Below, in pieces: positions 1 to 64,000 of a stretch of DNA of 64,000 bases. The stretch is from positions 1-64,000 of the forward strand of contig JAICYD010000011.1 in the NCBI GenBank assembly GCA_025934375.1, written 5' to 3'. Positions within the stretch are counted from its first letter, which is position 1, and every line of letters starts with the position of its first letter. This stretch comes from Streptosporangiaceae bacterium. Its GTDB lineage: Bacteria > Actinomycetota > Actinomycetes > Streptosporangiales > Streptosporangiaceae. Position numbers and translations under genes: made by a program. Under the pieces are notes generated by a model that saw only the letters and a list, made by a program, of their open reading frames with translations, had not been told where the DNA came from and did no database searches.

Positions 1-551
1 AGCCGCCGCTGGATCCGCGACACCTGGGTGCGCATCTGCACGCGCAGCTTGGCGTCCAGGTTGGACAGCGGCTCGTCCATGAGGAACGCGGCCGGGTCGC
101 GGACGATCGCCCGCCCCATCGCCACCCGTTGCCGCTGGCCCCCGGACAGGTTGGCCGGCTTGCGGTCCAGGTGCTGGGTCAGGTCCAGGATCCGGGCCGC
201 CTCGCCGACCTTCTCGTCGATGACGTTCTTGGGCGTCTTGGCGAGCTTGAGCGCGAAGCCCATGTTCTCCCGCACGGTCATGTGCGGGTACAGGGCGTAG
301 CTCTGGAAGACCATGGCGATGTCGCGGTCCTTGGGCGCCTTGTCGTTGACCACCTTCCCGCCGATGCGCAGCTCGCCTTCGGTGATGTCCTCCAGCCCCG
401 CGATCATGTTGAGGGTGGTGGACTTGCCGCACCCGGACGGGCCGACCAGGATGATGAACTCGCCGTCCGGGATGTTGAGGCTGACGTCGTTCACCGCGAG
501 CGCCCCGTCCGGGTAGCGCTTGGTGATGTGCTCCAAGTTGATGTCGGCCAC
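1..551 (-). CDS. Sugar ABC transporter ATP-binding protein (MalK/UgpC-like), partial
   Basis: Energises import by the two permeases and the binding protein encoded just upstream (599-3696). The N-terminal 183 residues are present and the 3' end lies beyond the left edge. I chose the GTG at 551 because GAGGAG sits a few bases before it and translation begins [16 protein letters not shown]. Visible ATPase motifs are Walker [10 protein letters not shown] (about residues 37-45), signature [14 protein letters not shown] (about 137) and Walker B LMDEP (about 157). The C-terminal regulatory/TOBE part typical of carbohydrate (CUT1) ATPases would be outside the window. It follows the MalG-like permease by 47 bp and is the last visible gene of the operon. 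Confidence 0.93.
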
Positions 552-598
552 TGTTTGCTCCTCTAGCTAAGTCTCGCGTGCTCGGTCCTGGGTTCCGG

Positions 599-1429
599 CT
601 AGCCCTTGACCGCGCCGGATGTCAGCCCGGCGACGATCCGCCGCTGGAAGAGCAGCACGAAGACGATGATCGGAATCGTGATGACCACCGCGGCGGCCGA
701 GATCGACCCGGTCGGCACCGCGAATTGCGAGCTGCCGGTGAAGAACGCCAGCGCGGCCGGCGCCGTCCGGGCGGCGACCGTCGAGGTCAGCGTGATGGCC
801 AGCAGGAACTCGTTCCAGCAGAACAAGAACACCAAGATGGCGGTGGTGACCATGCCGGGCGCCGCGAGCGGGGCGATGACCCGGACGAACGCCTGGAACG
901 GGGTGGCCCCGTCCATCTTGGCCGCCTTCTCCAGCTCCCAGGGGATCTCCCGGAAGAACGCCGACAGCGTGTAGATCCCCAGCGGCAGGCCGAACGCGAT
1001 GTACGGGATGATCAGCCCGATCCAGGTATTGAAGATGCCGAGCGTCCGCTCGATGTTGAACAGCGGCGTCGCCAGCGAGATCAGCGGGAACATCGCGATC
1101 AGCAGCGACAGGCCGATCAGGGCGCTCTTCCCCGGGAAGTTCAGCCGGGCCACCGCGTACGCCGCCAGCGAGGCTAGCACCACCGAGATGAACGTCGCGA
1201 TCAGGCCGATCCCGATGGAGTTGAGCAGCGGCCGGGTGAATTCCGAGGAGTTGAAGATCCCGCTGTAGTTCGACCACGTCCACTTCTTCGGGAAGAACGT
1301 CGGGTCGGTGATGGTCGACGGGGCCTTGAAGGACAGCGAGAAGATCCACAGCACGGGGATGAGCACCAGCAAGCTGGTGACGAGGTTGGCGGTGATCCAG
1401 CCGGACTTCTGCCTGGTCGTGGTGGCCAT
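599..1429 (-). CDS. Carbohydrate ABC transporter permease, MalG type
   Basis: Inner-membrane subunit of a CUT1 sugar importer, 276 residues, the usual length. Six hydrophobic segments are apparent, the first at about residues 15-35 ([17 protein letters not shown]). The cytoplasmic EAA loop that docks on the ATPase reads [20 protein letters not shown]. It lies 6 bp after the MalF-type gene and 47 bp before the ATPase gene, so all are probably co-transcribed. The substrate cannot be read from the sequence. The neighbouring pectinases and sugar-acid enzymes suggest oligogalacturonides or an arabinose-type sugar. Confidence 0.93.
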
Positions 1430-1435
1430 GCCCGC

Positions 1436-2407
1436 TCACCCTTCCGCGCCCGGCGCGGCCGCGCCGAAGAACTTGATGTAGATGAAGGCGATGATCGCCA
1501 CGCAGATGAAGATCAAGATGGAGATCGCCGACCCGATGCCCAGGTTGAGCGCCCGGAACAGGTTGTCGTACCCGAGGACGGACACCGAATAAGTGCCGTT
1601 ACCTCCCGCGGTCAGGATGTAGATGTTGTCGAATATCCGGAACGCGTCGAGCGTCCGGAACAGCAGCGCGACCAGGATGGCCGGCTTCATCAGCGGCAGC
1701 GTCACCCGGACGAAGCGCTGCCAGGCGGACGCGCCGTCCATCTTGGCCGCCTTCAGCAGGTCCTCCGGGACCAGCGACAGTCCCGCCATCAGCAGCAGCG
1801 CCATGAACGGCGTGGTCTTCCACACCTCCGCGAGGATGATGATCGCGATCGCGGCCACCGTCTTGGTCAGTGGCGCGCTGTTGCCGAACAGCGCGGACAG
1901 GTACCCGGTGCTCGGCGTCCAGGCGTACTGCCATCCATAGGCGGCCGCCACCGTCACGATCCCGTAGGGGATCAAGATCATGGTGCGCATCGTGCCCCGG
2001 AAGAACGGGGTCCGGAACATCAAGATCGCCAGCAGCATGCCGAGGACGAACTCGATGGCGACGGAGATGACCGTGATGATCAGCGTCACCACCAGCGCGT
2101 GCCACCAGTACTGCGATGTCAGCACCGCGCCGTAGTTGGTCAGGCCAATGAAGTGGGCCTGCTGCGGGAAGCGCAGGTCATAGCGCTGCAGCGACAGCCA
2201 CACGGCGTAGAGGATCGGGAACGCGGCCACGGCCATCATGACCAGCACCGCCGGGGCGCACAGCGTCCAGCCGAGCCGGCGCTCGGCCCGCGCCCCCTCC
2301 GAGAGCCGCCGGCGGTGCCGGGGCTTGGCTTGCGCGGGCTCAGCCGTGACAACCTGGGTGTCGCCGGTCACCGGCTCCTGGCCCTTGCGCGCGTCCTGAG
2401 CGCTCAC
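1436..2407 (-). CDS. Carbohydrate ABC transporter permease, MalF type
   Basis: Second membrane subunit of the CUT1 importer, 323 residues. A charged cytoplasmic N-terminus of about 45 residues precedes the first membrane span (WTLCAPAVLVMMAVAAFPIL). The EAA loop is [20 protein letters not shown]. The start is a GTG whose first bases overlap the TGA of the binding-protein gene (GTGA), so translation is probably coupled. It pairs with the MalG-type gene 6 bp downstream. Confidence 0.93.
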   Translation of the reverse strand: MSAQDARKGQEPVTGDTQVVTAEPAQAKPRHRRRLSEGARAERRLGWTLCAPAVLVMMAVAAFPILYAVWLSLQRYDLRFPQQAHFIGLTNYGAVLTSQYWWHALVVTLIITVISVAIEFVLGMLLAILMFRTPFFRGTMRTMILIPYGIVTVAAAYGWQYAWTPSTGYLSALFGNSAPLTKTVAAIAIIILAEVWKTTPFMALLLMAGLSLVPEDLLKAAKMDGASAWQRFVRVTLPLMKPAILVALLFRTLDAFRIFDNIYILTAGGNGTYSVSVLGYDNLFRALNLGIGSAISILIFICVAIIAFIYIKFFGAAAPGAEG

Positions 2408-3696
2408 GGGATCACTCCCTTCGACGCCAGCGCGTCATTGATCTCCGCGACCATCGCCTGCTCGGTGCCCACCGGGTCAATGTCCGCGGGCGGGGAGACG
2501 TGGTGCGAGATGACGATGGAGACGGTCTGGTACGCCGGCGTTTTCGGCCGCACGCTGGCGGCCTGCAAGGCGGCCAGGATCTCGGCGTGGAACGGGTAGT
2601 CGGTGAACAGCGCGGGGTCTGAGTACAGGCTCTCCAGCGTCGGCGGCAGGCCGCCCTCGACCGCCGCGTTCAGCTGGTTCTCGCGGTCGCGCAGGCACAG
2701 CGCGGCCCGGAACGCCAGGCTAGGGTTCGGCGAGTACTTGCTGACCGCCAGGTTGATGCCGCCGATGGTGACGCGAGCGGGCTGGCCGGCGTTCACCGCC
2801 GGGTACAAGGCCCACTTGAAGTGCTTGAACAGCGCCGGGTCGTCGGCCTTCATCGACGGGTAGACGAACGGGTAGTTCAGCTCGAAGGCGGCGGTGCCCG
2901 CCTCCATGGCCAGCCGGTTCTGGTCCTCCATCTGGACCGGAAGCGACGGGTCGGCCGAGCCCGAGGTGGCCAGCTTCTTCATGATCTCGAGCGACTTCAC
3001 CGCGGGCGCCCCCAGCGAGGCCTTCGACCCGTCCGGCGTCAGGATGCTGCCGCCCGCGCTGGAGATCAGGGTGTTGAACCACACCGTGACGCCCTCGTAC
3101 TGCGCGCCCTGGATCTCGATCAGGTGCGGCTTGCCCTCCTTGGCGAGCGCCTGGGCGTCGGCGATCATCTCGTCCCAGGTCTTGGGCGGCGTCTTCACCA
3201 GGTCATCGCGGTACCACAGCAGCTGGGTGTTGCTGTTGTACGGCACCGCGTACAGCTGGTTCTTCCAGGTCGCCGTCTGCAGCGGGACCGCCAGGGTGCC
3301 GGCCTTCGCCGCCTGCTCGTTGGCGCCGGTCCACGGCAAGATCCAGCCGGCCTGGGCGAACTCCGGCGCCCAGGTCACGTCCAGCCCGAGGATGTCCATC
3401 GACGGGTCGGCCGCGGCCAGCCGCCGCGCCATCTGCAGCCGCTGGTCATCGGCGGCGGCCGGCAGCTTGTTGTAGGAGATGGTGTACTTGCCGCCGCTGT
3501 GCTTGCTGCAGTTGGTGACCGCCGTCTGCACCGCCCCCGAGGGGTCGTTGAAGCTGTAGAAATTGAGCGTGGCCACCGTCGCGGCATTGCTGGTGCCGCA
3601 GGCGGCCAGGGTACTGGCGGCCAGCGTCACGCCGGCGGCGGTGGCGGTCAGTCTCTTGGCCCGGCGCCCCCGCCGCGGTGATGCGATCGATGCCAT
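2404..3696 (-). CDS. Sugar ABC transporter substrate-binding lipoprotein
   Basis: Extracellular solute-binding protein (family 1, MalE-like) of 430 residues that would deliver substrate to the permeases encoded downstream. I chose the ATG at 3696 because GGAGG lies 6-10 bases upstream and the N-terminus then forms a lipoprotein signal: basic RRGRRAKR, a hydrophobic stretch, and lipobox LAAC with the acylated cysteine at about residue 33. The open frame extends upstream to 3945 without any signal-like sequence, so longer starts are unlikely. It heads the four-gene transporter unit and overlaps the next gene by GTGA. The CGAAATTTCG palindrome at 3723-3732 lies in its promoter region. Confidence 0.92.
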   Translation of the reverse strand: MASIASPRRGRRAKRLTATAAGVTLAASTLAACGTSNAATVATLNFYSFNDPSGAVQTAVTNCSKHSGGKYTISYNKLPAAADDQRLQMARRLAAADPSMDILGLDVTWAPEFAQAGWILPWTGANEQAAKAGTLAVPLQTATWKNQLYAVPYNSNTQLLWYRDDLVKTPPKTWDEMIADAQALAKEGKPHLIEIQGAQYEGVTVWFNTLISSAGGSILTPDGSKASLGAPAVKSLEIMKKLATSGSADPSLPVQMEDQNRLAMEAGTAAFELNYPFVYPSMKADDPALFKHFKWALYPAVNAGQPARVTIGGINLAVSKYSPNPSLAFRAALCLRDRENQLNAAVEGGLPPTLESLYSDPALFTDYPFHAEILAALQAASVRPKTPAYQTVSIVISHHVSPPADIDPVGTEQAMVAEINDALASKGVIP

Positions 3697-3722
3697 TAGC
3701 ACCTCCGACGCCCAATAACTCC

Positions 3723-3732
3723 CGAAATTTCG
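3723..3732. promoter_or_regulatory. Palindrome upstream of sugar-binding-protein gene
   Basis: CGAAATTTCG is a perfect 10-bp palindrome about 27 bp before the start of the binding-protein gene, in a locally AT-richer stretch. The position suits a repressor operator (for example of a LacI or GntR protein), but no regulator gene is adjacent, so this is inference. Confidence 0.3.
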
Positions 3733-3970
3733 TTCGAATACGACAAACTGGGTCACCCGTCCTGCGCAGCGCGTCGTGCCGCCGCCATCGCGGAAGACGA
3801 TGATCACGAGCTTCCTGCACGGGCGCCGCCCGAACATCACCCCATCGGGGTGAGTCTTCGGCCCGGGGCCGCGGATCCAATGTCTGGCATGCCGGTCGCC
3901 CTCCGCAACGGCGCCCTGGCGGAGCTGACCGACCACGACTGGCACTTCACGATCAGGAACGAGCTCGACC

Positions 3971-4070
3971 CCTCACCCCCGACCCGCGCATTCCGCCCCC
4001 CTCACCCCGACCCGCGCATTCCGCCCCCCTCACCCCGACCCGCGCATTCCGCCCCCCCTCACCGCATTCC
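3971..4070. repeat. 28-bp direct repeat, three copies plus a partial one
   Basis: Three nearly identical head-to-tail copies of a unit starting CCTCACCCCGACCCGCGCAT, followed by a partial fourth (CCTCACCGCATTCC). They lie in the 681-bp gene-free stretch 3697-4377. The unit length is not a multiple of three and no credible gene reads through it. Confidence 0.85.
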
Positions 4071-4119
4071 CGCCTCTGCCGGGTCGGTGGCGTGACGCCA
4101 CGGATCGGTTCCGTGCCGC

Positions 4120-4262
4120 GATGGCCATCGACCCGGGATCATTCCGGGCCGGGAGGGCCATTGACCTGCTCTATCCGCGTCGCAAGGGCCACCGACCGCT
4201 AGGCGTACCGTGGCGGAGGGGCCACTGACCCGGCACAATGCGGGGCGCGAGGGCCATCGACC
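4120..4262. repeat. 32-bp periodic GGCCAYYGACC array, five copies
   Basis: Five copies of the motif GGGCCAYYGACCCG or close variants have GGCCA at 4123, 4156, 4187, 4220 and 4252, a spacing of 31-33 bp. A weaker CCGnGnCGC element usually precedes each copy, while the rest of each unit differs. The array lies between the dehydrogenase stop (4378) and the transporter start (3696). It could be a degenerate minisatellite or a phased protein-binding array. Confidence 0.7.
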
Positions 4263-4377
4263 CGCACCCGGCCACGCCTCAGCCGGGGCAATGTGGCCAG
4301 CGCCCCGCCTTCTTGGCGAATTTCACGGAGAAGGACACAGTTGCCGACCGGCAGCTAGCAGGTGGCGTCGGTGCTCG

Positions 4378-5835
4378 CTATCCCAGCTCGGCGGGGAGCA
4401 GGGCGGGCGGCACGGTCTGGAACGTGACCGGGCGCAGCCAGCGCTCGATCGCGGCGCCGCCGACCGAGGTCGTCGGCGCGGTGGTGGCGGGGTAGGGGCC
4501 GCCGTGGGTCATCGCCGGCGCGACGGCGACGCCGGTGGGCCAGCCGCCGAAGATGACGCGGCCGGCGAAGCGGGCCAGCCGGGCGATCCAGGCGGCGGCC
4601 TCCGGCTCGTCCGGGTCGGCGTGCAAGGTGGCGGTCAGGCTGCCGCCGACGCGGGCCAAGACGGCCTCGGCGTCGGCCGCGTCCCGGTAGCGGGCCAGCA
4701 CGGTGACCGGCCCGAAGCACTCTTCCAGCAGGACGCCGGGCAGGTCCGCCGCGTCGGCCTCCAGCAGCCCGGCGCGCAGCGCCTGCGGAGCGTCGCCGGT
4801 GGGCGCGGCGGCCGCCGGGACCAGCACCCGCACTCCCGCCAGCGCGCCGCGCTCGGCGAACCCCGCCAGGAACTGCTCCCGCATGCGCGCGTCGAGCAGG
4901 GCGCCCGCGGGCGCGGCGGCGGCGGCGTCGGCCGTCATCTTGGCCAGGGTGTCCCCGGCCGGCCCGGCCGGGATGAGCACCAGGCCGGGCTTGGTGCAGA
5001 ACTGGCCCTGCCCGAGGGTGTAGGAGCCAGCTAGGCCGCTGGCCGTCTCCTGCGGGCGGGTGGCCGCGACCCGCTCGGTGACCAGCACCGGGTTAAGGCT
5101 GCCGAGCTCGCCGTAGAACGGGATGGGAACCGGCCGCGCGGCGGCCAGGTCGAACAGCGCCCGCCCGCCGGGGACGGACCCGGTGAAGCCGACGGCGGCG
5201 ATCAGCGGGTGCCGGACCAGGTCGACGCCGGCCTGGCGGCCGTGGACAAGGGTGAGGACGTCTTCGGGCAGGCCGGTCGCCGCCGCGGCAGCCCGGATGG
5301 CCGCCGCCGCCAGCTCGCTGGTCTGCGGGTGGTCGGGGTGCGCCTTGACCACCACCGGGCACCCGGCCGCCAGGGCGCTGGCGGTGTCCCCGCCCGGGAC
5401 GCTGAACGCGAACGGGAAGTTGGACGCCGCGAAGACGGCGACGGTGCCCAGCGGGACCTTCCAGCGCCGCAGTTCCGGGCGCGGCGGCACCGCCGCCGGG
5501 TCGGGCGGGTCGATGACGACGCCCAGGAACCGGCCGTCGGCGGCGATTCCCGCGAAGAACCGGAACTGGTAGGCGACGCGCGCGAGCTCGCCGGTCAGCC
5601 GGGGGACGCCGAGCGCGGTCTCCGCGTCGGCGGCGGCGATGAGCGCGCCCGCGCGGGACTCCACGGCGTCGGCGGCGGCGTTCAGCAGCGCCGCGCGCTG
5701 GCGGCGGTCCGCGAGCGCGCCGAGGGTGGCGTGGGCCGCGCGCACCGCCGCGTCAACCTCGGCGGGGCCGGCCTCCACGGCGACCTGCGAGCGGGGCTGG
5801 CCGGTGCGGGCGTCACGGCTCAGGACCGGGTCCAT
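4378..5835 (-). CDS. Alpha-ketoglutaric semialdehyde dehydrogenase (NADP+)
   Basis: Oxidises 2,5-dioxopentanoate (alpha-ketoglutaric semialdehyde) to 2-oxoglutarate, the last step of the oxidative pentose and hexarate pathways. The protein is 485 residues and carries hallmark segments of this aldehyde dehydrogenase subgroup: ASNFPFAFSVPGGDTASAL in the cofactor region, GFTGSVPGG, the glutamate region FYGELGSLNPV and the catalytic cysteine in GQGQFCTKPG. It lies in the same operon as a DapA-family lyase and an IlvD/Edd-family dehydratase, which together would convert a sugar acid to its substrate. It starts with ATG and follows the unknown gene by 28 bp. Confidence 0.9.
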   Translation of the reverse strand: MDPVLSRDARTGQPRSQVAVEAGPAEVDAAVRAAHATLGALADRRQRAALLNAAADAVESRAGALIAAADAETALGVPRLTGELARVAYQFRFFAGIAADGRFLGVVIDPPDPAAVPPRPELRRWKVPLGTVAVFAASNFPFAFSVPGGDTASALAAGCPVVVKAHPDHPQTSELAAAAIRAAAAATGLPEDVLTLVHGRQAGVDLVRHPLIAAVGFTGSVPGGRALFDLAAARPVPIPFYGELGSLNPVLVTERVAATRPQETASGLAGSYTLGQGQFCTKPGLVLIPAGPAGDTLAKMTADAAAAAPAGALLDARMREQFLAGFAERGALAGVRVLVPAAAAPTGDAPQALRAGLLEADAADLPGVLLEECFGPVTVLARYRDAADAEAVLARVGGSLTATLHADPDEPEAAAWIARLARFAGRVIFGGWPTGVAVAPAMTHGGPYPATTAPTTSVGGAAIERWLRPVTFQTVPPALLPAELG

Positions 5836-5863
5836 GGCGGTTCACCTTCCTCGTCGGTTTCTC

Positions 5864-7087
5864 TTAGCCACTGTTTCTCTCAGTCACTGTGCCATGTTCG
5901 CGATGCCCCCGGCTGGCCAGGTAGCGGGCCACGCTGCCGGCGGCCGTGCGGAGGTCCTCCCCGCTGGCCAGCCCCGGGTGGTACAGGCGGATCTCGGTCG
6001 CCCCCCGAGGCGGGGTGAAGTCGGGGCGGCCGCCCATCCGCCCGACGATCTGGTGGTTGGCGGCCACGACCGCGCCTGGTGGCAGCGGGCCGTCGTGGGA
6101 CGCCAGGGCGGCCGGGACCGCCGCGGCGGGCACGACGACGCCGTCGGCGGCCGCCAGCGCTTCCCCGATCACCACGCCCGGGTTCGCGCCGGTCGCGTAC
6201 GGCACCGGGTCGGCGTGCAGCACGACGCGGAACCCCGGGCCCGCCTGCGCGCGCACGGCGGCGATCACCTCACCCTGGAACTCCCGGGCGGTCGTCAGCC
6301 GGTGCCGCAGGGTCGCGTTGGCCTCCTCGGCCCCGAGGAGAGCCTGCACCGCCGCCCAGTCGTCGCCGTCACGAGCCTCGCCAGGAGCGCCGAGCTCGCC
6401 GCGCCACAGCGGCTCCAGCCCGTCGCGGACGGCCACCCGGAGCCTGCCCGGGTGGGAGCCCTGCCGCGCGTAGCCCGCGCGGCAGGCGTGGCAAAAGCAC
6501 AGCGACAGCAGGTAGCGCCCCGCCTCGCGAAAGCCGACGCCGCTCGTCTTGTCGTGGGCGTGCAGGTGGGCGTGCCCGTACCAGCCGGCCGACTCCAGTT
6601 CGACGCCGCTGGTGCCCGGCCGCGCGGCGGCCTCGGCCGCGAGCGTCGCCGCGTACCGGGCCACAGTCGGCTGCGCGATGCACAGCGCCCAGCCCAGGCT
6701 GTCCCCGTAGGCGTTGCGCACGGCGTGCTCCGGAGAGGCCCGCGCGAGCCGGGAGTTGTGGGCGAGAACGACCCAGGCGTGCACGTCCAGCCCGGCGTCC
6801 CGCAGCTGGCGCGCGGCGTGGCCGTAGGCGTCCGCCACCCCGCACCAGTGCTGCGGCACCGGGCGCAGGGCGGCGTCACCCCAGCGCTCGCGGCCCGGCG
6901 GGTAGTAGGTGGCGGAGTACGGGGCGTGGACGACGCGGTGCAGCGGATGGCGCGGGGTGATCGCCGTCGTCGAGTGGTAGGCCGCGGCCAGCACGGCGGT
7001 GTCGGCGCCGATCCCGCGCAGCCGGGCCGGGGCCGCCGGGTCCCCCAGGATGTCCCATGGGTAGGTGAAGGCCGCGACCGCGGTCAT
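5864..7087 (-). CDS. Uncharacterised protein of the pectin operon
   Basis: 407 residues; I do not recognise the family. The ATG at 7087 overlaps the TGA of the GH28 gene (ATGA), so translation is probably coupled. The same frame stays open upstream to 8068, but that part is a shadow of the GH28 gene. There is no signal peptide or membrane span, so the protein is probably cytosolic. It has a histidine/aromatic-rich region (SAGWYGHAHLHAHDKTSG), a CFCHAC cysteine/histidine cluster near the middle, and a glycoside-hydrolase-like alternation of strands and helices (for example LDVHAWVVLAHNS and FRVVLHADPVPY). A TIM-barrel enzyme acting on an imported oligosaccharide is possible but unproven. Confidence 0.8.
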   Translation of the reverse strand: MTAVAAFTYPWDILGDPAAPARLRGIGADTAVLAAAYHSTTAITPRHPLHRVVHAPYSATYYPPGRERWGDAALRPVPQHWCGVADAYGHAARQLRDAGLDVHAWVVLAHNSRLARASPEHAVRNAYGDSLGWALCIAQPTVARYAATLAAEAAARPGTSGVELESAGWYGHAHLHAHDKTSGVGFREAGRYLLSLCFCHACRAGYARQGSHPGRLRVAVRDGLEPLWRGELGAPGEARDGDDWAAVQALLGAEEANATLRHRLTTAREFQGEVIAAVRAQAGPGFRVVLHADPVPYATGANPGVVIGEALAAADGVVVPAAAVPAALASHDGPLPPGAVVAANHQIVGRMGGRPDFTPPRGATEIRLYHPGLASGEDLRTAAGSVARYLASRGHREHGTVTERNSG

Positions 7088-8556
7088 GGGCCGGCCGTCT
7101 GCGGCACCCCGTCGATGACCACGTCCTCCAGGACCAGGCTGGTGATGTTGACGGCCACGTTGGCCTTCGTCAGGGCCGAGGCGATGGTGACGTCCCGCAG
7201 CGTCACGGTGCCGACCAGGTCGGTGGTGTACCCGGCAATGTCCCACCCCTGGGTGGCGGAGGTGACGTCCCAGTCGTTCAGCGTGATGCCGTTGACGACC
7301 GGCGGGAAGCTGCCGGTGTTGCCCTCGCCGTAGTTGTAGTCGATGAGCAGCAGCGGCCCGCCGATGGCGGTGACGGTGGCCCGCCAGACGTTGGTGTTCT
7401 CGATGAAGCCACCGCGCACCGAGTTGGTCTTCAGCCGGTGCCCGGATTGCAGCCCGGTCGAGGTCATCGTCAGGTCGCGCGCGTAGACGTTCCGCACCCC
7501 GCCGGTCATCTCGCTGCCGACGGTGACCCCGCCGTGGCCGTTGGCGAAGGTGCAGTCCTGGATGACGATGTTCTGGCTGGGGATGTTCACCCGGCGGCCG
7601 TCGGTGTTGCGGCCCGACTTGATCGCGATGCAGTCGTCGCCGCAGTTGAAGGAGACGCCCTCGATGACGACGCCGTCGCAGCACTCGGGGTCGCAGCCGT
7701 CGGTGTTCGGGCCGTTGGAGTTCACCGTCACCCCGCGCACGGTCACGTCCCGGCACAGCGTCGGGTGCAGGTGCCAGAACGGCGAGTTGAGGACGGTGAC
7801 GCCCTCGATCAGTACTCGCTCGCAGCGGTAGGGCTCGATGAAGGCGGGGCGGAAGTGGTACAGGATGCCGTCTCGCTGCGCGACCGGCAGGCCGGCGTTG
7901 ACGGTCGCCTCGAAGACCGTGAAGTCCGCGTCCCCCTGCGCCTTCCAGGCCCACCAGTTCGCGGTAGACGCCTGGCCATCGAGCGTGCCGCGGCCGGTGA
8001 TGGCGATGTCCGTCTGCCCGAAGGCGTAGATCAGCGGCGAGTAGTTCATCAGCTCGATGCCCTGCCACCGGCTGTAGACGGTCGGCAGGTAGGCGGCGGG
8101 GTCGGTCGAGAATCGCAGGACCGCGCCGTCCTCTAGGTGCAACTCGGTCCGCGACCGCAGGTGGATCGGGCCGGTGGCCCAGGTCCCGGCCGGGATGACC
8201 ACCACTCCTCCGCCGGTCCGGGCGGCGGCCCCGATCGCCGCCGCGATCGCCGCGGGGTTGTCGGTGACGCCGTCAGCCACCGCGCCGTACCTGGTCACCG
8301 GGAAGCGGCGCCGCGGGATACGCGGGGCGCGGACCCTGGCGGCGATGCGGTTGGCCCTCCTGTCCGGCGAAAGTGTGCCTCGCGACATTGTGCCTGGCGG
8401 GATGCCTGACCGGGTCCGCGCCGCGTGCCCGGTCGCGGTCCCGGGCCCCGTCGCGGCCCGCGCGAGGCCGCCCAGGGCGGGGGTGGCCGCCGCCGCGCCG
8501 CCGAGGACGGCAGCGGCGCGCAGGACCTGCCGCCGCGACGTTGCGTGATCGTTCAT
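7084..8556 (-). CDS. GH28 polygalacturonase-family pectinase, Tat-exported
   Basis: Glycoside hydrolase family 28 (polygalacturonase, exo-polygalacturonase or rhamnogalacturonase), 490 residues. The ATG at 8556 gives a twin-arginine leader (SRRQVLRAAAVLGG). The fold region opens with FPVTRYGAVADGVTDNPAAI, which is typical of bacterial GH28 enzymes. Catalytic motifs are in family order: NTDGCDP (about residue 285), GDDC (about 307), GHGGVTVGSE (about 341) and RLKTN (about 375). It sits between transporter permease genes and the unknown gene, overlapping the latter by 4 bp, as expected if hydrolysis products are imported by the linked ABC system. The exact substrate is not decidable here. Confidence 0.93.
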   Translation of the reverse strand: MNDHATSRRQVLRAAAVLGGAAAATPALGGLARAATGPGTATGHAARTRSGIPPGTMSRGTLSPDRRANRIAARVRAPRIPRRRFPVTRYGAVADGVTDNPAAIAAAIGAAARTGGGVVVIPAGTWATGPIHLRSRTELHLEDGAVLRFSTDPAAYLPTVYSRWQGIELMNYSPLIYAFGQTDIAITGRGTLDGQASTANWWAWKAQGDADFTVFEATVNAGLPVAQRDGILYHFRPAFIEPYRCERVLIEGVTVLNSPFWHLHPTLCRDVTVRGVTVNSNGPNTDGCDPECCDGVVIEGVSFNCGDDCIAIKSGRNTDGRRVNIPSQNIVIQDCTFANGHGGVTVGSEMTGGVRNVYARDLTMTSTGLQSGHRLKTNSVRGGFIENTNVWRATVTAIGGPLLLIDYNYGEGNTGSFPPVVNGITLNDWDVTSATQGWDIAGYTTDLVGTVTLRDVTIASALTKANVAVNITSLVLEDVVIDGVPQTAGP

Positions 8557-8576
8557 GTCGGGACCTCTCTGCGTGA

Positions 8577-9470
8577 TCAGTCGGATGTGCGCGCGATGAG
8601 CTGGGTGGGGTTGACGAAGCGAAGGGTGATGACGAGCAGGACGGCCATGGTCGCGGTGTACAGCACCGCCATCGCGTCGATGGACTGGGACGTGCGGATG
8701 CCGGCCGAGTTGACCGCGGAGAACAGCGCGACGATCAGCGTCTGGCTGGTCGGGCCGGAGGTCAGGAACGTCAGCTCGAACATGCCGAACGTCCGGACGA
8801 GCACCAAGATCCCGGCGGCGAGCAGCCCGGGCACCAGGAGCGGGGCCAGGACCCGGGTCAGCACGGTCATGGTCCCGGCGCCGCACACCCGGGCCGCCTG
8901 CTCGATCTTGGGGTCGATCTGCTCGATGAACGGGGTCATGGTGAACACCACGAAGGGGATCGATGGCACCAGGTTGGCCAGGATGACCCCGGTCAGGCTG
9001 CCGGCCAGGTGGAACTTGTACAGCACGGTCGCCAGCGGGATGCCGTACGCGATCGGCGGCACCAGGATCGGCAACGCGAACAAGATGCTCAGCGCCTTCT
9101 TGCCGGGGAAGCTGCGGCGAGCCAGCGCGTAGGACGCTGGAGTCGCGATCACGAGCGACACCGCCACCACGGCCAGGGTGATCTCCAGGGTGGCGATCAG
9201 CACCTGCCCGAGGTTGAACTCGCTCCAGGCCTCGCTGTACCAGCTCCCGGTCCAGCCGGTGGGCAGCCAGGTGTTGAACCATTGCCGGCCGGCCGAGTCC
9301 AGCACCACGGTGGCGATGACGCCGAGCAGGTTGATGAAGAAGAACGCGAGCACGCCCCAGGTGAGCCACGCGCCCGGCCGCATCGCGAGCCTCATCCGCG
9401 GCTGCCCAAGCTCGTCGTGCCCCAGCTGGCCGTGCCCCTGGCCGACGGCTCGCAGCGCCTGCCCGCTCAT
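8577..9470 (-). CDS. ABC transporter permease (PotC/FbpB-like)
   Basis: 297-residue inner-membrane permease. I chose the ATG at 9470, which overlaps the preceding permease stop (ATGA); the frame is open further upstream, but that part shadows the neighbouring gene. The first membrane span is at about residues 34-56 (WGVLAFFFINLLGVIATVV), and the EAA-type loop reads EQAARVCGAGTMTVLTRVLA. The sequence style resembles the polyamine/iron/2-aminoethylphosphonate type of importer rather than the CUT1 type of the other transporter in this operon. Confidence 0.9.
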   Translation of the reverse strand: MSGQALRAVGQGHGQLGHDELGQPRMRLAMRPGAWLTWGVLAFFFINLLGVIATVVLDSAGRQWFNTWLPTGWTGSWYSEAWSEFNLGQVLIATLEITLAVVAVSLVIATPASYALARRSFPGKKALSILFALPILVPPIAYGIPLATVLYKFHLAGSLTGVILANLVPSIPFVVFTMTPFIEQIDPKIEQAARVCGAGTMTVLTRVLAPLLVPGLLAAGILVLVRTFGMFELTFLTSGPTSQTLIVALFSAVNSAGIRTSQSIDAMAVLYTATMAVLLVITLRFVNPTQLIARTSD

Positions 9471-10399
9471 CCCTTGCCTCCCGTCGCCCCGGTGTAGAGC
9501 CGCGAGCGCAGCGCGGTCACCGCGACGATGACGGCGAGCATCAAGGCGGTCATGATCATCGCGTCCGCGCAGCCCTGGGCGTAGTCGAAGCGCTGCAGCG
9601 CGGCCTCGTACGCCTCGATGGAGATGACGTGGGTACTGCCGTCCGGGTCGCCGACCATCAGCGCGGACGGGAAGACGGCGAAGGTCATGACGAACGTGAG
9701 GCAGAACGTCGTCATCAGCCCCGGCGCCAGCAGCGGCAAGGTCACGTACCGGAACCGCCGCCACCAGTCGGCGCCGAGCGTGGCGGCGGCTTTTTCCATG
9801 CTGGGGTGGATGCCGGACAGGTAGGAGTGGATGAGCAGGTACGCGAACGGGAAGCCGCTGATGACCAGGGACAGCAGCACGCCGGTGTAGTTCATCGTCA
9901 GCTTCACCGGCGACGATGACAGCCCCAGCAGGTGCAGGGTGCGGTTGAACCAGCCGGCCGGGCCGTAGAACTCCAGGATGCCCTCGGCGGTCAGCACGGT
10001 CCCGAGCGTGATCGGCACCACCAGCACCGCCAGCAGCAGGCGCTTGCCCCGGAACTCGCGTCGCATCCGGTAGGAGATCGGGACGGACGCGCCCACGTTG
10101 ATCAGCGACGCCGGGATCGCCAGCGCGAAGGTCTGCCAGATCGACTTGCGCGCGAACGGGTCAGAGAAGAAGGCCTTGTAGGCGCCCAGGACGCCGCCGT
10201 GCGCGGGCTGGAACGATAGCTGCAGCCCGTACAGGAACGGGTAGCAGAACAGCGCGACCAGCGCCAGCACTCCCGGGACGGCGAGCAGCAGCACCCGGTC
10301 CACGCCCCGCTCGGCCAGCTGGTGGGTCAGCGCCACCCGCCCTCTAACGGTCCCGGGGTCCGGCGCTGGTGCCTGCGGGCCCGCGGCTACGGCGGTCAC
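9467..10399 (-). CDS. ABC transporter permease (PotB-like)
   Basis: 310 residues with a basic N-terminal tail, a first membrane span at about residues 35-55 (LLLAVPGVLALVALFCYPFL) and the EAA loop EKAAATLGADWWRRFRYVTL. The GTG start overlaps the TGA of the ATPase gene (GTGA), and its own stop overlaps the next permease start. It forms the membrane channel with the 8577-9470 product. Gene order (binding protein, ATPase, permease, permease) is typical of PotABCD-type systems. Confidence 0.9.
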   Translation of the reverse strand: MTAVAAGPQAPAPDPGTVRGRVALTHQLAERGVDRVLLLAVPGVLALVALFCYPFLYGLQLSFQPAHGGVLGAYKAFFSDPFARKSIWQTFALAIPASLINVGASVPISYRMRREFRGKRLLLAVLVVPITLGTVLTAEGILEFYGPAGWFNRTLHLLGLSSSPVKLTMNYTGVLLSLVISGFPFAYLLIHSYLSGIHPSMEKAAATLGADWWRRFRYVTLPLLAPGLMTTFCLTFVMTFAVFPSALMVGDPDGSTHVISIEAYEAALQRFDYAQGCADAMIMTALMLAVIVAVTALRSRLYTGATGGKG

Positions 10400-11553
10400 G
10401 GCGCGCTCCCGTCACCGGGGAAGATCAGCGCCCGCTCGGGGGCGGCGGCGACCCGTAGCGCGTCCCCGGGATGCACCGGCCGGCTGGTCCGCAGGTGCAG
10501 CCGGTCGCCCTCGGCGGTGACCGCCTCCACGTGCAGGGTGCGGCCGTGGTATTCGACCACTTCGGCGACGGCCTCGCCGACGACGGCCGCGGGCGCGGCT
10601 GTCCCGGCTGTGCCCGCCCCGCCGCCTGGCTCGCCGTCCCCGGCGACGTGCAGGTCCTCCGGCCGGATGGCCACCGTCACCGGCTGCCCGGCGGCGACGG
10701 GGCCGCCGCCGGGAGTCCCGGTGACCGACAGGCCGCGCCCGGCGGCCGTGTCGCCGGACATGGCCGTGAGGCTGAGCATGTTGCGGTAGCCCATGAACGC
10801 GGCGACGTAGGGGCTGACCGGGTGCTCATACAGCTCGGCGGGGGTGCCGACCTGGCTCACCTCGCCGTCCCGCAGCACCACGAGGCGGTCCGCGAGGGAC
10901 AGCGCCTCCTCCTGGTCGTGGGTGACGTAGATGGTGGTGAGGCCGAACTCCTGGTGGATGCGCCGGATCTCACTGCGCATCTCCAGCCGCAGCGCGGCGT
11001 CCAGGTTGGACAGCGGCTCGTCCATGAGCACCAGCGGTGGCTGGACGACGATGGCGCGGGCGATGGCGACCCGTTGCTGCTGACCGCCGGACAGCTGGCC
11101 GGGGTGCTTGGCGGCGTGCTCGGTGAGCCGGACCAGGCGCAGCACCGCCTCGACCCGGTCGCGGATCTCCGCCTTGCCCAGCCGGCGCATCTTGAGGCCG
11201 AAGGCCACGTTCGCGCGCACGGTCAGGTGCGGGAAGAGGGCGTAGTTCTGGAACACCATCCCGAAGCCCCGCTTTTCCGGCGGCAGGGTGTCCACCCGCC
11301 TGCCGTCCAGGCGGATCTCGCCGCCGGTGAGCGGCAACAGCCCGGCCAGGCAGTTCAGCGCGGTGGTCTTGCCGCAACCGGAGGGCCCGAGCAGGGCGAC
11401 GAACTCGCCGCCCCGCACGGTCAGGTCGAAAGGCTTCAGCGCCAGGTGCGCGCCGTAGGCACGGCTCACGCCGCGCAGCTCCAGCTCGCGAAGCTGGGAG
11501 CGCGGGCGCTGCACCGGCGGAGCGGTCCCCGGAAGGCTGCCCGTGGTCATCAC
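10396..11553 (-). CDS. ABC transporter ATP-binding protein (PotA-like, with TOBE domain)
   Basis: 385 residues. The nucleotide-binding domain shows Walker A GPSGCGKTT, Q-loop FQNYALFPHLTV, signature LSGGQQQRVAIARA, Walker B LVLMDEP and H-loop IYVTHDQEEA. The C-terminal third looks like a TOBE domain (VTVAIRPEDLHV). The start is GTG 11553 or ATG 11550; both overlap the stop of the binding-protein gene. It powers the second, complete importer of the pectin operon. Confidence 0.93.
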   Translation of the reverse strand: MMTTGSLPGTAPPVQRPRSQLRELELRGVSRAYGAHLALKPFDLTVRGGEFVALLGPSGCGKTTALNCLAGLLPLTGGEIRLDGRRVDTLPPEKRGFGMVFQNYALFPHLTVRANVAFGLKMRRLGKAEIRDRVEAVLRLVRLTEHAAKHPGQLSGGQQQRVAIARAIVVQPPLVLMDEPLSNLDAALRLEMRSEIRRIHQEFGLTTIYVTHDQEEALSLADRLVVLRDGEVSQVGTPAELYEHPVSPYVAAFMGYRNMLSLTAMSGDTAAGRGLSVTGTPGGGPVAAGQPVTVAIRPEDLHVAGDGEPGGGAGTAGTAAPAAVVGEAVAEVVEYHGRTLHVEAVTAEGDRLHLRTSRPVHPGDALRVAAAPERALIFPGDGSAP

Positions 11554-12809
11554 TTAGTCGAGCCGATGTTCTTGTCCCACAGGCCGAACGCGGTGACCTG
11601 GGCCAGGGCCGGCAGCGAGTTCTTGATCGGGAAGCTGGTGATCCACGAGTCGAGCTCCGGGTCGCCGAACTTCGCGATCGCCTGCTGCGAGGTCGCCGGG
11701 GCCTGCGTGAGGGACACGCCCTTGACCGCCGGGCCGGGGTAGAAATAGCCCTGATCGTAGGTGACGGCCTGCTCCTCGGGGGTCAAGATGAACGCCAGCA
11801 GCCGCATCGCCGCGATCAGCTCGTCGTTGCTGACTCCCTTGGGGATCACCCCGTACTGGGCGTCGCTGACCCATGTGAGGTTCTGGTACTTGGCGACCTT
11901 CATGCTGGCCGGGACGGTGCCCAGCGCGCGCGGGTTGATGTACCAGCCGGTGGTGGTGGCGATCAGGCTCACCGTGCCCTGGGCGATGTTGGTCATCGTC
12001 GCCGAGGTCTTCGTCGGGTACGTGGAGACGTACTTGTTCAGCTCCGCCAGGTACGCCCACGTCTTGGTCCACCCGTTGGTCGGGTCGGTGGGGTCGGAGT
12101 CGCCGAGCATGTAGGGCAGGCCCATCAGGAACGTACGGCCGGGCCCGGAGTTGCGGGGCACCGCGTACTGGAACTTCCCGGGGTTGGCCTTGGCCCACGC
12201 CAGCAGCTCGTCCGGGCTGGTCGGCGGGGTTTTCACCGTGGCCGGGTTGTACTCGAGCAGTGGTCCCGACGGGTACCAGACGATCTCGATGCCCTGGTCC
12301 TGGGCGAGCGTCGCCATGGTGTCGGCGCCGGGCTGGTAGTTCGACATCAGCCCCGGGAAGAAGCCGTCGTAGTAGGGCTTGAGGTTGGTCCACAGCCCCT
12401 TGGTGATGCCCGCCGACAGGCCGTCGGTCCCGGTCAGGACCAGCTGGATCTGCACGTTGCCGCCCTGCTGCTGGGCCTGGACCTTCGGCGCCAGGTCCGG
12501 CGCGGTGCCGGTGGAGGTCGTGACGTCGGCGACTATCTGCGGGTACTTGCCCTTGAAGGCGTCGATGGCGGGCTTGGTGAGCTGCAGGTTGCCCGCGACG
12601 TCCAAGATGTTGAGGGTCACCGGCTTGGACGGGGTCTGCGCCAGCGCGGCCGGGGCCGAGGTCGCCGAGCTGGCCGGGCTGCTCGGCGCCCCGCACGCGG
12701 CCAGCGCTCCGGCGCCGGCGGCCCCGGCCGCCAGGCTGCCCAGCAGGGTGCGACGGGAGATTGCTCTGGGAACGGTGTTGTTTCCGGGCAGGGCTGTGTT
12801 TTCGGGCAT
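11550..12809 (-). CDS. ABC transporter substrate-binding lipoprotein, Tat/lipobox leader
   Basis: 419-residue periplasmic-type binding protein of the second importer. I chose the ATG at 12809, with AAGGG about 9-13 bases upstream; the in-frame TTG at 12827 lacks an upstream site. The leader has a twin arginine (SRRTLLGSLAAG) and a lipobox ALAAC with cysteine at about residue 39, so it is probably a Tat-exported lipoprotein. The mature part begins VTLNILDVAGNLQLTK, typical of extracellular solute-binding proteins. It is 73 bp downstream of the dehydratase gene and translationally coupled to the ATPase gene. Confidence 0.92.
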   Translation of the reverse strand: MPENTALPGNNTVPRAISRRTLLGSLAAGAAGAGALAACGAPSSPASSATSAPAALAQTPSKPVTLNILDVAGNLQLTKPAIDAFKGKYPQIVADVTTSTGTAPDLAPKVQAQQQGGNVQIQLVLTGTDGLSAGITKGLWTNLKPYYDGFFPGLMSNYQPGADTMATLAQDQGIEIVWYPSGPLLEYNPATVKTPPTSPDELLAWAKANPGKFQYAVPRNSGPGRTFLMGLPYMLGDSDPTDPTNGWTKTWAYLAELNKYVSTYPTKTSATMTNIAQGTVSLIATTTGWYINPRALGTVPASMKVAKYQNLTWVSDAQYGVIPKGVSNDELIAAMRLLAFILTPEEQAVTYDQGYFYPGPAVKGVSLTQAPATSQQAIAKFGDPELDSWITSFPIKNSLPALAQVTAFGLWDKNIGSTK

Positions 12810-12870
12810 GGCTGAGAAACCCTTCAATCGATGGGGGTAACGCGGGGCGCTCAGGATCGGCGCGAAATCA

Positions 12871-12907
12871 GGTCACGTCAGGTCAGGTCGGGTCGGGTGT
12901 CGGGTCC
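12871..12907. repeat. Pentanucleotide (GGTCA/GGTCG) repeat over the dehydratase stop codon
   Basis: A run of imperfect 5-bp units (GGTCAcGTCAGGTCAGGTCG and on to 12907) covers the last codons and stop of the sugar-acid dehydratase. The encoded tail is DPTPDPT. This is one of several short repeats in this window that sit on a gene end. Confidence 0.6.
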
Positions 12908-14631
12908 CGGCCGTGGCGGGCCAGGAAGTCGAAGTCGCAGCCCAGGTCGGCCTGGGTTACGTGGTCGGCGTAGAGCGCGTTGTACCCGCGCTCGTAGCGC
13001 GGTGCGGGCGGCTGCCAGGCGGCCCGCCGCCGGGCCAGCTCATCATCGGGAACGTCCAGGCTAAGCAGGCGGCGCGGGACGTCCAGGGTGACCAGGTCCC
13101 CGGTGCGGACCAGCGCCAGCGGCCCCCCGGCGTGCGATTCGGGGGCGACGTGCAGCACGCAGGTGCCGTAGCTGGTGCCGCTCATCCGGGCATCGGAGAT
13201 CCGCACCATGTCGGTGACGCCCTGCTCCAGCAGGTACTTCGGGATGGGCAGCATGCCGTACTCGGGCATTCCCGGGCCGCCCAGCGGCCCCGCGCCGCGC
13301 AGCACCAGGACCGAGTCGGCGGTGATGGCCAGCGCCGTGTCGTCGATCCGTTCCTGCAGTTCCTGGTAGGAGTCGAAGACGACGGCGGGACCGGTGTGGG
13401 TGAGCAGCCTCGGGTCGGCCGCCAGGTGCTTGATGACGGCCCCGCGGGGGGCGAGGTTCCCCCGCAGGACCGCCAGCCCTGCCTCGGCCGAAACCGGGTC
13501 CGTGATGTCGCGGATGACGTTCTTGTCGTGGGTGACGGCGTCGGCATAGTAGGCGCCGAAGCTGGTGCCGGCCACCGTCACGCGGTCGGGGTGCAGGAGC
13601 TCGGGGATGGCGCTGATCTGCCGCAGAAGGGCCGGCAGGCCGCCCGCGTAGTAGAAGTCCTCCATCAGGTACCGGCCCGCGGGCCGCACGTCGGCCAGCA
13701 CCGGGACCCGGCCGCTGATCGCGTCGAAGTCCGTCAGGCTCAGCTGCACCCCGGCCCGGCCCGCCATCGCGATCAGGTGGATCAGCGCGTTCGTCGACCC
13801 GGCCAGGGCCAGCACCACCGCCGCCGCGTCCTCGAATGCCTCCCGGGTCATGACCTGGCGCGGGGTCACGCCCTCGCGGACCAGGGATACCGCCCGCGCC
13901 CCGGTGGCGGCCGCCATCCGGTGGTGGGCGGAGTCCACGGCCGGGATCGACGCCGCGCCCGGCAGCGTCATCCCGAGCGCCTCGGCGGCCGACGTCATGG
14001 TGGAGGCGGTGCCCATCGTCATGCAGTGACCCGGCGAGCGCGCCAGCCCGCCCTCGAGCTCGGCGAGCTCGCACTCGCCGATGCGGCCGGCCCGGTACTC
14101 ATCCCAGTACGCCCACAAGTCCGTGCCGCTGCCCAGGGTCGTCCCCCGGTAGTGGCCGCGCAGCATCGGGCCGGCCGGCACGTAGATCGCCGGCAGGTTC
14201 GCGCTGGCCGCGCCCATCAGCAGCGCCGGGGTGGTCTTGTCGCAGCCGCCCATGAGGACCGCGCCGTCAACCGGGTAGGAGCGCAGCAGTTCCTCGGCCT
14301 CCATCGACAGCAGGTTGCGGTAGAGCATCGGGGTCGGCTTCTGGAAGGTCTCTGACAGCGTGGCGACCGGGAACTCCAGCGGGAACCCGCCGGCCTGCCA
14401 GACGCCCCGCTTGACCTGCTCGGCCCGCTCCCGCAGGTGCATGTGGCAGGGGTTGATATCCGACCAGGTGTTGAGGATGGCGATCACCGGCTTGCCGAGG
14501 TGCTCCTCGGGCAGGTACCCGAGCTGGCGCGCCCGGGACCGGTGGCTGAAGACGCGCAGCTTCTCGGCGGCGGGGCCGGAGCCGAACCACGCCGCACTGC
14601 GAAGCGGCCGGGAGGTGGCGTCCTCGTTCAC
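12883..14631 (-). CDS. IlvD/Edd-family sugar-acid dehydratase (L-arabinonate dehydratase-like)
   Basis: 582 residues, the length of L-arabinonate/xylonate dehydratases. It dehydrates an aldonic or aldaric acid to a 2-keto-3-deoxy acid using a [2Fe-2S] cluster and Mg2+. Candidate cluster cysteines are conserved: INPCHMH (C62), GGCDKTTP (about 129) and SPGHCMTMGTASTM (about 202). The N-terminal RSAAWFG is typical of the sugar-acid rather than the IlvD biosynthetic branch. The GTG start overlaps the stop of the DapA-family gene (GTGA). Together with that lyase and the semialdehyde dehydrogenase it makes a complete route to 2-oxoglutarate. L-arabinonate is my preferred substrate, but a galacturonate-derived acid is possible given the pectinases. 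Confidence 0.88.
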   Translation of the reverse strand: MNEDATSRPLRSAAWFGSGPAAEKLRVFSHRSRARQLGYLPEEHLGKPVIAILNTWSDINPCHMHLRERAEQVKRGVWQAGGFPLEFPVATLSETFQKPTPMLYRNLLSMEAEELLRSYPVDGAVLMGGCDKTTPALLMGAASANLPAIYVPAGPMLRGHYRGTTLGSGTDLWAYWDEYRAGRIGECELAELEGGLARSPGHCMTMGTASTMTSAAEALGMTLPGAASIPAVDSAHHRMAAATGARAVSLVREGVTPRQVMTREAFEDAAAVVLALAGSTNALIHLIAMAGRAGVQLSLTDFDAISGRVPVLADVRPAGRYLMEDFYYAGGLPALLRQISAIPELLHPDRVTVAGTSFGAYYADAVTHDKNVIRDITDPVSAEAGLAVLRGNLAPRGAVIKHLAADPRLLTHTGPAVVFDSYQELQERIDDTALAITADSVLVLRGAGPLGGPGMPEYGMLPIPKYLLEQGVTDMVRISDARMSGTSYGTCVLHVAPESHAGGPLALVRTGDLVTLDVPRRLLSLDVPDDELARRRAAWQPPAPRYERGYNALYADHVTQADLGCDFDFLARHGRDPTPDPT

Positions 14632-15611
14632 AGCCAGCCCTCCTCCTTCCAGCCCGCGATCAGCCCCGCGACAAGGTCGCGGCGATCCCCCGGCAGCGGC
14701 CGGCCCGGCGGGCGGACAGCCCGCCCGGCCAGCCCCAGCTGGGCCAGTGCCTCCTTAACGACGCTGACGTTGTCCGCGGATTCGTCATCCGCGCGCAGCT
14801 CCTCGAACAACCGGATCGACTCCCACGCGGTCATCGCCGCCGGGTAGTCGCCGGCCCGCAGCGCGGCCAGCAGTGCCGCCGACAGCCTCGGTACCACGTT
14901 CACCAGCCCCGAGGTGAAGCCGGCGGCGCCCATCGCCCAGTACGCGGGGGCGTACGGCTCGGCGAGGCCGCAGATCCAGGCGAACCGGCCCAGCCCGGCA
15001 TCGCGCGCCACGGCGGCGAACCGTACCGGGTCGGGTACGGCGTACTTGACGCCCACCACGTTGGGGCACCGCTCGCCGAGCTCGCGTAGCGCGGCGCCAG
15101 TGATCCGCCGGTCGCGGATGTACAGCACCACGCCGAGCTCGGGGACCGCCTCGGCGATCTGGCGGTGGTAAGCCACCCACCCCTCGGCCGACCGGTACGG
15201 GTGCACTGGCTGGTGCACCATCACCGACCCGGCCCCCGCCTCCCGGGCGTGCCGGGACGCCGACGTCGCGCTGGCCGCGCCCAGCCCGACGCCCGCCATC
15301 ACGTGGGCGCGCCCGCTGACGGCCGCCACCGCGGACTCCACCGCGCGGCGCGTCTCCGCCTCGGTGAGTGCGTAGTACTCGCCGGTGTTCCCGTTGGGGG
15401 TCAGCACCCCGACGCCGTGCTCCACCGACCGCGCGATCAGCGCGGCGTGCGCGTCCCAGTCCACCCCGCCGTCGGGCGCGAATGGCGTCACCGGGATGGC
15501 GACCAGAGTCGACAGCCGCTCGCGCAGTGCTCCTGGTGAGGCCAGTGCTTCCGGTGAGGCCAGTGCTTCCGGTGAGGCTAGTGCGTCCAGGGAAGGGCGG
15601 GGGTCGGTCAT
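14628..15611 (-). CDS. DapA-family 2-keto-3-deoxy sugar-acid dehydratase/aldolase
   Basis: 327-residue class I lyase with a TIM-barrel fold. The Schiff-base lysine is in VVGVKYAVPD and the tyrosine in VVLYIRDR; the substrate-binding loop reads NGNTGEYYALT in place of the GTTGE of true DapA. In this context it would be 2-keto-3-deoxy-L-arabinonate dehydratase or 5-dehydro-4-deoxyglucarate dehydratase, both of which give alpha-ketoglutaric semialdehyde; sequence alone does not separate them. The N-terminus carries a repeat-derived ASPEAL extension absent from the usual family. It lies between the GntR gene (8 bp) and the dehydratase gene (4-bp overlap). Confidence 0.85.
   Translation of the reverse strand: MTDPRPSLDALASPEALASPEALASPGALRERLSTLVAIPVTPFAPDGGVDWDAHAALIARSVEHGVGVLTPNGNTGEYYALTEAETRRAVESAVAAVSGRAHVMAGVGLGAASATSASRHAREAGAGSVMVHQPVHPYRSAEGWVAYHRQIAEAVPELGVVLYIRDRRITGAALRELGERCPNVVGVKYAVPDPVRFAAVARDAGLGRFAWICGLAEPYAPAYWAMGAAGFTSGLVNVVPRLSAALLAALRAGDYPAAMTAWESIRLFEELRADDESADNVSVVKEALAQLGLAGRAVRPPGRPLPGDRRDLVAGLIAGWKEEGWL
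15535..15588. repeat. 18-bp in-frame tandem repeat, three copies
   Basis: Three copies of GGTGAGGCCAGTGCTTCC encode ASPEAL/ALASP repeats near residues 8-25 of the DapA-family lyase. The unit keeps the reading frame. Confidence 0.85.
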
Positions 15612-15619
15612 CGGCAGGG

Positions 15620-16339
15620 CTACTCCATTTCGTTCTCGGGGAAGTTACGCGCCAGGAACGAGCTGATGTGCCCGCGCATGAGGGACCGCACGAGGGCGGC
15701 GTCGCCCGCGCGGGCGGCCGCGAGGATCGCCCGGTGCTCCTGGGCCTCCTGCTCCCAGGAGGAGGGCCGGAAGGCCCAGGCCGCGCTGGAGACCAGCGCG
15801 GTCTGGTCGCGCAGCTCGTCCAGCTGCCTGACCAGCAGGGGGTTACCGCACCCGGCGTACAGCACCCGGTGGAAGGCCCGGTTCGCCAGCGAGCGCTCGG
15901 CCAGGTCGGCGGCGGTGTCGGCGGCCTCCAGGGCCGCGTTCGCCGCCGTCAGGTCGACCCCGGCCAAGGTGGTGCGGCCCGCCGCCGCCGGCTCCAGCAG
16001 CAGCCGCATGTCGTAGACCGCGCGGGCGAGCCCGGCGTCGACCTCGCGGACGGTGGCTCCCTTGTACGGCAGCATCGCCACCAGGCCAGTCCCGGCGAGG
16101 GTCTTCAGCGCCTCGCGGACCGGAGTCTTGGAGACCCCGAGGCGCTCGGCGAGCTCGGCCTCGACCAGCGGCTGCCCCGGCGTGAGGTCGCCGGTCAAGA
16201 TGGCGTGCTTGATGGCCTCCAGGACCGCCTCGGTACGGGAGGGCGTCGCCCCGGGCCGGGTCCCGGGCCGCTCTTCGCCGTGCTGCGCAAGGGTGTCGAA
16301 CACTACGAGGGACTCCAGCCGCCGGGAGGACATGGTCAT
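15620..16339 (-). CDS. GntR-family regulator, FadR/FCD subfamily
   Basis: 239 residues: winged helix-turn-helix at about 34-95 (AIKHAILTGDLTPGQPLVEA, then LAERLGVSKTPVREALKTL) and an all-helical FCD effector domain (YDMRLLLEPAAA, then NRAFHRVLYAGCGNPLL and the late histidine in EHRAIL). Such proteins usually repress uronate or sugar-acid catabolic genes and are released by a pathway acid. It is the first gene of the minus-strand operon and faces the pectinesterase-polygalacturonase gene. The palindrome at 16336-16352 covers its own start codon, which suggests autorepression. ATG 16339 or the second ATG at 16333 could initiate; no clear ribosome site is visible, so the transcript may be leaderless. 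Confidence 0.9.
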   Translation of the reverse strand: MTMSSRRLESLVVFDTLAQHGEERPGTRPGATPSRTEAVLEAIKHAILTGDLTPGQPLVEAELAERLGVSKTPVREALKTLAGTGLVAMLPYKGATVREVDAGLARAVYDMRLLLEPAAAGRTTLAGVDLTAANAALEAADTAADLAERSLANRAFHRVLYAGCGNPLLVRQLDELRDQTALVSSAAWAFRPSSWEQEAQEHRAILAAARAGDAALVRSLMRGHISSFLARNFPENEME

Positions 16340-16352
16340 ATCTGATATATGA
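16336..16352. promoter_or_regulatory. Candidate GntR operator over the gntR start codon
   Basis: TCATATCTGATATATGA is an imperfect inverted repeat that overlaps the start codon of the GntR gene. A related perfect palindrome, CTCATATATGAG, lies 99 bp further on in the same divergent region. Confidence 0.5.
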
Positions 16353-16450
16353 CGTGTGTCACGACCGTAAGGCCCTGACCTCGACTAGTCAAGGAAACTC
16401 GTCCGAAACTATCGAGTTCTTGTGCCCTTATGTGGGGTATTGACGTCACG

Positions 16451-16462
16451 CTCATATATGAG
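16451..16462. promoter_or_regulatory. Candidate GntR operator upstream of the pectinase gene
   Basis: CTCATATATGAG is a perfect 12-bp palindrome, 50 bp before the ATG of the CE8-GH28 gene. It shares CATATATGA/TCATATATGAG character with the site at 16336-16352, so one regulator could control both directions. Confidence 0.5.
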
Positions 16463-16511
16463 ACACCATGCGGGTTGGCAGTGCCCCCCTCCGACCCTGA
16501 GGACGCCTGAG

Positions 16512-19013
16512 ATGAGGAACCGCCCCGCAGCGGCCGTGCTCGCCGTGCCCGTGCTCGTCCTAGCCGCGCTTTCCCTCCCTGGTGGCGTACCCGCAGCCAG
16601 GGCCGTCTCCGTCGGCCCGCGGCCGGGCGGTCATATCTCTGTCGGCACCGCCCCGGCTCCCGCCGCGGGCATCCCGGCCGGCGCGGTGGTGCTGAAAGTT
16701 TCACCCGGCGGGGGCGCTAGCGGAGGGCAGTTCGCCAGCGTCCAGGCTGCGGTGAACGCCGTGCCCGACAACTCCGCCACGCCGTACGTCATCGAGATCA
16801 GCCGCGGCACCTACCGCGAGCGCGTCACCATCCCGGCCACCAAGCGGCACCTCGCGCTGCTCGGCGCCACCGGCAATCCCCGGGACGTGATCATCACCGC
16901 CGCCGACTACAACCAGGAGGTCAACCCGGCGACCGGCACGCCGTACGGCACCGAGGGGTCGGCCACCGTCCACGTGAAGGCCAGCGACTTCACCGCGCAG
17001 GACATCACCTTCGCCAACACCTTCGACAAGACCACCAACCCCAGCGTGACCGGTACCCAGGCGGTCGCCATCGCCATGGAAGGCGACCGGCAGGCCTACC
17101 GGAACGACGTCTTCTACGGCCACCAGGACACGCTGCTGACCTGGGATTCCAGCGCGACCACGCACCTTCGCCAGTACGTCTACGACTCCGAGGTCGACGG
17201 CGACGTGGACTTCATCTTCGGCGACGGCCAGCTGGCGGTCGACCGGTCGATGATCAACGCGCTGAACGACGGGATCTACAGCTCCGCCTACCTGACCGCG
17301 CCCGCGACCCCGGCCGAGCAGCGGTACGGCATCCTGATCTCCGGCTCCACGGTCAGCACCACGCTGGCGAACGACCACCTGTACCTGGGCCGCGCGTGGC
17401 GGCCGAGCACCGACGCGGACCCGCAGGTCCTGGTCCGCGACACCGTGCTGCCGCAGGCGGTCAACACCACCAGCCCGTGGCTGGGCATCTCGGGGGCGAC
17501 CTGGTCCCCGGGCCGCTACGGCGAGAACGGTGACACCGGCCCGGGCTCCGCGCCATCATCGGCCGTCCGGCCCTCGCTCCCCGACGCCACCCCGCAGCAG
17601 TACCTGGCGGGCACTGACGGCTGGGACCCGGTCGCCCCGCCCACTGGCTCGCCCGCCATCGGCGACCGCAGGCACGTCACCGAGCCGCGACTGCCCGCCG
17701 TGACCTGCGCGCGGCTCGCCGCCCAGCTTCCCGGCGGCACCCGCGAGTTCACCGCCACCGCCGAGGCGTCGCCGCCGGACACCGCGCGCGTCCAGGCCAT
17801 GCTCGACTCCTGCGCGGGCACCGGCGGCGGCGTCCTGCTCACCCCCGGCCCGGACCGCGCGCAGTCGTTCCTGTCCGGCCCGCTGACCGTCCACGCGGGC
17901 GAGTACCTTGTGATCGACGCGGGGGTCACGCTGTTCGCCAGCCGCGACGCCGCCGCCTACCAGCAGGCCGGCAAGGCCACCTGCGGCTCCATCGGCGCGA
18001 GCGGCACCGGGTGCGTGCCGTTCATCGCCGTCAATGGCCGCGACGCTGGCGTGGAAGGCCAGATAGGGCGTGACCGGGAGGGCGCGACCTGGGGCACCAT
18101 CGACGGGCGCGGCGACCTGCCCATCCTGGGTACCGACGCGAGCTGGTACCAGCTCGCGGCGACCGCCACGGCCGAGGGCCTCAAGCAGGTCAACCCGCGC
18201 CTGATCCAGGCCACCGCCGCTGATGACGTGACCTTTTACCACGTCCGGCTGACCGACTCCGCCAAGCAGCACCTGTTCATCAGCAAGAGCATCGGCGCCA
18301 CCGTCTGGGGCATCCAGATCGCCACCCCGGACGACACCTTCAATACCGACGGCGTCGACATCGACTCCAGCACCGAGGTGACCGTTACCGGCTCCAGCCT
18401 GATGGAAGGCGATGATTGCGTCGCGCTGACCACGAACAACGCCGCCGAGTCGGCCGTGACGGTCACCGGCCTGCACTGCTACGGCACCCATGGCCTGAGC
18501 ATCGGCAGCGGCACGACCTTCGGCCTGGACTCCATCATCTTCCGGGGCAACACGCTGAACGGGTACGACGCGTGGGGCAACCTCAGCACGTTCGACAACG
18601 GCATCCGCGTCAAGAGCTTCCCGGGCGCCGGGGGCGTGGTCACCAACGTTGTCTACGCCGGCACCTGCATGCGGGCAATCCAGAACCTCATCGTCATCAC
18701 GCCCACCTACGCTCCGCCGACCGGCACCACGATCCCCTGGTTCAAGTCAGTGACGATCAGCCGGGCGCTGGCCGTTGGCTCCGTCCCCGGGGCCGGCTCC
18801 CAGATAGACGGGTACAGCACCGACTTCCCGTCCGGGGTGACGCTGCGCGCCGTCAACCTCGACGCCACCGCGGTGACCGCGCAATACGCCGACATCACGC
18901 TTGACCGCACCGATCTCGCCCCGTCCGGCACCGGAGTCACCGCCACCACCTCCGGCGGCAACCAGGCGCCGCCGCCCATGCGCTGCGCCTTCCCGCCCTT
19001 CCCGGGGGTCTAG
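16512..19013 (+). CDS. Secreted bifunctional pectin methylesterase (CE8) - polygalacturonase (GH28)
   Basis: 833 residues. The ATG at 16512 has GAGGA about 9 bases upstream and opens a Sec-type signal peptide (MRNRPAAAVLAVPVLVLAAL, cleavage near ARA-V). An upstream in-frame start would add 30 residues without signal features. The first domain is a pectin methylesterase: GTYRERV, YGHQDTLL (about residue 204), DVDFIFGDG with catalytic aspartates (about 230) and LGRAWRP (about 292). The second is GH28: NTDGVDIDSS (about 611), GDDCVAL (about 632), GTHGLSIGS (about 657) and RVKS (about 698). The esterase would unmask galacturonate units that the second domain then cuts. It is divergent from the uptake and catabolic operon. 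Confidence 0.93.
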   Translation: MRNRPAAAVLAVPVLVLAALSLPGGVPAARAVSVGPRPGGHISVGTAPAPAAGIPAGAVVLKVSPGGGASGGQFASVQAAVNAVPDNSATPYVIEISRGTYRERVTIPATKRHLALLGATGNPRDVIITAADYNQEVNPATGTPYGTEGSATVHVKASDFTAQDITFANTFDKTTNPSVTGTQAVAIAMEGDRQAYRNDVFYGHQDTLLTWDSSATTHLRQYVYDSEVDGDVDFIFGDGQLAVDRSMINALNDGIYSSAYLTAPATPAEQRYGILISGSTVSTTLANDHLYLGRAWRPSTDADPQVLVRDTVLPQAVNTTSPWLGISGATWSPGRYGENGDTGPGSAPSSAVRPSLPDATPQQYLAGTDGWDPVAPPTGSPAIGDRRHVTEPRLPAVTCARLAAQLPGGTREFTATAEASPPDTARVQAMLDSCAGTGGGVLLTPGPDRAQSFLSGPLTVHAGEYLVIDAGVTLFASRDAAAYQQAGKATCGSIGASGTGCVPFIAVNGRDAGVEGQIGRDREGATWGTIDGRGDLPILGTDASWYQLAATATAEGLKQVNPRLIQATAADDVTFYHVRLTDSAKQHLFISKSIGATVWGIQIATPDDTFNTDGVDIDSSTEVTVTGSSLMEGDDCVALTTNNAAESAVTVTGLHCYGTHGLSIGSGTTFGLDSIIFRGNTLNGYDAWGNLSTFDNGIRVKSFPGAGGVVTNVVYAGTCMRAIQNLIVITPTYAPPTGTTIPWFKSVTISRALAVGSVPGAGSQIDGYSTDFPSGVTLRAVNLDATAVTAQYADITLDRTDLAPSGTGVTATTSGGNQAPPPMRCAFPPFPGV

Positions 19014-19044
19014 CCCCAAGGCCGGTGAGCTGGCTGGCTTGCCT

Positions 19045-19091
19045 GGCCGTCAAGGCGGTCCGGCGGATGCCGCCATGGCTGCCTGACGGCC
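19045..19091 (+). terminator. Hairpin downstream of the pectinase gene
   Basis: GGCCGTCAAGGC at 19045 pairs with GCCTGACGGCC ending at 19091 (one bulged base). An inner GGCGG-ATG-CCGCC hairpin lies between the arms. It starts about 30 bp after the stop codon. There is no U tract, so it is a candidate transcription terminator of the actinobacterial type. Confidence 0.45.
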
Positions 19092-19180
19092 GGAGGCCGC
19101 TCCCGTGCCGCTTCAGCCCCGTTTCAGCGCCGCATGTTGTGATGCGCAACGGAAGTGTGGCGTGGTGCTGAACTGGCACA

Positions 19181-19468
19181 TTGAGAGATGAGGGAGTGGA
19201 CGTGCTCACTGGGAGGTTGCGGCGGCTGGGAATGCCGGTGCTGGCGATGGCGCTGGCCGCCGCCACCATGACGTTCGTGGTCACGCGGGCGCCGGCCCGG
19301 GCGGACGTGACCACGGCCTCGCCGACCGGGAATGGCACGAGTGTCGCGGTGCTGGGCGGTGACTTCACCGGGGACGGGCAAGCGGACCTGGCGGTGACGG
19401 GGTCGTCGGGTTTCTCGTCGGTGCCGCTGGCGGCGTCGGCGGTGCGGTTTAACGGCGGTGCGGTTTAA
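19181..19468 (+). pseudogene. Truncated FG-GAP/VCBS-repeat secreted protein
   Basis: A 95-codon frame with a signal-like N-terminus (LTGRLRRLGMPVLAMALAAA, cleavage near ARA) followed by one start of an FG-GAP repeat (VLGGDFTGDGQADLAVTGSS), the calcium-binding beta-propeller motif of secreted actinobacterial proteins. Full-length members continue for hundreds of residues. Here the frame runs into the TTAA-containing tandem repeat and stops. The start is uncertain: TTG at 19181, GTG at 19196 or GTG at 19202. It is probably the remnant of a gene cut off when the methyltransferase 3' end and repeat came to lie here. Confidence 0.6.
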
Positions 19469-19526
19469 CGGCGGTGCGCTTAACGGCGGTGCGCTTAACG
19501 GCGGTGCGGGTTAAGGGCGGTGCGGA
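19439..19526. repeat. 15/16-bp tandem repeat carrying stop codons on both strands
   Basis: Five units of about GCGGTGCGSTTAACG, with TTAA at 19449, 19465, 19480, 19495 and 19511. Because TTAA contains TAA on each strand, every unit supplies a stop in both directions. The minus-strand methyltransferase ends in the fourth unit (tail NPHRR then TAA), and the plus-strand FG-GAP fragment ends in the second. Confidence 0.85.
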
Positions 19527-20601
19527 CGGCCCGGGCGACGTGCCAGGCGAGGACGGGCGGGACGGCGTTGCCGACCTGGCGGAACCGCGCGGTCTGCGGC
19601 CCGCACCAGTGCATGTCGGCCGGGAACGTCTGGATGGCCGCTGCTTCCTCCACCGTCAGCCGCCGCAGCCGGGCCTGCGGCGGAAGCTGGGCCAGCGGCG
19701 GCCTGCGCTCGGCGGTCAGCCCGTGGTGATAGCCCACCACCCATGGTGTCGCGTCCCGCTCAAGCTGGTCCACGTCGATGATCGGGGTGCGGTTGCCGCC
19801 CATGGTCGCCGGCAGGGTCGGCGCCGGGCGGTTCACGTCGACCGGGCGTCCCTGGCCGTTGAACAGCATCCCGGCGAACGGCGACCCGCGCAGGACCGGT
19901 GCCCTGGCCATGGTGATCTTCGCCGTGCACAGCTGCGTGTTGCCCGGCTGGCCGAGCGGGGGAAGCGCCCGCAGGGCATCGCCCACCGTCGGCGGCGCGT
20001 CCATCGTCGGTGGGCCGGGCAGGGCGATCTCGCCATGGCCCTTGGGCAACCCGACCAGGAACATCCGCTCTCGCGCCTGCGGCACCCCCCAGTGGCAGGC
20101 GTTCAGGACGACCAGCCGGGTGTCGTAGTTCTCCCCGGCCGTCCTCGCGAGCCGCGCGATGATCGTGGTCCACCGCTGGTTCCTGGCCAGCGCGGCCACG
20201 TTCTCCATGACGAACGCCCGCGGCCGGACCCGTGCGACCACGCCCAGGAAGTCGAACACGTGCTGTGCCCTGGGATCGGCCGGGTCCATCCGCCCGGCCA
20301 CGGAGAACGACTGGCAGGGAGGGCCCCCGACGATGACGTCCGCCATGCCGGGCTTGAGGTCGCGAGCAGCGTGCCGCACGTCCCCGGCGATGGCGCTGTG
20401 CCCTTCGAAGAGCTGGGCGGCTTCCCGCCACCGCGGATCGGTGACCTTGGAGATCTTGTTGTAGGTCTCCACGGCGTGCCCGTCGATGTCGTTGGCCCAC
20501 ACCGGCCGCATCCCGGCCCGCGCGAACCCGAGGTCAAGCCCGCCGCAACCGGAGTACAGCGAAACGAACCTCAGCTCCGCGCCTTCCACACCGCCCATCA
20601 T
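19495..20601 (-). other. DNA (cytosine-5) methyltransferase module (possible independent translation start)
   Basis: The 368-codon methyltransferase part of the fused frame. The conserved C5-methyltransferase blocks are in order: motif I FVSLYSGCGGLDLGF, motif IV with the catalytic cysteine GGPPCQSFSVAGR, motif VI FVMENVAAL, motif VIII QARERMFLVG, motif IX RRLTVEEAAAIQTFP and motif X RQVGNAVPP. The variable target-recognition region lies between VIII and IX. The ATG pair at 20601/20598 starts only about 10 residues before motif I, where free-standing enzymes normally begin; only a weak G-rich stretch precedes it. No restriction endonuclease gene is adjacent, so it looks like an orphan methylase. 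Confidence 0.85.
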
Positions 20602-21831
20602 GGGCCAGCCCGCCCCGTCCACGCGGGATTTAACGCCCGTTTCGCGGCGCGATGGCCGGCGCCCGGCAGTGGGTAACGCCCGCGCGGCGAACGTGGCGGC
20701 TACCCAGTCGGCGGTGCAGGCGCTCACGTAGGGCAGGTGATCCAGGCCGATATGCTCGGCCCCGCCCTCCTCGGCGGTGAAGACCCGCAGTTCGCGCTGC
20801 GGGCTGTTCACCGCCTGGTCATAGGACCGGTGGGCATACTCCAGCGGGATCTGCCGGTCGCCCGCCCCGTGCGTGATGAGGAACGGCACGGTGATCCGCT
20901 CGACCACGCCATCCAGCGTGACCTGGGCAGCCAGCTCCATGAAGTCCTCGATGGAATCCTGGCCCCACACCCACAGCACGTGGTCCCAGTAGTGCGGCAC
21001 CGGCCGTTCTCCCTCGCGCTGGAGCCGGCGGCGCTGCACCGCCCCCCAGTCGTGGTTGGCGCCCCAGGCGACCACGAGCGCGAGCCGCTTCTCGAACGCC
21101 GCCGCCCGCGGCGCGTAGTACCCGCCCAGCGACCAGCCCGCCAGGCCGATCGCCGCGGGATCCACGTCATCTCGGGTGAGCAGGTAATCAACGCAAGGCC
21201 CCGCCCAGGCCTCGGTGTCCACCCGCGCCGTCAGCCCTTGCAGGCGCAGCGCCTCACCGGAGCCGGGGCAGTCGACCATCAGCGCGGAGATGCCGCGGGC
21301 GGCCAGTTCGGCCCAGTGCCCCGAGGAGTACATGTGCTCCTTGGTGGAGTCCAGCCCGTTCCACATGATGATGACCGGAGCCGGCCCCCGCTCCGTTGCT
21401 GGTGCCTGGCTGAAGTACGCGGGCAAGGTGGTGCCCTCATAAGGGATGGCGACCCGGGACAGCCGCGGGTCCTTGCGCGCTATGGCCTTGGCCTGCAGGT
21501 CCAGGACCCGGCGGTAGGTGTCGGCCCGCCCCGGGGCCCGGGCGCTTTGCATGCGCTCGGCCTGGCACAGGTAGTTCGTCGCGCGCGCGTACAAATCCCC
21601 GGCGGTCCTCACCTGGCCGGCCTTGTCGGCCGCCTCCGCCTGGGCGGCGAGGGAGTCAGCCAGGCCACCCCAGGCCCGCAGGAAGTCGGCCGTGCCGGCA
21701 TCCTCGCCACGGGCCGCGGCATCGCGCAAGGGCCGGCACGCCCGGTCGACCTCGTCGATGAGGCCCCCGCTGTTCAGCGTCGCGACCACCGCCAGGTTCC
21801 ACACGTAATTGCCGGGAAAGTACTCAAACAC
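19495..21831 (-). CDS. Alpha/beta hydrolase fused in frame to a DNA cytosine-5 methyltransferase
   Basis: One uninterrupted 778-codon frame. I chose the GTG at 21831 (MFEYFPGNYVWN) because GGAGAAGGG precedes it. Residues 1 to about 395 are a complete alpha/beta hydrolase with an N-terminal helical region, resembling 2,6-dihydroxypseudooxynicotine hydrolase and other C-C bond hydrolases: nucleophile GWSLGGYYAPR, acid HGAGDRQIP, histidine GGAEHIGLDH. After about 16 linker residues, a complete C5 methyltransferase follows. The gene is the last of a four-gene aromatic-type operon, 25 bp after the FAA-hydrolase gene. No stop separates the parts, but MM at 20601 could be an independent start, so two polypeptides are possible. 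Confidence 0.8.
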   Translation of the reverse strand: MFEYFPGNYVWNLAVVATLNSGGLIDEVDRACRPLRDAAARGEDAGTADFLRAWGGLADSLAAQAEAADKAGQVRTAGDLYARATNYLCQAERMQSARAPGRADTYRRVLDLQAKAIARKDPRLSRVAIPYEGTTLPAYFSQAPATERGPAPVIIMWNGLDSTKEHMYSSGHWAELAARGISALMVDCPGSGEALRLQGLTARVDTEAWAGPCVDYLLTRDDVDPAAIGLAGWSLGGYYAPRAAAFEKRLALVVAWGANHDWGAVQRRRLQREGERPVPHYWDHVLWVWGQDSIEDFMELAAQVTLDGVVERITVPFLITHGAGDRQIPLEYAHRSYDQAVNSPQRELRVFTAEEGGAEHIGLDHLPYVSACTADWVAATFAARALPTAGRRPSRRETGVKSRVDGAGWPMMGGVEGAELRFVSLYSGCGGLDLGFARAGMRPVWANDIDGHAVETYNKISKVTDPRWREAAQLFEGHSAIAGDVRHAARDLKPGMADVIVGGPPCQSFSVAGRMDPADPRAQHVFDFLGVVARVRPRAFVMENVAALARNQRWTTIIARLARTAGENYDTRLVVLNACHWGVPQARERMFLVGLPKGHGEIALPGPPTMDAPPTVGDALRALPPLGQPGNTQLCTAKITMARAPVLRGSPFAGMLFNGQGRPVDVNRPAPTLPATMGGNRTPIIDVDQLERDATPWVVGYHHGLTAERRPPLAQLPPQARLRRLTVEEAAAIQTFPADMHWCGPQTARFRQVGNAVPPVLAWHVARAVRTALNPHRR

Positions 21832-21856
21832 GGGCGCGCTTCCCTTCTCCGATGAG

Positions 21857-22933
21857 TTAGCGGCCCGGCCGCGGCCGCTCACGCAGCCTCGGCCGGGGCC
21901 TGGCCGCCGCCACCGGCGGCAGGTCAAGCCCGGGCACGACCCGGTTACGGACTGTGCCGATGCCCTCGACGGTCAGCTCGACCACGTCTCCCGCGCGCAG
22001 CGGCGGCGGGTCCACCCGGCCGTTACGGCCCCACAGTTCCCCCAGGCAGCCGCCGTTGCCGCAGGTGCCCGAGCCGAGCACGTCCCCGGCGCGGACCCAC
22101 GTCCCGCGCGAGGCGTACGCGATCAGCTCCTCGAACGGCCAGCCCATGTTGGACAGCAGGTCGTGGCCCACCTCGACGTCGTTCACGGACGCGGTCAGCT
22201 CCAGGGCGAGGAAGCCGTCGGCATCCCGGTACCGCGCCAGCTCGTCGGCGGTCACCAGCCACGGCCCGAGTGTCGTAGCCGAGTCCTTGCCCTTCGCGGG
22301 CCCGAGCATCACCCGCATCTCCCGCCGCTGCAGGTCCCGGGCCGACCAGTCGTTGAGGATCGTGTAGCCGAAAACGTGGGCGGCGGCCTGCTCCGGCGAC
22401 AGCGACGCGCCGTCGCGGCCGACGACGACGGCCACCTCGAGCTCGAAGTCGAGCATCCGCGATCCCGGGGGGACGGGGACATCGTCATAGGGCCCGACCA
22501 GCGCATAGGGGTTGGTGAAGTAGAACGTCGGCGCCTCATACCACTCCGGCACGACGCCCGCGACGTCCCCGACGCCGGCGCTCACCCCCTCGACGTGCTC
22601 CTCGAAGGCGACAAAGTCGCGGATCGTCGGCGCCTGCAGGGGCGGCAGCAGTCGTGCACCGCCGAGCGGCACGGCCGGCCCGCTCAGCGCGGCCGCCCCG
22701 GCCTCCAGCGCGGCGGGCAGCCCCGCGCGGACGAGGTCCAAGACGGTGACCCCCGGCGGCAGCGGGTGCAGGCCGTCCTCGCTGACCACGGCGGCGGCGG
22801 AGCCGCCAGTGCCGTCGGCACTGTCTTGACCGGCACTGTCTTGACCGGCACTGTCTTGACCGGCACTGTCTTGACCGGCACTGTCTTGACCGGCACGGCC
22901 TCCGTGGGCACTGCGGTACGTGGCGAATCGCAT
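21857..22933 (-). CDS. Fumarylacetoacetate hydrolase (FAH) family protein
   Basis: 358 residues. Members hydrolyse or decarboxylate acyl-pyruvates and 2-hydroxy-dienoates in aromatic breakdown. The FAH core is visible from about residue 100: DFVAFEEHVEG, LDFELEVAVVVG (metal-binding acidic residues), FGYTILNDWSARDLQRREM, KGKDSATTLGPWLVT and GDVLGSGTCGNG. The N-terminus contains five AGQDS repeats (positions 22816-22896) that are not part of the family fold. It lies 13 bp after the dioxygenase gene and 25 bp before the hydrolase-methylase gene. Confidence 0.88.
   Translation of the reverse strand: MRFATYRSAHGGRAGQDSAGQDSAGQDSAGQDSAGQDSADGTGGSAAAVVSEDGLHPLPPGVTVLDLVRAGLPAALEAGAAALSGPAVPLGGARLLPPLQAPTIRDFVAFEEHVEGVSAGVGDVAGVVPEWYEAPTFYFTNPYALVGPYDDVPVPPGSRMLDFELEVAVVVGRDGASLSPEQAAAHVFGYTILNDWSARDLQRREMRVMLGPAKGKDSATTLGPWLVTADELARYRDADGFLALELTASVNDVEVGHDLLSNMGWPFEELIAYASRGTWVRAGDVLGSGTCGNGGCLGELWGRNGRVDPPPLRAGDVVELTVEGIGTVRNRVVPGLDLPPVAAARPRPRLRERPRPGR
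22816..22896. repeat. 15-bp in-frame tandem repeat, five copies
   Basis: CGGCACTGTCTTGAC is repeated five times head to tail, plus a partial copy, encoding five AGQDS units at residues 14-38 of the FAH-family protein. The copies are essentially identical, so the expansion is recent. Confidence 0.92.
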
Positions 22934-22946
22934 CCGGCGCCTCCTT

Positions 22947-23885
22947 TCAGACCGGCGGGGCGATGAACAGGCCGGGGTCGGGGTCGTTGAAGGACTTACG
23001 CGCGACGAACTCGCTCATCGCGTTGGCGGTGCCCCACTGGTCGGCGACCTCCGGCTGGCTGAAGTCGTACAGGTGGGGGTGCCAGGTGTCCTCGTCAACC
23101 CGCTCCAGCTCGGTGGTGTACTCCATCGTGTTGCCGCTTGGGTCCAGGAAGTAGCTGAAGGTGTTGTTGCCGGCCATGTGCCGGCCCGGGCCCCAGATCT
23201 TCTCCACGCCGGCCCGCAGCAGCCGCCCGGTGCCGCGCATGTACTCATCGAGGCCCCGCAACTCGAAGGACACGTGGTGCAGGGCGGGATGCGGCCCGCG
23301 GGCGATCGCCAGGCTGTGGTGCCAGGAGTTGATCCGCAGGAACCACATCATCTCGCCCATGCGCGGGTGCATGAGGGTGTCGGTGAGGGCGAAGCCGAGG
23401 TGGCGCGCGTAGAAGGCCCGGGTCGCGTCGGGGTCCGCGGAGTTGATGACGACGTGCGACAGCCGCACCGGGACGGACTCGCCTTCCTCGATCCTGCGGT
23501 GCCGGCGGACGGCGACGTCGGCGCTGACCTCGATGGTGCGGCCCTCGTTGTCGAAGAAGCGGAACCCGTACCCGCCGCCGGGGGTCGCCAGGGTGCCGGG
23601 CTCGCTGATCAGCGCGACCCCGTCGGCCGCCAGGCGGCCCGCGAGGGTGTCCACGTGGGCCGCGGTGGCGGCGCCGAAGGCGATGAGGTCGACGCGCTTG
23701 TCAGGCGCCTCGCGCAGCCGGACGATGTACTGCTCCGGTGACCCCTCGGCGGCGAGGAAGGCCAGGCCGGCCTCGCTATGGGCGGCCGCCAGCCCCCAGG
23801 TGCGGGTGAAGAACTCCAGCTGCCTGGCGTAGTCGGGCACCGTCAGGTCAATGTGCCGCAGGTGGGTGATGAGCCGGTCGGTCAT
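22947..23885 (-). CDS. Extradiol ring-cleavage dioxygenase (VOC family)
   Basis: 312 residues with two vicinal-oxygen-chelate modules, as in catechol 2,3-dioxygenase-type enzymes. The C-terminal module carries the probable Fe(II) ligands: His in RLSHVVINS, His in LHHVSFEL and Glu in TMEYTTELE. It would open a catechol-like ring made by the FAD hydroxylase encoded just upstream (30 bp), and the FAH and alpha/beta hydrolases downstream would process the product. The actual substrate is unknown. Confidence 0.88.
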   Translation of the reverse strand: MTDRLITHLRHIDLTVPDYARQLEFFTRTWGLAAAHSEAGLAFLAAEGSPEQYIVRLREAPDKRVDLIAFGAATAAHVDTLAGRLAADGVALISEPGTLATPGGGYGFRFFDNEGRTIEVSADVAVRRHRRIEEGESVPVRLSHVVINSADPDATRAFYARHLGFALTDTLMHPRMGEMMWFLRINSWHHSLAIARGPHPALHHVSFELRGLDEYMRGTGRLLRAGVEKIWGPGRHMAGNNTFSYFLDPSGNTMEYTTELERVDEDTWHPHLYDFSQPEVADQWGTANAMSEFVARKSFNDPDPGLFIAPPV

Positions 23886-23915
23886 CGCGGTTCCTTTCCG
23901 TCGGCGTCGCGGGCC

Positions 23916-25046
23916 TCAGGCAGGCTGGCTGACCAGGGCGGCGATGCGGGCAATGAGGCCGGGGACGTCGCCTTGCTCGTGGTCGAGCAGCCACTGGCAC
24001 AGCTGGTTCGACCCGTCGACGACCGCCCGGGCGCGCTCGAATCGCCGGGCGGTGAACGCGTCCCAAAGGCCCGCGCCGAGCGACGGCTCGCCCAGGAGCA
24101 GTTCGGCGAGGACGGCCGCGTCTTCGAGTGCCTGCGCGCCGCCCTGGGCGAGGGTCGGCGGGCACGAGTGCGCGGCGTCCCCGATGAGCACGACCCGCCC
24201 GCGGTTCCAGGGCGCGGGAACCAGGTGCGTCTCGAACCAGGTGTAATTGACCAGGGTGGGGTCGGTCAGTCCCGGCCGGATCTCATCCCACGGGCCGTGG
24301 TAGGCGGCGGCCAGGCCGAGCATGGTCGCCAGCTGCTGCGGCGGGGTCAGCGCGCTGCGATCCTGCGCGTCCTCGACGATGTAGGCGTACAGTGAGTCCG
24401 GCCCGGTGGGGCAGAACCCGGCGATGTAGCAGGGGCCGCCGTAGATCAAGTCGGTACGGGTGACGCTTTGCGGCCGGGGGCCGAAGGCTCGCCAGATGCC
24501 CATCCCGTTCGGGCACGGCTCGGTGGTGATGCCCAGCATGCGGCGCGTCGGGGACCGGATGCCGTCCGCCGCCACGACGAGGTCATAGCGGCCGGCCGAG
24601 CCGTCGGCGAAGGTCACCGTGACCCCGGCCGCGTCCTGGCTCAGCTCGGTGTAGGACGTGCCCAGCCGGACCCGGGCGCCCGCCCGCGCGGCCCGGTCCG
24701 CCAGGATGCGAGCCAGCGCGGGCCGCGGCATGCCAGCGGTGGCCGGGAGGTCGCCGCCGCCGGTGCGCGCGTCGGGTACCTCGACCAGCAGCGTGCCGGA
24801 CGCGTCGGGCGCGCGGAATCCCACGCTGTTGAAACCGTAGCCCTGCGCGCGCACGTGCTCCCAGACGCCGAGGTTGCGCAGCTCGCGCAGCGCGTTGCCC
24901 TGCAAGGTGATGCCGGATCCGAGTGCGGTGGCGGTCTCCTTGATGTCGATCAGGTCGACCGCGACGCCCGCGGCGGCGAGGTGGGTGGCGATCGCGGCGC
25001 CGGCCAGGCCGGCCCCGGCCACGAGGACGTTGCTGACGGCTGGCAC
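23916..25046 (-). CDS. FAD-dependent aromatic hydroxylase (PHBH fold)
   Basis: 376-residue flavoprotein monooxygenase. The GTG at 25046 follows GGGAGGGG and leads directly into the FAD-binding GxGxxG (LVAGAGLAGAAIATHL). Further motifs are DG in LVVAADGIRSPTRRM and GD in VVLIGDAAHSCPP, both diagnostic of class A hydroxylases. The frame extends upstream to 25214 but would cover the promoter. It is the first gene of the minus-strand operon and is divergent from the LysR gene. It probably hydroxylates a phenol or hydroxypyridine to the ring-cleavage substrate. Confidence 0.9.
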   Translation of the reverse strand: MPAVSNVLVAGAGLAGAAIATHLAAAGVAVDLIDIKETATALGSGITLQGNALRELRNLGVWEHVRAQGYGFNSVGFRAPDASGTLLVEVPDARTGGGDLPATAGMPRPALARILADRAARAGARVRLGTSYTELSQDAAGVTVTFADGSAGRYDLVVAADGIRSPTRRMLGITTEPCPNGMGIWRAFGPRPQSVTRTDLIYGGPCYIAGFCPTGPDSLYAYIVEDAQDRSALTPPQQLATMLGLAAAYHGPWDEIRPGLTDPTLVNYTWFETHLVPAPWNRGRVVLIGDAAHSCPPTLAQGGAQALEDAAVLAELLLGEPSLGAGLWDAFTARRFERARAVVDGSNQLCQWLLDHEQGDVPGLIARIAALVSQPA

Positions 25047-25116
25047 GTGCCCCTCCCGCGGTTCGTTGCGACTACTATGCGGGTCAGCGTGATGATTTAG
25101 GAAATCGATTCCCCGT

Positions 25117-26064
25117 ATGGAGTCGATCCACGGCATGGATGGGGTCGTCGTGAATCTCGCCGGACTGGACATGAACCTCGTGGTGGCACTGCGCGCCCTG
25201 CTCGAGGAGCGCAACGTAACCCGGGCTGGGCAGCGGATAGGCCTCAGCCAGCCCGCGATGAGCGCGGCGCTGGCCCGGCTGCGCCGCCATTTCGGCGACG
25301 AGCTGCTGTCGCGCGCGGGGACCAGCTATGAGCTGACGGCGCTGGGCGCCGTCCTTCTCGACCGCGCCCGGGCGGCCTGCGACCTGCTGGAGCGCGTCTT
25401 CGCCAGCCAGGCGCGGTTCGATGCCGCGCGGGAGGAGCGGGAGTTCACCTTCCTCGCCTCCGACTACGCCGTCGCGGTCTTCGGCGCCAAGCTCGCCAAG
25501 GCCATCCACGAGCAAGCCCCGGCCGTCCGGCTCACCTTCCGGCAGGTGCCAGCGCAGATCACCCAGGATCCGGCGGGGATGCTGAGCACCGTTGACGGAC
25601 TGCTCATGACCCACGGCGTGATCAGTGGCCTGCCGGCCGTAGAGCTGTACCGGGACCGGTGGGTGTGCGTGGTGGCCCGCGACAACCCCGAGGTGGGGGA
25701 GCGGCTCACGCTCGCCCAGCTAGCCGAGCTGCCGTGGGCGGCCTATCAGCGGGTCCACGACGCCACCGTGGGGCGGCAGCTGAGCATGCTGGGCGTCGAG
25801 CCGCGGGTCCAGGTGTCCGTGGACAGCTTCCAGCTGCTTCCCGCCATGGTCGCCGGCACCCGCCGGATCGCCATGGTGCACGCGCTGCTGGCCGCGCGGC
25901 TCGGCCGCGACAGCGGCATCCGCGTCATGGAGTGCCCGTTCGCGGCGGTGCCGGTGCATGAGGCGATGTGGTGGCATCCGGTCCACACCCATGACGCGGG
26001 TCACCGCTGGCTACGAGAGACGGCCGCGCGGGTGGGCGCCACCGTTCACGCCGAGAGCCGCTAA
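25117..26064 (+). CDS. LysR-family regulator of the adjacent aromatic operon
   Basis: 315 residues from the ATG at 25117 (ATG 25135 or GTG 25150 are alternatives). The winged helix-turn-helix lies at about residues 18-75 (ALRALLEERNVTRAGQRIGL, then SQPAMSAALARLRRHFGDEL); a NodD/SyrM-like effector domain follows. The gene is divergent from the hydroxylase operon, sharing a 70-bp intergenic region that contains the near-palindrome GGAAATCGATTCCC (about 25100-25113). This is the classic arrangement for a LysR activator responding to the aromatic substrate or an intermediate. Confidence 0.9.
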   Translation: MESIHGMDGVVVNLAGLDMNLVVALRALLEERNVTRAGQRIGLSQPAMSAALARLRRHFGDELLSRAGTSYELTALGAVLLDRARAACDLLERVFASQARFDAAREEREFTFLASDYAVAVFGAKLAKAIHEQAPAVRLTFRQVPAQITQDPAGMLSTVDGLLMTHGVISGLPAVELYRDRWVCVVARDNPEVGERLTLAQLAELPWAAYQRVHDATVGRQLSMLGVEPRVQVSVDSFQLLPAMVAGTRRIAMVHALLAARLGRDSGIRVMECPFAAVPVHEAMWWHPVHTHDAGHRWLRETAARVGATVHAESR

Positions 26065-26089
26065 CCCCCGCGGCCGGCTACCGCGATGG

Positions 26090-26902
26090 TCACGGCAGCC
26101 ACGACACGTGGTTCGCGAGCAGCGTGTACCCGATGAACGCCACGGCGTTGATCAGCGTGTGGGCGACGATCATCGGGTTGGTCCGCTTCCAGCGCAGGAA
26201 CGCCGCGCCGAAGATCACGCCCATGACCACGTTGCCGAAGAACGGCCCGATCCCCTGGTGCAGGTGATACGAGCCGCGCAGCACGGCGCTGATCGCGATC
26301 GCGGCGGCCGGCTGGTAGCCGAGCATCCGCAGCCGGCTGATCAGGTAGCCGACGACCAGCACCTCCTCCAGGATGCCGTCCTGCAGGGCGCTCAGCAGCA
26401 GCACCGGGAACCGCCACCAGATGTCCGGCAGGCTCGCCGCCACGATGTTCAAGCTGATCCCGGCCTTGAAGGCCGCGTAGTACAGGGCCAGCCCGCCGCC
26501 GCCGATGAGGGCGGCCAGCCCCGCCCCGCGCAGCAGGTCGCGCCCCGGCTGCGTCGCGTCCACCCCGATGGAGGACGGGCGCTCCCCGTTCCTGGCCAGC
26601 AGGTAGAACGCGAGCACCGCGGGCGCGACCCCGGTGGCGATCGACACCAGCTGCAGGGACAGGTCGAACCACGGCCGCCCGGGCGCCTGGGAGCCGTTCA
26701 TCACGATGTGCTGCGCGCTCAGCGCCTCCGGCTCGGTCAGCGACCCGATCAGGGAGGCCAGCGACCGCACCGCGCTCGCGCCGAGCGACACCGAGAACAG
26801 CGCGATGATCTCGAACCACAGGAGCCGCCGGGCGGGCCCGGGCAGCGGCGGCGCGTCCGTCCACGCCGCCGTGGGACCCGGCGCGTCATCGGGCGAGCCC
26901 AT
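26090..26902 (-). CDS. CPBP-family intramembrane metalloprotease
   Basis: 270 residues with about seven or eight hydrophobic spans. CPBP (Abi) motifs are present: the paired glutamates and arginine in DGILEEVLVVGYLISRL, the histidines in RGSYHLHQG, and AHTLINAVAFIGY. Members process CAAX-type prenylated peptides or have roles in bacteriocin self-protection; the substrate here is unknown. It is convergent with LysR (25 bp) and divergent from a second CPBP gene. Confidence 0.85.
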   Translation of the reverse strand: MGSPDDAPGPTAAWTDAPPLPGPARRLLWFEIIALFSVSLGASAVRSLASLIGSLTEPEALSAQHIVMNGSQAPGRPWFDLSLQLVSIATGVAPAVLAFYLLARNGERPSSIGVDATQPGRDLLRGAGLAALIGGGGLALYYAAFKAGISLNIVAASLPDIWWRFPVLLLSALQDGILEEVLVVGYLISRLRMLGYQPAAAIAISAVLRGSYHLHQGIGPFFGNVVMGVIFGAAFLRWKRTNPMIVAHTLINAVAFIGYTLLANHVSWLP

Positions 26903-27012
26903 GGCACCCGAACCTATGCTGGCGGGATCGGGCCCACTTCATACCGGAAGGGTGATCTGCGCGAGCCGCTGGCCAGCTGTAATGGACGCGGACGCGGCAG
27001 GGGGGAGCAGGC

Positions 27013-27747
27013 ATGGCGAGAGCGTTCCGGATTTCCCCGGGACTCGCGGTCGTCGCCGTGCTCGCCATCTTGGCGGTCGTCAACGTGGTCGATGTCCGGT
27101 TCGCGCACGCGGAACTGGCCGTGGGGCCGGCGTGCGCGGTGGTGCTGCTGGGCATCGCCCGGCTTGCCGGGCTGAGCTGGGCGGAGCTGGGCCTGGGACC
27201 GGGGACCTGGCGACGGGGGCTGACGTGGGCGGCGGTTATCATCGGCATTGTGGCGCTGGTCCTGGCGGCCGGCGCACTCCTCCCGGTGACCCGCGAGGCG
27301 TTCCGCGACACGCGCTATCACCTGGCCTGGGCAGACGCGCTGCTGCACGCCATGGTGCTCATCCCCGTCGGCACGGTGCTGGTCGAGGAGATAGCCTTCC
27401 GCGGCGTGCTGTGGGGCCTGCTGCGGCGCCTGTGGGGGACCGTGGCGGCCACCGCCGTCTCATCGGCGCTGTTCGGCTTGTGGCATGTGCTGCCCTCGCT
27501 AGGCCTGGCCGCCAGCAACGAGGCGGTCGCCAGCGTGGTCGGCCGGGGCCGGTCCGCGCAGGCCACCGCGGTGCTCACGACGGTCGCCTTCACCGCGCTG
27601 TCCGGCGTGGTGTTCTGCGAGTTGCGGCGCCGCAGCGGCTCGCTGCTCGCCCCGGCCAGCCTGCACTGGGCCGCGAACGGGCTGAGCCTGCTGGCCTCCG
27701 CCGCTGTGTGGGATTGGGGTACTGCGTGGGCCTGGGGGACCCCATGA
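27013..27747 (+). CDS. CPBP-family intramembrane metalloprotease
   Basis: 244-residue membrane protein. CPBP motifs are VLVEEIAFRGVLWGLLRRL (EExxxR), SSALFGLWHVLPSLG and LAPASLHWAANGL. Only limited resemblance to the divergent CPBP protein is seen outside the motifs, so it is not a recent duplicate. Its TGA overlaps the ATG of the following alpha/beta hydrolase gene (ATGA), so the two products are probably made together. Confidence 0.87.
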   Translation: MARAFRISPGLAVVAVLAILAVVNVVDVRFAHAELAVGPACAVVLLGIARLAGLSWAELGLGPGTWRRGLTWAAVIIGIVALVLAAGALLPVTREAFRDTRYHLAWADALLHAMVLIPVGTVLVEEIAFRGVLWGLLRRLWGTVAATAVSSALFGLWHVLPSLGLAASNEAVASVVGRGRSAQATAVLTTVAFTALSGVVFCELRRRSGSLLAPASLHWAANGLSLLASAAVWDWGTAWAWGTP

Positions 27748-29510
27748 CCGCCGGTCCCGGGAGCCCGGCGGAACCGGCCGGACGGGGTACCCAGCCCGCC
27801 GAGCCGGCCGGACCGAGTGCCGAGCCGCCCGAGAACGCGCCGCCGGAGTCCGCCGCCAAGCCCGGCCGGTGGTCCTTCCCGCGCACCCGGCGTTACCTCG
27901 CCCGGTTCAGCATGGCCGGCCTGACCGGGGCGCTCATCTGCTATTGCCTGTCGCTGACGCCTTCGCTCCTGCCGCGCGCGTGGTTCCTGCAGGCGGTCAT
28001 GTCCGGGATCACCACGGTGATCGGCTACGCCATCGGGGTCCTGGTCGGGTGGCTGCTGAGGTCGCTGGTGCCCTGGTCGCCAGGGCTCGCCGCGCGCGGC
28101 GCCGGCCGCTGGGCGCTGGCCGCCTCCGCGGCCGTGCTGGTCCCGCTGTTCGGCCTGCTCGGGGCGCAGTGGCAGCACGACATCCGGCAGCACGTGGACG
28201 CCAGCCAGCCCAGCGAGGCGCGGTACATCCTCGTCGTCATCGGGTCGATCCTGATCGCGGCGGCGCTGATCACGCTCGTGCGAGGCATCGGGGCGCTGGT
28301 CCGGCTGATCGCCCGGCCCCTGCGGCGGTTCCTGCCGCACCGCGCGGCCACCGCGCTCGCCGTGCTGGTGGTTGTCCTGCTGCTCGGCTTCCTGGCGACG
28401 GGCGTGCTGCCCGGCGTCGCCATCGCGACGGCCAACTCCGTCTTCAGCGGCGTCGACGACGGGACCGCCGCCGGGATCTTCGAGCCGGTGACCACACTGC
28501 GCTCCGGCAGCCCGGAGTCGCTCGTGCCGTGGCCGACGCTCGGACGGCAGGGCCGGACGTTCGTCGACACTGGCCCGACCGAGGCGGAGATCAGCAAGTT
28601 CACCGGGACGCCCGCGATGGAGCCGATCCGGGTGTACGTCGGGCTTCGGTCGGCGACCTCGCTGCAGGCTGAGTCGGCGCTGGCGGTCAGGGAACTCGAG
28701 CGGACCGGTGCCTTCCGCCGGAAGGTCCTCGTCGTCGCCACCACGACCGGCACCGGCTGGCTCAATCCCGCCATGATCGACCCCCTGGAGTACATGTACG
28801 ACGGGGACACCGCGGTCGTCGCCATCCAGTACTCCTTCCTGCCCAGCTGGATCTCGTTCCTGGCCGACAAGGCCCCGGCCCAGGACGCCGGCCGGGACCT
28901 CTTCGACGCCGTCTACGCGAAGTGGCACCAGCTGCCCGCCGCCAGCCGGCCCGCGCTGGTGGTCTTCGGCGAGAGCCTCGGCTCGTTCGGCGGCGAGGCC
29001 GCCTTCAGCGGCACCGAGGACATCCGCGACCGCACCTCGGGGGTGCTCTGGGTCGGCCCGACCAACAGCAACACCTTGTGGAGCCGGTTCACCGCCGGAC
29101 GGGACCCGGGCAGCCCGCAGTGGCGGCCGGTGTACCAGGGCGGCCAGACGGTGCGCTTCGCCTCCGCGCCCGCCACCGAGGCCGCCGCCCCCGGCTGGGA
29201 GCCGCCCCGGGTCCTGTACCTGCAGAACGCCTCCGACCCGATCGTCTGGTGGTCCTGGCAGCTGGCCTTCCACCAGCCGGACTGGCTTCGCGAGACCCAC
29301 GCCCCCGACGTGTCGTCGGCCATGCACTGGTACCCGCTCGTGACGTTCTGGCAGGTCGCGGCCGACCTCGCCCTGGCCACGGCGGTGCCCCCCGGTCACG
29401 GCCACACCTACGGCATGTTCCAGGGCGCGTCCTCCTGGGCCAGCATCGTCCCGCCCCCCGGCTGGTCCGCAGCCCGTTCCGCCGAGCTCGGCGCGCTAGC
29501 TCCAGATTGA
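27744..29510 (+). CDS. Membrane-anchored alpha/beta hydrolase (Abhydrolase_9 family)
   Basis: 588 residues. A proline-rich N-terminus (about 45 residues) precedes four or five membrane spans (for example FSMAGLTGALICYCLSLTPS, WALAASAAVLVPLFGLLGAQ and TALAVLVVVLLLGFLATGVL). The exported or membrane-proximal hydrolase domain has nucleophile elbow VVFGESLGSFGG, a candidate acid in LQNASDPIVW and a histidine in GHGHTYGMF. This matches the Abhydrolase_9_N plus Abhydrolase_9 architecture common in mycobacteria and relatives, where the substrate is unknown. The frame is open back to 26634, but the ATG at 27744, overlapping the CPBP stop, is the sensible start. Confidence 0.87.
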   Translation: MTAGPGSPAEPAGRGTQPAEPAGPSAEPPENAPPESAAKPGRWSFPRTRRYLARFSMAGLTGALICYCLSLTPSLLPRAWFLQAVMSGITTVIGYAIGVLVGWLLRSLVPWSPGLAARGAGRWALAASAAVLVPLFGLLGAQWQHDIRQHVDASQPSEARYILVVIGSILIAAALITLVRGIGALVRLIARPLRRFLPHRAATALAVLVVVLLLGFLATGVLPGVAIATANSVFSGVDDGTAAGIFEPVTTLRSGSPESLVPWPTLGRQGRTFVDTGPTEAEISKFTGTPAMEPIRVYVGLRSATSLQAESALAVRELERTGAFRRKVLVVATTTGTGWLNPAMIDPLEYMYDGDTAVVAIQYSFLPSWISFLADKAPAQDAGRDLFDAVYAKWHQLPAASRPALVVFGESLGSFGGEAAFSGTEDIRDRTSGVLWVGPTNSNTLWSRFTAGRDPGSPQWRPVYQGGQTVRFASAPATEAAAPGWEPPRVLYLQNASDPIVWWSWQLAFHQPDWLRETHAPDVSSAMHWYPLVTFWQVAADLALATAVPPGHGHTYGMFQGASSWASIVPPPGWSAARSAELGALAPD

Positions 29511-29518
29511 CCTGGACA

Positions 29519-29570
29519 TACACGCCAGCGGAGGCTGCACGGGTCCGGGGGGTCTGGGGGCTGGCGTGTA
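29519..29570. terminator. Bidirectional terminator hairpin
   Basis: TACACGCCAGC at 29519 and GCTGGCGTGTA ending at 29570 form a perfect 11-bp stem with a 30-base loop. It lies between the convergent ends of the hydrolase (29510) and serine protease (29582) genes, so it can serve both. Confidence 0.6.
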
Positions 29571-29581
29571 CCCCCCAGGGA

Positions 29582-30679
29582 TTAGGGCTGGGCTTCCAGC
29601 GTGACGGTGGTGCTGGCCGAATGGCCGTCCCTGACGTAGTCGAGCGTCACCCTGTCGCCCGGGCTCTTGGTCAGCGTCAGCTCCTGCAACTGGACGTTGC
29701 TGGTCGCGGGCTGGCCATCGACCTTGGTGATGATGTCGCCCTGGCGCAGGCCCGCCTTCTCGGCCGGGCCGCCCGCGACCACGCCGGCGACGAACAGGCC
29801 CGAGCTGACGCCGGCCTCGGCGGCCGAGGCCTCGGGGATGGGCAGCGTCTGCACGCCGAAGAACGCGTGGATCGCCCGGCCGTGAGTGATGAGCTCCTCG
29901 GAGATCGTCTTCGCGACGTCTACCGGGATCGCGAAGCCCAGCCCGATGCTGCCGCCCGACGACTCGCCGGACGTGCTCGGTACCGTCGCGCCCGCCGTCG
30001 GGACGCCGACTAGTTGGCCCGCGCAGTTGACCAGGGCGCCGCCGCTGTTGCCGGGGTTGATCGCCGCGTCGGTCTGCAGCGCCGACACCAGCAGCGCCGA
30101 CTTGTTGTCCTCGGCGGGGACCTCGATCGTGCGGTCCAGCGCGCTAACGATCCCGGACGTCACCGTGCCGGACAGGCCCAGGGGCGCGCCGAGGGCGATG
30201 ACCGGCTGCCCGACCTGCACCGACGTCGACGAGCCGAGCGCGATGACCTTCAGGTCGCGCGGCGGCGTCACCTTGAGCACGGCCAGGTCGGTGAGCGTGT
30301 CCCGGCCGACGATGGTGGCCGGGGCGGCTACCCCGTCGGAGAACAAGACCTCGACCTTGCCGCCGTTCGCGGCGACGGCGATGACGTGGTTGTTGGTCAG
30401 GATGTAGCCATCGGACTTGATGACCTCCCCGGAGCCGGTCCCGCCGCCCCCGCCGCCCGCCGCGGTCGCGGATATGGTCACCACCGAGGGGAGTGCCTTA
30501 TCCGCCACCGGGGAAACCGCGCACGACTCGGCCGCCCCGGCCGAGCCGGCCGCCGCGTTCACGCTGGAGGCGGCCGACGACGAGCCCGGGGACGCGATCG
30601 CGGCCCCGATCAGGCCGCCCGCCACCCCGACGACGGCGAAGGAACCCCCGAGCACCCACCGTCTCGTTGCGGCGCGCAT
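29582..30679 (-). CDS. HtrA/DegP-like serine protease (S1C) with PDZ domain
   Basis: 365 residues. A signal/anchor segment (WVLGGSFAVVGVAGGLIGAA) is followed by a trypsin-like domain with the triad His in TNNHVI, Asp in TDLAVLK and Ser in NPGNSGGAL, then one PDZ domain (SGLFVAGVVAGGPAEKAGLR, then QGDIITKVDG). It would act outside the membrane as an envelope-stress protease. Its start follows the HdeD-like gene stop by a single base, so the two probably form one operon. Confidence 0.93.
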   Translation of the reverse strand: MRAATRRWVLGGSFAVVGVAGGLIGAAIASPGSSSAASSVNAAAGSAGAAESCAVSPVADKALPSVVTISATAAGGGGGGTGSGEVIKSDGYILTNNHVIAVAANGGKVEVLFSDGVAAPATIVGRDTLTDLAVLKVTPPRDLKVIALGSSTSVQVGQPVIALGAPLGLSGTVTSGIVSALDRTIEVPAEDNKSALLVSALQTDAAINPGNSGGALVNCAGQLVGVPTAGATVPSTSGESSGGSIGLGFAIPVDVAKTISEELITHGRAIHAFFGVQTLPIPEASAAEAGVSSGLFVAGVVAGGPAEKAGLRQGDIITKVDGQPATSNVQLQELTLTKSPGDRVTLDYVRDGHSASTTVTLEAQP

Positions 30680-30680
30680 G

Positions 30681-31406
30681 TCAGCCTTGCGGGTTTCGGT
30701 TCTCCGGCCGGGTCCCGGCCGCCGTGGCCTGCCCGGCGACGCCTTGCCCGGCGACGCCCGGCCCCGGCTGGCCGGCGGCCCTGGTGTCGGCCCGCTGCTG
30801 CGGGACGCTGACCCCGTCGGCGCCGGGCCTCTTCAGGGCACGCCGGAAGGCCAGCGCGCCGAACATCTCGATGGCCCCCATGATGATGAACCAGATGCCC
30901 ATGAAGATCGTCAGCGCCGACACCGACGCGATGGGCGCGGAGACGACGACGATGCCGGCGATGAGGCTGATGGTGCCGAAGAAGAACGACCAGCCGCGCT
31001 CCCCGCGCACGCCGCCGCCCGAGAAGCCCTCCACCAGCGCCGCGACGCCCTGGATGATCCAAGTGAAGCCGATGAACAACCCGATCAGAGCCACGCTGAG
31101 GTGCAGGTGCCGGAGCAGGACCAGTCCGGCCAGGATGAACAGCACGCCAGAGATGGCCCGCCACAGCCGCTCGTGTTCCCGGCCTTCAATGGCGCGCACA
31201 ATGTGGTAGATACCGGAGACCATCATCACGATGCCGAGCAAGACGGCGATCCCGATGAGTGACTGAGTGGGGCGGAAGACGAGGACCACGCCCAGGGCGA
31301 GGGTGATCAGGCCGAGCAGGAACGCCGTCCGCCAGTTCACCAGGCCCATGAGCGACCCCGTCATGCCCCCGCTCTGATCGTACGTTTGAGACCCTTCAGG
31401 TTCCAT
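30681..31406 (-). CDS. HdeD/DUF308-family membrane protein
   Basis: 241 residues with six hydrophobic spans in paired, repeated order (AFLLGLITLALGVVLVF, LIGIAVLLGIVMMVSGIYHI and others), characteristic of HdeD-type proteins linked to acid and other envelope stress. The C-terminal 45 residues are a polar, Gly/Ala/Pro-rich tail. It precedes the HtrA-like protease by one base, which supports a shared role in envelope stress. The start (ATG 31406) has no strong ribosome site. Confidence 0.85.
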   Translation of the reverse strand: MEPEGSQTYDQSGGMTGSLMGLVNWRTAFLLGLITLALGVVLVFRPTQSLIGIAVLLGIVMMVSGIYHIVRAIEGREHERLWRAISGVLFILAGLVLLRHLHLSVALIGLFIGFTWIIQGVAALVEGFSGGGVRGERGWSFFFGTISLIAGIVVVSAPIASVSALTIFMGIWFIIMGAIEMFGALAFRRALKRPGADGVSVPQQRADTRAAGQPGPGVAGQGVAGQATAAGTRPENRNPQG

Positions 31407-31691
31407 GTCCGCTGCCTTTCGATTCGACGCTGCCTTCGCGATTCGGCGCTCTCAGATATCGGCTGTCCGGCAGCCGGGCAGCCGGGCAGCGTCGGACGCC
31501 TCGTCGGCGCCACTGGGCGTGTCGAACTTCCAGACGGTGACAGTGGTCATAGATCCTCGTCCCGTGCGTCCGTAGCCTGTGTGGCCCGGCCCTTGCGTCA
31601 GCATCACCCGGATGGGCCGGGCAGGCCTCATCCGCCGGGGGTGAATCTCGCGTGCGGGCGATCGTCAGGGGGCGCCGGGAACCCGGGGTCC

Positions 31692-31710
31692 CTCACCCGT
31701 TACGGGTGAG
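31692..31710. promoter_or_regulatory. Perfect inverted repeat upstream of otsA
   Basis: CTCACCCGTTACGGGTGAG has 9-bp arms about one central base and ends 37 bp before the otsA ATG. It lies in the 341-bp gene-free stretch 31407-31747, where I see nothing else convincing. A TACGGT -10-like hexamer at 31733-31738 lies just upstream of the ATG. The repeat is placed as an operator would be. Confidence 0.5.
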
Positions 31711-31747
31711 AACTGTGGGGTAGCCAGTCACGATACGGTTAACCCCA

Positions 31748-33220
31748 ATGAGTGAAACGGCAGCAGTGACAGCGACGACGACAGCGATACCGCGGACGAA
31801 GGCACCGAGCGACTTGGACCGGCCAGTGGTGGCCGTGGCCAACCGGCTCCCAGTGCACATGGGGGAGGAGGGCTGGGAGCTATCGCCGGGCGGGCTGGTC
31901 ACCGCGCTGCGGCCAGTGATGGCCACCCATCCGGGGGCCTGGGTTGGCTGGGACGGCGGCACCAAGGGGATTCCCCCGACCCTGCCGGACTCCGGCATCC
32001 AGCTGCTGCCGGTGGGGCTGTCCGCCGCGCAGGTGCGCGGGTACTACCACGGCTTTTCCAACGCAACGATCTGGCCGCTGCTGCACAATGCGATTGAGAA
32101 GCCCCGGTTCGAGCGGGCCTGGTGGCGGGCTTACCAGGATGTCAACGCGATCTTCGCCCAGCGGGCCGTCACCGCCCTCGGCGTGCACCCCAGCGCGCTC
32201 GCGTGGGTGCACGACTACCAGCTGATGCTCGTCCCCCGGATGCTGCGGGACCGGCGCGATACCCAGCCGATCGGCTTCTTCCTGCACGTGCCCTGGCCGT
32301 CACCGGACATCTTCGCCCGGCTGCCGTGGCGGGAGCAGGTCCTGATGGGCCTGCTCGGCGCGGACGTGGTCGGCTTTCACACCGACGCCTACCGCGCCAA
32401 CTTCCTGCGCTCATGCGCCCGGCTGCTGGCCGGATCGGGCATCGAGGTGCGCGGCTCGTCGGTGGCACTGCCGGACGGCAGGCTCGTGGCCACCGCCACC
32501 GCGCCCATCTCCATCGACGCCGAGGACTTCACCCGGCACGCGACCGACCCGGACACCACCAGCGAGATCAAGGCGCTGACCGAGCAGTTCCGGGGCCGCA
32601 CCCTGCTGCTCGGCGTCGACCGGCTGGACTACACCAAGGGCATCGTCGAGCGGGTGCTCGCGGTGGAGATGCTGCTAGAGCGCAACCCCCAGCTCCGCAC
32701 TGGCCTCGCGTTCCTGCAGATCGCCGTGCCCAGCCGGGACGACGTCCGGGAGTACCGGCAACTGCGCGCCACCGTGGAACAGCACGTCGGGCGGATCAAC
32801 GGCCTGTACACCGAGCCCGGCAGCGACGTGCCGGTGCACTACCTGTACCGAGGGCTTTCCCAGCAGCAGCTCGCCGCGTACTACGCGCTCGCCGACGCGC
32901 TGCTGGTCACGCCGCTGATCGACGGCATGAACCTCGTCTGCAAGGAATACGTCATCGTGCAGCAGGCTCGCGACGGCAACGGCGTGCTGGTCCTCAGCGA
33001 GTTCACCGGCGCCGCCGTCGAGTTGCCGGAGGCCGTGCAGTGCAACCCGTTCGACGTCGAGGGGCTGTCGTACCGGATCGAGCACGCGCTGCGGCTGACG
33101 ACCGCGGCGCGGCGGGAGGCCCTGGCCGCGATGGCCGCGCACGTGCGCACCTACGACGTGCACCGGTGGGTGTCGGACCAGCTCGCCGACCTCGAGGCCC
33201 ACGGCAAGCCGCGGCGCTAG
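31748..33220 (+). CDS. otsA: Trehalose-6-phosphate synthase
   Basis: 490-residue GT20 glycosyltransferase that joins UDP- or GDP-glucose to glucose-6-phosphate in trehalose synthesis. Family features are [10 protein letters not shown] at the N-terminus, [39 protein letters not shown] and [15 protein letters not shown] with the sugar-nucleotide-binding acidic residue. The ATG at 31748 lies 9 bases after the TACGGT hexamer and lacks a ribosome site, so the message may be leaderless. No trehalose-phosphatase gene is adjacent. Its TAG overlaps the stop of the convergent NTF2-like gene. Confidence 0.95.
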
Positions 33221-33597
33221 CCCGGGTACTTCGTGGGCTGGAAGGCGAGCAGCACCCACCGGCCGTCCTCACGGGCCCAGACCGCCAGCGCGCTGCTGTT
33301 CAGCACCCGCGTCTGCCCGAGGATCCGCACCTCCCCCACCATGTCCCCCGTAACGACCGCCACGTCCCCGTGCACCACGATGCCCGCCTCCGGATGGCTC
33401 AGCGGGCCGTAGTCGAAGTAGCCGCCCGCGACCTTGTCCAGGTAGCTCTTCTTAGTGTCCCGGCTGGCATCGGAGTGCCCGTACACAAGGTCGTCCGACA
33501 GCAGCTCCTCCAGCGTGGCCACGTCGGCGTCGGTCATCGCCCGGTACCGCCGGTCCTCCAGCGCCCGGATCGCCTCCGTGATCTCGGCCTCAGTCAT
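33217..33597 (-). CDS. NTF2-like/SnoaL-type small protein
   Basis: 126 residues with the alpha/beta cone pattern of the NTF2 superfamily: N-terminal helices (TEAIRALEDRRYRAMTDADV), the ELLSDDLVYGHSDA segment and a strand-rich second half ([29 protein letters not shown]). This fold serves as a ketosteroid isomerase-like enzyme or a binding protein; no specific role is evident. It starts 15 bp downstream of the aldo/keto reductase stop, so the pair is probably co-transcribed. Its stop and the otsA stop share the palindrome CTAG. Confidence 0.82.
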   Translation of the reverse strand: MTEAEITEAIRALEDRRYRAMTDADVATLEELLSDDLVYGHSDASRDTKKSYLDKVAGGYFDYGPLSHPEAGIVVHGDVAVVTGDMVGEVRILGQTRVLNSSALAVWAREDGRWVLLAFQPTKYPG

Positions 33598-33612
33598 GTC
33601 GATCCCCTTCGG

Positions 33613-34584
33613 TCAGCGGAAGCCCGCGACGGCGTGCGGAACGTACAGCTCCTCCAGGTAGGCCACCTCGGCGTCATCCAGCTCAAAGTCGGTCGCCGCG
33701 ATCGCGTTCGACAGGTGCGACGGCCTCGTTACGCCCACGATGGGGGAGGTCACCGCGGGGTTGCGCAGCAGCCAGGCCAGCGCCACCTGCGCCGGGCCGG
33801 CCTCCCGCTTGGCCGCGACCTCCAGGACCCGCTCGACCACGGCGCGGTCCTCACCGCGGTAGAGCGTCTGGCCGAAGTCGTCGGTCTCCTTCCGCGTGGT
33901 GGTCTGCTCCCAGGCCCGCGTCAGCTTTCCCCGGGCCAGCGGGGACCACGGGATGACGCCGATGCCCTGGTCGGTGCACAGCGGGAGCATCTCCCGCTCC
34001 TCCTCGCGGTAGATCAGGTTGTAGTGGTTCTGCATGGACACGAACCGCGTCCACCCGTGCAGGTCCGCGAGGTACAGGGCCTTGGTGAACTGCCAGGCGT
34101 GCATCGAGGACGCGCCGATGTAGCGGACCTTGCCGGACTTGACCGCGTCGTGCAGCGCCTCCAGCGTCTCCTCGATCGGCGTGGCGTAGTCCCACCGGTG
34201 GATCTGATAGAGGTCGATGTAGTCGGTCTGCAGCCGGCGCAGGCTCGCGTCCAGCTCCGCGAAGATCGCCTTGCGGGACAGGCCCACGCCATTCGGCCCC
34301 GGTCGCATCGGCATGAAGACCTTGGTGGCCAAGACGACCTCATCGCGGGCGACGAAGTCCTTCAGGGCCTGCCCGGTGATCTCCTCGCTGCGGCCCGCCG
34401 AGTACACGTTCGCCGTGTCGAAGAAGTTGATCCCCGCATCCAGCGCCTGCCGCACGATGTCCCGGCAGGCCGCCTCATCCAGGGTCCACGCCCGCCCGCG
34501 CCCGGCCGGCTCGCCGAAGCTCATGCACCCCAGCGTGATGACGGAAACATCAAGGCCAGTCTTCCCAAGCTTCTCGTATCGCAT
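33613..34584 (-). CDS. Aldo/keto reductase
   Basis: 323-residue NADPH-dependent oxidoreductase of the YajO/Gcy-like group. The ATG at 34584 follows GGGAG. Motifs are LDAGINFFDTANVYSAGRSE (catalytic Asp and Tyr), lysine in VVLATKVF, histidine in YQIHRWD and the cofactor region GVIPWSPLARGKLTR, then PIVGVTRPSHL. The frame is open to 34764 but would overlap the divergent aldolase promoter. The physiological substrate is not predictable. Confidence 0.92.
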   Translation of the reverse strand: MRYEKLGKTGLDVSVITLGCMSFGEPAGRGRAWTLDEAACRDIVRQALDAGINFFDTANVYSAGRSEEITGQALKDFVARDEVVLATKVFMPMRPGPNGVGLSRKAIFAELDASLRRLQTDYIDLYQIHRWDYATPIEETLEALHDAVKSGKVRYIGASSMHAWQFTKALYLADLHGWTRFVSMQNHYNLIYREEEREMLPLCTDQGIGVIPWSPLARGKLTRAWEQTTTRKETDDFGQTLYRGEDRAVVERVLEVAAKREAGPAQVALAWLLRNPAVTSPIVGVTRPSHLSNAIAATDFELDDAEVAYLEELYVPHAVAGFR

Positions 34585-34672
34585 AGCGCACTCCCGTTGG
34601 GTAGGCAGATGATGGGGTTCTGCTTTGATCCTAGGCGGGGGCAGTATCCGCTGCGGTGGGAAGGGGTTCGGC

Positions 34673-35575
34673 ATGACGGGCGTCAACGAAGCGCAATTGG
34701 GCAAGATCAGGGCCGGGCAGGGCTTCTTCGCCGCCCTCGACCAAAGCGGCGGCAGCACGCCCAAGGCGCTGGCCGAGTACGGCGTCGCCCGCGACCGGTA
34801 CGGCTCCGACGCGGAAATGTTCGACCTGGTTCACGCCATGCGCGCTCGCGTGCTGACCAGCCCGGCCTTCGACGGCTCCCGCATCCTGGCGGCGATCTTG
34901 TTCGAGCAGACCATGGACCGGGACGTAGACGGCCTGCCGACCGCCCGCTACCTGTGGGAGCGAAAGAACGTCGTGCCGTTCCTGAAGGTCGACAAGGGCC
35001 TGGCCGCCGAGCAGGCCGGCGTTGAGCTGATGAAGCCCATCGACACCCTCGATGAGCTGCTCGAGCGGGCGCGCCAGCATGCCATCTTCGGCACCAAGAT
35101 GCGCTCGGTGATCAACGACGCCAGCGAGGCGGGCGTCGAGGCCATTGCCGACCAGCAGTTTGACTACGCCGCCCGGATCCAGGCCGCGGGCCTCGTGCCC
35201 ATCATGGAGCCCGAGGTCGCCATTACCAGCCCGCACAAGGAGCACGCGGAGTTGCTGCTGCGGGACGCGCTGCACAAGCGCCTGGACGCGCTCCCGGCCG
35301 ACGCCGTCGTCATGTTCAAGCTCACCATCCCCACCGAGCCGGGCCTGTACGCCAGCCTCGCCGCCGACCCGCGCGTGCTGCGGGTGCTGGCCCTGTCCGG
35401 CGGCTATAGCCGCGACGAGGCTTGTGCCCTGCTCGCGGGCGACCCCTCCCTCATCGCCAGCTTCTCGCGCGCGCTGCTCGAAGGGCTTACCGAGAGCCAG
35501 ACCGACCAGCAGTTCAACGAGCAGCTGGAGACGTCGATCGCGCAGATCTACCAGGCGTCGGTGGCGCGTCCGTAG
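34673..35575 (+). CDS. Class I fructose-bisphosphate aldolase
   Basis: 300-residue Schiff-base aldolase that splits fructose-1,6-bisphosphate into triose phosphates. The ATG at 34673 gives the usual bacterial class I N-terminus (IRAGQGFFAALDQSGGSTPK). The Schiff-base lysine lies in VMFKLTIPTEPGLY, and a second active-site lysine in VVPFLKVDKGL. The phosphate loop reads VLALSGGYSRDEA. It is divergent from the aldo/keto reductase across 88 bp. A hairpin lies about 75 bp downstream. Confidence 0.93.
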   Translation: MTGVNEAQLGKIRAGQGFFAALDQSGGSTPKALAEYGVARDRYGSDAEMFDLVHAMRARVLTSPAFDGSRILAAILFEQTMDRDVDGLPTARYLWERKNVVPFLKVDKGLAAEQAGVELMKPIDTLDELLERARQHAIFGTKMRSVINDASEAGVEAIADQQFDYAARIQAAGLVPIMEPEVAITSPHKEHAELLLRDALHKRLDALPADAVVMFKLTIPTEPGLYASLAADPRVLRVLALSGGYSRDEACALLAGDPSLIASFSRALLEGLTESQTDQQFNEQLETSIAQIYQASVARP

Positions 35576-35651
35576 CCGCCTCCGTGCCTGGCACGGAACC
35601 TGCGGCCTCCGTGCTCGTCCCGGATGTGGCGGGGCGCGGGCCACGCCCACG

Positions 35652-35688
35652 CTTCTCCCGCGGGGATTTCCCGCTTTTTCGGGAGAAG
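35652..35688 (+). promoter_or_regulatory. Hairpin that sequesters a ribosome-binding site (or attenuator)
   Basis: CTTCTCCCG (35652-35660) pairs perfectly with CGGGAGAAG (35680-35688); the downstream arm includes the first half of the ribosome site AGAAGGAGG of the methyltransferase gene. A competing small hairpin, GCGGG-GATTT-CCCGC followed by TTTTT (35660-35679), looks like an intrinsic terminator. The two structures share bases at the outer stem edge, so the leader could switch, or it may simply terminate aldolase transcripts. Confidence 0.5.
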
Positions 35689-35697
35689 GAGGCTCAC

Positions 35698-36759
35698 ATG
35701 GGGACCATCGACCAGGCGCGGGCGGACCAGTTCCTCGGCCAGGCGGTCGGGGACATGGCGGCGGCGATCTCCGGACTGCTGGTGCACATCGGCGACCGGC
35801 TCGGGCTGTACCGGGCGATGGCCGGCGCCGGCCCGCTCACGCCGGAGGCACTGGCCGACCAGACGGGGACCGCGCCCCGGTACGTCCGTGAATGGCTAAG
35901 CAACCAGGCGGCCGGCGGCTATGTCACCTACCAGCCCCAAGACGGCACGTTCGAGCTGCCGGCCGAGCACGCCGCGGTCCTGGCCGACGAGGACAGCCCC
36001 GTGTTCCTGGGCGGCGCCTACGAGGGCATCGCCTCCTGCTACTGCGATTACCGGCGTTTCGTGGACGCGTTCCGCACCGGGGCCGGGGTCGGCTGGGAGC
36101 AGCACGACGAGCGGCTGTTCTCCGGCGTCCGGCGGCTGTTTCGCCCGAGCTACGCGGCCTTCCTGACCTCGGCGTGGATCCCGGCGCTCGAAGGCGTCGA
36201 GGCCAAGCTGCTGGCGGGGGCCAGCGTGGCCGACGTCGGCTGCGGGCTGGGCGCCTCCACGATCCTCATGGCCGAGGCGTACCCGCGCTCGACGTTCGCC
36301 GGCTACGACTACCACGAGCCGTCGATCGAGGCTGCCCGCAAGCTGGCCGCCGACGCGGCGGTCAACCACCGCGCGCGCTTCGAGATGTCCACCGCGACCG
36401 GCTTCCCCGGGACCGGTTTCGACCTCATCTGCCTGTTCGACTGCCTGCACGACATGGGCGACCCGGTCGGCGCCGCCCGGCACACCCGGAAGGCGCTGGC
36501 CAGCGACGGCACCCTCATGCTGGTCGAGCCGTACGCCGGCGACTCGCTGGAGGCGAACCTCAACCCGGTCGGCCGGGCGTTCTACGGCTTGTCCACCGTG
36601 ATCTGCACGCCGGCGTCCCTGGCCCAGCCGGTCGGCGCCGGCCTCGGCGCCCAGGCCGGCCAGGCCCGCCTGACCGAGGTGCTGGCCGAGGCGGGGTTCT
36701 CCCGGGTCCGCCGGGCCGCCGAGACCCCGTTCCACCTCATCCTGGAAGCCCGCCCGTAG
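35698..36759 (+). CDS. SAM-dependent methyltransferase with N-terminal winged-helix domain
   Basis: 353 residues. The ATG at 35698 has a strong ribosome site (AGAAGGAGG). Residues 1 to about 100 form a dimerisation winged helix (LGLYRAMAGAGPLTPEALA, then RYVREWLSNQAAGGYV), as in plant-type O-methyltransferases and the Rv2258c-like group. The catalytic domain has the SAM-binding loop VADVGCGLGASTILM, acidic residue in FAGYDYHEPS and LICLFDCLHDMGDP. The acceptor is unknown. Its 3' end overlaps the convergent LuxR-type gene by 23 bp. Confidence 0.9.
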   Translation: MGTIDQARADQFLGQAVGDMAAAISGLLVHIGDRLGLYRAMAGAGPLTPEALADQTGTAPRYVREWLSNQAAGGYVTYQPQDGTFELPAEHAAVLADEDSPVFLGGAYEGIASCYCDYRRFVDAFRTGAGVGWEQHDERLFSGVRRLFRPSYAAFLTSAWIPALEGVEAKLLAGASVADVGCGLGASTILMAEAYPRSTFAGYDYHEPSIEAARKLAADAAVNHRARFEMSTATGFPGTGFDLICLFDCLHDMGDPVGAARHTRKALASDGTLMLVEPYAGDSLEANLNPVGRAFYGLSTVICTPASLAQPVGAGLGAQAGQARLTEVLAEAGFSRVRRAAETPFHLILEARP

Positions 36760-39637
36760 CGGTCGCCATCGAGATGGCGCCCATCGCCGCTAGCTCGTCC
36801 GCGCCGCGGGCCCGCTCCGGGCCTCCGGCGAGGACGAGCGTGCGCGCCCACTGGTACCGGCAGCCCGCCGCCTGTAGTTGCCTCGCCGCGGCGAGCATCC
36901 CGTCCCGGTCATCGCGGGCCAGCGCGGCCGACCGCTCCACGATGGCCAGCGCGACCGGGTTACCGGCGGCGCACCGCCGCGCCCGGCCCAGCCGGTCGCC
37001 GGCGGCCGGGTCGCCGGCGACCACCGCCGCCTCCGCCCAGACCGCCGCGTACCAAGGCCGCCAGATGCCGCTATGCGAGGTCTGGAATTCCTCTGGCGCG
37101 CTGGCCAGCAGGTCCACCGCTTCCCGGGGGCGGCCGGCGTGCATCAAGACCAGCGCGTCGAAGAACTCGCCATGGTGGATCTCCGAATGCGACCTACCCG
37201 GGGTCAGCAGCGCGTCCGCCACGGCAATCCAGTCCGCCCGGCCAGCGTCGTCACCCCGCAGCCCGCACACCGCCGACGCCGCGTACGGGCCCCGGCTGAG
37301 GTTGCCCGCTCGCGGCCGGCCCGCCCGCTCCCAGCCCTCCCGGAACCGCTCGCCGAACGCGGCGGTCTCGTCCCAGTCTCCGGCCAGCGCGGTCACCACG
37401 AGCAGCCGGGCCGTCGCCAGGTGGCCTTCCTCGCGGTAGAACGGCAGGTCGCGAACGTCCTCGGCGAGCTTGCGGGCCGCCGTCAGGTCGCCCGCCGCGA
37501 CCGCCGTCTCGGCCGCCATCTGGTACGCGTCGAACAGCTCGATCCCGCACGCGATCGCCCGCCGCCGCATGGGAGCCACCAGCCCGGTCCGCAGCAGCGC
37601 GCTCGCCGCCGCGCCCCGGATGTCGCCGTTGACCAGCTTGGCGCAGTTGAGCAGGTCCAGCGCGGCGCTCTCGGCCAGCGGGTCGCCCGCCTCCCGGGCC
37701 AGCGCGATACCGCGCTCGGCCAGCGTGGTGGTCATCGGGTCGGTCTCGCGGACGCAGAACCCCTCGGCGACGGCCAGCCGCGCCCGCGCGGCCGGGTCGC
37801 CGCCCGCCAGTGCCGCCGCCTCCGCGATGAGCTGCGCCGCGTCTAGCGGCGAGGCCTCCGGTATGAGCCCGGGGGCGCGGTTGAGCAACTCGGCGATCTG
37901 CGCGACGTGGTATGCCGCGCGCGGCCGGTCCCCGGCCCGCAAGGCGGCGTCCGCGCACGCGCGGTGCAGCCTGATCGCCTCCCCGCCGAAGTGCCGGATC
38001 TCCGCCGCCGACGCGGCATAGTGCAGTGCCGAGGCCGCCTGGTGGTCGTCGCCGGCGAGCGCCGCCGCTCGCTCGTACCGCCGTTGCGCCTCGCCGGGCA
38101 GGCCGCGCGCGAAGCACAGCTCAGCGAGGCGGATCGCCATCTGATGTCCGTCGGCGCGGTGGGCCGGCTCGGTCGCCGCCCAGTCCAGCGCGGCCCGCAG
38201 TTCGTCGGCGACCTGGTCGAACGCCACCAGCCCGGCCGTCTTGCCCGATGCCAGGTCCTCGCCGAGCGCGCCCGCCTCGGCCAGGCACCAGCGCAGGTGC
38301 CGGGCATGCGCCTCGGCCAGCTCGCCGGCCTCGGCCAGGCGTTCGGCTCCGTACTGGCGGATCGTCTCCAGGGCGCGGTAGCGGGTGCCGCCGGGGGCGG
38401 CGACCGCGGTCAGCAGGCTGTGATCGGCCAGCCCGGCCAGCCCGGCGGCGACCTCCGCGACAGTGTCCGGGGTGGTAGACACGGCCGGACGCCACCCGGC
38501 TAGCAGCGCCGTGGCCGCGTCGGCGGTGAAGGGCATGGCGAAGACCGAGACCCGGCGCAAGATCGCCCGCTGCGCCTCCGGCAGCAGGGCATGACTCCAG
38601 TCCAGCGCGGAGCGCAGCGACCGGTGCCGGTCGTCGAGCCGCCGCCCGCCGGCGAGCAGCCGGAGCCGGTCGTCGAGTCCGGCTTCCAGCCCGTCCAGGC
38701 CCAGCACCGGCAGCCGGGCGGCGGCCAGTTCGATCGCCAGGGCCACGCCGTCCAGGCCCTGGCAGATCCCGGCGACGCGGTGCCGGTCGATCGTCTCGGC
38801 CAGGCCCTCCGCAGCCGCCGCCCGGTCGAGGAACAGTTCCACGGCGTCGCCGCCGTCACCGTCCACCGTCATGCCGGGCACCGAGAACACCCGCTCAAAG
38901 GGCACCAGCAACCGCGCCCGGCTGGTGGCGAGGACGGTCATCCGGGGGCAGGCCGTCAGCAGTCGCTCGGCCAGCACCACGACCCCGTCCACGAGGTGCT
39001 CGCAGTTATCCAGCACCAGCATCGCCTCCCGGTCGGCGAGCAGGGCCAGCACCGTTTCCTCAGCCGAGCGTCCGTGCTGTTCGCCCAGGCCCAGCGCGGC
39101 GGCCACGGCCGGGGCCACCATCGCGTTATCGACGATCGGGACGAGGTCGACGTACCAGACCCCGTCGGCGAACTGACTCGCCTGATCGGCGGCTACCGCG
39201 AGCGCGAGCCGGGTCTTGCCGATGCCGCCCGGGCCCACCGCGGTGACCAGCCGGTGATCGGTCAGCGCGGCGGCGAGGGCGGCCCGCTCGGCCGCCCGGC
39301 CCACGAACGGCGTCAGCGCGGCCGGCGGTGCCGCGATTGGTGGCACCGCCCCGCGCCGCCGGCGAGGCGGCATCCCGCCCGCTGCCGCGGCGCCGGCCAG
39401 GCCGGCCAGCGCGCGCCGGTCGCTCACGCCCAGCTTGCGCAGCAGCGAGGAGACGTGGGTCTCGACGGTCCGCACCGAGATGAACAGCCGGTCCGCGATC
39501 TCGGCGTTCGTTAGGTGCTCGGCGATGCCGGCCAGCACCTCCGCCTCGCGGGCGGAGACGCTACCTGATGCCTGCGGCGCCTGCCTTGTGTCCACGACGT
39601 AATTGTCACCCGCGGGCGCCGATGGCCACGACGACAA
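36737..39637 (-). CDS. LuxR-type regulator with N-terminal HTH, NB-ARC ATPase and TPR-like region
   Basis: 966 residues. A GerE/LuxR helix-turn-helix is at the N-terminus, about residues 27-80 (SAREAEVLAGIAEHLTNAEI, then ADRLFISVRTVETHVSSLLRKL). Next is an AAA/NB-ARC-type ATPase: Walker A GPGGIGKTRLAL, Walker B LVLDNCEHL and sensor TVLATSRARLL. The C-terminal 500 residues are alanine-rich helical repeats of TPR/MalT type, likely for ligand or protein sensing. Most large LuxR ATPases carry the HTH at the C-terminus, so this order is unusual. The start is uncertain: TTG 39637 has no ribosome site, and a downstream GTG is possible. A small gene ends 13 bp upstream. Confidence 0.87.
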   Translation of the reverse strand: MSSWPSAPAGDNYVVDTRQAPQASGSVSAREAEVLAGIAEHLTNAEIADRLFISVRTVETHVSSLLRKLGVSDRRALAGLAGAAAAGGMPPRRRRGAVPPIAAPPAALTPFVGRAAERAALAAALTDHRLVTAVGPGGIGKTRLALAVAADQASQFADGVWYVDLVPIVDNAMVAPAVAAALGLGEQHGRSAEETVLALLADREAMLVLDNCEHLVDGVVVLAERLLTACPRMTVLATSRARLLVPFERVFSVPGMTVDGDGGDAVELFLDRAAAAEGLAETIDRHRVAGICQGLDGVALAIELAAARLPVLGLDGLEAGLDDRLRLLAGGRRLDDRHRSLRSALDWSHALLPEAQRAILRRVSVFAMPFTADAATALLAGWRPAVSTTPDTVAEVAAGLAGLADHSLLTAVAAPGGTRYRALETIRQYGAERLAEAGELAEAHARHLRWCLAEAGALGEDLASGKTAGLVAFDQVADELRAALDWAATEPAHRADGHQMAIRLAELCFARGLPGEAQRRYERAAALAGDDHQAASALHYAASAAEIRHFGGEAIRLHRACADAALRAGDRPRAAYHVAQIAELLNRAPGLIPEASPLDAAQLIAEAAALAGGDPAARARLAVAEGFCVRETDPMTTTLAERGIALAREAGDPLAESAALDLLNCAKLVNGDIRGAAASALLRTGLVAPMRRRAIACGIELFDAYQMAAETAVAAGDLTAARKLAEDVRDLPFYREEGHLATARLLVVTALAGDWDETAAFGERFREGWERAGRPRAGNLSRGPYAASAVCGLRGDDAGRADWIAVADALLTPGRSHSEIHHGEFFDALVLMHAGRPREAVDLLASAPEEFQTSHSGIWRPWYAAVWAEAAVVAGDPAAGDRLGRARRCAAGNPVALAIVERSAALARDDRDGMLAAARQLQAAGCRYQWARTLVLAGGPERARGADELAAMGAISMATATGGLPG

Positions 39638-39650
39638 TCCCCACCAGCCA

Positions 39651-39872
39651 TCAGGACCAGTCGTCGATGTCTTCCAGGTACGGGGCGCGGTGCGCCTGCG
39701 GGGGGACCCGGACGGCCCGCTTCCCGGTTAGCTCCAACGGGACAGAAGAGGACGCGACGGCCGGTACCCTTGTTCGCGGCGTGGCCTCCGGCATCGCCGA
39801 GGCGCCGGGGGCGCGCGGCGCGCCGCGACGAAGAAACGCCTCGATGGCGCGCTTGCTGAGAGCACGGAACAT
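39651..39872 (-). CDS. Small hypothetical protein upstream of the LuxR-type regulator
   Basis: 73 residues, starting ATG at 39872 with AAGGAG 10 bases upstream, a better ribosome site than most genes here. The N-terminus is basic and amphipathic (MFRALSKRAIEAFLRRG). A proline/alanine-rich middle follows, and the end is polar and acidic (RAPYLEDIDDWS). No membrane span or known domain is visible. It is co-directional with the LuxR-type gene (13 bp), so it may be co-expressed. Reading frames on the other strand over this region lack a ribosome site. Confidence 0.55.
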   Translation of the reverse strand: MFRALSKRAIEAFLRRGAPRAPGASAMPEATPRTRVPAVASSSVPLELTGKRAVRVPPQAHRAPYLEDIDDWS

Positions 39873-40072
39873 GCTGGCGTGGCTCCTTGCAATACGACAT
39901 GGCGCGCCGGAGCGCACAGCGGGAACATGTACCGCGGACAAGGGCCGTGGTGGTAACAGGAAATGCCTGTGATCACATCGTGCCACAATAGTCACTGTTG
40001 GTAGGGCTGAAAGCGCAAAAGAAGCCCCAGGTGTCGCCAAGCGCGATGGGCGTTTCCCTCCAATAGTGGAAA

Positions 40073-41014
40073 ATGCCCAACAATTTACCCATTGGCTTGA
40101 TGGCCAGCCGCTTCGGGCAGACTGGTGCGGTGCTGCAGGTAATCGAGATTGGCGACGCGGAGGATCCCCGGCTGGCGGATTACACCCAGCTGACCGACAT
40201 CTCGTTGCGCACCAGCCTGGAGGCGGAGCACGGGCTGTTCATCGCGGAGGGATCGAAGGTCATCGGCCGCGCGGTCCAGGCCGGGTATCCCGTTCGCTCC
40301 CTGCTGCTCGCGCGATCCCGCCGGGGTGACGTGGCCGCGCTATCGGAACAGGCCGCGCGATCCGGGCCAGCCGATCCCGGTGGCCAGGACGCGCCGGTTT
40401 ACGTGGTGCCGGATGACGTGGCCGAGCGGCTCACCGGTTACCGGGTGCACCGGGGCGCCCTGGCCTCGCTACGCCGGACGCCGCTGCCACCCGTCACCGC
40501 CGTCCTGGCCCCCGCGAGCCGGATTGTCGTCCTCGAGGATCTGGTGGATCACGGCAACGTGGGGGCGATCTTCCGCTGCGCGGCGGCGCTCGGCATCGAC
40601 GCGGTGATCTTGTCGCCCCGATGCGCCGACCCGCTGTACCGGCGCTCGGTCAAGGTCTCGATGGGCGCCGTGTTCGCCATCCCGTATGCCCGGATGGCCG
40701 GCTGGTACGACGGCCTGGCTGAACTGCGCGCCGCTGGCTTCACGCTCCTGGCGTTGACCCCCGATGAGGAAGCCACCTTGATCGGGCACGCACTCGGCGC
40801 GCTCGCCGGGCCGGGCCCGGGAACCGCGCGCGCCGCGCTTCTGCTCGGCACCGAGGGCGATGGCCTGTCCTCCCGGTGGCTGCGCGAGGCGGACACCGCG
40901 GTCCGCATCCCCATGAGCCCGCGCGCCCGCGCGGCCGGAGTGGACTCCCTCAACGTGGTCGCCGCCGCCGCGATCGCGTGCAATCTCCTCGCGACTGAGG
41001 CGATTGTCAAGTAG
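40073..41014 (+). CDS. SpoU/TrmH-family RNA 2'-O-methyltransferase
   Basis: 313 residues. The C-terminal SPOUT (trefoil-knot) domain shows all three SpoU motifs: motif 1 LEDLVDHGNVGAIFRCAAAL, motif 2 ALLLGTEGDGLSSRWL and motif 3 VRIPMSPRARAAGVDSLNVV. The N-terminal region resembles the RNA-binding domain of rRNA methylases (FIAEGSKVIGRAVQAG). The target rRNA or tRNA position is unknown. The ATG at 40073 has no ribosome site; a GTG at 40130 (MLQVIEIG) is an alternative start. Confidence 0.9.
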   Translation: MPNNLPIGLMASRFGQTGAVLQVIEIGDAEDPRLADYTQLTDISLRTSLEAEHGLFIAEGSKVIGRAVQAGYPVRSLLLARSRRGDVAALSEQAARSGPADPGGQDAPVYVVPDDVAERLTGYRVHRGALASLRRTPLPPVTAVLAPASRIVVLEDLVDHGNVGAIFRCAAALGIDAVILSPRCADPLYRRSVKVSMGAVFAIPYARMAGWYDGLAELRAAGFTLLALTPDEEATLIGHALGALAGPGPGTARAALLLGTEGDGLSSRWLREADTAVRIPMSPRARAAGVDSLNVVAAAAIACNLLATEAIVK

Positions 41015-41160
41015 TGACGACCTTGGGACGCGATGCTAGCTTGGTCCTGCATACTTCCCGCGCATGTGTACGTTCAGACCTTTCTTGATCTTCATATGGA
41101 GAACGCGCGAGCTGGTTGCCAGGCCGCGTGAGTAGATTGCGCTCGGGACTGGAGGGGGCC

Positions 41161-42417
41161 TTGAGCATCAGCGAGGACGAGGGCGAAAGGACGAGGGCGG
41201 CAACGTACGCGGGTCCGCCGTCCGCCGACGGCAGCATCCTTGATGCCGATGGCGCTGTCCTTGACGACGAGTTCGATGACACCGACGGAGGCTTCGAGGG
41301 CACCGGCGCCGGCCTGGAAGACGCCGGCCTGGAAGACGCAGGCCTGGAAGACGCAGGCCTGGAAGACACCGCCGCAGGCCTGGAAGACGCCGACAGGTCG
41401 GCGTCGTCGGCCACCAAGTGGGGGATGGCCGGGCTGCTCCTCGCATACGCCGGGCTCGGCGGCTACTGCCTGGTGTCCGCGCTCGGCCAGGGCACGGGAC
41501 CGGATCGCCCGCAGGGCGTGACCCGCAGCGTCACCACCGCGCTCGGCAAGTCGCCGGCCATCCCGGCCGCCAAGGCCCCGGCGGTCAAGGCGGAGGCGGG
41601 GGCACCGCGAGGTGGCGCCGCCGTCGCGGCGGTCGCGGGGTCGGCGGCCTCGTCCAACGCGATCATCACCGGGAAGGCGTATGCCGCGAAGGCGTTCGCG
41701 CGCGTGCACGCCGCTACTACGACGCCCAAGGTGGAAGCGCTGTCGGCGGTCAGCGCGACCGCGTTCGGCCCCCGGGGCGGCAACGGCGATCACCCGCAGA
41801 TAGCGCCCCTGGTCCTGGATGGCAACTCGGCGACCGCCTGGGTCACCCACTGGTACGCGTCGGCCCGCTTCGGCAACCTCAAGGACGGGACCGGGCTGGT
41901 CCTGGACATGGGCCGGGCGGTAACGATCCGGCGGGTCCAGCTGTCCCTCGGCGGCAGCCCCGGCTTTTGGGGCGCCGACATCCAGATCCGCGTCGGGAAC
42001 TCCTCAGGGGAGTGGAACTTCGCGCCCGCCGCGGTGGCCACCGACGTCGGCGGCTGGGTCGCGCCGGAACTGCGCACGCCGGTAACCGGGCGCTACGTGC
42101 AAATCTGGTTCACCAAGCTGCCGCGCGACTCATGGGGCACCTACCAAGAGCACGTCTACGGCGTCACCGTCCACGGCTTCGCCCCGGCGGCCAGCGCCGA
42201 GCCCAGCACGTCCTCTCCCGTCCGCACCACCCGCCACACTGGACATGCGGGCATCGGCCAGCCCGGCGGCGGTCACCCGGGTGGCGGCCCGCATTCGCCC
42301 GGTGCCGCGTACCCGGGGCACGGCGCCCACCCCGGCGGCGGCCATGGCCCCGGCGGCCATGGCGGTGCAGGCCACGGCCATGACGGCGGTCCCGGTCACG
42401 GGGGACGTGGCCGCTGA
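41161..42417 (+). CDS. Membrane-anchored discoidin-like protein with Gly/His-rich tail (paralogue 1)
   Basis: 418 residues from a TTG at 41161 with GGAGG five bases upstream. The N-terminus MSISEDEGE matches the context of its tandem neighbour, which also starts at TTG. Order of parts: acidic cytoplasmic region with five GLEDA repeats, one membrane span (about residues 85-103, MAGLLLAYAGLGGYCLVSAL), an Ala-rich linker, then an extracellular F5/8 type C (discoidin)-like beta-sandwich (VLDGNSATAWVTHWYAS, LVLDMGRAVTIRRVQLSL, GRYVQIWFTKLP). The last 60 residues are a Gly/His/Pro-rich tail with many HPGGGH-type blocks, which might bind metal. Ligand and role are unknown. Confidence 0.75.
   Translation: MSISEDEGERTRAATYAGPPSADGSILDADGAVLDDEFDDTDGGFEGTGAGLEDAGLEDAGLEDAGLEDTAAGLEDADRSASSATKWGMAGLLLAYAGLGGYCLVSALGQGTGPDRPQGVTRSVTTALGKSPAIPAAKAPAVKAEAGAPRGGAAVAAVAGSAASSNAIITGKAYAAKAFARVHAATTTPKVEALSAVSATAFGPRGGNGDHPQIAPLVLDGNSATAWVTHWYASARFGNLKDGTGLVLDMGRAVTIRRVQLSLGGSPGFWGADIQIRVGNSSGEWNFAPAAVATDVGGWVAPELRTPVTGRYVQIWFTKLPRDSWGTYQEHVYGVTVHGFAPAASAEPSTSSPVRTTRHTGHAGIGQPGGGHPGGGPHSPGAAYPGHGAHPGGGHGPGGHGGAGHGHDGGPGHGGRGR
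41311..41391. repeat. 15-bp in-frame tandem repeat (GLEDA)
   Basis: Four contiguous copies of GGCCTGGAAGACGCA or a close variant, then a fifth after a 6-bp break, encoding GLEDA units in the acidic N-terminal region of the first discoidin-like protein. The unit keeps the frame. Confidence 0.9.
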
Positions 42418-42595
42418 CGTCGTGCGTGCCTGACCAGGCACGGAAACCCGGATTCGGGCATATCGAAGCCGCTGATACCGATAGATTTCTGCGGGAGTGC
42501 GGTAGTAGCGGGACGCCTGGCGACTGTGCTGTTGAAGTGAGTCCTGCATGCGCAGGTTCACGGAAAGTGTCCCAGGCAAAGGAGGGCAGCGGACC

Positions 42596-44695
42596 TTGAG
42601 GTTCGGCGAGCACGAGGATATCGGCCACCATGGCGGTGACCGGTGGTTCGACTCGTCCCCGCGTTCCGGGGGCATCGGGGGCGATGACCCCGATCCAGCG
42701 ATCGAGGAGGCTCCCGACACGTCGTTCTCGACCCCGCCCGAGCCGACCGAGTCTGCCCGCGCCCACGAGCCCGCGCTCTCGCAGGGCACCGTGCTCTCGG
42801 AGGGCACAACATTCTCAGAGGGCACAACATTCTCAGAAAGCAGTGCGTTCTCGGAGGGCACCGCAGCCTCCAATCCGACTGTGTTCACCGGCCCCGCGAC
42901 GCGCGTGGAGAACCCCGCCTTGGTGGAGCCCGCCGCGCCTGCCGCGCTTCCGGTGCGCCCCCGGCGGGCTAAGCACGCCGCCCAGCCCCCCGCGCCCGCT
43001 GCCCTTCCTGAGCCCGCCGGACCTGGCCTGCCCGCGGGCTCCGGCGCATCGTGGTTCGACCCGTCCTCTCGCCCGGAACCCGTCCAGCCAAGCTGGGACA
43101 CGCCCGATCCCGCCCCCGCCTGGGGCACCCAGTCCCCGGGCACCGAGTCCCCGGCCCGGGAAGGCGAGCCCCCCGCCTGGGAAACCGAATCCCCGGCTGG
43201 ATACACCGACCCGTCTCCCACTCGTGCCGAGCCCCTCCTGCGCAATCCCCCCACTCGCGCCGACCCGCTCCTTAGCAATCCCCCTACCCGCGCCGACCCG
43301 CTGCTCAGCAACCCCCCCACTCGCGCCGACCCGCTCCTTAGCAATCCCCCTACCCGCGCCGACCCGCTGCTCAGCAATCCCCCTACCCGCGCCGACCCGC
43401 TCCTGCGCGAGGCGCCCACCCGCGCCGACCCGCGGCTGCGGGACGCTCCCACCCGCGCTGATCCCCTTCTCCGCGGCGGCGACACCTTCTCCAGGGACGG
43501 TGACTTCCGGGACAGCGACGGCTTCCCGCCGGCCGTCGACGGCCTCGGCCGCGATGGCGCGCGACGAACCCCGCCGCTCGCGCCGACTGACACGCCCCCG
43601 CGCGGTGAGCAGGCCTCCAGTTCCTGGGCGGGCGTGACCCGCGGCCGCCCCCCGGTCGCGGACAGCCCGCCGTCCGGGGCCGACGTCAATCCGGGCAGAA
43701 GGAACGCCCCTCCCTGGTCCACCATGCCCGTCGAGATCGGGCCCGGGATCGGGATACCCGCAGGCGAGACCGGGCCGGACGGCACCGCCAGCGGCACTCC
43801 CTTCGCCGGGGCACGGCTCGCGGGCTTCAGCGCCCCCGGCGCGACGCAGGCCGCCCAGTCGGGGACGCCGCGTCCCTTCCGGGGCGCGGATACCGGCAAC
43901 TTCCGCCGCCAGGGCCAAGACACCGGGGCGTTCCGCCGGATCCGGGACACCGGCGCGATGCGCGCCATCATGGATACCGGCGCGATGCGCGCCATCATGG
44001 ACACCGGCGCGATGCGCTCGCTCATGGACACCGCGGCGTTCCAGGCGCTGCGCGACCGCTACGCGGGCAAAGGCCGGGTGATCGCGGCCATCGTGATCGC
44101 CGGCTGGGTGGTGCTCGCCGGGGTCGGCATGTTCCTGGCCTTCGGCTTGCGCAGCGAGGGCGACAGTGCGACCGCCAGCGCAAATCCCACGGCCCGCCCC
44201 ACCCATCCGGCCACCGCGCCGGGCAGCAAGGCCGGAACGAAGGTCACCTCACCCGCGACGGTCGGTACGCTGCCGGTGGCCAAGGTCATCGCCTGGGGGC
44301 CGACCGGAGCGAGCACCGCCGAGCACCCGGAGCAGGCCGCCCGCGCCGTCGACGCGAGCGCCGCGACCGCCTGGCACTCGAAGTGGTACATGAAGCCGGC
44401 CTTCCCCGGCGTCGGCCTCGTCCTCGACATGGGCAAGACCGTGACCGTCACCGAAATCAAGCTCAAGCTCGCCCAAGGCGATGCCGATTTCCTCATCCGA
44501 GTCGGGAACACCGCCAAGCCGGGCACCTTGACCAAGGTCGCCGCGCGCAGCCACACGGGCGGCGACGTGACGATTAAGCTCGCCAAGCCGTCCCGCGGCC
44601 GCTACGTAGAGCTGTGGATCACCCGGCTGCCGAGGGACTCCTCCGGCACCTACCAGGAATCGGTCTACAACGTCCAGGTCACCGGCCTGGCGTAG
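42596..44695 (+). CDS. Membrane-anchored discoidin-like protein with PTRADPLLSNP and DTGAM repeats (paralogue 2)
   Basis: 699 residues from a TTG at 42596, preceded by AAAGGAGGGC. A long cytoplasmic, Pro/Ala/Ser/Thr-rich region holds eight 11-residue PTRADPLLSNP-type repeats (43217-43480) and, near the membrane, three 9-residue DTGAMRAIM repeats within a longer run of DTG motifs. One membrane span follows (about residues 500-520, VIAAIVIAGWVVLAGVGMFL), then a discoidin-like domain (AVDASAATAWHSKWYM, LVLDMGKTVTVTEIKLKL, GRYVELWITRLPRDSSGTYQ). Its extracellular domain is clearly homologous to paralogue 1, so the pair arose by duplication. The periodic threonines might be kinase sites. Function is unknown. 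Confidence 0.78.
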   Translation: MRFGEHEDIGHHGGDRWFDSSPRSGGIGGDDPDPAIEEAPDTSFSTPPEPTESARAHEPALSQGTVLSEGTTFSEGTTFSESSAFSEGTAASNPTVFTGPATRVENPALVEPAAPAALPVRPRRAKHAAQPPAPAALPEPAGPGLPAGSGASWFDPSSRPEPVQPSWDTPDPAPAWGTQSPGTESPAREGEPPAWETESPAGYTDPSPTRAEPLLRNPPTRADPLLSNPPTRADPLLSNPPTRADPLLSNPPTRADPLLSNPPTRADPLLREAPTRADPRLRDAPTRADPLLRGGDTFSRDGDFRDSDGFPPAVDGLGRDGARRTPPLAPTDTPPRGEQASSSWAGVTRGRPPVADSPPSGADVNPGRRNAPPWSTMPVEIGPGIGIPAGETGPDGTASGTPFAGARLAGFSAPGATQAAQSGTPRPFRGADTGNFRRQGQDTGAFRRIRDTGAMRAIMDTGAMRAIMDTGAMRSLMDTAAFQALRDRYAGKGRVIAAIVIAGWVVLAGVGMFLAFGLRSEGDSATASANPTARPTHPATAPGSKAGTKVTSPATVGTLPVAKVIAWGPTGASTAEHPEQAARAVDASAATAWHSKWYMKPAFPGVGLVLDMGKTVTVTEIKLKLAQGDADFLIRVGNTAKPGTLTKVAARSHTGGDVTIKLAKPSRGRYVELWITRLPRDSSGTYQESVYNVQVTGLA
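43217..43480. repeat. 33-bp in-frame tandem repeat, eight copies
   Basis: Eight contiguous 33-bp units encode PTRADPLLSNP and variants (ends RNP, SNP, REA, RDA, RGG). The central four are nearly identical at DNA level; the flanking ones are diverged, as expected for expansion from the middle. Confidence 0.92.
43946..44041. repeat. 27-bp in-frame repeat (DTGAMRAIM)
   Basis: Three contiguous 27-bp units encode DTGAMRAIM, DTGAMRAIM and DTGAMRSLM, then a partial DTAAF. Related DTGNFRR and DTGAFRR motifs come just before. Confidence 0.85.
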
Positions 44696-45365
44696 CCGCT
44701 GGTACGACGACGCCCGCCAGGCCCGCCAGCTGGGCGGTCAGGGACTCAGCGGTATCCGCCGGGCCGGACGCGGTGTCCGCGGGCCGGGAGTTGAAGCTCG
44801 CAATGCCGCCGCTGTCCTCCTCCGGCGGCACGCCGCGACTGGCCAGGCAGCGCGGGTAGCGCACGCCCGGTACAGCGGGGACGATCGCCTCCACGACGAG
44901 GTCGTGGCGCCAGTCATCGCCGAAGTCGTACACGTAACCAACGGTCGCCTTCTCGCCGTCGGCGACCTGGACCAGCGTCGCCGTGGACTCATCGGCCCGC
45001 ACGGACCAGAAGTCATCCTGCGCCGGATCGCCGAAGTCGCCGCACGCCGTCTCGAACAGGTGCAGGTGACAGTCGAACCAGCCGAACGCGGTCTGGATCA
45101 CCTCGTGCAGCACGCTGAGCGGCAGGTCGCTGGGCACCTCTAGACGCCGCCACACCGAGGGCCGCGCCCCGCGCAGGGAGACCTTAACCCGGTGCACGCT
45201 CGTCGCCGCGCTGGCAGGCAGCGGGGGCAGCGGTCGCGTCGCCACCGCCGCGGCCCGGCTATCAAGGGAGACCCTGCCGTCCAGCCCGGTCTCGTGCAGA
45301 CCGGCCCTGCCCTGCGCAGCCAATGACCGGAGGATGTCGTCGAGCGCCTCATCTGTCCTCGGCAT
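44679..45365 (-). CDS. Plasmid pRiA4b ORF-3-like protein
   Basis: 228 residues from the ATG at 45365, preceded by AAGGG. The pRiA4b ORF-3 family signature is clear: VHRVKVSLRGARPSVWRRLE at the start of the domain, LSVLHEVIQTAFGWFDCHLH, and the acidic/aromatic core VGYVYDFGDDWRHDLVVE. The family is widespread in actinobacteria and often near mobile elements, but its biochemical function is not known. The frame is open 15 codons further upstream. The gene overlaps the convergent discoidin-like gene by 17 bp. Confidence 0.87.
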   Translation of the reverse strand: MPRTDEALDDILRSLAAQGRAGLHETGLDGRVSLDSRAAAVATRPLPPLPASAATSVHRVKVSLRGARPSVWRRLEVPSDLPLSVLHEVIQTAFGWFDCHLHLFETACGDFGDPAQDDFWSVRADESTATLVQVADGEKATVGYVYDFGDDWRHDLVVEAIVPAVPGVRYPRCLASRGVPPEEDSGGIASFNSRPADTASGPADTAESLTAQLAGLAGVVVPAATPGR

Positions 45366-45496
45366 GCCCTTGATTGTCTCGCATCCGTCTCGCAACATCC
45401 GGCACGCCACGCCGTGTTTTCCTGCGACGCCAGGCTCCCATCCCGAAGAGGCCTGTGAGCTGGTGACCGGCTCGTTCTAATCTCCGCGATGCCCCC

Positions 45497-46333
45497 TCAC
45501 TCTTCCCAGGCGGTGCCGGTCAGGCGCTCGAAGACCTCGATGTAGCGGGCGCGGGTCGCGTTGACGATGTCGTGCGGGACCTCCGGGCCTGGCGGCTTGC
45601 GGTCCCAGCCGGAGACGGTGGCCGACCAGTCGCGGACGAACTGCTTGTCCAGGTACCGCTGCGGGCCACCCGGTTGCCACTCGGCCGCTGCCCAGAACCG
45701 GGAGGAGTCGGGGGTGAGCACCTCATCGGCCAGCGTCAGCGTGCCCGCGGCGTCCACGCCGAACTCCAGCTTGGTGTCGGCGATGACGATGCCGCGCTCG
45801 GCGGCGATCTCCGCGCCGAGCGCGTAGACGTCCAGGGTGAGCCGCTTGACCTCGGCCGCGGTGTCCGGGCCAATCGAGTCGGCGACCTCCTCGAAGGTCA
45901 TGAACTCGTCGTGCCCCGCCAGGGCCTTGGTCGTCGGGGTGAAGACCGGCTCGGGCAGGCGGGATCCCTCCGACAGCCCCGGCGGGACAGGCACGCCGCT
46001 GATCTCCCCGGTCGCCTTGTAGGACTGCAGGCCCAGGCCCGCCAGGTACCCCCGGGCGATGCACTCGACCGGGACCATGTCCAGCCGCTTGCACCGGATT
46101 GCCCGGCCCGCCCACTCCTCGGGGACGTTGGTCGCGGAGATGACGTGGTTCGGGACGATATCGCGCAGCCGGTCGAACCACCACAGGGACAGCCGCGTGA
46201 GGATCTTGCCCTTGCTCGGGATGGGCGTCGGCAGGACTACGTCGTAGACGCTGACCCGGTCGGAGGCGACCAGTACGATGTCCTCGCCGTCCGCGTAGAC
46301 TTCCCGGATCTTCCCGGAGTGCAGCAGTTCCAT
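45497..46333 (-). CDS. purC: Phosphoribosylaminoimidazole-succinocarboxamide (SAICAR) synthase
   Basis: 278-residue ATP-dependent ligase of purine biosynthesis that joins CAIR and aspartate. Family motifs are LLHSGKIREVYAD, VLVASDRVSVYDVVLPTPIP, VPVECIARGYLAGLG, DTKLEFG and the C-terminal KQFVRDWSATVSGWDRKPPG. The ATG at 46333 follows GGGAG by about 9 bases. It stands alone here, without other pur genes in the window. Confidence 0.96.
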   Translation of the reverse strand: MELLHSGKIREVYADGEDIVLVASDRVSVYDVVLPTPIPSKGKILTRLSLWWFDRLRDIVPNHVISATNVPEEWAGRAIRCKRLDMVPVECIARGYLAGLGLQSYKATGEISGVPVPPGLSEGSRLPEPVFTPTTKALAGHDEFMTFEEVADSIGPDTAAEVKRLTLDVYALGAEIAAERGIVIADTKLEFGVDAAGTLTLADEVLTPDSSRFWAAAEWQPGGPQRYLDKQFVRDWSATVSGWDRKPPGPEVPHDIVNATRARYIEVFERLTGTAWEE

Positions 46334-46535
46334 GAGGTGACTCCCTGGTCAGGTGGGACACGCGAGCGGGATAGCCCTCGGGGAAGCCTACAGTTGGGCC
46401 CTCCCGTGCCTTCCGGCGTACTCCCGTCCATGGCGGCGCCTGACGAGCGCGCGGATCCCGGCGAAGAGGGGAATACCCCGCGGGGCCAAAATCATCACGG
46501 ACTCCCGGGCGCATACAGAAGTTCGTTCGAAGGCC

Positions 46536-46565
46536 GTGACAGTGCCGCGTTCCGGTCGCTAGACT
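46536..46565 (+). promoter_or_regulatory. Leaderless-type promoter
   Basis: GTGACA (46536-46541) and TAGACT (46560-46565), spaced 18 bp, match actinobacterial -35/-10 elements. The ATG of the next gene follows the -10 by only 7 bases and lacks a ribosome site, so the transcript probably starts at the AUG. Confidence 0.65.
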
Positions 46566-46572
46566 GTGCAGC

Positions 46573-46965
46573 ATGACGGCGGCACCGGTAGACCCGGATG
46601 TGGCGGTCCCTAATGTGACCGTCCCGCAGCAGCCGCGAAAGCGGTACGCGCTGCGCGCCATCGTCGTGCCCGCGTCCCTGGCGGACTTGCACGGCCCGGT
46701 CGCCGGGCTGATCGAGCTGCCGCAGCGGCTGTTCTGGTCGGGCGCCGATCGCGTGTTCGATCTTAGCGACCGCGACCGGCTGCTGGAAATGTACGAGGCC
46801 GTTCTGGACGCGGCCCGCTCTCAGGGGGACCTGGCCGAGTACCTCAACGGCGAGACGGTTACCACGGTGTGGTCGCAGCTGTCGCTGTCGCCGCGGGTCC
46901 GCCGGGCGTGGGAGTCCGCGCATCCGCGGTTGCTACAGTCGGCTCCGGCCGTCCCCGCCGCCTGA
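46573..46965 (+). CDS. Hypothetical protein paired with an AbiEii-like nucleotidyltransferase
   Basis: 130 residues; no known domain recognised. After a 20-residue variable start comes a compact alpha/beta-looking core (RYALRAIVVPASLADLHGPV, IELPQRLFWSGADRVFDLSD), then helices (RDRLLEMYEAVLDAARSQGD, ETVTTVWSQLSLSPRVRRAW). There is no membrane span or signal, so it is cytosolic. It has a leaderless-type promoter and lies 70 bp upstream of the nucleotidyltransferase gene on the same strand. By position it could be an antitoxin or partner, but it does not look like AbiEi. Confidence 0.75.
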   Translation: MTAAPVDPDVAVPNVTVPQQPRKRYALRAIVVPASLADLHGPVAGLIELPQRLFWSGADRVFDLSDRDRLLEMYEAVLDAARSQGDLAEYLNGETVTTVWSQLSLSPRVRRAWESAHPRLLQSAPAVPAA

Positions 46966-47035
46966 CTTACATACTCACGGCCCCCTAGGCGGATCGACCC
47001 CCTCACCCCCGAGCCTTCAACCCTGAGGCGGGCAC

Positions 47036-48142
47036 ATGGCGTTCGACGAGTTGCACCGGCATGTCGCCCGGATCGCGCTGATGGCGGCCGGCCGCAAGTA
47101 CGGGGTGGCGCTCGCCGGCGGGAACGCGCTCATGGTGCACGAGGTGGTGAGCCGGCACACCGAGGACGTTGACCTGTTCGTGCGGCGGCTTGGCAACGTC
47201 GCCCCGGCGGCGGCAGAGATCCAGGCTGCCCTCGAAGCCGCCGGGTACGCCACCGAGCGGCTCGACGCGGCCGACGCCGGGGGACTCGGTGACCTGTGGC
47301 CCGAGGCCGGCGAGGAACTCGCCGAATGGGAGGTCACCACCCCCGACGGCGAGCACACCGTGCAGGTCCAGGTCGCCTACTTCGAGACGCTGGCCGACCC
47401 GGTAACGGTGCCCGACCTCGGCCCGGTCCTCGCGCTGGAAGACCTGGCCGGCTGGAAGACGGTGGCGCTCGCCAACCGCATGGCGGCGCGCGACTACGTG
47501 GACATCGCCCAGCTGCTCAAGCAGTACACGGTGCCGGAGCTGATCGCGCTGGCGCTCGAGCGCGATCCCGGCCTGCACCCGGCCGACTTCGCCGACGCCG
47601 GGCGGCACCTGGACCAGATGCGCGACTCGCGGCTCGCGGCGCTGCTCACCGGGCTGGACGGCGAGGACGCCGCCTGGCTGCGCGCGCAGTTCGCCGCCTG
47701 GCCCCGCGCCGCCGCTCCCCGGGACGAGCCGTTACCAGCGGCCGTCCTCATGTCGGCGACGCCGGGAGCGCCCGCGCCCCCGGCGCGCAGGCGCAGTCCC
47801 CGCATTGATCGTGATTGGGTTCTGAAGGCTCATTGCGATTGCGATCTCCGCGCGATACCGTCAGCCCGAACATTCACCGGATATACGGTCAAATGTTCAG
47901 ATTTAGTAAATAAGCGTGGCGTTTCGGGGAGACGATATGCGCGTCAGGGCACGGGGACAGGTGGCGGACGGCGACAGGTCCAAGCGCGGCAGGTGGCCGG
48001 TGATGGCGTTGCTCGCCGCGACGCTGTCCCTCGGATTCACGCTCATTCCTCTCGGCGCGGCGTCGGCGCAGGTCGCAGCGGCGACCCCGCCCTCAGCGGC
48101 GACGACAGCGCCGGGCGCCGGGAGCAGCGCGCCAGCGAATAA
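47036..48142 (+). CDS. AbiEii/AbiGii-type nucleotidyltransferase, 3' end extended
   Basis: 368-codon frame. The N-terminal about 235 residues form a nucleotidyltransferase of the AbiEii/toxin type: GVALAGGNALMVHEVVSRHT followed by EDVDLFVRR (GG and DxD), then LEDLAGWKTVALANRMAARDYVDI with the typical Lys and (R)D..DI elements. AbiEii proteins act as toxins of abortive-infection/type IV systems by transferring nucleotides. The coding character fades after about 47800, where DNA becomes AT-richer and promoter-like. The frame then runs 206 bp into the next gene, so the true stop seems lost or frameshifted. Only the N-terminal part can be trusted. Confidence 0.75.
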   Translation: MAFDELHRHVARIALMAAGRKYGVALAGGNALMVHEVVSRHTEDVDLFVRRLGNVAPAAAEIQAALEAAGYATERLDAADAGGLGDLWPEAGEELAEWEVTTPDGEHTVQVQVAYFETLADPVTVPDLGPVLALEDLAGWKTVALANRMAARDYVDIAQLLKQYTVPELIALALERDPGLHPADFADAGRHLDQMRDSRLAALLTGLDGEDAAWLRAQFAAWPRAAAPRDEPLPAAVLMSATPGAPAPPARRRSPRIDRDWVLKAHCDCDLRAIPSARTFTGYTVKCSDLVNKRGVSGRRYARQGTGTGGGRRQVQARQVAGDGVARRDAVPRIHAHSSRRGVGAGRSGDPALSGDDSAGRREQRASE

Positions 48143-51100
48143 GGCGGCCACTGCTGCGGCTAAGCCGACGGCCCCGGCTAGGCCCGGGGCAGCGGGCAAG
48201 CCCGCGGCCCCGTCGGCCGCCCAGCGACGCGTGATTGAGGCGCGGGCCGCGCGGCGGGCCATCGCGGACGCCACGGTGCCGGATACGTGCTCCGGGGCGA
48301 TCTCGCCGGACACGATTTATCCGTGCTCCACGCCGGACCCCAGCGGCACCGACACCTTTACCGTCACGCTGGCCAACCCGGCCGACCGGGTGCTCATCCG
48401 CGTCCTGCAGGCCAGCAGCTTCGGCCCGGCATCGCTGCCCATCACGGTCACGGCCCCCGATGGCAGCACCGTCACCTGCCAGGCGCCCATCCAGCTCTAC
48501 GCGTGCGCCACCAGCCAGGCCGGCACGTACTCGATCGCGGTGCAGAACGAGGGCAGTTCCTACACGATCGCCTACACCGCGCTGCTCGCCGAGCCGGCCT
48601 GCCCGCCGGTCAGCCTGTCGTTCGCGGCCGCGCCCGTGCAGGACTCGGCGGCCGCGGGCACGACAGGGAACTGCTACTCCCTGAACGTGCCGAGCGGCCA
48701 CGTGCTGCACGAGGACTTCACCACCCAGCCGAACGCGGTCTCCGTGGGCGTCTACGACGCGACCGGCGGCCAGGTCTGCGACACCGTCCGTGGTGATTGC
48801 GCCCTCACCGGGACCGCCCCGTACCGGGTCTTCGTCAGTTCCTTCTTCGGTGAGGCGGAGGCCTACACCCTTGAGCTGAACGACATCTCCCAGCCCGCCG
48901 GCTGTGCCACTGCCACCCAGCTCACCTACGGGCAGGTACCGGCGCTCGCAGCCGGCTTGTGCCAGGCGCTCACCGTCGCCGCGGCGGGCAGTTACCAGCT
49001 CAGCGCGGCCGCGCCGGGGAACCCGAACGTGCAGGGTTCGCTCTACGACTCAACGGCCACGGTGGCCTGCTCGGTGAACGGCTCGAGTCCGGCATCGTGC
49101 TCGCTAGCGGCGGGCACCTACAACTTCATCGCCTCCGGTGACTACCCGCCGCTGATGAGCTTCGGCGTCTCCCTCATCGCGGCCAGCGAGAGCCGCGGCT
49201 GCACCGCGACAAGTGATACCGGCTTCGCCAGCGGCGCCGCGCAGGGGACGTTCGCCGGCGCCGGCGAGGAGATATGCCTTACCCTGCCGACCGCCCCCGG
49301 TAAGACCGACTACTTCTTCAACCTGCCGACCGCGGACGGCAGCACGTCCCAGGTACAGGTCATGGACGCGACCGGTGCGCAGCAGTGCGGCAGTAGCCTG
49401 CAGTTCGGCTTCGCCACCTGCACGCTGAGCGGCACCGCGCCGTTCCGAGTCATCCTCTACGGTCACAGCGCCAACGGCGGCTACCGGTACCTGACCCAGC
49501 GGTCGGACTCCACCGCCGGGTGCACGGCGTGGCCGCAGTCCGCCTTCGGCGATGCCTTCGGGGCGACCGCCACGCTGGCGTTCAACGACGACGTGAAGTG
49601 CCTGGTCATCCCGGCCACGCAGCACTCTGCCGGCGAGATGATCGACTACGCCAACCCGGCGAACACCGCGAACGCCGCAATCTACGTCAATGACCCCACG
49701 GGCAAGCAGGTTTGCGTCGGGAACAGCACCGCGATCTGCGCGTACCAGCCTGGCGTCACCTACACGGCCCTGCTGATCACGGTCGCCGCCAAGGGAGACA
49801 CCTACCACCTCGTCCGCCGGGACGTCTCCAAGACGGCCGCCTGCGCCACCCCGGCGTCCACGACGCCCGGCGGGGCGTCCACCACGTTCACGCTGACCTC
49901 GGCCCTGGACACCAGGTGCTACCGGGTGACTGCCGCCACGGCGGACAAGCTGTGGTTCAGCGCCCGGGCCCTCGCCCCTACCCCGCCGTCCCCGCGTTCC
50001 AGCGCGGGCGCGGTGCTGCAGGTCACCGACCCGAACGGGGCCGGGCTGTGCCGTGAGTTCGGGACCCTCGCCTGCAAGCTCAGCGGGTCGGCCGAATACC
50101 AGCTGATCGTGAGCGCCGACAACTACGCCGGGGTGGCGATCACCACCCACCTGGACACCTGGCGAGTCGGCAACGCGTCCGGCTGGGCCCCCGAGTGCGC
50201 GGCGCACCACTTCACCGCGGGCAATGGCTTTCCTTTCGTCAGCGGGACGCTGACCGAGCAGGCGGCCGGCTACTGCGCGGTCATCGACACCCAGCAGTTC
50301 CAGTCGTTCGATATCCCGGGGGCGACCACCAGCGGCTACCCGGATGTCGAGGACCTCAACGTGTGGGCACCGGGATACTGGACCACCAGCCCGCCCGTCG
50401 GGCTCGGGTTGTGCAGCGGCAACTTCGGAACCTTCGGCGCCACCTGCGCCGCGATCCAGACGGGCACATTCGGCAGCGACCTGCTCGTCTTGGACCTGGG
50501 AACGGCGCAGGGGGGCACGGGCTACGGCATGCAGGGGATCTGCAAGACCGAGTGCGCCGCGCCGCGGCAGCAGGCGACGCTCACGAGCGTCTCCCCGGCC
50601 TCCCAGCCGGCACAGGCTGGCAACAAGCTGGTCATCACCGGCGCCAACCTGAGCCTGGGCACCCAGGTCACCCTGGCCAGCAACGGTGTCAACCAAGTCA
50701 CTGGCTCCCCCCTGGCGGCGAACAGCACGGGCAGCTCCCTCACGGTGGCCTTCGACACCAGCGGGCTTACCCCCGGCCACTACGACGTCGTGCTCGACAA
50801 CCCCGGGTACACGGTCGGCACCCCGTCACCCGGTTACCTGCCGAATGCCTACACGGCGACGACCGCGCCTCCCGCGCCCGCCCCTAAGTGGTTCACCGCG
50901 GTCAACCCGGCCCGGATCCTCGACACCCGTACCGGCCTCGGGGCAGCCAAGGCGAAGGTCAAGGCGCACGCTACCCTCACGCTCACGGTCGCCGGGAAGG
51001 GCGGCGTCCCGGCCAGCAACGTGTCAGCAGTCGCCGTGGACGTCACCGCGATCAGCCCGGCCGCGGCCGGGTACCTGACCGCCTACCCGGCGGGCACGGC

Positions 51101-52007
51101 CCGCCCCGGGGTCAGCGACCTCACCTTCGCCGCCACGCAGACCGTCACCAACTTGATCATCGTCTCGGTCAGCGGCGGCAAGGTCGCCATCTTCAACAAC
51201 AGCGGCGGCCCGCTTGACCTGACTGGTGACGTGGTCGGCTATTACGCGCCCGGCAACTCCGGCGCCAAGCTCACCACCGTGTCGCCGGGCCGGCTGCTGA
51301 ACACCCTCACCGGCACCGGCGCGGCCAAGGCGCATGTCCCCGCGCACGGCACCGTCGCCCTCACCGTGGCCGGGAGGCTCGGGATCCCCGCGACCGGCGT
51401 CACCGCCGTCGCACTGAACGTCACCGCCCTGTCGCCCAAGGCGGCTGGCGCGCTGACGGTCTACCCGAACGGCACCGGCCGCCCGCCTGCCACGAGCCTC
51501 AGCTTCGCCGCCGGGCAGACCGTGGCCAGCGAGGTCATCGTCCGCCTGGTCAACGGGAAGGCGAGCCTCTACAACAACTCGGCGGGCACGGTCGACCTGT
51601 ACGCCGACGCGGTCGGTTACTTCTCCTCCGCGAACGGCTCAACGTTCCTGGCCGTTGGCCCGCAGCGCGTGCTGGACACCCGCTCTGGCCTCGGCGGCAG
51701 CGGCCAGGCCGTGCTGCGGCACGCGGCGGCGGTAACCCCGATCACCGACATCCCGGCGCTGGCGGGCGCCAACGTCACCGCGGTTGCCCTCGAGGTCACC
51801 GTGACCGGAGCGCAGCAGGCGGGCTCGCTCACCGTGTTCCCGGACTTCACGAACCTGCCAGGCGCGCCCGCCATGCGCTTCGCCGCCAGCCGCACCGTGA
51901 CCGGGCTGGTGATCGTCCCGGTCGTCAACGGCGACATCGACTTCTACAACAACTCCGCCGGCGACATCCAGGTCCTCGCCGACCTCGCGGGCTACTACAC
52001 CGGCTGA
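47937..52007 (+). CDS. Large secreted repeat protein (beta-domain repeats, IPT/TIG, three LDTRTG-type repeats)
   Basis: 1356 residues. The ATG at 47937 follows GGGGAG and opens a Sec signal (RGRWPVMALLAATLSLGFTL, cleavage near ASA-Q). An Ala/Pro/Thr-rich linker is followed by seven or so 90-120-residue beta domains with paired cysteines, resembling bacterial pre-peptidase C-terminal domains. Then comes an IPT/TIG-like domain (ATLTSVSPASQPAQAGNKLV) and three 115-residue repeats, each starting with a PARILDTRTGLG-like motif and ending GDVVGYYAP or GYYTG. The latter repeats are common on actinobacterial surface proteins. There is no sorting signal, so it is secreted or loosely attached. No catalytic motif is visible; adhesion is my guess. 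Its end overlaps the next gene by 13 bp. Confidence 0.85.
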   Translation: MRVRARGQVADGDRSKRGRWPVMALLAATLSLGFTLIPLGAASAQVAAATPPSAATTAPGAGSSAPANKAATAAAKPTAPARPGAAGKPAAPSAAQRRVIEARAARRAIADATVPDTCSGAISPDTIYPCSTPDPSGTDTFTVTLANPADRVLIRVLQASSFGPASLPITVTAPDGSTVTCQAPIQLYACATSQAGTYSIAVQNEGSSYTIAYTALLAEPACPPVSLSFAAAPVQDSAAAGTTGNCYSLNVPSGHVLHEDFTTQPNAVSVGVYDATGGQVCDTVRGDCALTGTAPYRVFVSSFFGEAEAYTLELNDISQPAGCATATQLTYGQVPALAAGLCQALTVAAAGSYQLSAAAPGNPNVQGSLYDSTATVACSVNGSSPASCSLAAGTYNFIASGDYPPLMSFGVSLIAASESRGCTATSDTGFASGAAQGTFAGAGEEICLTLPTAPGKTDYFFNLPTADGSTSQVQVMDATGAQQCGSSLQFGFATCTLSGTAPFRVILYGHSANGGYRYLTQRSDSTAGCTAWPQSAFGDAFGATATLAFNDDVKCLVIPATQHSAGEMIDYANPANTANAAIYVNDPTGKQVCVGNSTAICAYQPGVTYTALLITVAAKGDTYHLVRRDVSKTAACATPASTTPGGASTTFTLTSALDTRCYRVTAATADKLWFSARALAPTPPSPRSSAGAVLQVTDPNGAGLCREFGTLACKLSGSAEYQLIVSADNYAGVAITTHLDTWRVGNASGWAPECAAHHFTAGNGFPFVSGTLTEQAAGYCAVIDTQQFQSFDIPGATTSGYPDVEDLNVWAPGYWTTSPPVGLGLCSGNFGTFGATCAAIQTGTFGSDLLVLDLGTAQGGTGYGMQGICKTECAAPRQQATLTSVSPASQPAQAGNKLVITGANLSLGTQVTLASNGVNQVTGSPLAANSTGSSLTVAFDTSGLTPGHYDVVLDNPGYTVGTPSPGYLPNAYTATTAPPAPAPKWFTAVNPARILDTRTGLGAAKAKVKAHATLTLTVAGKGGVPASNVSAVAVDVTAISPAAAGYLTAYPAGTARPGVSDLTFAATQTVTNLIIVSVSGGKVAIFNNSGGPLDLTGDVVGYYAPGNSGAKLTTVSPGRLLNTLTGTGAAKAHVPAHGTVALTVAGRLGIPATGVTAVALNVTALSPKAAGALTVYPNGTGRPPATSLSFAAGQTVASEVIVRLVNGKASLYNNSAGTVDLYADAVGYFSSANGSTFLAVGPQRVLDTRSGLGGSGQAVLRHAAAVTPITDIPALAGANVTAVALEVTVTGAQQAGSLTVFPDFTNLPGAPAMRFAASRTVTGLVIVPVVNGDIDFYNNSAGDIQVLADLAGYYTG

Positions 52008-54550
52008 GCTGGCGACGCGGGCGGGCGAAGGCGGGCGCCCGCGGGATCGAAGGGAGCGCGCAGCGTCGTGGTGGCGGCGACCAGCGCGCCCCCCACGTTG
52101 ACGCAGTAGGCCCCCGACGTGACGAAGTCCCGCCCGACGACGTCGCCGTCGGGACGGGCGATGTAGGCCAGGGCAACGGCCGCGCCGACCGTGGCGCCCC
52201 AGGCGGCCGAGGTGACCTGGCCGACCGGGACCCCGTCCCGCAGCACCAGCTCACCGCCCCACATCATGACGTCCGGGTCGGCGAGCACCAGGGAGGCCAG
52301 CCGCTGCCGAGGCCCGGCCGCGCGGGCCTTCTCGACCGCCTCCCGGCCCGCGAACGGCACCGAAGACGCCAGCTTGCACTGAAAGAGCAGCCCCGCCTCG
52401 ACCGGGGTGGTGTCCGGGGTGAGCTCGGCGCCCCACGCCCGGTATGCCTTCTCCAGCCGCAGCGAGTTGATCGCGTAGTAGCCGGCGTTCGCCAGGCCGA
52501 GATCGGCCCCGGCCTCGTGCAGCGCCGCGAACACGCCCGCCGCGAACTCAGCCGGCACGTACAGCTCCCAGCCGAGCTCGCCGACGTAGGTGATCCGGGT
52601 CGCCCGCACCGTCGCCGAGCCGAGGTCGATCAGCCGGCTCGCGCCGAGCGCGAACGCCGCGTCGGACAAGTCAGCCCGCGTCAGGCGGCCCAGCAGCTCC
52701 CGCGACCGGGGGCCCATCACCGACAGCACCGCGTGCGCGGTCGTCACGTCCACCACGGTCGCCTGCTGGTCGCGGCGGATCTGCCGGGTGATCCAGTCCT
52801 GGTCCCGCACCACCGACCCCGCCGAGGTGACCAGCAGGAAGGAGCCGCGGTCGAGCCGGGTGACGGTCACGTCCGCCTCGTAGCCGCCGCGCTGGTTGAG
52901 CAGCGCGGTGTAGACGGCGCGGCCGGGCGGCACCTCCACGTCCGCTGAGCACAGCCATTGCAGCACGTCAACCGCGTCCCGGCCTGAGATTAGCAGCTTG
53001 CCGAACGACGTCTGGTCGAACACCGAGACCGCGCCGCGGGTCGCGGCCTGCTCAGCCGAAGACCACGCCAGCCACTCCGGCTTGCCCCATGTGTAGTTAA
53101 GGGGCACCGTGTAGTTAAGGGGCACCGTGTAGTTAAGGAGCACCGTGTAGTTAAGGGGCACAGGGCCAGCCGAGCCCGTTGGCGCGAAGAAGTTGGCCCG
53201 TTCCCAGCCCATCTTCGAGCCAAACGACGCCCCCGCCGCCGCCAGCTCCCGGTACACCGGCGATTGGCGGAACGGCCGCGCCGAGACCAGCTCCCGGTTC
53301 GGCCACGGGATCTCGTAGTGCAGCCCCAGGACCTCCCCGACCCGCGCCCGCAGCCACTGGTTGTTGCCGTTGAACGGCGCGAACCGCCGGATGTCGACCG
53401 CGATGAGGTCCGACTGCGGCTCCCCGGCCACGATCCACTCCGCCAGCGCGCGCCCCGCGCCGCCGCCGGTGGCGATGCCGACCGAGTTGAACCCGGCGGC
53501 CACGTAGAAGTTGCGCACCTCCGGCGCCTCGCCGAGGATGAACTGGTTATCGGGGGTGAAGCTCTCCGGCCCGTTGTAGAACTTCCGGATGCCGGCCTCA
53601 TTCAGCGCCGGGATGCGGTGCAGCGCGGAGTCCATCAGCACCGAGAAGTGGTCCCAGTCCTCGCCGAGCAGCTGGAACTCGAACGGGTAGGGCAGCTCGT
53701 CGGGGGAGACCCACGGCTTGGCCTGCGGCTCGAACCCGCCGACGACCAGCCCGCCGACCTCCTCCTTGAAGTAGGTGTAGCCGTCGGGGTCGCGCAGGAT
53801 CGGCAGCATCCGGTGCACCCCGGTGATCGCCTCGGTGACCACGTAGAAGTGCTCGGCCGAGTGCAGCGGCACGGTGACCCCGCACATCGCGCCGACCGCC
53901 TTGGCCCACTGCCCGGCGCAGTTGACGACGACCTCGGCCTCGATCTCCCGCGAGCCGCCCTCCACGTCAACGGTCACCCCGGTCACCGCGCCATCCCTGG
54001 TGCTGACCGCGGTGACCCGCGCCTTCTCGATGACCTGGGCGCCGCGGTCGCGCGCGCCGCGCGCCAGCGACTGCGTGACATCGGACGGCGTGGCGGTCCC
54101 GTCGCCGGGCAGCCACAGCGCGCCCAGCAGGTCATCGGTGCGCAGCACCGGGTACAGCTCGGCGGCCCGGCTCGGGCTGATCAGCTCGCATTCCAGCCCG
54201 AACGCGACCGCGGTGGCCGCGGTTCGCTCCAGTTGCACCAGCCGGTCCGGCGTGCGGGCGACCGTCACGCCGCCGCACCGCTTGAAGCCGGCTGACAGGC
54301 CGGTCTCGGCCTCTAGCCCCTCATACAGCGCGGCGGAGTACTGCACGAGCCGGGTGCCGCTTTGCGTGGAGCGCAGCTGGCCGACCAGCCCGGCCGCGTG
54401 CCAGGTGGTGCCGCTGGACAGGCGGCCCTGCTCCAGCAGGACCAGGTCGGTCCACCCGAGCTTGGCCAGGTGATAGGCGACGCTGGTGCCGACGACCCCG
54501 CCCCCGATCACGACGACGCGGGCGCGAGGCGGAACGGGGACAGGGGTCAT
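51995..54550 (-). CDS. Dimethylglycine/sarcosine dehydrogenase-like flavoprotein (DAO plus GcvT folate domain)
   Basis: 851 residues. The ATG at 54550 leads into the FAD site VVVIGGGVVGTSVAYHL; SGTTWHAAGLVGQLRST carries the histidine that binds FAD covalently in this family. The second half is a GcvT-like tetrahydrofolate domain (FGKLLISGRDAVDVLQWLCS, ITYVGELGWELYVPAEF). Such enzymes oxidise N-methyl groups and pass the one-carbon unit to folate. Four in-frame PLNYTV-type repeats (53091-53162) sit at the domain junction. It ends the minus-strand operon with the APC permease 29 bp upstream. The substrate could be dimethylglycine, sarcosine or another N-methyl amine. Confidence 0.88.
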   Translation of the reverse strand: MTPVPVPPRARVVVIGGGVVGTSVAYHLAKLGWTDLVLLEQGRLSSGTTWHAAGLVGQLRSTQSGTRLVQYSAALYEGLEAETGLSAGFKRCGGVTVARTPDRLVQLERTAATAVAFGLECELISPSRAAELYPVLRTDDLLGALWLPGDGTATPSDVTQSLARGARDRGAQVIEKARVTAVSTRDGAVTGVTVDVEGGSREIEAEVVVNCAGQWAKAVGAMCGVTVPLHSAEHFYVVTEAITGVHRMLPILRDPDGYTYFKEEVGGLVVGGFEPQAKPWVSPDELPYPFEFQLLGEDWDHFSVLMDSALHRIPALNEAGIRKFYNGPESFTPDNQFILGEAPEVRNFYVAAGFNSVGIATGGGAGRALAEWIVAGEPQSDLIAVDIRRFAPFNGNNQWLRARVGEVLGLHYEIPWPNRELVSARPFRQSPVYRELAAAGASFGSKMGWERANFFAPTGSAGPVPLNYTVLLNYTVPLNYTVPLNYTWGKPEWLAWSSAEQAATRGAVSVFDQTSFGKLLISGRDAVDVLQWLCSADVEVPPGRAVYTALLNQRGGYEADVTVTRLDRGSFLLVTSAGSVVRDQDWITRQIRRDQQATVVDVTTAHAVLSVMGPRSRELLGRLTRADLSDAAFALGASRLIDLGSATVRATRITYVGELGWELYVPAEFAAGVFAALHEAGADLGLANAGYYAINSLRLEKAYRAWGAELTPDTTPVEAGLLFQCKLASSVPFAGREAVEKARAAGPRQRLASLVLADPDVMMWGGELVLRDGVPVGQVTSAAWGATVGAAVALAYIARPDGDVVGRDFVTSGAYCVNVGGALVAATTTLRAPFDPAGARLRPPASPAQPV
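53091..53162. repeat. 18-bp in-frame tandem repeat, four copies
   Basis: GTGTAGTTAAGGGGCACC or close variants four times, encoding PLNYTV units at the junction between the oxidase and folate domains of the flavoprotein. On the plus strand each copy contains TAG/TTAA, but the coding strand stays open. Confidence 0.92.
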
Positions 54551-54579
54551 CTTCGGCAGATCTCCAAGCTGGTCGGCTG

Positions 54580-56118
54580 CTAGTCGGCGGTGGTGGCCAG
54601 CGCGGGCGCCTCGGCGGCGTGCCCCGCGGCGATGGACGCCTCCTTCTTGTGCTGGGCGGTGAAGTAGTAGGCCAGCCCGATGGCGGTGACGGCGGCGATG
54701 GTGATCACCGCGCCCCACTCATACATGCCGGGGCCGTAGATCGCCGCCCGCGGCCAGATCAGGTTGGTCGCCATCAGCAGGCCGTACGCCGATGCGAACA
54801 CGTTGACCGCGATGCCGGCCCAGCGGGGCATGGTGAAGACGCCGGCCAGCCCGGAGGCGGCGTCGGCCGACCTTGGCCAGCCGCGCAGCCGATTGCCGAG
54901 CACCGGGATGGTGACCATCAGGTAGGCCAGGTACACGATCACGATCGACACGCTGGTCACGGTGAGGAAGATCTGCGCGTTGCCGATGTCGACGACCAGG
55001 ATCGCGATGGCGATCAGGCCGGAGATGATCGCCGGCGCGGCCGGCGCCTTCCGCTGCTCGGAGACCCGCGCCAGGCTCTCCCCGAACGGCAGCGCCTGAT
55101 CGCGGGCCATCGAGAACGCGAGCCGGATCGCGGCGGTCTGGATCGCCAGGCAGCACACGAAGATCGCGATAGCCACGTCCACCAGCAAGATCTTGCCGAG
55201 CGTGTCGCCCAGCGAAGACTGCAGCACGTACGGCAGGCCTCCGGCCGCCAGGTCGTCGGGCTTGAGCGAGCCCGCGGCCATCAGCGCGGCGAGCAGCAGG
55301 ATCAGCCCCGAGACGCCGGCCGCGCCGAGCGCGCGCAAGATCGCCATCGGCGTGGTGCGCCGCGGGTTCTTGGTCTCCTCCGATAGCGACCCGGCGGTGT
55401 CGAAGCCGAACATCACGTACGCCGGCATCACCGCGGCGAGCAGGAACGGGGCCAGCCAGCCGAGCGTGGTCCAGCCGGGCTGGCCTACGCCAATCCCCTG
55501 GGTGGTCAAGATGACCCCGGGGGAGCGCTTGCTGTGCGTGAACAGCAAGATGATGATCACGACGACGCCGATGAGCTCGGCCGCCACCCCGACGTTGTTG
55601 ATCTTCGACATCAGGTTGACGCCGAGGATGTTGATGATCGTCACCGCGACGATCACGATGCAGCCCCAGAAGACGGCGTTCTGCGCGTTGCTGGAGAAGA
55701 CCTGGAACCCGGACCAGATCGGCGGCAGCACGATCTGCCAGGCGATCGCGACGGCGGCGACGGTGACGATCGAGCCGATCATCATCGTCCACCCGGCCAT
55801 CCACGAGACCGACCTGGAGGCGACCTTCTTCGACCACTGGTACACCGACCCGGCGATCGGGTACCGCGCGCTCAGCTCGGCGAACACCAGCGCGACGGCG
55901 AACTGGCCGGCCAGCACCAGGACCCAGGCCCAGAACATGAGCGGCCCGCCGAAGCCGTAGCCGAACCCGAAGAGCTGGAACATGCCGGTCAGGATGGAGA
56001 TGTAGCTGAAGCCGGCCGCGAAGGAGGAAAAGCTGCCCAGCCCGCGGTGCAGGCGCTGGCTATAGCCGTGCGTCGCGAGGTCGGCGACGTCGGTGTCGTG
56101 CGATGTATCTAGGTTCAT
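54580..56118 (-). CDS. APC-superfamily amino acid/amine permease
   Basis: 512-residue transporter with twelve membrane spans and soluble ends. It resembles the bacterial amino-acid/choline transporter group: LGSFSSFAAGFSYISILTGM in the first span with the discontinuous-helix glycine, FAELSARYPIAGSVYQWSKK after span 2-3 and VMFGFDTAGSLSEETKNPRR in the cytoplasmic loop between spans 6 and 7. It would import the N-methylated or amino substrate of the two flanking flavoproteins. ATG 56118; a four-copy 17-bp repeat lies just upstream. Confidence 0.9.
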   Translation of the reverse strand: MNLDTSHDTDVADLATHGYSQRLHRGLGSFSSFAAGFSYISILTGMFQLFGFGYGFGGPLMFWAWVLVLAGQFAVALVFAELSARYPIAGSVYQWSKKVASRSVSWMAGWTMMIGSIVTVAAVAIAWQIVLPPIWSGFQVFSSNAQNAVFWGCIVIVAVTIINILGVNLMSKINNVGVAAELIGVVVIIILLFTHSKRSPGVILTTQGIGVGQPGWTTLGWLAPFLLAAVMPAYVMFGFDTAGSLSEETKNPRRTTPMAILRALGAAGVSGLILLLAALMAAGSLKPDDLAAGGLPYVLQSSLGDTLGKILLVDVAIAIFVCCLAIQTAAIRLAFSMARDQALPFGESLARVSEQRKAPAAPAIISGLIAIAILVVDIGNAQIFLTVTSVSIVIVYLAYLMVTIPVLGNRLRGWPRSADAASGLAGVFTMPRWAGIAVNVFASAYGLLMATNLIWPRAAIYGPGMYEWGAVITIAAVTAIGLAYYFTAQHKKEASIAAGHAAEAPALATTAD

Positions 56119-56144
56119 ACTTCGGTTCCTCTAGTAGGGGTGTA

Positions 56145-56212
56145 TCAGTCGAGGCACGGTGTCAGTCGAGGCACGGTGTCAGTCGAAGCGCAGTGTCAGT
56201 CGAGGCACTGCG
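56145..56212. repeat. 17-bp tandem repeat over the end of the choline-kinase-like gene
   Basis: TCAGTCGAGGCACGGTG or close variants four times, starting at 56145, 56162, 56179 and 56196. The gene's own terminal codons and TGA (tail CLD then stop) lie in the last copy, so the repeat re-creates the end of the gene, including a TCA (TGA on the coding strand), three more times downstream. Confidence 0.9.
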
Positions 56213-57101
56213 CGTCTTCGAGAAGCCTGGTGAAGGCGGGACGGTCGGTGAACATCGACACCGCGGCGTCGTACTTCTCCATCCCCCAGCCCCAGAAGTC
56301 GAAGTCGATGTCGGAGGCGGAGTCCTGGATCGACGCCCACAGCGTCCAGCCGTAGCGGGACATCAGGCCGAGCAGCTGCGCGCGGGCCAGCTTGTTCCGC
56401 AGCGGCCGCCCGTAGTAGCAGGTGACCAGCTCGGCGAGCTCGTCCATCGTCAGGTGGCACTCGCTCCAGATGTTGCCGAGCTCGAAGCAGGGGTCGTTGT
56501 TGCCCGCGTACTCGTAGTCGATCAGCCAGACTTGCGCGCCGTCGTCGATGAAGTTGGCCGCCAGCAGGTCGTTGTTGCAGGGGACGGTGCCCTCGTCCCG
56601 CACCGCCAGGGCCGCCCGGACGGCGGCCACCTGGGGCATGAAGTCGGCGTAGCCAGCCGGCCGCCGGAAGCCGCGCGCCACGCACAGGTCCAGGTAGCCG
56701 CGCTGGATGACGAACATGTCGAAGTCGTTGACGAAGCGGGGCCCGCGGTGCAGCCGACGGCAGGAATCGGCGACCCGCCGGACGTTGGCCCGCACCTCCG
56801 CGTCGCCGAACGTCACGCCGTCGATGTAGCCGACCACCAGCACGTGATGCTCGGGCAGGTAGTCGATCACGGGCGCGCCCACCCCCGCCGCCGCGGCGCG
56901 CAGGGAGTTCTGGTGCTCGTGGTCGCGGTTGATCGACAGCAGGTCCGCCCCCGGCGCGGACACGCGCACCACGTAGTGGCCGGAAGCGCACTCGACCTCG
57001 TAGTTCCGGTTGGTCAGCCCGCCGGGCAGCTCGCGGACCTCGCGCGGCCCGGCCAGCACCGCCACCTTGTCCAGCACGGCGTCCAGCCCGGGTCCACTCA
57101 C
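56196..57101 (-). CDS. Choline/ethanolamine kinase-like phosphotransferase
   Basis: 301 residues with the protein-kinase-like APH/choline-kinase fold. ATP lysine region HYVVRVSAPG, Brenner-type motif PCNNDLLAANF and the metal site VWLIDYEYAGNND match bacterial choline-kinase-like proteins. The usual HND of the catalytic loop is NND here, so the histidine is replaced while Asp and Asn are kept. The GTG start overlaps the stop of the upstream flavoprotein (GTGA), so the two are co-translated. In this amine cluster it may phosphorylate an amino alcohol or related substrate. A 17-bp repeat covers its 3' end. Confidence 0.85.
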   Translation of the reverse strand: MSGPGLDAVLDKVAVLAGPREVRELPGGLTNRNYEVECASGHYVVRVSAPGADLLSINRDHEHQNSLRAAAAGVGAPVIDYLPEHHVLVVGYIDGVTFGDAEVRANVRRVADSCRRLHRGPRFVNDFDMFVIQRGYLDLCVARGFRRPAGYADFMPQVAAVRAALAVRDEGTVPCNNDLLAANFIDDGAQVWLIDYEYAGNNDPCFELGNIWSECHLTMDELAELVTCYYGRPLRNKLARAQLLGLMSRYGWTLWASIQDSASDIDFDFWGWGMEKYDAAVSMFTDRPAFTRLLEDAQCLD

Positions 57102-58387
57102 CGCTTGCCCTCCGAGTCAGACAGGCTGTAATAGCTGCCGTAGGCGTCGACGGCCGACTTGGCCAGCAGGTCCGGGGCGCAGTAGCGCGGCCCGAACCGC
57201 CTCGGGTCCAGGCCGGCCAGGTCCAGGCCCGGGTCTCCTTCGGCGATCCAGTTGGCCACCGCCGCGCCGGCCCCGCCCGCGCCCGCGATCCCGGCCGAGA
57301 AGCCGCAGCAGTGAAACAGGTTGGCCACCTCATCCGCCCGCCCGATGAGCGGCTCCCCGTCCGGGGTGAACGGGATCGGGCCGTTGATCCATGACTGGAT
57401 GCCGAGCTCGCCAAACGCCGGGATCCGGTTCGCCGTCGCCTCGGCCAGCGGCGCGAATCGCTCATGGTCGGGCGAGAACAGCTCCGGTCCGAAGTCGGCC
57501 GGGATCTCTAGCCGGGGGGTACGGGGGGTCGCCCCCCCGGGAGGTAGCAGCCAGGGGGCGCGGGTGCCCTGCTCCCAGCCGCCCACCACCAGCGCCCCGC
57601 TCTCCGGCTTGAGGTAAACCCGCGCGTCGGGGTCGCGCAGCGTCGGCAGGTCCGCGGAGATGTCCGGCCGCCGTTCGGTCACCACGTACTGGTGCTCGAC
57701 CGCGGTCACCGCGATGCCCGCGCCCGCCATCCGCGCCGTCGCGGCGCCCCACATGCCCGTCGCGTTGACGACCGTCTCGCACTCGACCGGGCCGCGCTCG
57801 GTGAGAACGGCGGTTATCCGGCCGGCGTCGGTCCGGCCATCACTTCCGGCGAAGCCCTGGACCCGGCAGTCCTGGATGATCCGGACCCCCGCGGCCCGGG
57901 CACCGGCCGCCAGCGACTGGGTGAGCTGGCTGGGATCGGCGTACCCGTCGGAGGGGAGGTAGACCGCGCCGTGCAGTCCGGAGTCATTGAGCAGGGGAAA
58001 GAGCTCCTTGGCGTCCCCCGGGGACAGTAGCGACACCTCCAGGCCGAAGCTGGTGCCGAGGGCGGCCATCCGGCGCAGCTCGGCCCAGCGTGCCTCGCTG
58101 GCCGCGACCCGCAGGCTGCCGGCCGCCCGCCAGCCCGTCGCGTAACCGGTCCGCGCCTCCAGCCCGGCGTACGTCGCCACGCTGGCGCGGATGAGCCCGG
58201 TGAGGCTGGCGGTCCCGCGCAGCTGGCCGATCAGCCCGGCGGCGTGCCAGGTGGAGCCGTGCGTCAGCTTGCGCTGCTCGATCACCGCCACGTCGGTGAC
58301 GCCGCGCCGGGCCAGGTGATACGCGACGCTGCAGCCCACCACCCCGCCGCCGATGACGACGACCTGGGCACGGCCAGGCAGGGCCAT
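57098..58387 (-). CDS. FAD-dependent amine oxidoreductase (DAO family) lacking the folate domain
   Basis: 429 residues. I chose the ATG at 58387 (GGAGGG 10 bases upstream) over the GTG at 58396. FAD site VVVIGGGVVGCSVAYHLARR and covalent-flavin-type motif GSTWHAAGLIGQLRGT closely parallel the dimethylglycine-dehydrogenase-like protein in this cluster. The frame stops soon after the oxidase domain (RYCAPDLLAKSAVDAYGSYY), exactly where relatives continue into the GcvT folate domain. It may therefore be a naturally short sarcosine-oxidase-like enzyme or a protein that lost its second half. It is the first gene of the operon. Confidence 0.87.
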   Translation of the reverse strand: MALPGRAQVVVIGGGVVGCSVAYHLARRGVTDVAVIEQRKLTHGSTWHAAGLIGQLRGTASLTGLIRASVATYAGLEARTGYATGWRAAGSLRVAASEARWAELRRMAALGTSFGLEVSLLSPGDAKELFPLLNDSGLHGAVYLPSDGYADPSQLTQSLAAGARAAGVRIIQDCRVQGFAGSDGRTDAGRITAVLTERGPVECETVVNATGMWGAATARMAGAGIAVTAVEHQYVVTERRPDISADLPTLRDPDARVYLKPESGALVVGGWEQGTRAPWLLPPGGATPRTPRLEIPADFGPELFSPDHERFAPLAEATANRIPAFGELGIQSWINGPIPFTPDGEPLIGRADEVANLFHCCGFSAGIAGAGGAGAAVANWIAEGDPGLDLAGLDPRRFGPRYCAPDLLAKSAVDAYGSYYSLSDSEGKR

Positions 58388-58424
58388 AGGCGACACCCTC
58401 CGGGACAGGCAAGCTGAGCTAAAT

Positions 58425-58440
58425 TGTCAACAGTGTGACA
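58425..58440. promoter_or_regulatory. Candidate operator of the amine-catabolism operon
   Basis: TGTCA-ACAGTG-TGACA is a 5-bp inverted repeat with a 6-bp spacer, 38 bp upstream of the first gene of the operon. The form resembles GntR-type sites, but no regulator gene is adjacent. Confidence 0.4.
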
Positions 58441-58559
58441 GTTGAATCGTGCCTCGTCCAGGTACGGGTGTTAAGCGGTTATTAATCGCTTATTGGCTAA
58501 TGCTAATGCTTGGCTATTAGCTCATTGCGCAGTGTTGTAACGGTCTTGTGTCTCACTGG

Positions 58560-59480
58560 TCAGCGGTTCACCCACAGCGTGCGGACGACCGATGCCCCGA
58601 GCAGGGCGGCGCCGGCGATGCCCGCGGGGCCGAGCCGGTCGCCGAGGACCACCGCGCCGAGCAGCGCGGCGGTGAGCGGCTCGAGCAGGGTCACCAGCGC
58701 CGCCGTGGTGGGCGACGCCGAGCGCAGCCCTCGATAGTAGAGCGTGTACGCCAGCGCCGTTGGCCCGATTCCCAGCGCGGCGACCAGCCAGATCGCCTCG
58801 GCGCTGGCCCGGAAGGCGATCCCGCCGATGGCGGCGGCCAGCGGGAGCAGGGCCAGGCCGCCGAGGGCGGAGCCGAACCCGGTCAGGACCTGATCGTCGA
58901 GCCCGGGCACCGGAGAGGCTCCGATCAGCGTCATGGCCGCGAAGCCCGCCGCCGACGCCAGCGCCAGTCCTGCGCTGGCCAGCATCGCGGTCCCGCTGAA
59001 GCCGCCTCCCGGGATGCCGGCCAGCAGGACGAGCCCGGCTAGCGCTACCCCCAGCGCGGCGAGGCCGGCCCGGGTCGGCCGCTCGCGGCCCAGGGCCATC
59101 CCGGCCGCGGAGACGATAACCGGCACGCCGCCGATGGTGATGAGCGTGGCCAGGCTGACCGAGCTGAGCGCGATCGAGCAGAAGTACGCGGCCTGGAATC
59201 CGGCCGACAGCAGGCCGGTGATGATGATCCGGGCCCAGGCCGCCCGGCCGCGCGGCCAGCGCCGCCCGGTCGCGACGTGGACGGCGAGGAGCAGTCCGCC
59301 GCCGGCCAGCAGCCGGAACGCGGCCACCGACAGCGGGGTTGCCCCGGAGGCCTTCCCGAGCAGGGCGCCGACCAGGCCGCCGGCGCCCCAGAGCACGCCG
59401 GACAGGGACAGACACAACAAGGCGGTAACAGATTTTGCCGGTATGCGGGCGGCATGGGCCGATAGAGCTGGGCTGGGCAT
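58560..59480 (-). CDS. EamA/DMT-family metabolite exporter
   Basis: 306 residues from the ATG at 59480 with AGGAG nine bases upstream. It has ten membrane spans in two EamA halves; the first half starts LCLSLSGVLWGAGGLVGALL and the second half ALASAAGFAAMTLIG, with the second-half signature RGLRSASPTTAALVTLLEPL, then TAALLGAVVLGD. RhtA-like exporters of amino acids or other metabolites share this fold; the substrate is unknown. It is on the same strand as the amine operon, but 172 AT-rich bases separate them. Confidence 0.9.
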   Translation of the reverse strand: MPSPALSAHAARIPAKSVTALLCLSLSGVLWGAGGLVGALLGKASGATPLSVAAFRLLAGGGLLLAVHVATGRRWPRGRAAWARIIITGLLSAGFQAAYFCSIALSSVSLATLITIGGVPVIVSAAGMALGRERPTRAGLAALGVALAGLVLLAGIPGGGFSGTAMLASAGLALASAAGFAAMTLIGASPVPGLDDQVLTGFGSALGGLALLPLAAAIGGIAFRASAEAIWLVAALGIGPTALAYTLYYRGLRSASPTTAALVTLLEPLTAALLGAVVLGDRLGPAGIAGAALLGASVVRTLWVNR

Positions 59481-59696
59481 GGCTGATCGCTCCTGCGACA
59501 AGAGGAAGGAATAGGTCGCGGAAGCGGGGCGCAGCACGCGCCAGCGCTAGCTAAATCGGGCTAAGTCGAACGCCGAAGGCCAAACGCCCCGCTCAGGAGC
59601 GGGGTGGCGGGGTGATGGTGAAGAGCCGGTGCACGCCTGGATTTTACCGCAAAAGATGATTTGCAGTTAAATCACCCTGTACCCCACTCTGAAAGG

Positions 59697-60392
59697 GTGC
59701 CCCTCACGATCGTCGCGGTCCTCGTGCTCCCCCTCGCGTCCTGGCTGCTGGCGGCCCGGACGCCACGGGGCCGGGGCACGGTGCTGCTGGTCCTCGCCGT
59801 CTTCGCGGTCATCGAGATCGCGCTCGTAGAGGGATGGATCTTCCCCGGGCAGAAGTTCACCCTGCTGGCGATTTTCCTGATCGCGACGTCGGCGACGCTC
59901 CTGTCCGGCATCGCCGCTGAGAAGGCGCGCCGTGACCTGCCGCCCTTCCGGCGGGCAGGCCCGCGGGTGCTCGCCGGGGCGCTGCTGTCGGGCACCTGGG
60001 CCACCCTCGCGGCCGCGCTGATCGTCTTCTTCGTCTTCGGCGAGCTGGCGTTCGGGAAGCCTGTCGACACGCCGTCCGCCGACACCGTGCTGCCGGTGCC
60101 CTCCAACTTCTACGTCGTCGCGAACGTGGACCGCGGCTGCGGCACCAGCGTGGGGCCGCAGACGGTCTGCATCCGCGAGATCGACCTGCAAGGCTCCGGC
60201 CCGACCTCCACCGCCGCGCTCGTCGACAGCCTGACCGGCGTCTACGGCTGGCACCTGACCCGCGCCACCGACAAGTCCTGGAACGGCTGCCGCACCGTCG
60301 GCTCGTTCCTGGACGCCCACACCGTCTGCGCGGTCATCCAGTCCCGGCCCTCGGCGGACGTGGTCACCCTCGAAGCCGCCGGCGACTGGTAA
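59697..60392 (+). CDS. Hypothetical membrane protein
   Basis: 231 residues from the GTG at 59697; a TTG at 59661 would add 12. Four membrane spans fill the first half (LTIVAVLVLPLASWLLAART, GTVLLVLAVFAVIEIALV, LLAIFLIATSATLLSGIA, LAAALIVFFVFGELAFG). A soluble C-terminal domain of about 105 residues follows, with four conserved-looking cysteines (RGCGTS, TVCIRE, NGCRTV, TVCAVI) that could form disulphides outside the cell. No family recognised. It ends 9 bp before the kinase gene and is probably co-transcribed with it. Confidence 0.75.
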   Translation: MPLTIVAVLVLPLASWLLAARTPRGRGTVLLVLAVFAVIEIALVEGWIFPGQKFTLLAIFLIATSATLLSGIAAEKARRDLPPFRRAGPRVLAGALLSGTWATLAAALIVFFVFGELAFGKPVDTPSADTVLPVPSNFYVVANVDRGCGTSVGPQTVCIREIDLQGSGPTSTAALVDSLTGVYGWHLTRATDKSWNGCRTVGSFLDAHTVCAVIQSRPSADVVTLEAAGDW

Positions 60393-60401
60393 AACCAGTC
60401 C

Positions 60402-61055
60402 GTGGCGCAGACAAGCGACGCGGCCCGCGACGCCGTCGACCTCGCGGCGGCCGCGCGCGGCCGCCGCGTCATCCTAGGGCTGGCCGGCCCGCCCGGCGCC
60501 GGGAAGTCCACCGTGGCCCTGGCGATCGTGGAGTACGCCCGCGCGCGCAACGGCCCGGCCTGGGCCGCGTGCCTGCCAATGGACGGCTACCACCTTTCCA
60601 CCGCGCAGCTGCGGCGGCTGGGCCTGGAAAACCGCAAGGGCGCCCCCGAGACATTCGACGCCGACGGCTACGCGGCGATGCTGGCCCGCGTCGCGGCCGA
60701 CGACGGCGCCGACATCTATGCTCCCGACTACGATCGCGTGACCCACCACGAGCCCATCGCGGCCCGGCTCCTGATCCCCGCGCCGGCCCGGCTCATCGTC
60801 ACCGAGGGAAACTACCTCGCGCTGGACGACCCTCGCTGGCGCGCGGCCCGCCGTTACATCGACCATCTGTGGTACGTCGAGGCACCCGACGCGGTACGCG
60901 CCCGCCGTCTCCTCGAGCGCCAGCTGGCCGGCGGACGCGACGAGGCGGCCGCCCGCGACTGGGTCGAGCGCAGCGACCACCCCAACGGCGAACTAGTTAA
61001 GCAAAGCCGCCCCAACGCCGACCGCGTAATCACCCCCGACCCCGGCGCGCCCTGA
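60402..61055 (+). CDS. P-loop nucleoside/small-molecule kinase (uridine kinase-like)
   Basis: 217 residues, GTG start at 60402. P-loop LGLAGPPGAGKSTVALAI, then CLPMDGYHLSTAQLRRLG, a DGYH motif typical of the uridine kinase/PanK/phosphoribulokinase-like family. The segment DIYAPDYDRVTHHEP and the Walker-B-like LIVTEGNYLALDDPRW are characteristic of the YggC/fructose-kinase-like branch rather than of true uridine kinase. The C-terminal lid (RARRLLERQLAGGRDEAAAR) is normal. Substrate unknown: nucleoside, pantothenate-like compound or sugar. Confidence 0.88.
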   Translation: MAQTSDAARDAVDLAAAARGRRVILGLAGPPGAGKSTVALAIVEYARARNGPAWAACLPMDGYHLSTAQLRRLGLENRKGAPETFDADGYAAMLARVAADDGADIYAPDYDRVTHHEPIAARLLIPAPARLIVTEGNYLALDDPRWRAARRYIDHLWYVEAPDAVRARRLLERQLAGGRDEAAARDWVERSDHPNGELVKQSRPNADRVITPDPGAP

Positions 61056-61509
61056 CCTGGCTCGTCGCGCTTGCCTCGCTTCCCCCGCGCGCCCGCGCCA
61101 GCCCAGTGAGCCGCCGCCCGTAAGTCCCGCCAGCCCCGCCAGTTCCGATTTGCCGGCTTCTTGGGTCGGGCCGCACGGCGGCCCTAGGTCCCGGGGGTCT
61201 CTACCCGGCGCGGGCGCGGCAGTATGAGTTTGGGCACAATGCCGGAAGAGGGGGCGGACGCCCGCGCGAAGCAACCGATCGTTAGAGAAAGAGAGTTCGA
61301 ATTCATCGCTCAAACTTGCGAGTGATTGAAAGGTCGCGCAGAGGGCGGCGAACGGGCGGGCGGCGCGGGAGGCGGCTGACGGCGCGCTGGGCGGCCCGGC
61401 TTTGTGGTGATAGCGCAAAAACTCCCAAAGCGGGATGGGGTGCGCGGCCATTCCAGGGCCGGCCTAGGCGGCGTTACTCTGCCAGAGCGGACGAGTGCCC
61501 CCACTTTGA

Positions 61510-62994
<1,485 letters not shown>

Positions 62995-63025
62995 GGTCCG
63001 GGGCTGGTTTGTACCCCCGGTAAGC

Positions 63026-63060
63026 AAAGGGCCGGCTCCCGAATCGGAAGCCGGCCCTTT
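63026..63060. terminator. Bidirectional intrinsic terminator
   Basis: AAAGGGCCGGCT and AGCCGGCCCTTT form a perfect 12-bp stem with an 11-base loop; the stem ends in A3/T3. It lies between the convergent LigM-like (ends 62994) and DUF805 (ends 63092) genes. Confidence 0.85.
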
Positions 63061-63091
63061 AGCGTCTGTCGCTTAGCGGGTAGTTGCCCGG

Positions 63092-63994
63092 TCACCCATA
63101 CTGGTTCGGGCCGGGGGCGGGCGCCTCGCACATGGCGACGAGCAGCAAGATGGGGCCGACGATCGGGATCAGGCTCATCCAGTAGTACCAGCCGGACCGG
63201 CCGGTGTCGTGCAGGCGGCGCACCATCGCGCCCAGGGCGGGCAGGTAGATGGCGAACATGATCAGGAAGCCGAACGCGAACAGGCCGATGCTGTTGCTGT
63301 TCACCAGGATCAGGTACAGGATGAAGTTCACTGCGCCGGTGGCGAGCGCCAGCCACCAGTACGCCGACCGGGACGCGCGGCCCCGCCAGGTGAACGTGTT
63401 CTTGAGGCCCTCGGTGACCGCCTGGCCGAAGCTCACCGGAGCGCCTGCTAGGTAGGTCCCCGGCGCGGCGGGCGACGCGCCCATGCCGGCCGGGTAAGGG
63501 CCGTACGCGCCGGCGGCCTGGCCGTAGCCAGCCTGGCCGTACTGCGGCGTTGCCTGGCCGTACGCCGGAGCCTGGCCGTACTGGGGCGTCGGCTGGCCGT
63601 ACTGCGGGGTGGCCTGCCCGTACGCGGGCGCCTGCTGGCCGTACTGCGGCGTTGCCTGGCCGTACTGCGGTGTCGACTGGCCGTACTGCGGCGTGGACTG
63701 GCCGTACTGCGGCGTGGACTGGCCATATGCCGGAGCCTGGCCGTACTGCGGCGTGGACTGACCGTACTGGGGCTGCGCGGACTGGCCGTACTGGGGCGTC
63801 GGCTGGCCGTACTGCGGCGTGGACTGGCCGTACTGGGGCTGCGCGGACTGGCCGTATTGCCCCTGCGGCTGACCGGGCTGCGCCTGCTGGCCGCCCTGCC
63901 CGAACTGCGGTGCCGGCGCGAACTGCGTCGCGTCGTACTGCCCGCCCTGCCCGCCCTCGTTCGGGTCTGGCTGGTACCCGTAGGGAGTACTCAC
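63092..63994 (-). CDS. DUF805 membrane protein with PQYGQ-repeat N-terminus
   Basis: 300 residues, GTG start at 63994, six bases from the window edge, so its promoter is not seen. Residues 1 to about 165 are a low-complexity tract of PQYGQ and PAYGQ repeats, Gln/Tyr/Gly/Pro-rich, probably unstructured and cytoplasmic. The rest is a DUF805 domain with four membrane spans: TWRGRASRSAYWWLA, VNFILYLILVNSNSIGLFAF, RRLHDTGRSGWYYWMSLIP and IVGPILLLVAMCE. Function unknown. The Tyr-rich tract resembles phase-separating low-complexity regions. Confidence 0.85.
   Translation of the reverse strand: MSTPYGYQPDPNEGGQGGQYDATQFAPAPQFGQGGQQAQPGQPQGQYGQSAQPQYGQSTPQYGQPTPQYGQSAQPQYGQSTPQYGQAPAYGQSTPQYGQSTPQYGQSTPQYGQATPQYGQQAPAYGQATPQYGQPTPQYGQAPAYGQATPQYGQAGYGQAAGAYGPYPAGMGASPAAPGTYLAGAPVSFGQAVTEGLKNTFTWRGRASRSAYWWLALATGAVNFILYLILVNSNSIGLFAFGFLIMFAIYLPALGAMVRRLHDTGRSGWYYWMSLIPIVGPILLLVAMCEAPAPGPNQYG
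63500..63880. repeat. Imperfect coding repeats (TGGCCGTACTGSGGCG units)
   Basis: About 20 imperfect copies of 15-24-bp units with a TGGCCGTACTG core encode the PQYGQ/PAYGQ tract. All unit sizes are multiples of three. Confidence 0.85.
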
Positions 63995-64000
63995 GGTAAA

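Follow-up and report, generated by a model that had tools for sequence, protein, structure and literature searches.

A tandem pair of repeat-headed membrane proteins with CBM32/discoidin-like outer domains in a Streptosporangiaceae bacterium

Among the described systems closest to the proteins reported here, MviN of Mycobacterium tuberculosis is presented as a protein phosphorylated by PknB that recruits FhaA through the phosphorylated tail of its pseudokinase domain (structure 3UQC) and carries a carbohydrate-binding domain (PMC12599244). Like this MurJ-linked pseudokinase protein, the products of two adjacent genes, ORF1 and ORF2, have a single span followed by an F5/8 type C-like outer domain, MviN being likened here by the published description of its outer domain; unlike it, they have no kinase-like head by Pfam and no murJ neighbour, and a pseudokinase HMM gives no match to their orthologous pair. 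The second comparison is with HTH_25 membrane proteins, HTH_25 presumably being the RodZ domain. One such protein, a paralogue in the same genome, carries the same outer domain, and the ORF1 domain groups among HTH-headed and headless relatives, whereas HTH_25 is absent from ORF1 and ORF2 (Pfam) and from the orthologous pair. The third is with CBM32/F5/8 type C modules, which the ORF2 outer domain resembles in predicted fold, with the difference that ORF1 and ORF2 are membrane-tethered and not part of a secreted enzyme.

The gene pair and its orthologue

The window, the whole 64,000-nucleotide stretch that was analysed, holds the pair with the following features, numbered from its first base.

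41151..41158, + strand: probable ribosome-binding site of ORF1, GGAGGGGG; purine-rich, unchanged in the orthologue
41161..42417, + strand: ORF1, 418 aa (translation; orthologue), with an acidic inner head, one span, an outer F5/8 type C domain and a Gly/His-rich tail
41307..41392, + strand: GLEDA repeats of ORF1, 15-nt period
41419..41487, + strand: predicted membrane span of ORF1, of weak hydrophobicity (sequence; orthologue scan)
41740..42189, + strand: outer F5/8 type C (discoidin/CBM32-like) domain of ORF1 (Pfam PF00754)
42235..42414, + strand: Gly/His-rich C-terminal tail of ORF1; 11 His and 28 Gly in the last 70 residues
42578..42586, + strand: probable ribosome-binding site of ORF2, AAAGGAGGG; purine-rich, unchanged in the orthologue
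42596..44695, + strand: ORF2, 699 aa (translation; orthologue), with a long low-complexity inner head, one span and an outer F5/8 type C domain
43217..43466, + strand: PTRA[DE]P array of ORF2, eight 11-residue units; four units in the orthologue
43889..44053, + strand: DT[GA]x[FM] array of ORF2, six units, mostly at 9-residue spacing, just before the span; lies in a 68-codon segment unchanged in amino acids
44078..44146, + strand: predicted membrane span of ORF2 (sequence; orthologue scan)
44261..44692, + strand: outer F5/8 type C (discoidin/CBM32-like) domain of ORF2 (PF00754 on the domain alone; AF2 model; CBM32 match)

TTG is the start codon of both genes by translation, as the initial annotation had it, and both TTG codons, together with the sequence immediately upstream, are kept in the sole orthologous pair found, L093 of the Streptosporangiaceae MAG GZL_ISSM_2_bin.89 (L093 and G003:C821 match in content and are treated as one orthologous pair, counted once). 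An ATG at 42548 was ruled out as the start of ORF2 because an extra base in L093 breaks its frame, which supports the TTG at 42596. The single span proposed for each protein also holds: a Kyte–Doolittle scan of the orthologues finds one hydrophobic span per protein, weak in ORF1 (1.62) and clear in ORF2 (2.65). The upstream neighbour of the pair is a SpoU methylase gene, and downstream lie PRiA4_ORF3 and then purC (Pfam); no murJ was found at the pair, nor any murJ match at the orthologous locus.

Compared with the orthologue, ORF1 and ORF2 have dN/dS values of 0.395 (403 aligned codons) and 0.414 (646 aligned codons), and the commonest changes fall at the third codon position (58 of 117 in ORF1, 74 of 152 in ORF2). 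These dN/dS values therefore mark both as real genes and, judged from the codon comparison, purifying selection overall acts on both reading frames. The outer domain of ORF2, taken alone, gives a dN/dS of 0.894 at a dS of 0.047.

Outer domains and the family they belong to

The initial annotation described a discoidin-like outer domain, and at the level of the fold this proves right. PF00754 scores 35.7 bits on the whole of ORF1 and 39.1 on its domain alone (cut-off 28.2); for ORF2 the corresponding scores are 27.1, just under the cut-off, and 32.0. Pfam finds no domain other than F5/8 type C in either protein. The structure prediction that the annotation had called for gave an AF2 model of the ORF2 outer domain with a mean pLDDT of 94.9, for which Foldseek places CBM32 modules on top. 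In a second structure aligner the best match is the CBM32 module 7d2a (Z 17.0 over 123 residues, 2.2 Å, 18% identity), with a chitosan-binding module at Z 16.9, and Z is at least 8 for 366 of the 982 aligned chains, CBM32 chains being the best of them. The ORF2 outer domain is thus confidently modelled as a beta-sandwich (jelly-roll) of the CBM32/discoidin fold. The outer domains of ORF1 and ORF2 are 42% identical over 149 columns (E 5e-33), as expected from the annotated homology.

Two further clear matches to the outer domain occur in this genome, and four more places match weakly (E 0.26–0.99). One paralogue carries a pseudokinase-like head, in which the usual kinase motifs are missing by eye, and lies directly downstream of murJ and directly upstream of a sigma-70 gene. 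Its head matches structures 3otv, 3uqc and 3oun at about E 5e-14, the 3otv and 3oun chains being, we take it, those of MviN (presumably Rv3910 by locus tag), and it matches PknA and PknB structures as well or slightly better, at a best E of 2.3e-17. The other paralogue, L055:6306-7787, combines the outer domain and a single span with a head that scores 67.6 bits as HTH_25, and sits between purK and purE.

The outer domain is also common in relatives. An outer-domain match at 1e-5 is present in 37 of 41 genomes (this genome and 40 relatives). In a named-genome set, 177 pattern stretches led to 127 relatives, and the best 80 loci of these 127 hold 82 family ORFs, of which 56 have a pseudokinase head, 14 an HTH head and 12 neither; five of these last are cut by a contig end, and the seven complete ones include the orthologous pair. 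Neighbours were counted over 120 single-class loci, pooled from both sources and including some loci twice. Of the 78 pseudokinase loci, 74 have murJ nearby and 75 the sigma gene; of the 24 HTH loci, 8 have purE nearby and 9 purK. The best-known branch of the family thus adjoins the gene for the cell-wall precursor flippase, murJ. In another member of the genus, too, a SpoU methylase gene has a headless relative nearby (L042, identical with G002:C393), which suggests that the chromosomal slot beside this gene is old. L042 is apparently on the same contig as a named Trebonia sp. locus (L112/L118).

Trees of the outer domain separate only part of this diversity. The first tree was built with one named-genome pseudokinase row in three, without duplicates or rows shorter than 100 aa, and it places ORF1 among HTH and headless rows. 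For the second, those of these pseudokinase rows numbered from L114 were cut to one in four and L071, L075 and L133 were left out as well; its pseudokinase rows form nearly one group, with 2 changes where shuffling gives a mean of 24.5. There the HTH and headless rows are intermixed (10 and 9 changes), and since several ‘headless’ rows end at contig ends, head losses are overcounted. Alignment A3, which drew on 47 of the 80 named-genome loci, shows W38, Y43, G50, G52, Y115 and W119 of the outer domain to be conserved. The sister grouping of ORF1 and ORF2 is weak in this second tree (80/38), and AU tests reject neither joining ORF2 to the pseudokinase branch (p 0.385) nor a single clade of all non-pseudokinase rows (p 0.418), leaving ORF2 unplaced. 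That the genes are duplicates, as originally annotated, is nonetheless upheld in the sense of tandem paralogues, on the grounds of adjacency and identity rather than a resolved tree.

We read ORF1 and ORF2 as a local, fast-changing, lineage-specific branch of a common actinobacterial family, in which the wall-side domain is kept and disordered repeats serve as the inner head. To call the pair undescribed was therefore too strong, since its outer domain belongs to this family with its pseudokinase branch beside murJ. A literature search found no paper joining the discoidin domain with RodZ in Actinobacteria, and for a DTG repeat or discoidin in Streptosporangiaceae or Actinobacteria nothing relevant appeared among the matches listed.

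Inner repeats and the proposed role

The three inner arrays (Tandem Repeats Finder scores 315, 157 and 109) differ in how far they have changed. PTRA[DE]P units number eight here and four in the orthologue, exact GLED copies five and none, and DT units six in both genomes. The proposal that the inner regions diverged by repeat expansion accordingly stands for PTRAD and GLED, and not for DTG. Its counts need a similar correction: there are eight PTRAD-type units (one PTRAEP and seven PTRADP), of which only four read exactly PTRADPLLSNP, and the six DT[GA]x[FM] units comprise two exact copies of DTGAMRAIM, not three, one DTGAMRSLM and three more degenerate ones. Given the twofold difference in copy number between the two genomes, the PTRAD repeats may be products of slippage.

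The DTG pattern is narrowly distributed. Five places in this genome carry a triple DTG pattern, three of them overlapping reports of ORF2 and two on contig C18 at a spacing of 43 bases, incompatible with a continuous reading frame, so that the in-frame pattern is confined to ORF2. Among 150 genomes of the family, six match a query of DTG plus span, full-length only in this genome and G003 and partially in four. With only two full-length matches, a family-wide DTG array was ruled out; the partial matches (in the four genomes and at a second place here) sit in other proteins. The 68-codon segment containing the array has no amino-acid change relative to the orthologue, but this argues only weakly for constraint, as synonymous changes are few there too (dS 0.04). 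A single-sequence model of the juxtamembrane stretch with the outer domain reaches a pLDDT of 54.3, and we therefore make no structural claim for the array.

By analogy with MviN, we tentatively favor, at somewhat less than even confidence, a role in anchoring to the wall outside and in docking of partners inside, and read ORF1 and ORF2 as tandem paralogues of a single-span family with a CBM32/discoidin domain on the wall side and a variable cytosolic head for docking partners. The head would lie inside the cell and the outer domain on the wall side, where it would bind cell-wall glycan and so anchor the protein or sense the state of the wall. The regularly spaced threonines of ORF2 could then be docking sites for a PASTA kinase and FHA proteins, and ORF1 might be a partner of ORF2 or a simple anchor. 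Reported FHA pT+3 residues include D and M (PMC5549992), and the T-R-A-D and T-G-A-M units of the repeats put D and M at +3 of Thr. This genome has PASTA-domain matches on two contigs and 14 FHA matches. Kinase targeting of the DTG threonines would be compatible with these domains and with the FHA preferences at +3. Among the non-repeat threonines of the ORF2 head, D, I, L, V or M stands at +3 in only 3 of 28, below the 19% background of the head, so that the +3 pattern comes only from the repeats.

More speculatively, and in our view unlikely as a whole, the family might be one of adaptors in which a single wall-reading outer domain is combined with swapped cytosolic heads (pseudokinase, RodZ-like HTH, phospho-threonine strip or none), wiring one wall signal to flippase control, the purine operon neighborhood or FHA docking, with ORF2 as a multivalent FHA platform tuned by the number of its repeats.

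The strongest rival holds that the heads have no specific job: the proteins would be redundant wall anchors that lost an HTH or pseudokinase head, after which the inner parts drifted and grew by replication slippage. This is only slightly less likely than the reading favored above. It would account for the copy-number differences in PTRAD and GLED, for inner-head dN/dS values (0.593 in ORF1, 0.545 in ORF2) that each exceed the whole-gene value, and for the existence of complete members without a recognized head (the seven of 82 ORFs from the best 80 loci of 127, including the orthologous pair). It sits less easily with the PTRAD units common to both genomes, which are little changed in amino acids (dN 0.017, dS 0.243), and with the six DT units kept in both.

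We consider it improbable that the pair instead serves extracellular adhesion or substrate binding, with the CBM32-type domains binding environmental polysaccharide and the Gly/His tail of ORF1 binding metal. The nearest solved structures to the ORF2 domain do include CBM32 modules titled with alginate-type, chitosan and galactose ligands, and the orthologue has kept the Gly/His composition of the tail (its final 70 residues include 13 His, against 11 here); however, the main branch of the family is tied to murJ and not to carbohydrate use, and the modest linker after the single span makes reach past a thick wall doubtful.

Very improbable is a polar scaffold in which the ORF2 head works with DivIVA/Wag31: the Wag31 model NF050102 does match the PTRAD array (E 3.8e-6), and PTR[AV]DP recurs in a plausible frame just once more in the genome, within a gene for a membrane protein next to divIVA, but the match reaches 27 bits where the cut-off is 260 and is probably due to an 11-residue period common to both, the array compares with two DivIVA-like places at E 0.07 and 0.14 (we reject homology), the number of further PTRADP places, two, is close to that of a reversed-pattern control (1 and 2), and PTRADP is missing from the divIVA-side proteins of the two relatives read, which rules it out as a common motif. 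Of the 10 divIVA-side loci compared, 3 passed a C.PCRAC filter, namely these two and that of the present genome.

A proposed wall-side domain with exchanged heads

What is new here is the repeat-headed variant represented by ORF1 and ORF2; the outer-domain family itself is known and common in actinobacteria. According to published work, the ActPs3 pseudokinases lack a carbohydrate-binding domain, with the exception of M. tuberculosis MviN (PMC12599244), and if the pseudokinase heads of the present family are ActPs3, that statement looks too narrow. How wall state is coupled to cytosolic regulation in actinobacteria is only partly understood, and a family with one wall-side domain and exchanged heads would provide naturally made constructs for testing which ligand outside and which partner inside are important.

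Synonymous divergence along the gene pair

Relative to the only orthologous pair found, at locus L093, the DTG segment and outer domain of ORF2 (43868-44692) show very low synonymous divergence, with dS values of 0.04 and 0.047; for the other segments of the ORF1/ORF2 pair, dS against the orthologue lies between 0.14 and 0.27. Elsewhere in the window we recorded the following features.

19437-19525, tandem repeat with a 16-base unit, 5.7 copies
22816-22896, tandem repeat with a 15-base unit, 5.4 copies
47036-48142, AbiEii-type nucleotidyltransferase domain (PF08843, 44.4 bits)
63499-63893, at the window's right end, tandem repeats with 21- and 105-base units, within a reverse-strand open reading frame (63092-63994)

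Related repeats elsewhere

Adjoining divIVA in the source genome, a membrane protein gene (L204:865-2502; G000:C118) carries the repeats PTRADPVL, PTRVDIS and SGDTALSG, which recall the head of ORF2; its motif was not present in the divIVA-side proteins of the two relatives read. In a different genus of Streptosporangiaceae, a 1605-aa open frame (locus L080; G009:C47) holds many DTGGF-type repeats.

Alternative heads on the outer domain

The pseudokinase-headed protein L100:291-2168 has an outer domain 51% identical to that of ORF1, and neither murJ nor a sigma gene was found on its 4.1-kb contig; it possibly represents a head swap.

Also in the source genome, an HTH_25-span-discoidin protein (L055:6306-7787; G000:C198) is flanked by purK and purE. 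By neighbour count, purE is nearby in 8 and purK in 9 of 24 HTH loci, a set in which L053 and L116 are apparently one locus fetched twice, and L039 and L108 another. Grouped with L055 for this HTH and purine setting are the fetched loci L039, L045, L046, L053, L108, L111 and L116. Such an arrangement joins a wall-side domain to a DNA-binding-type head in purine gene surroundings.
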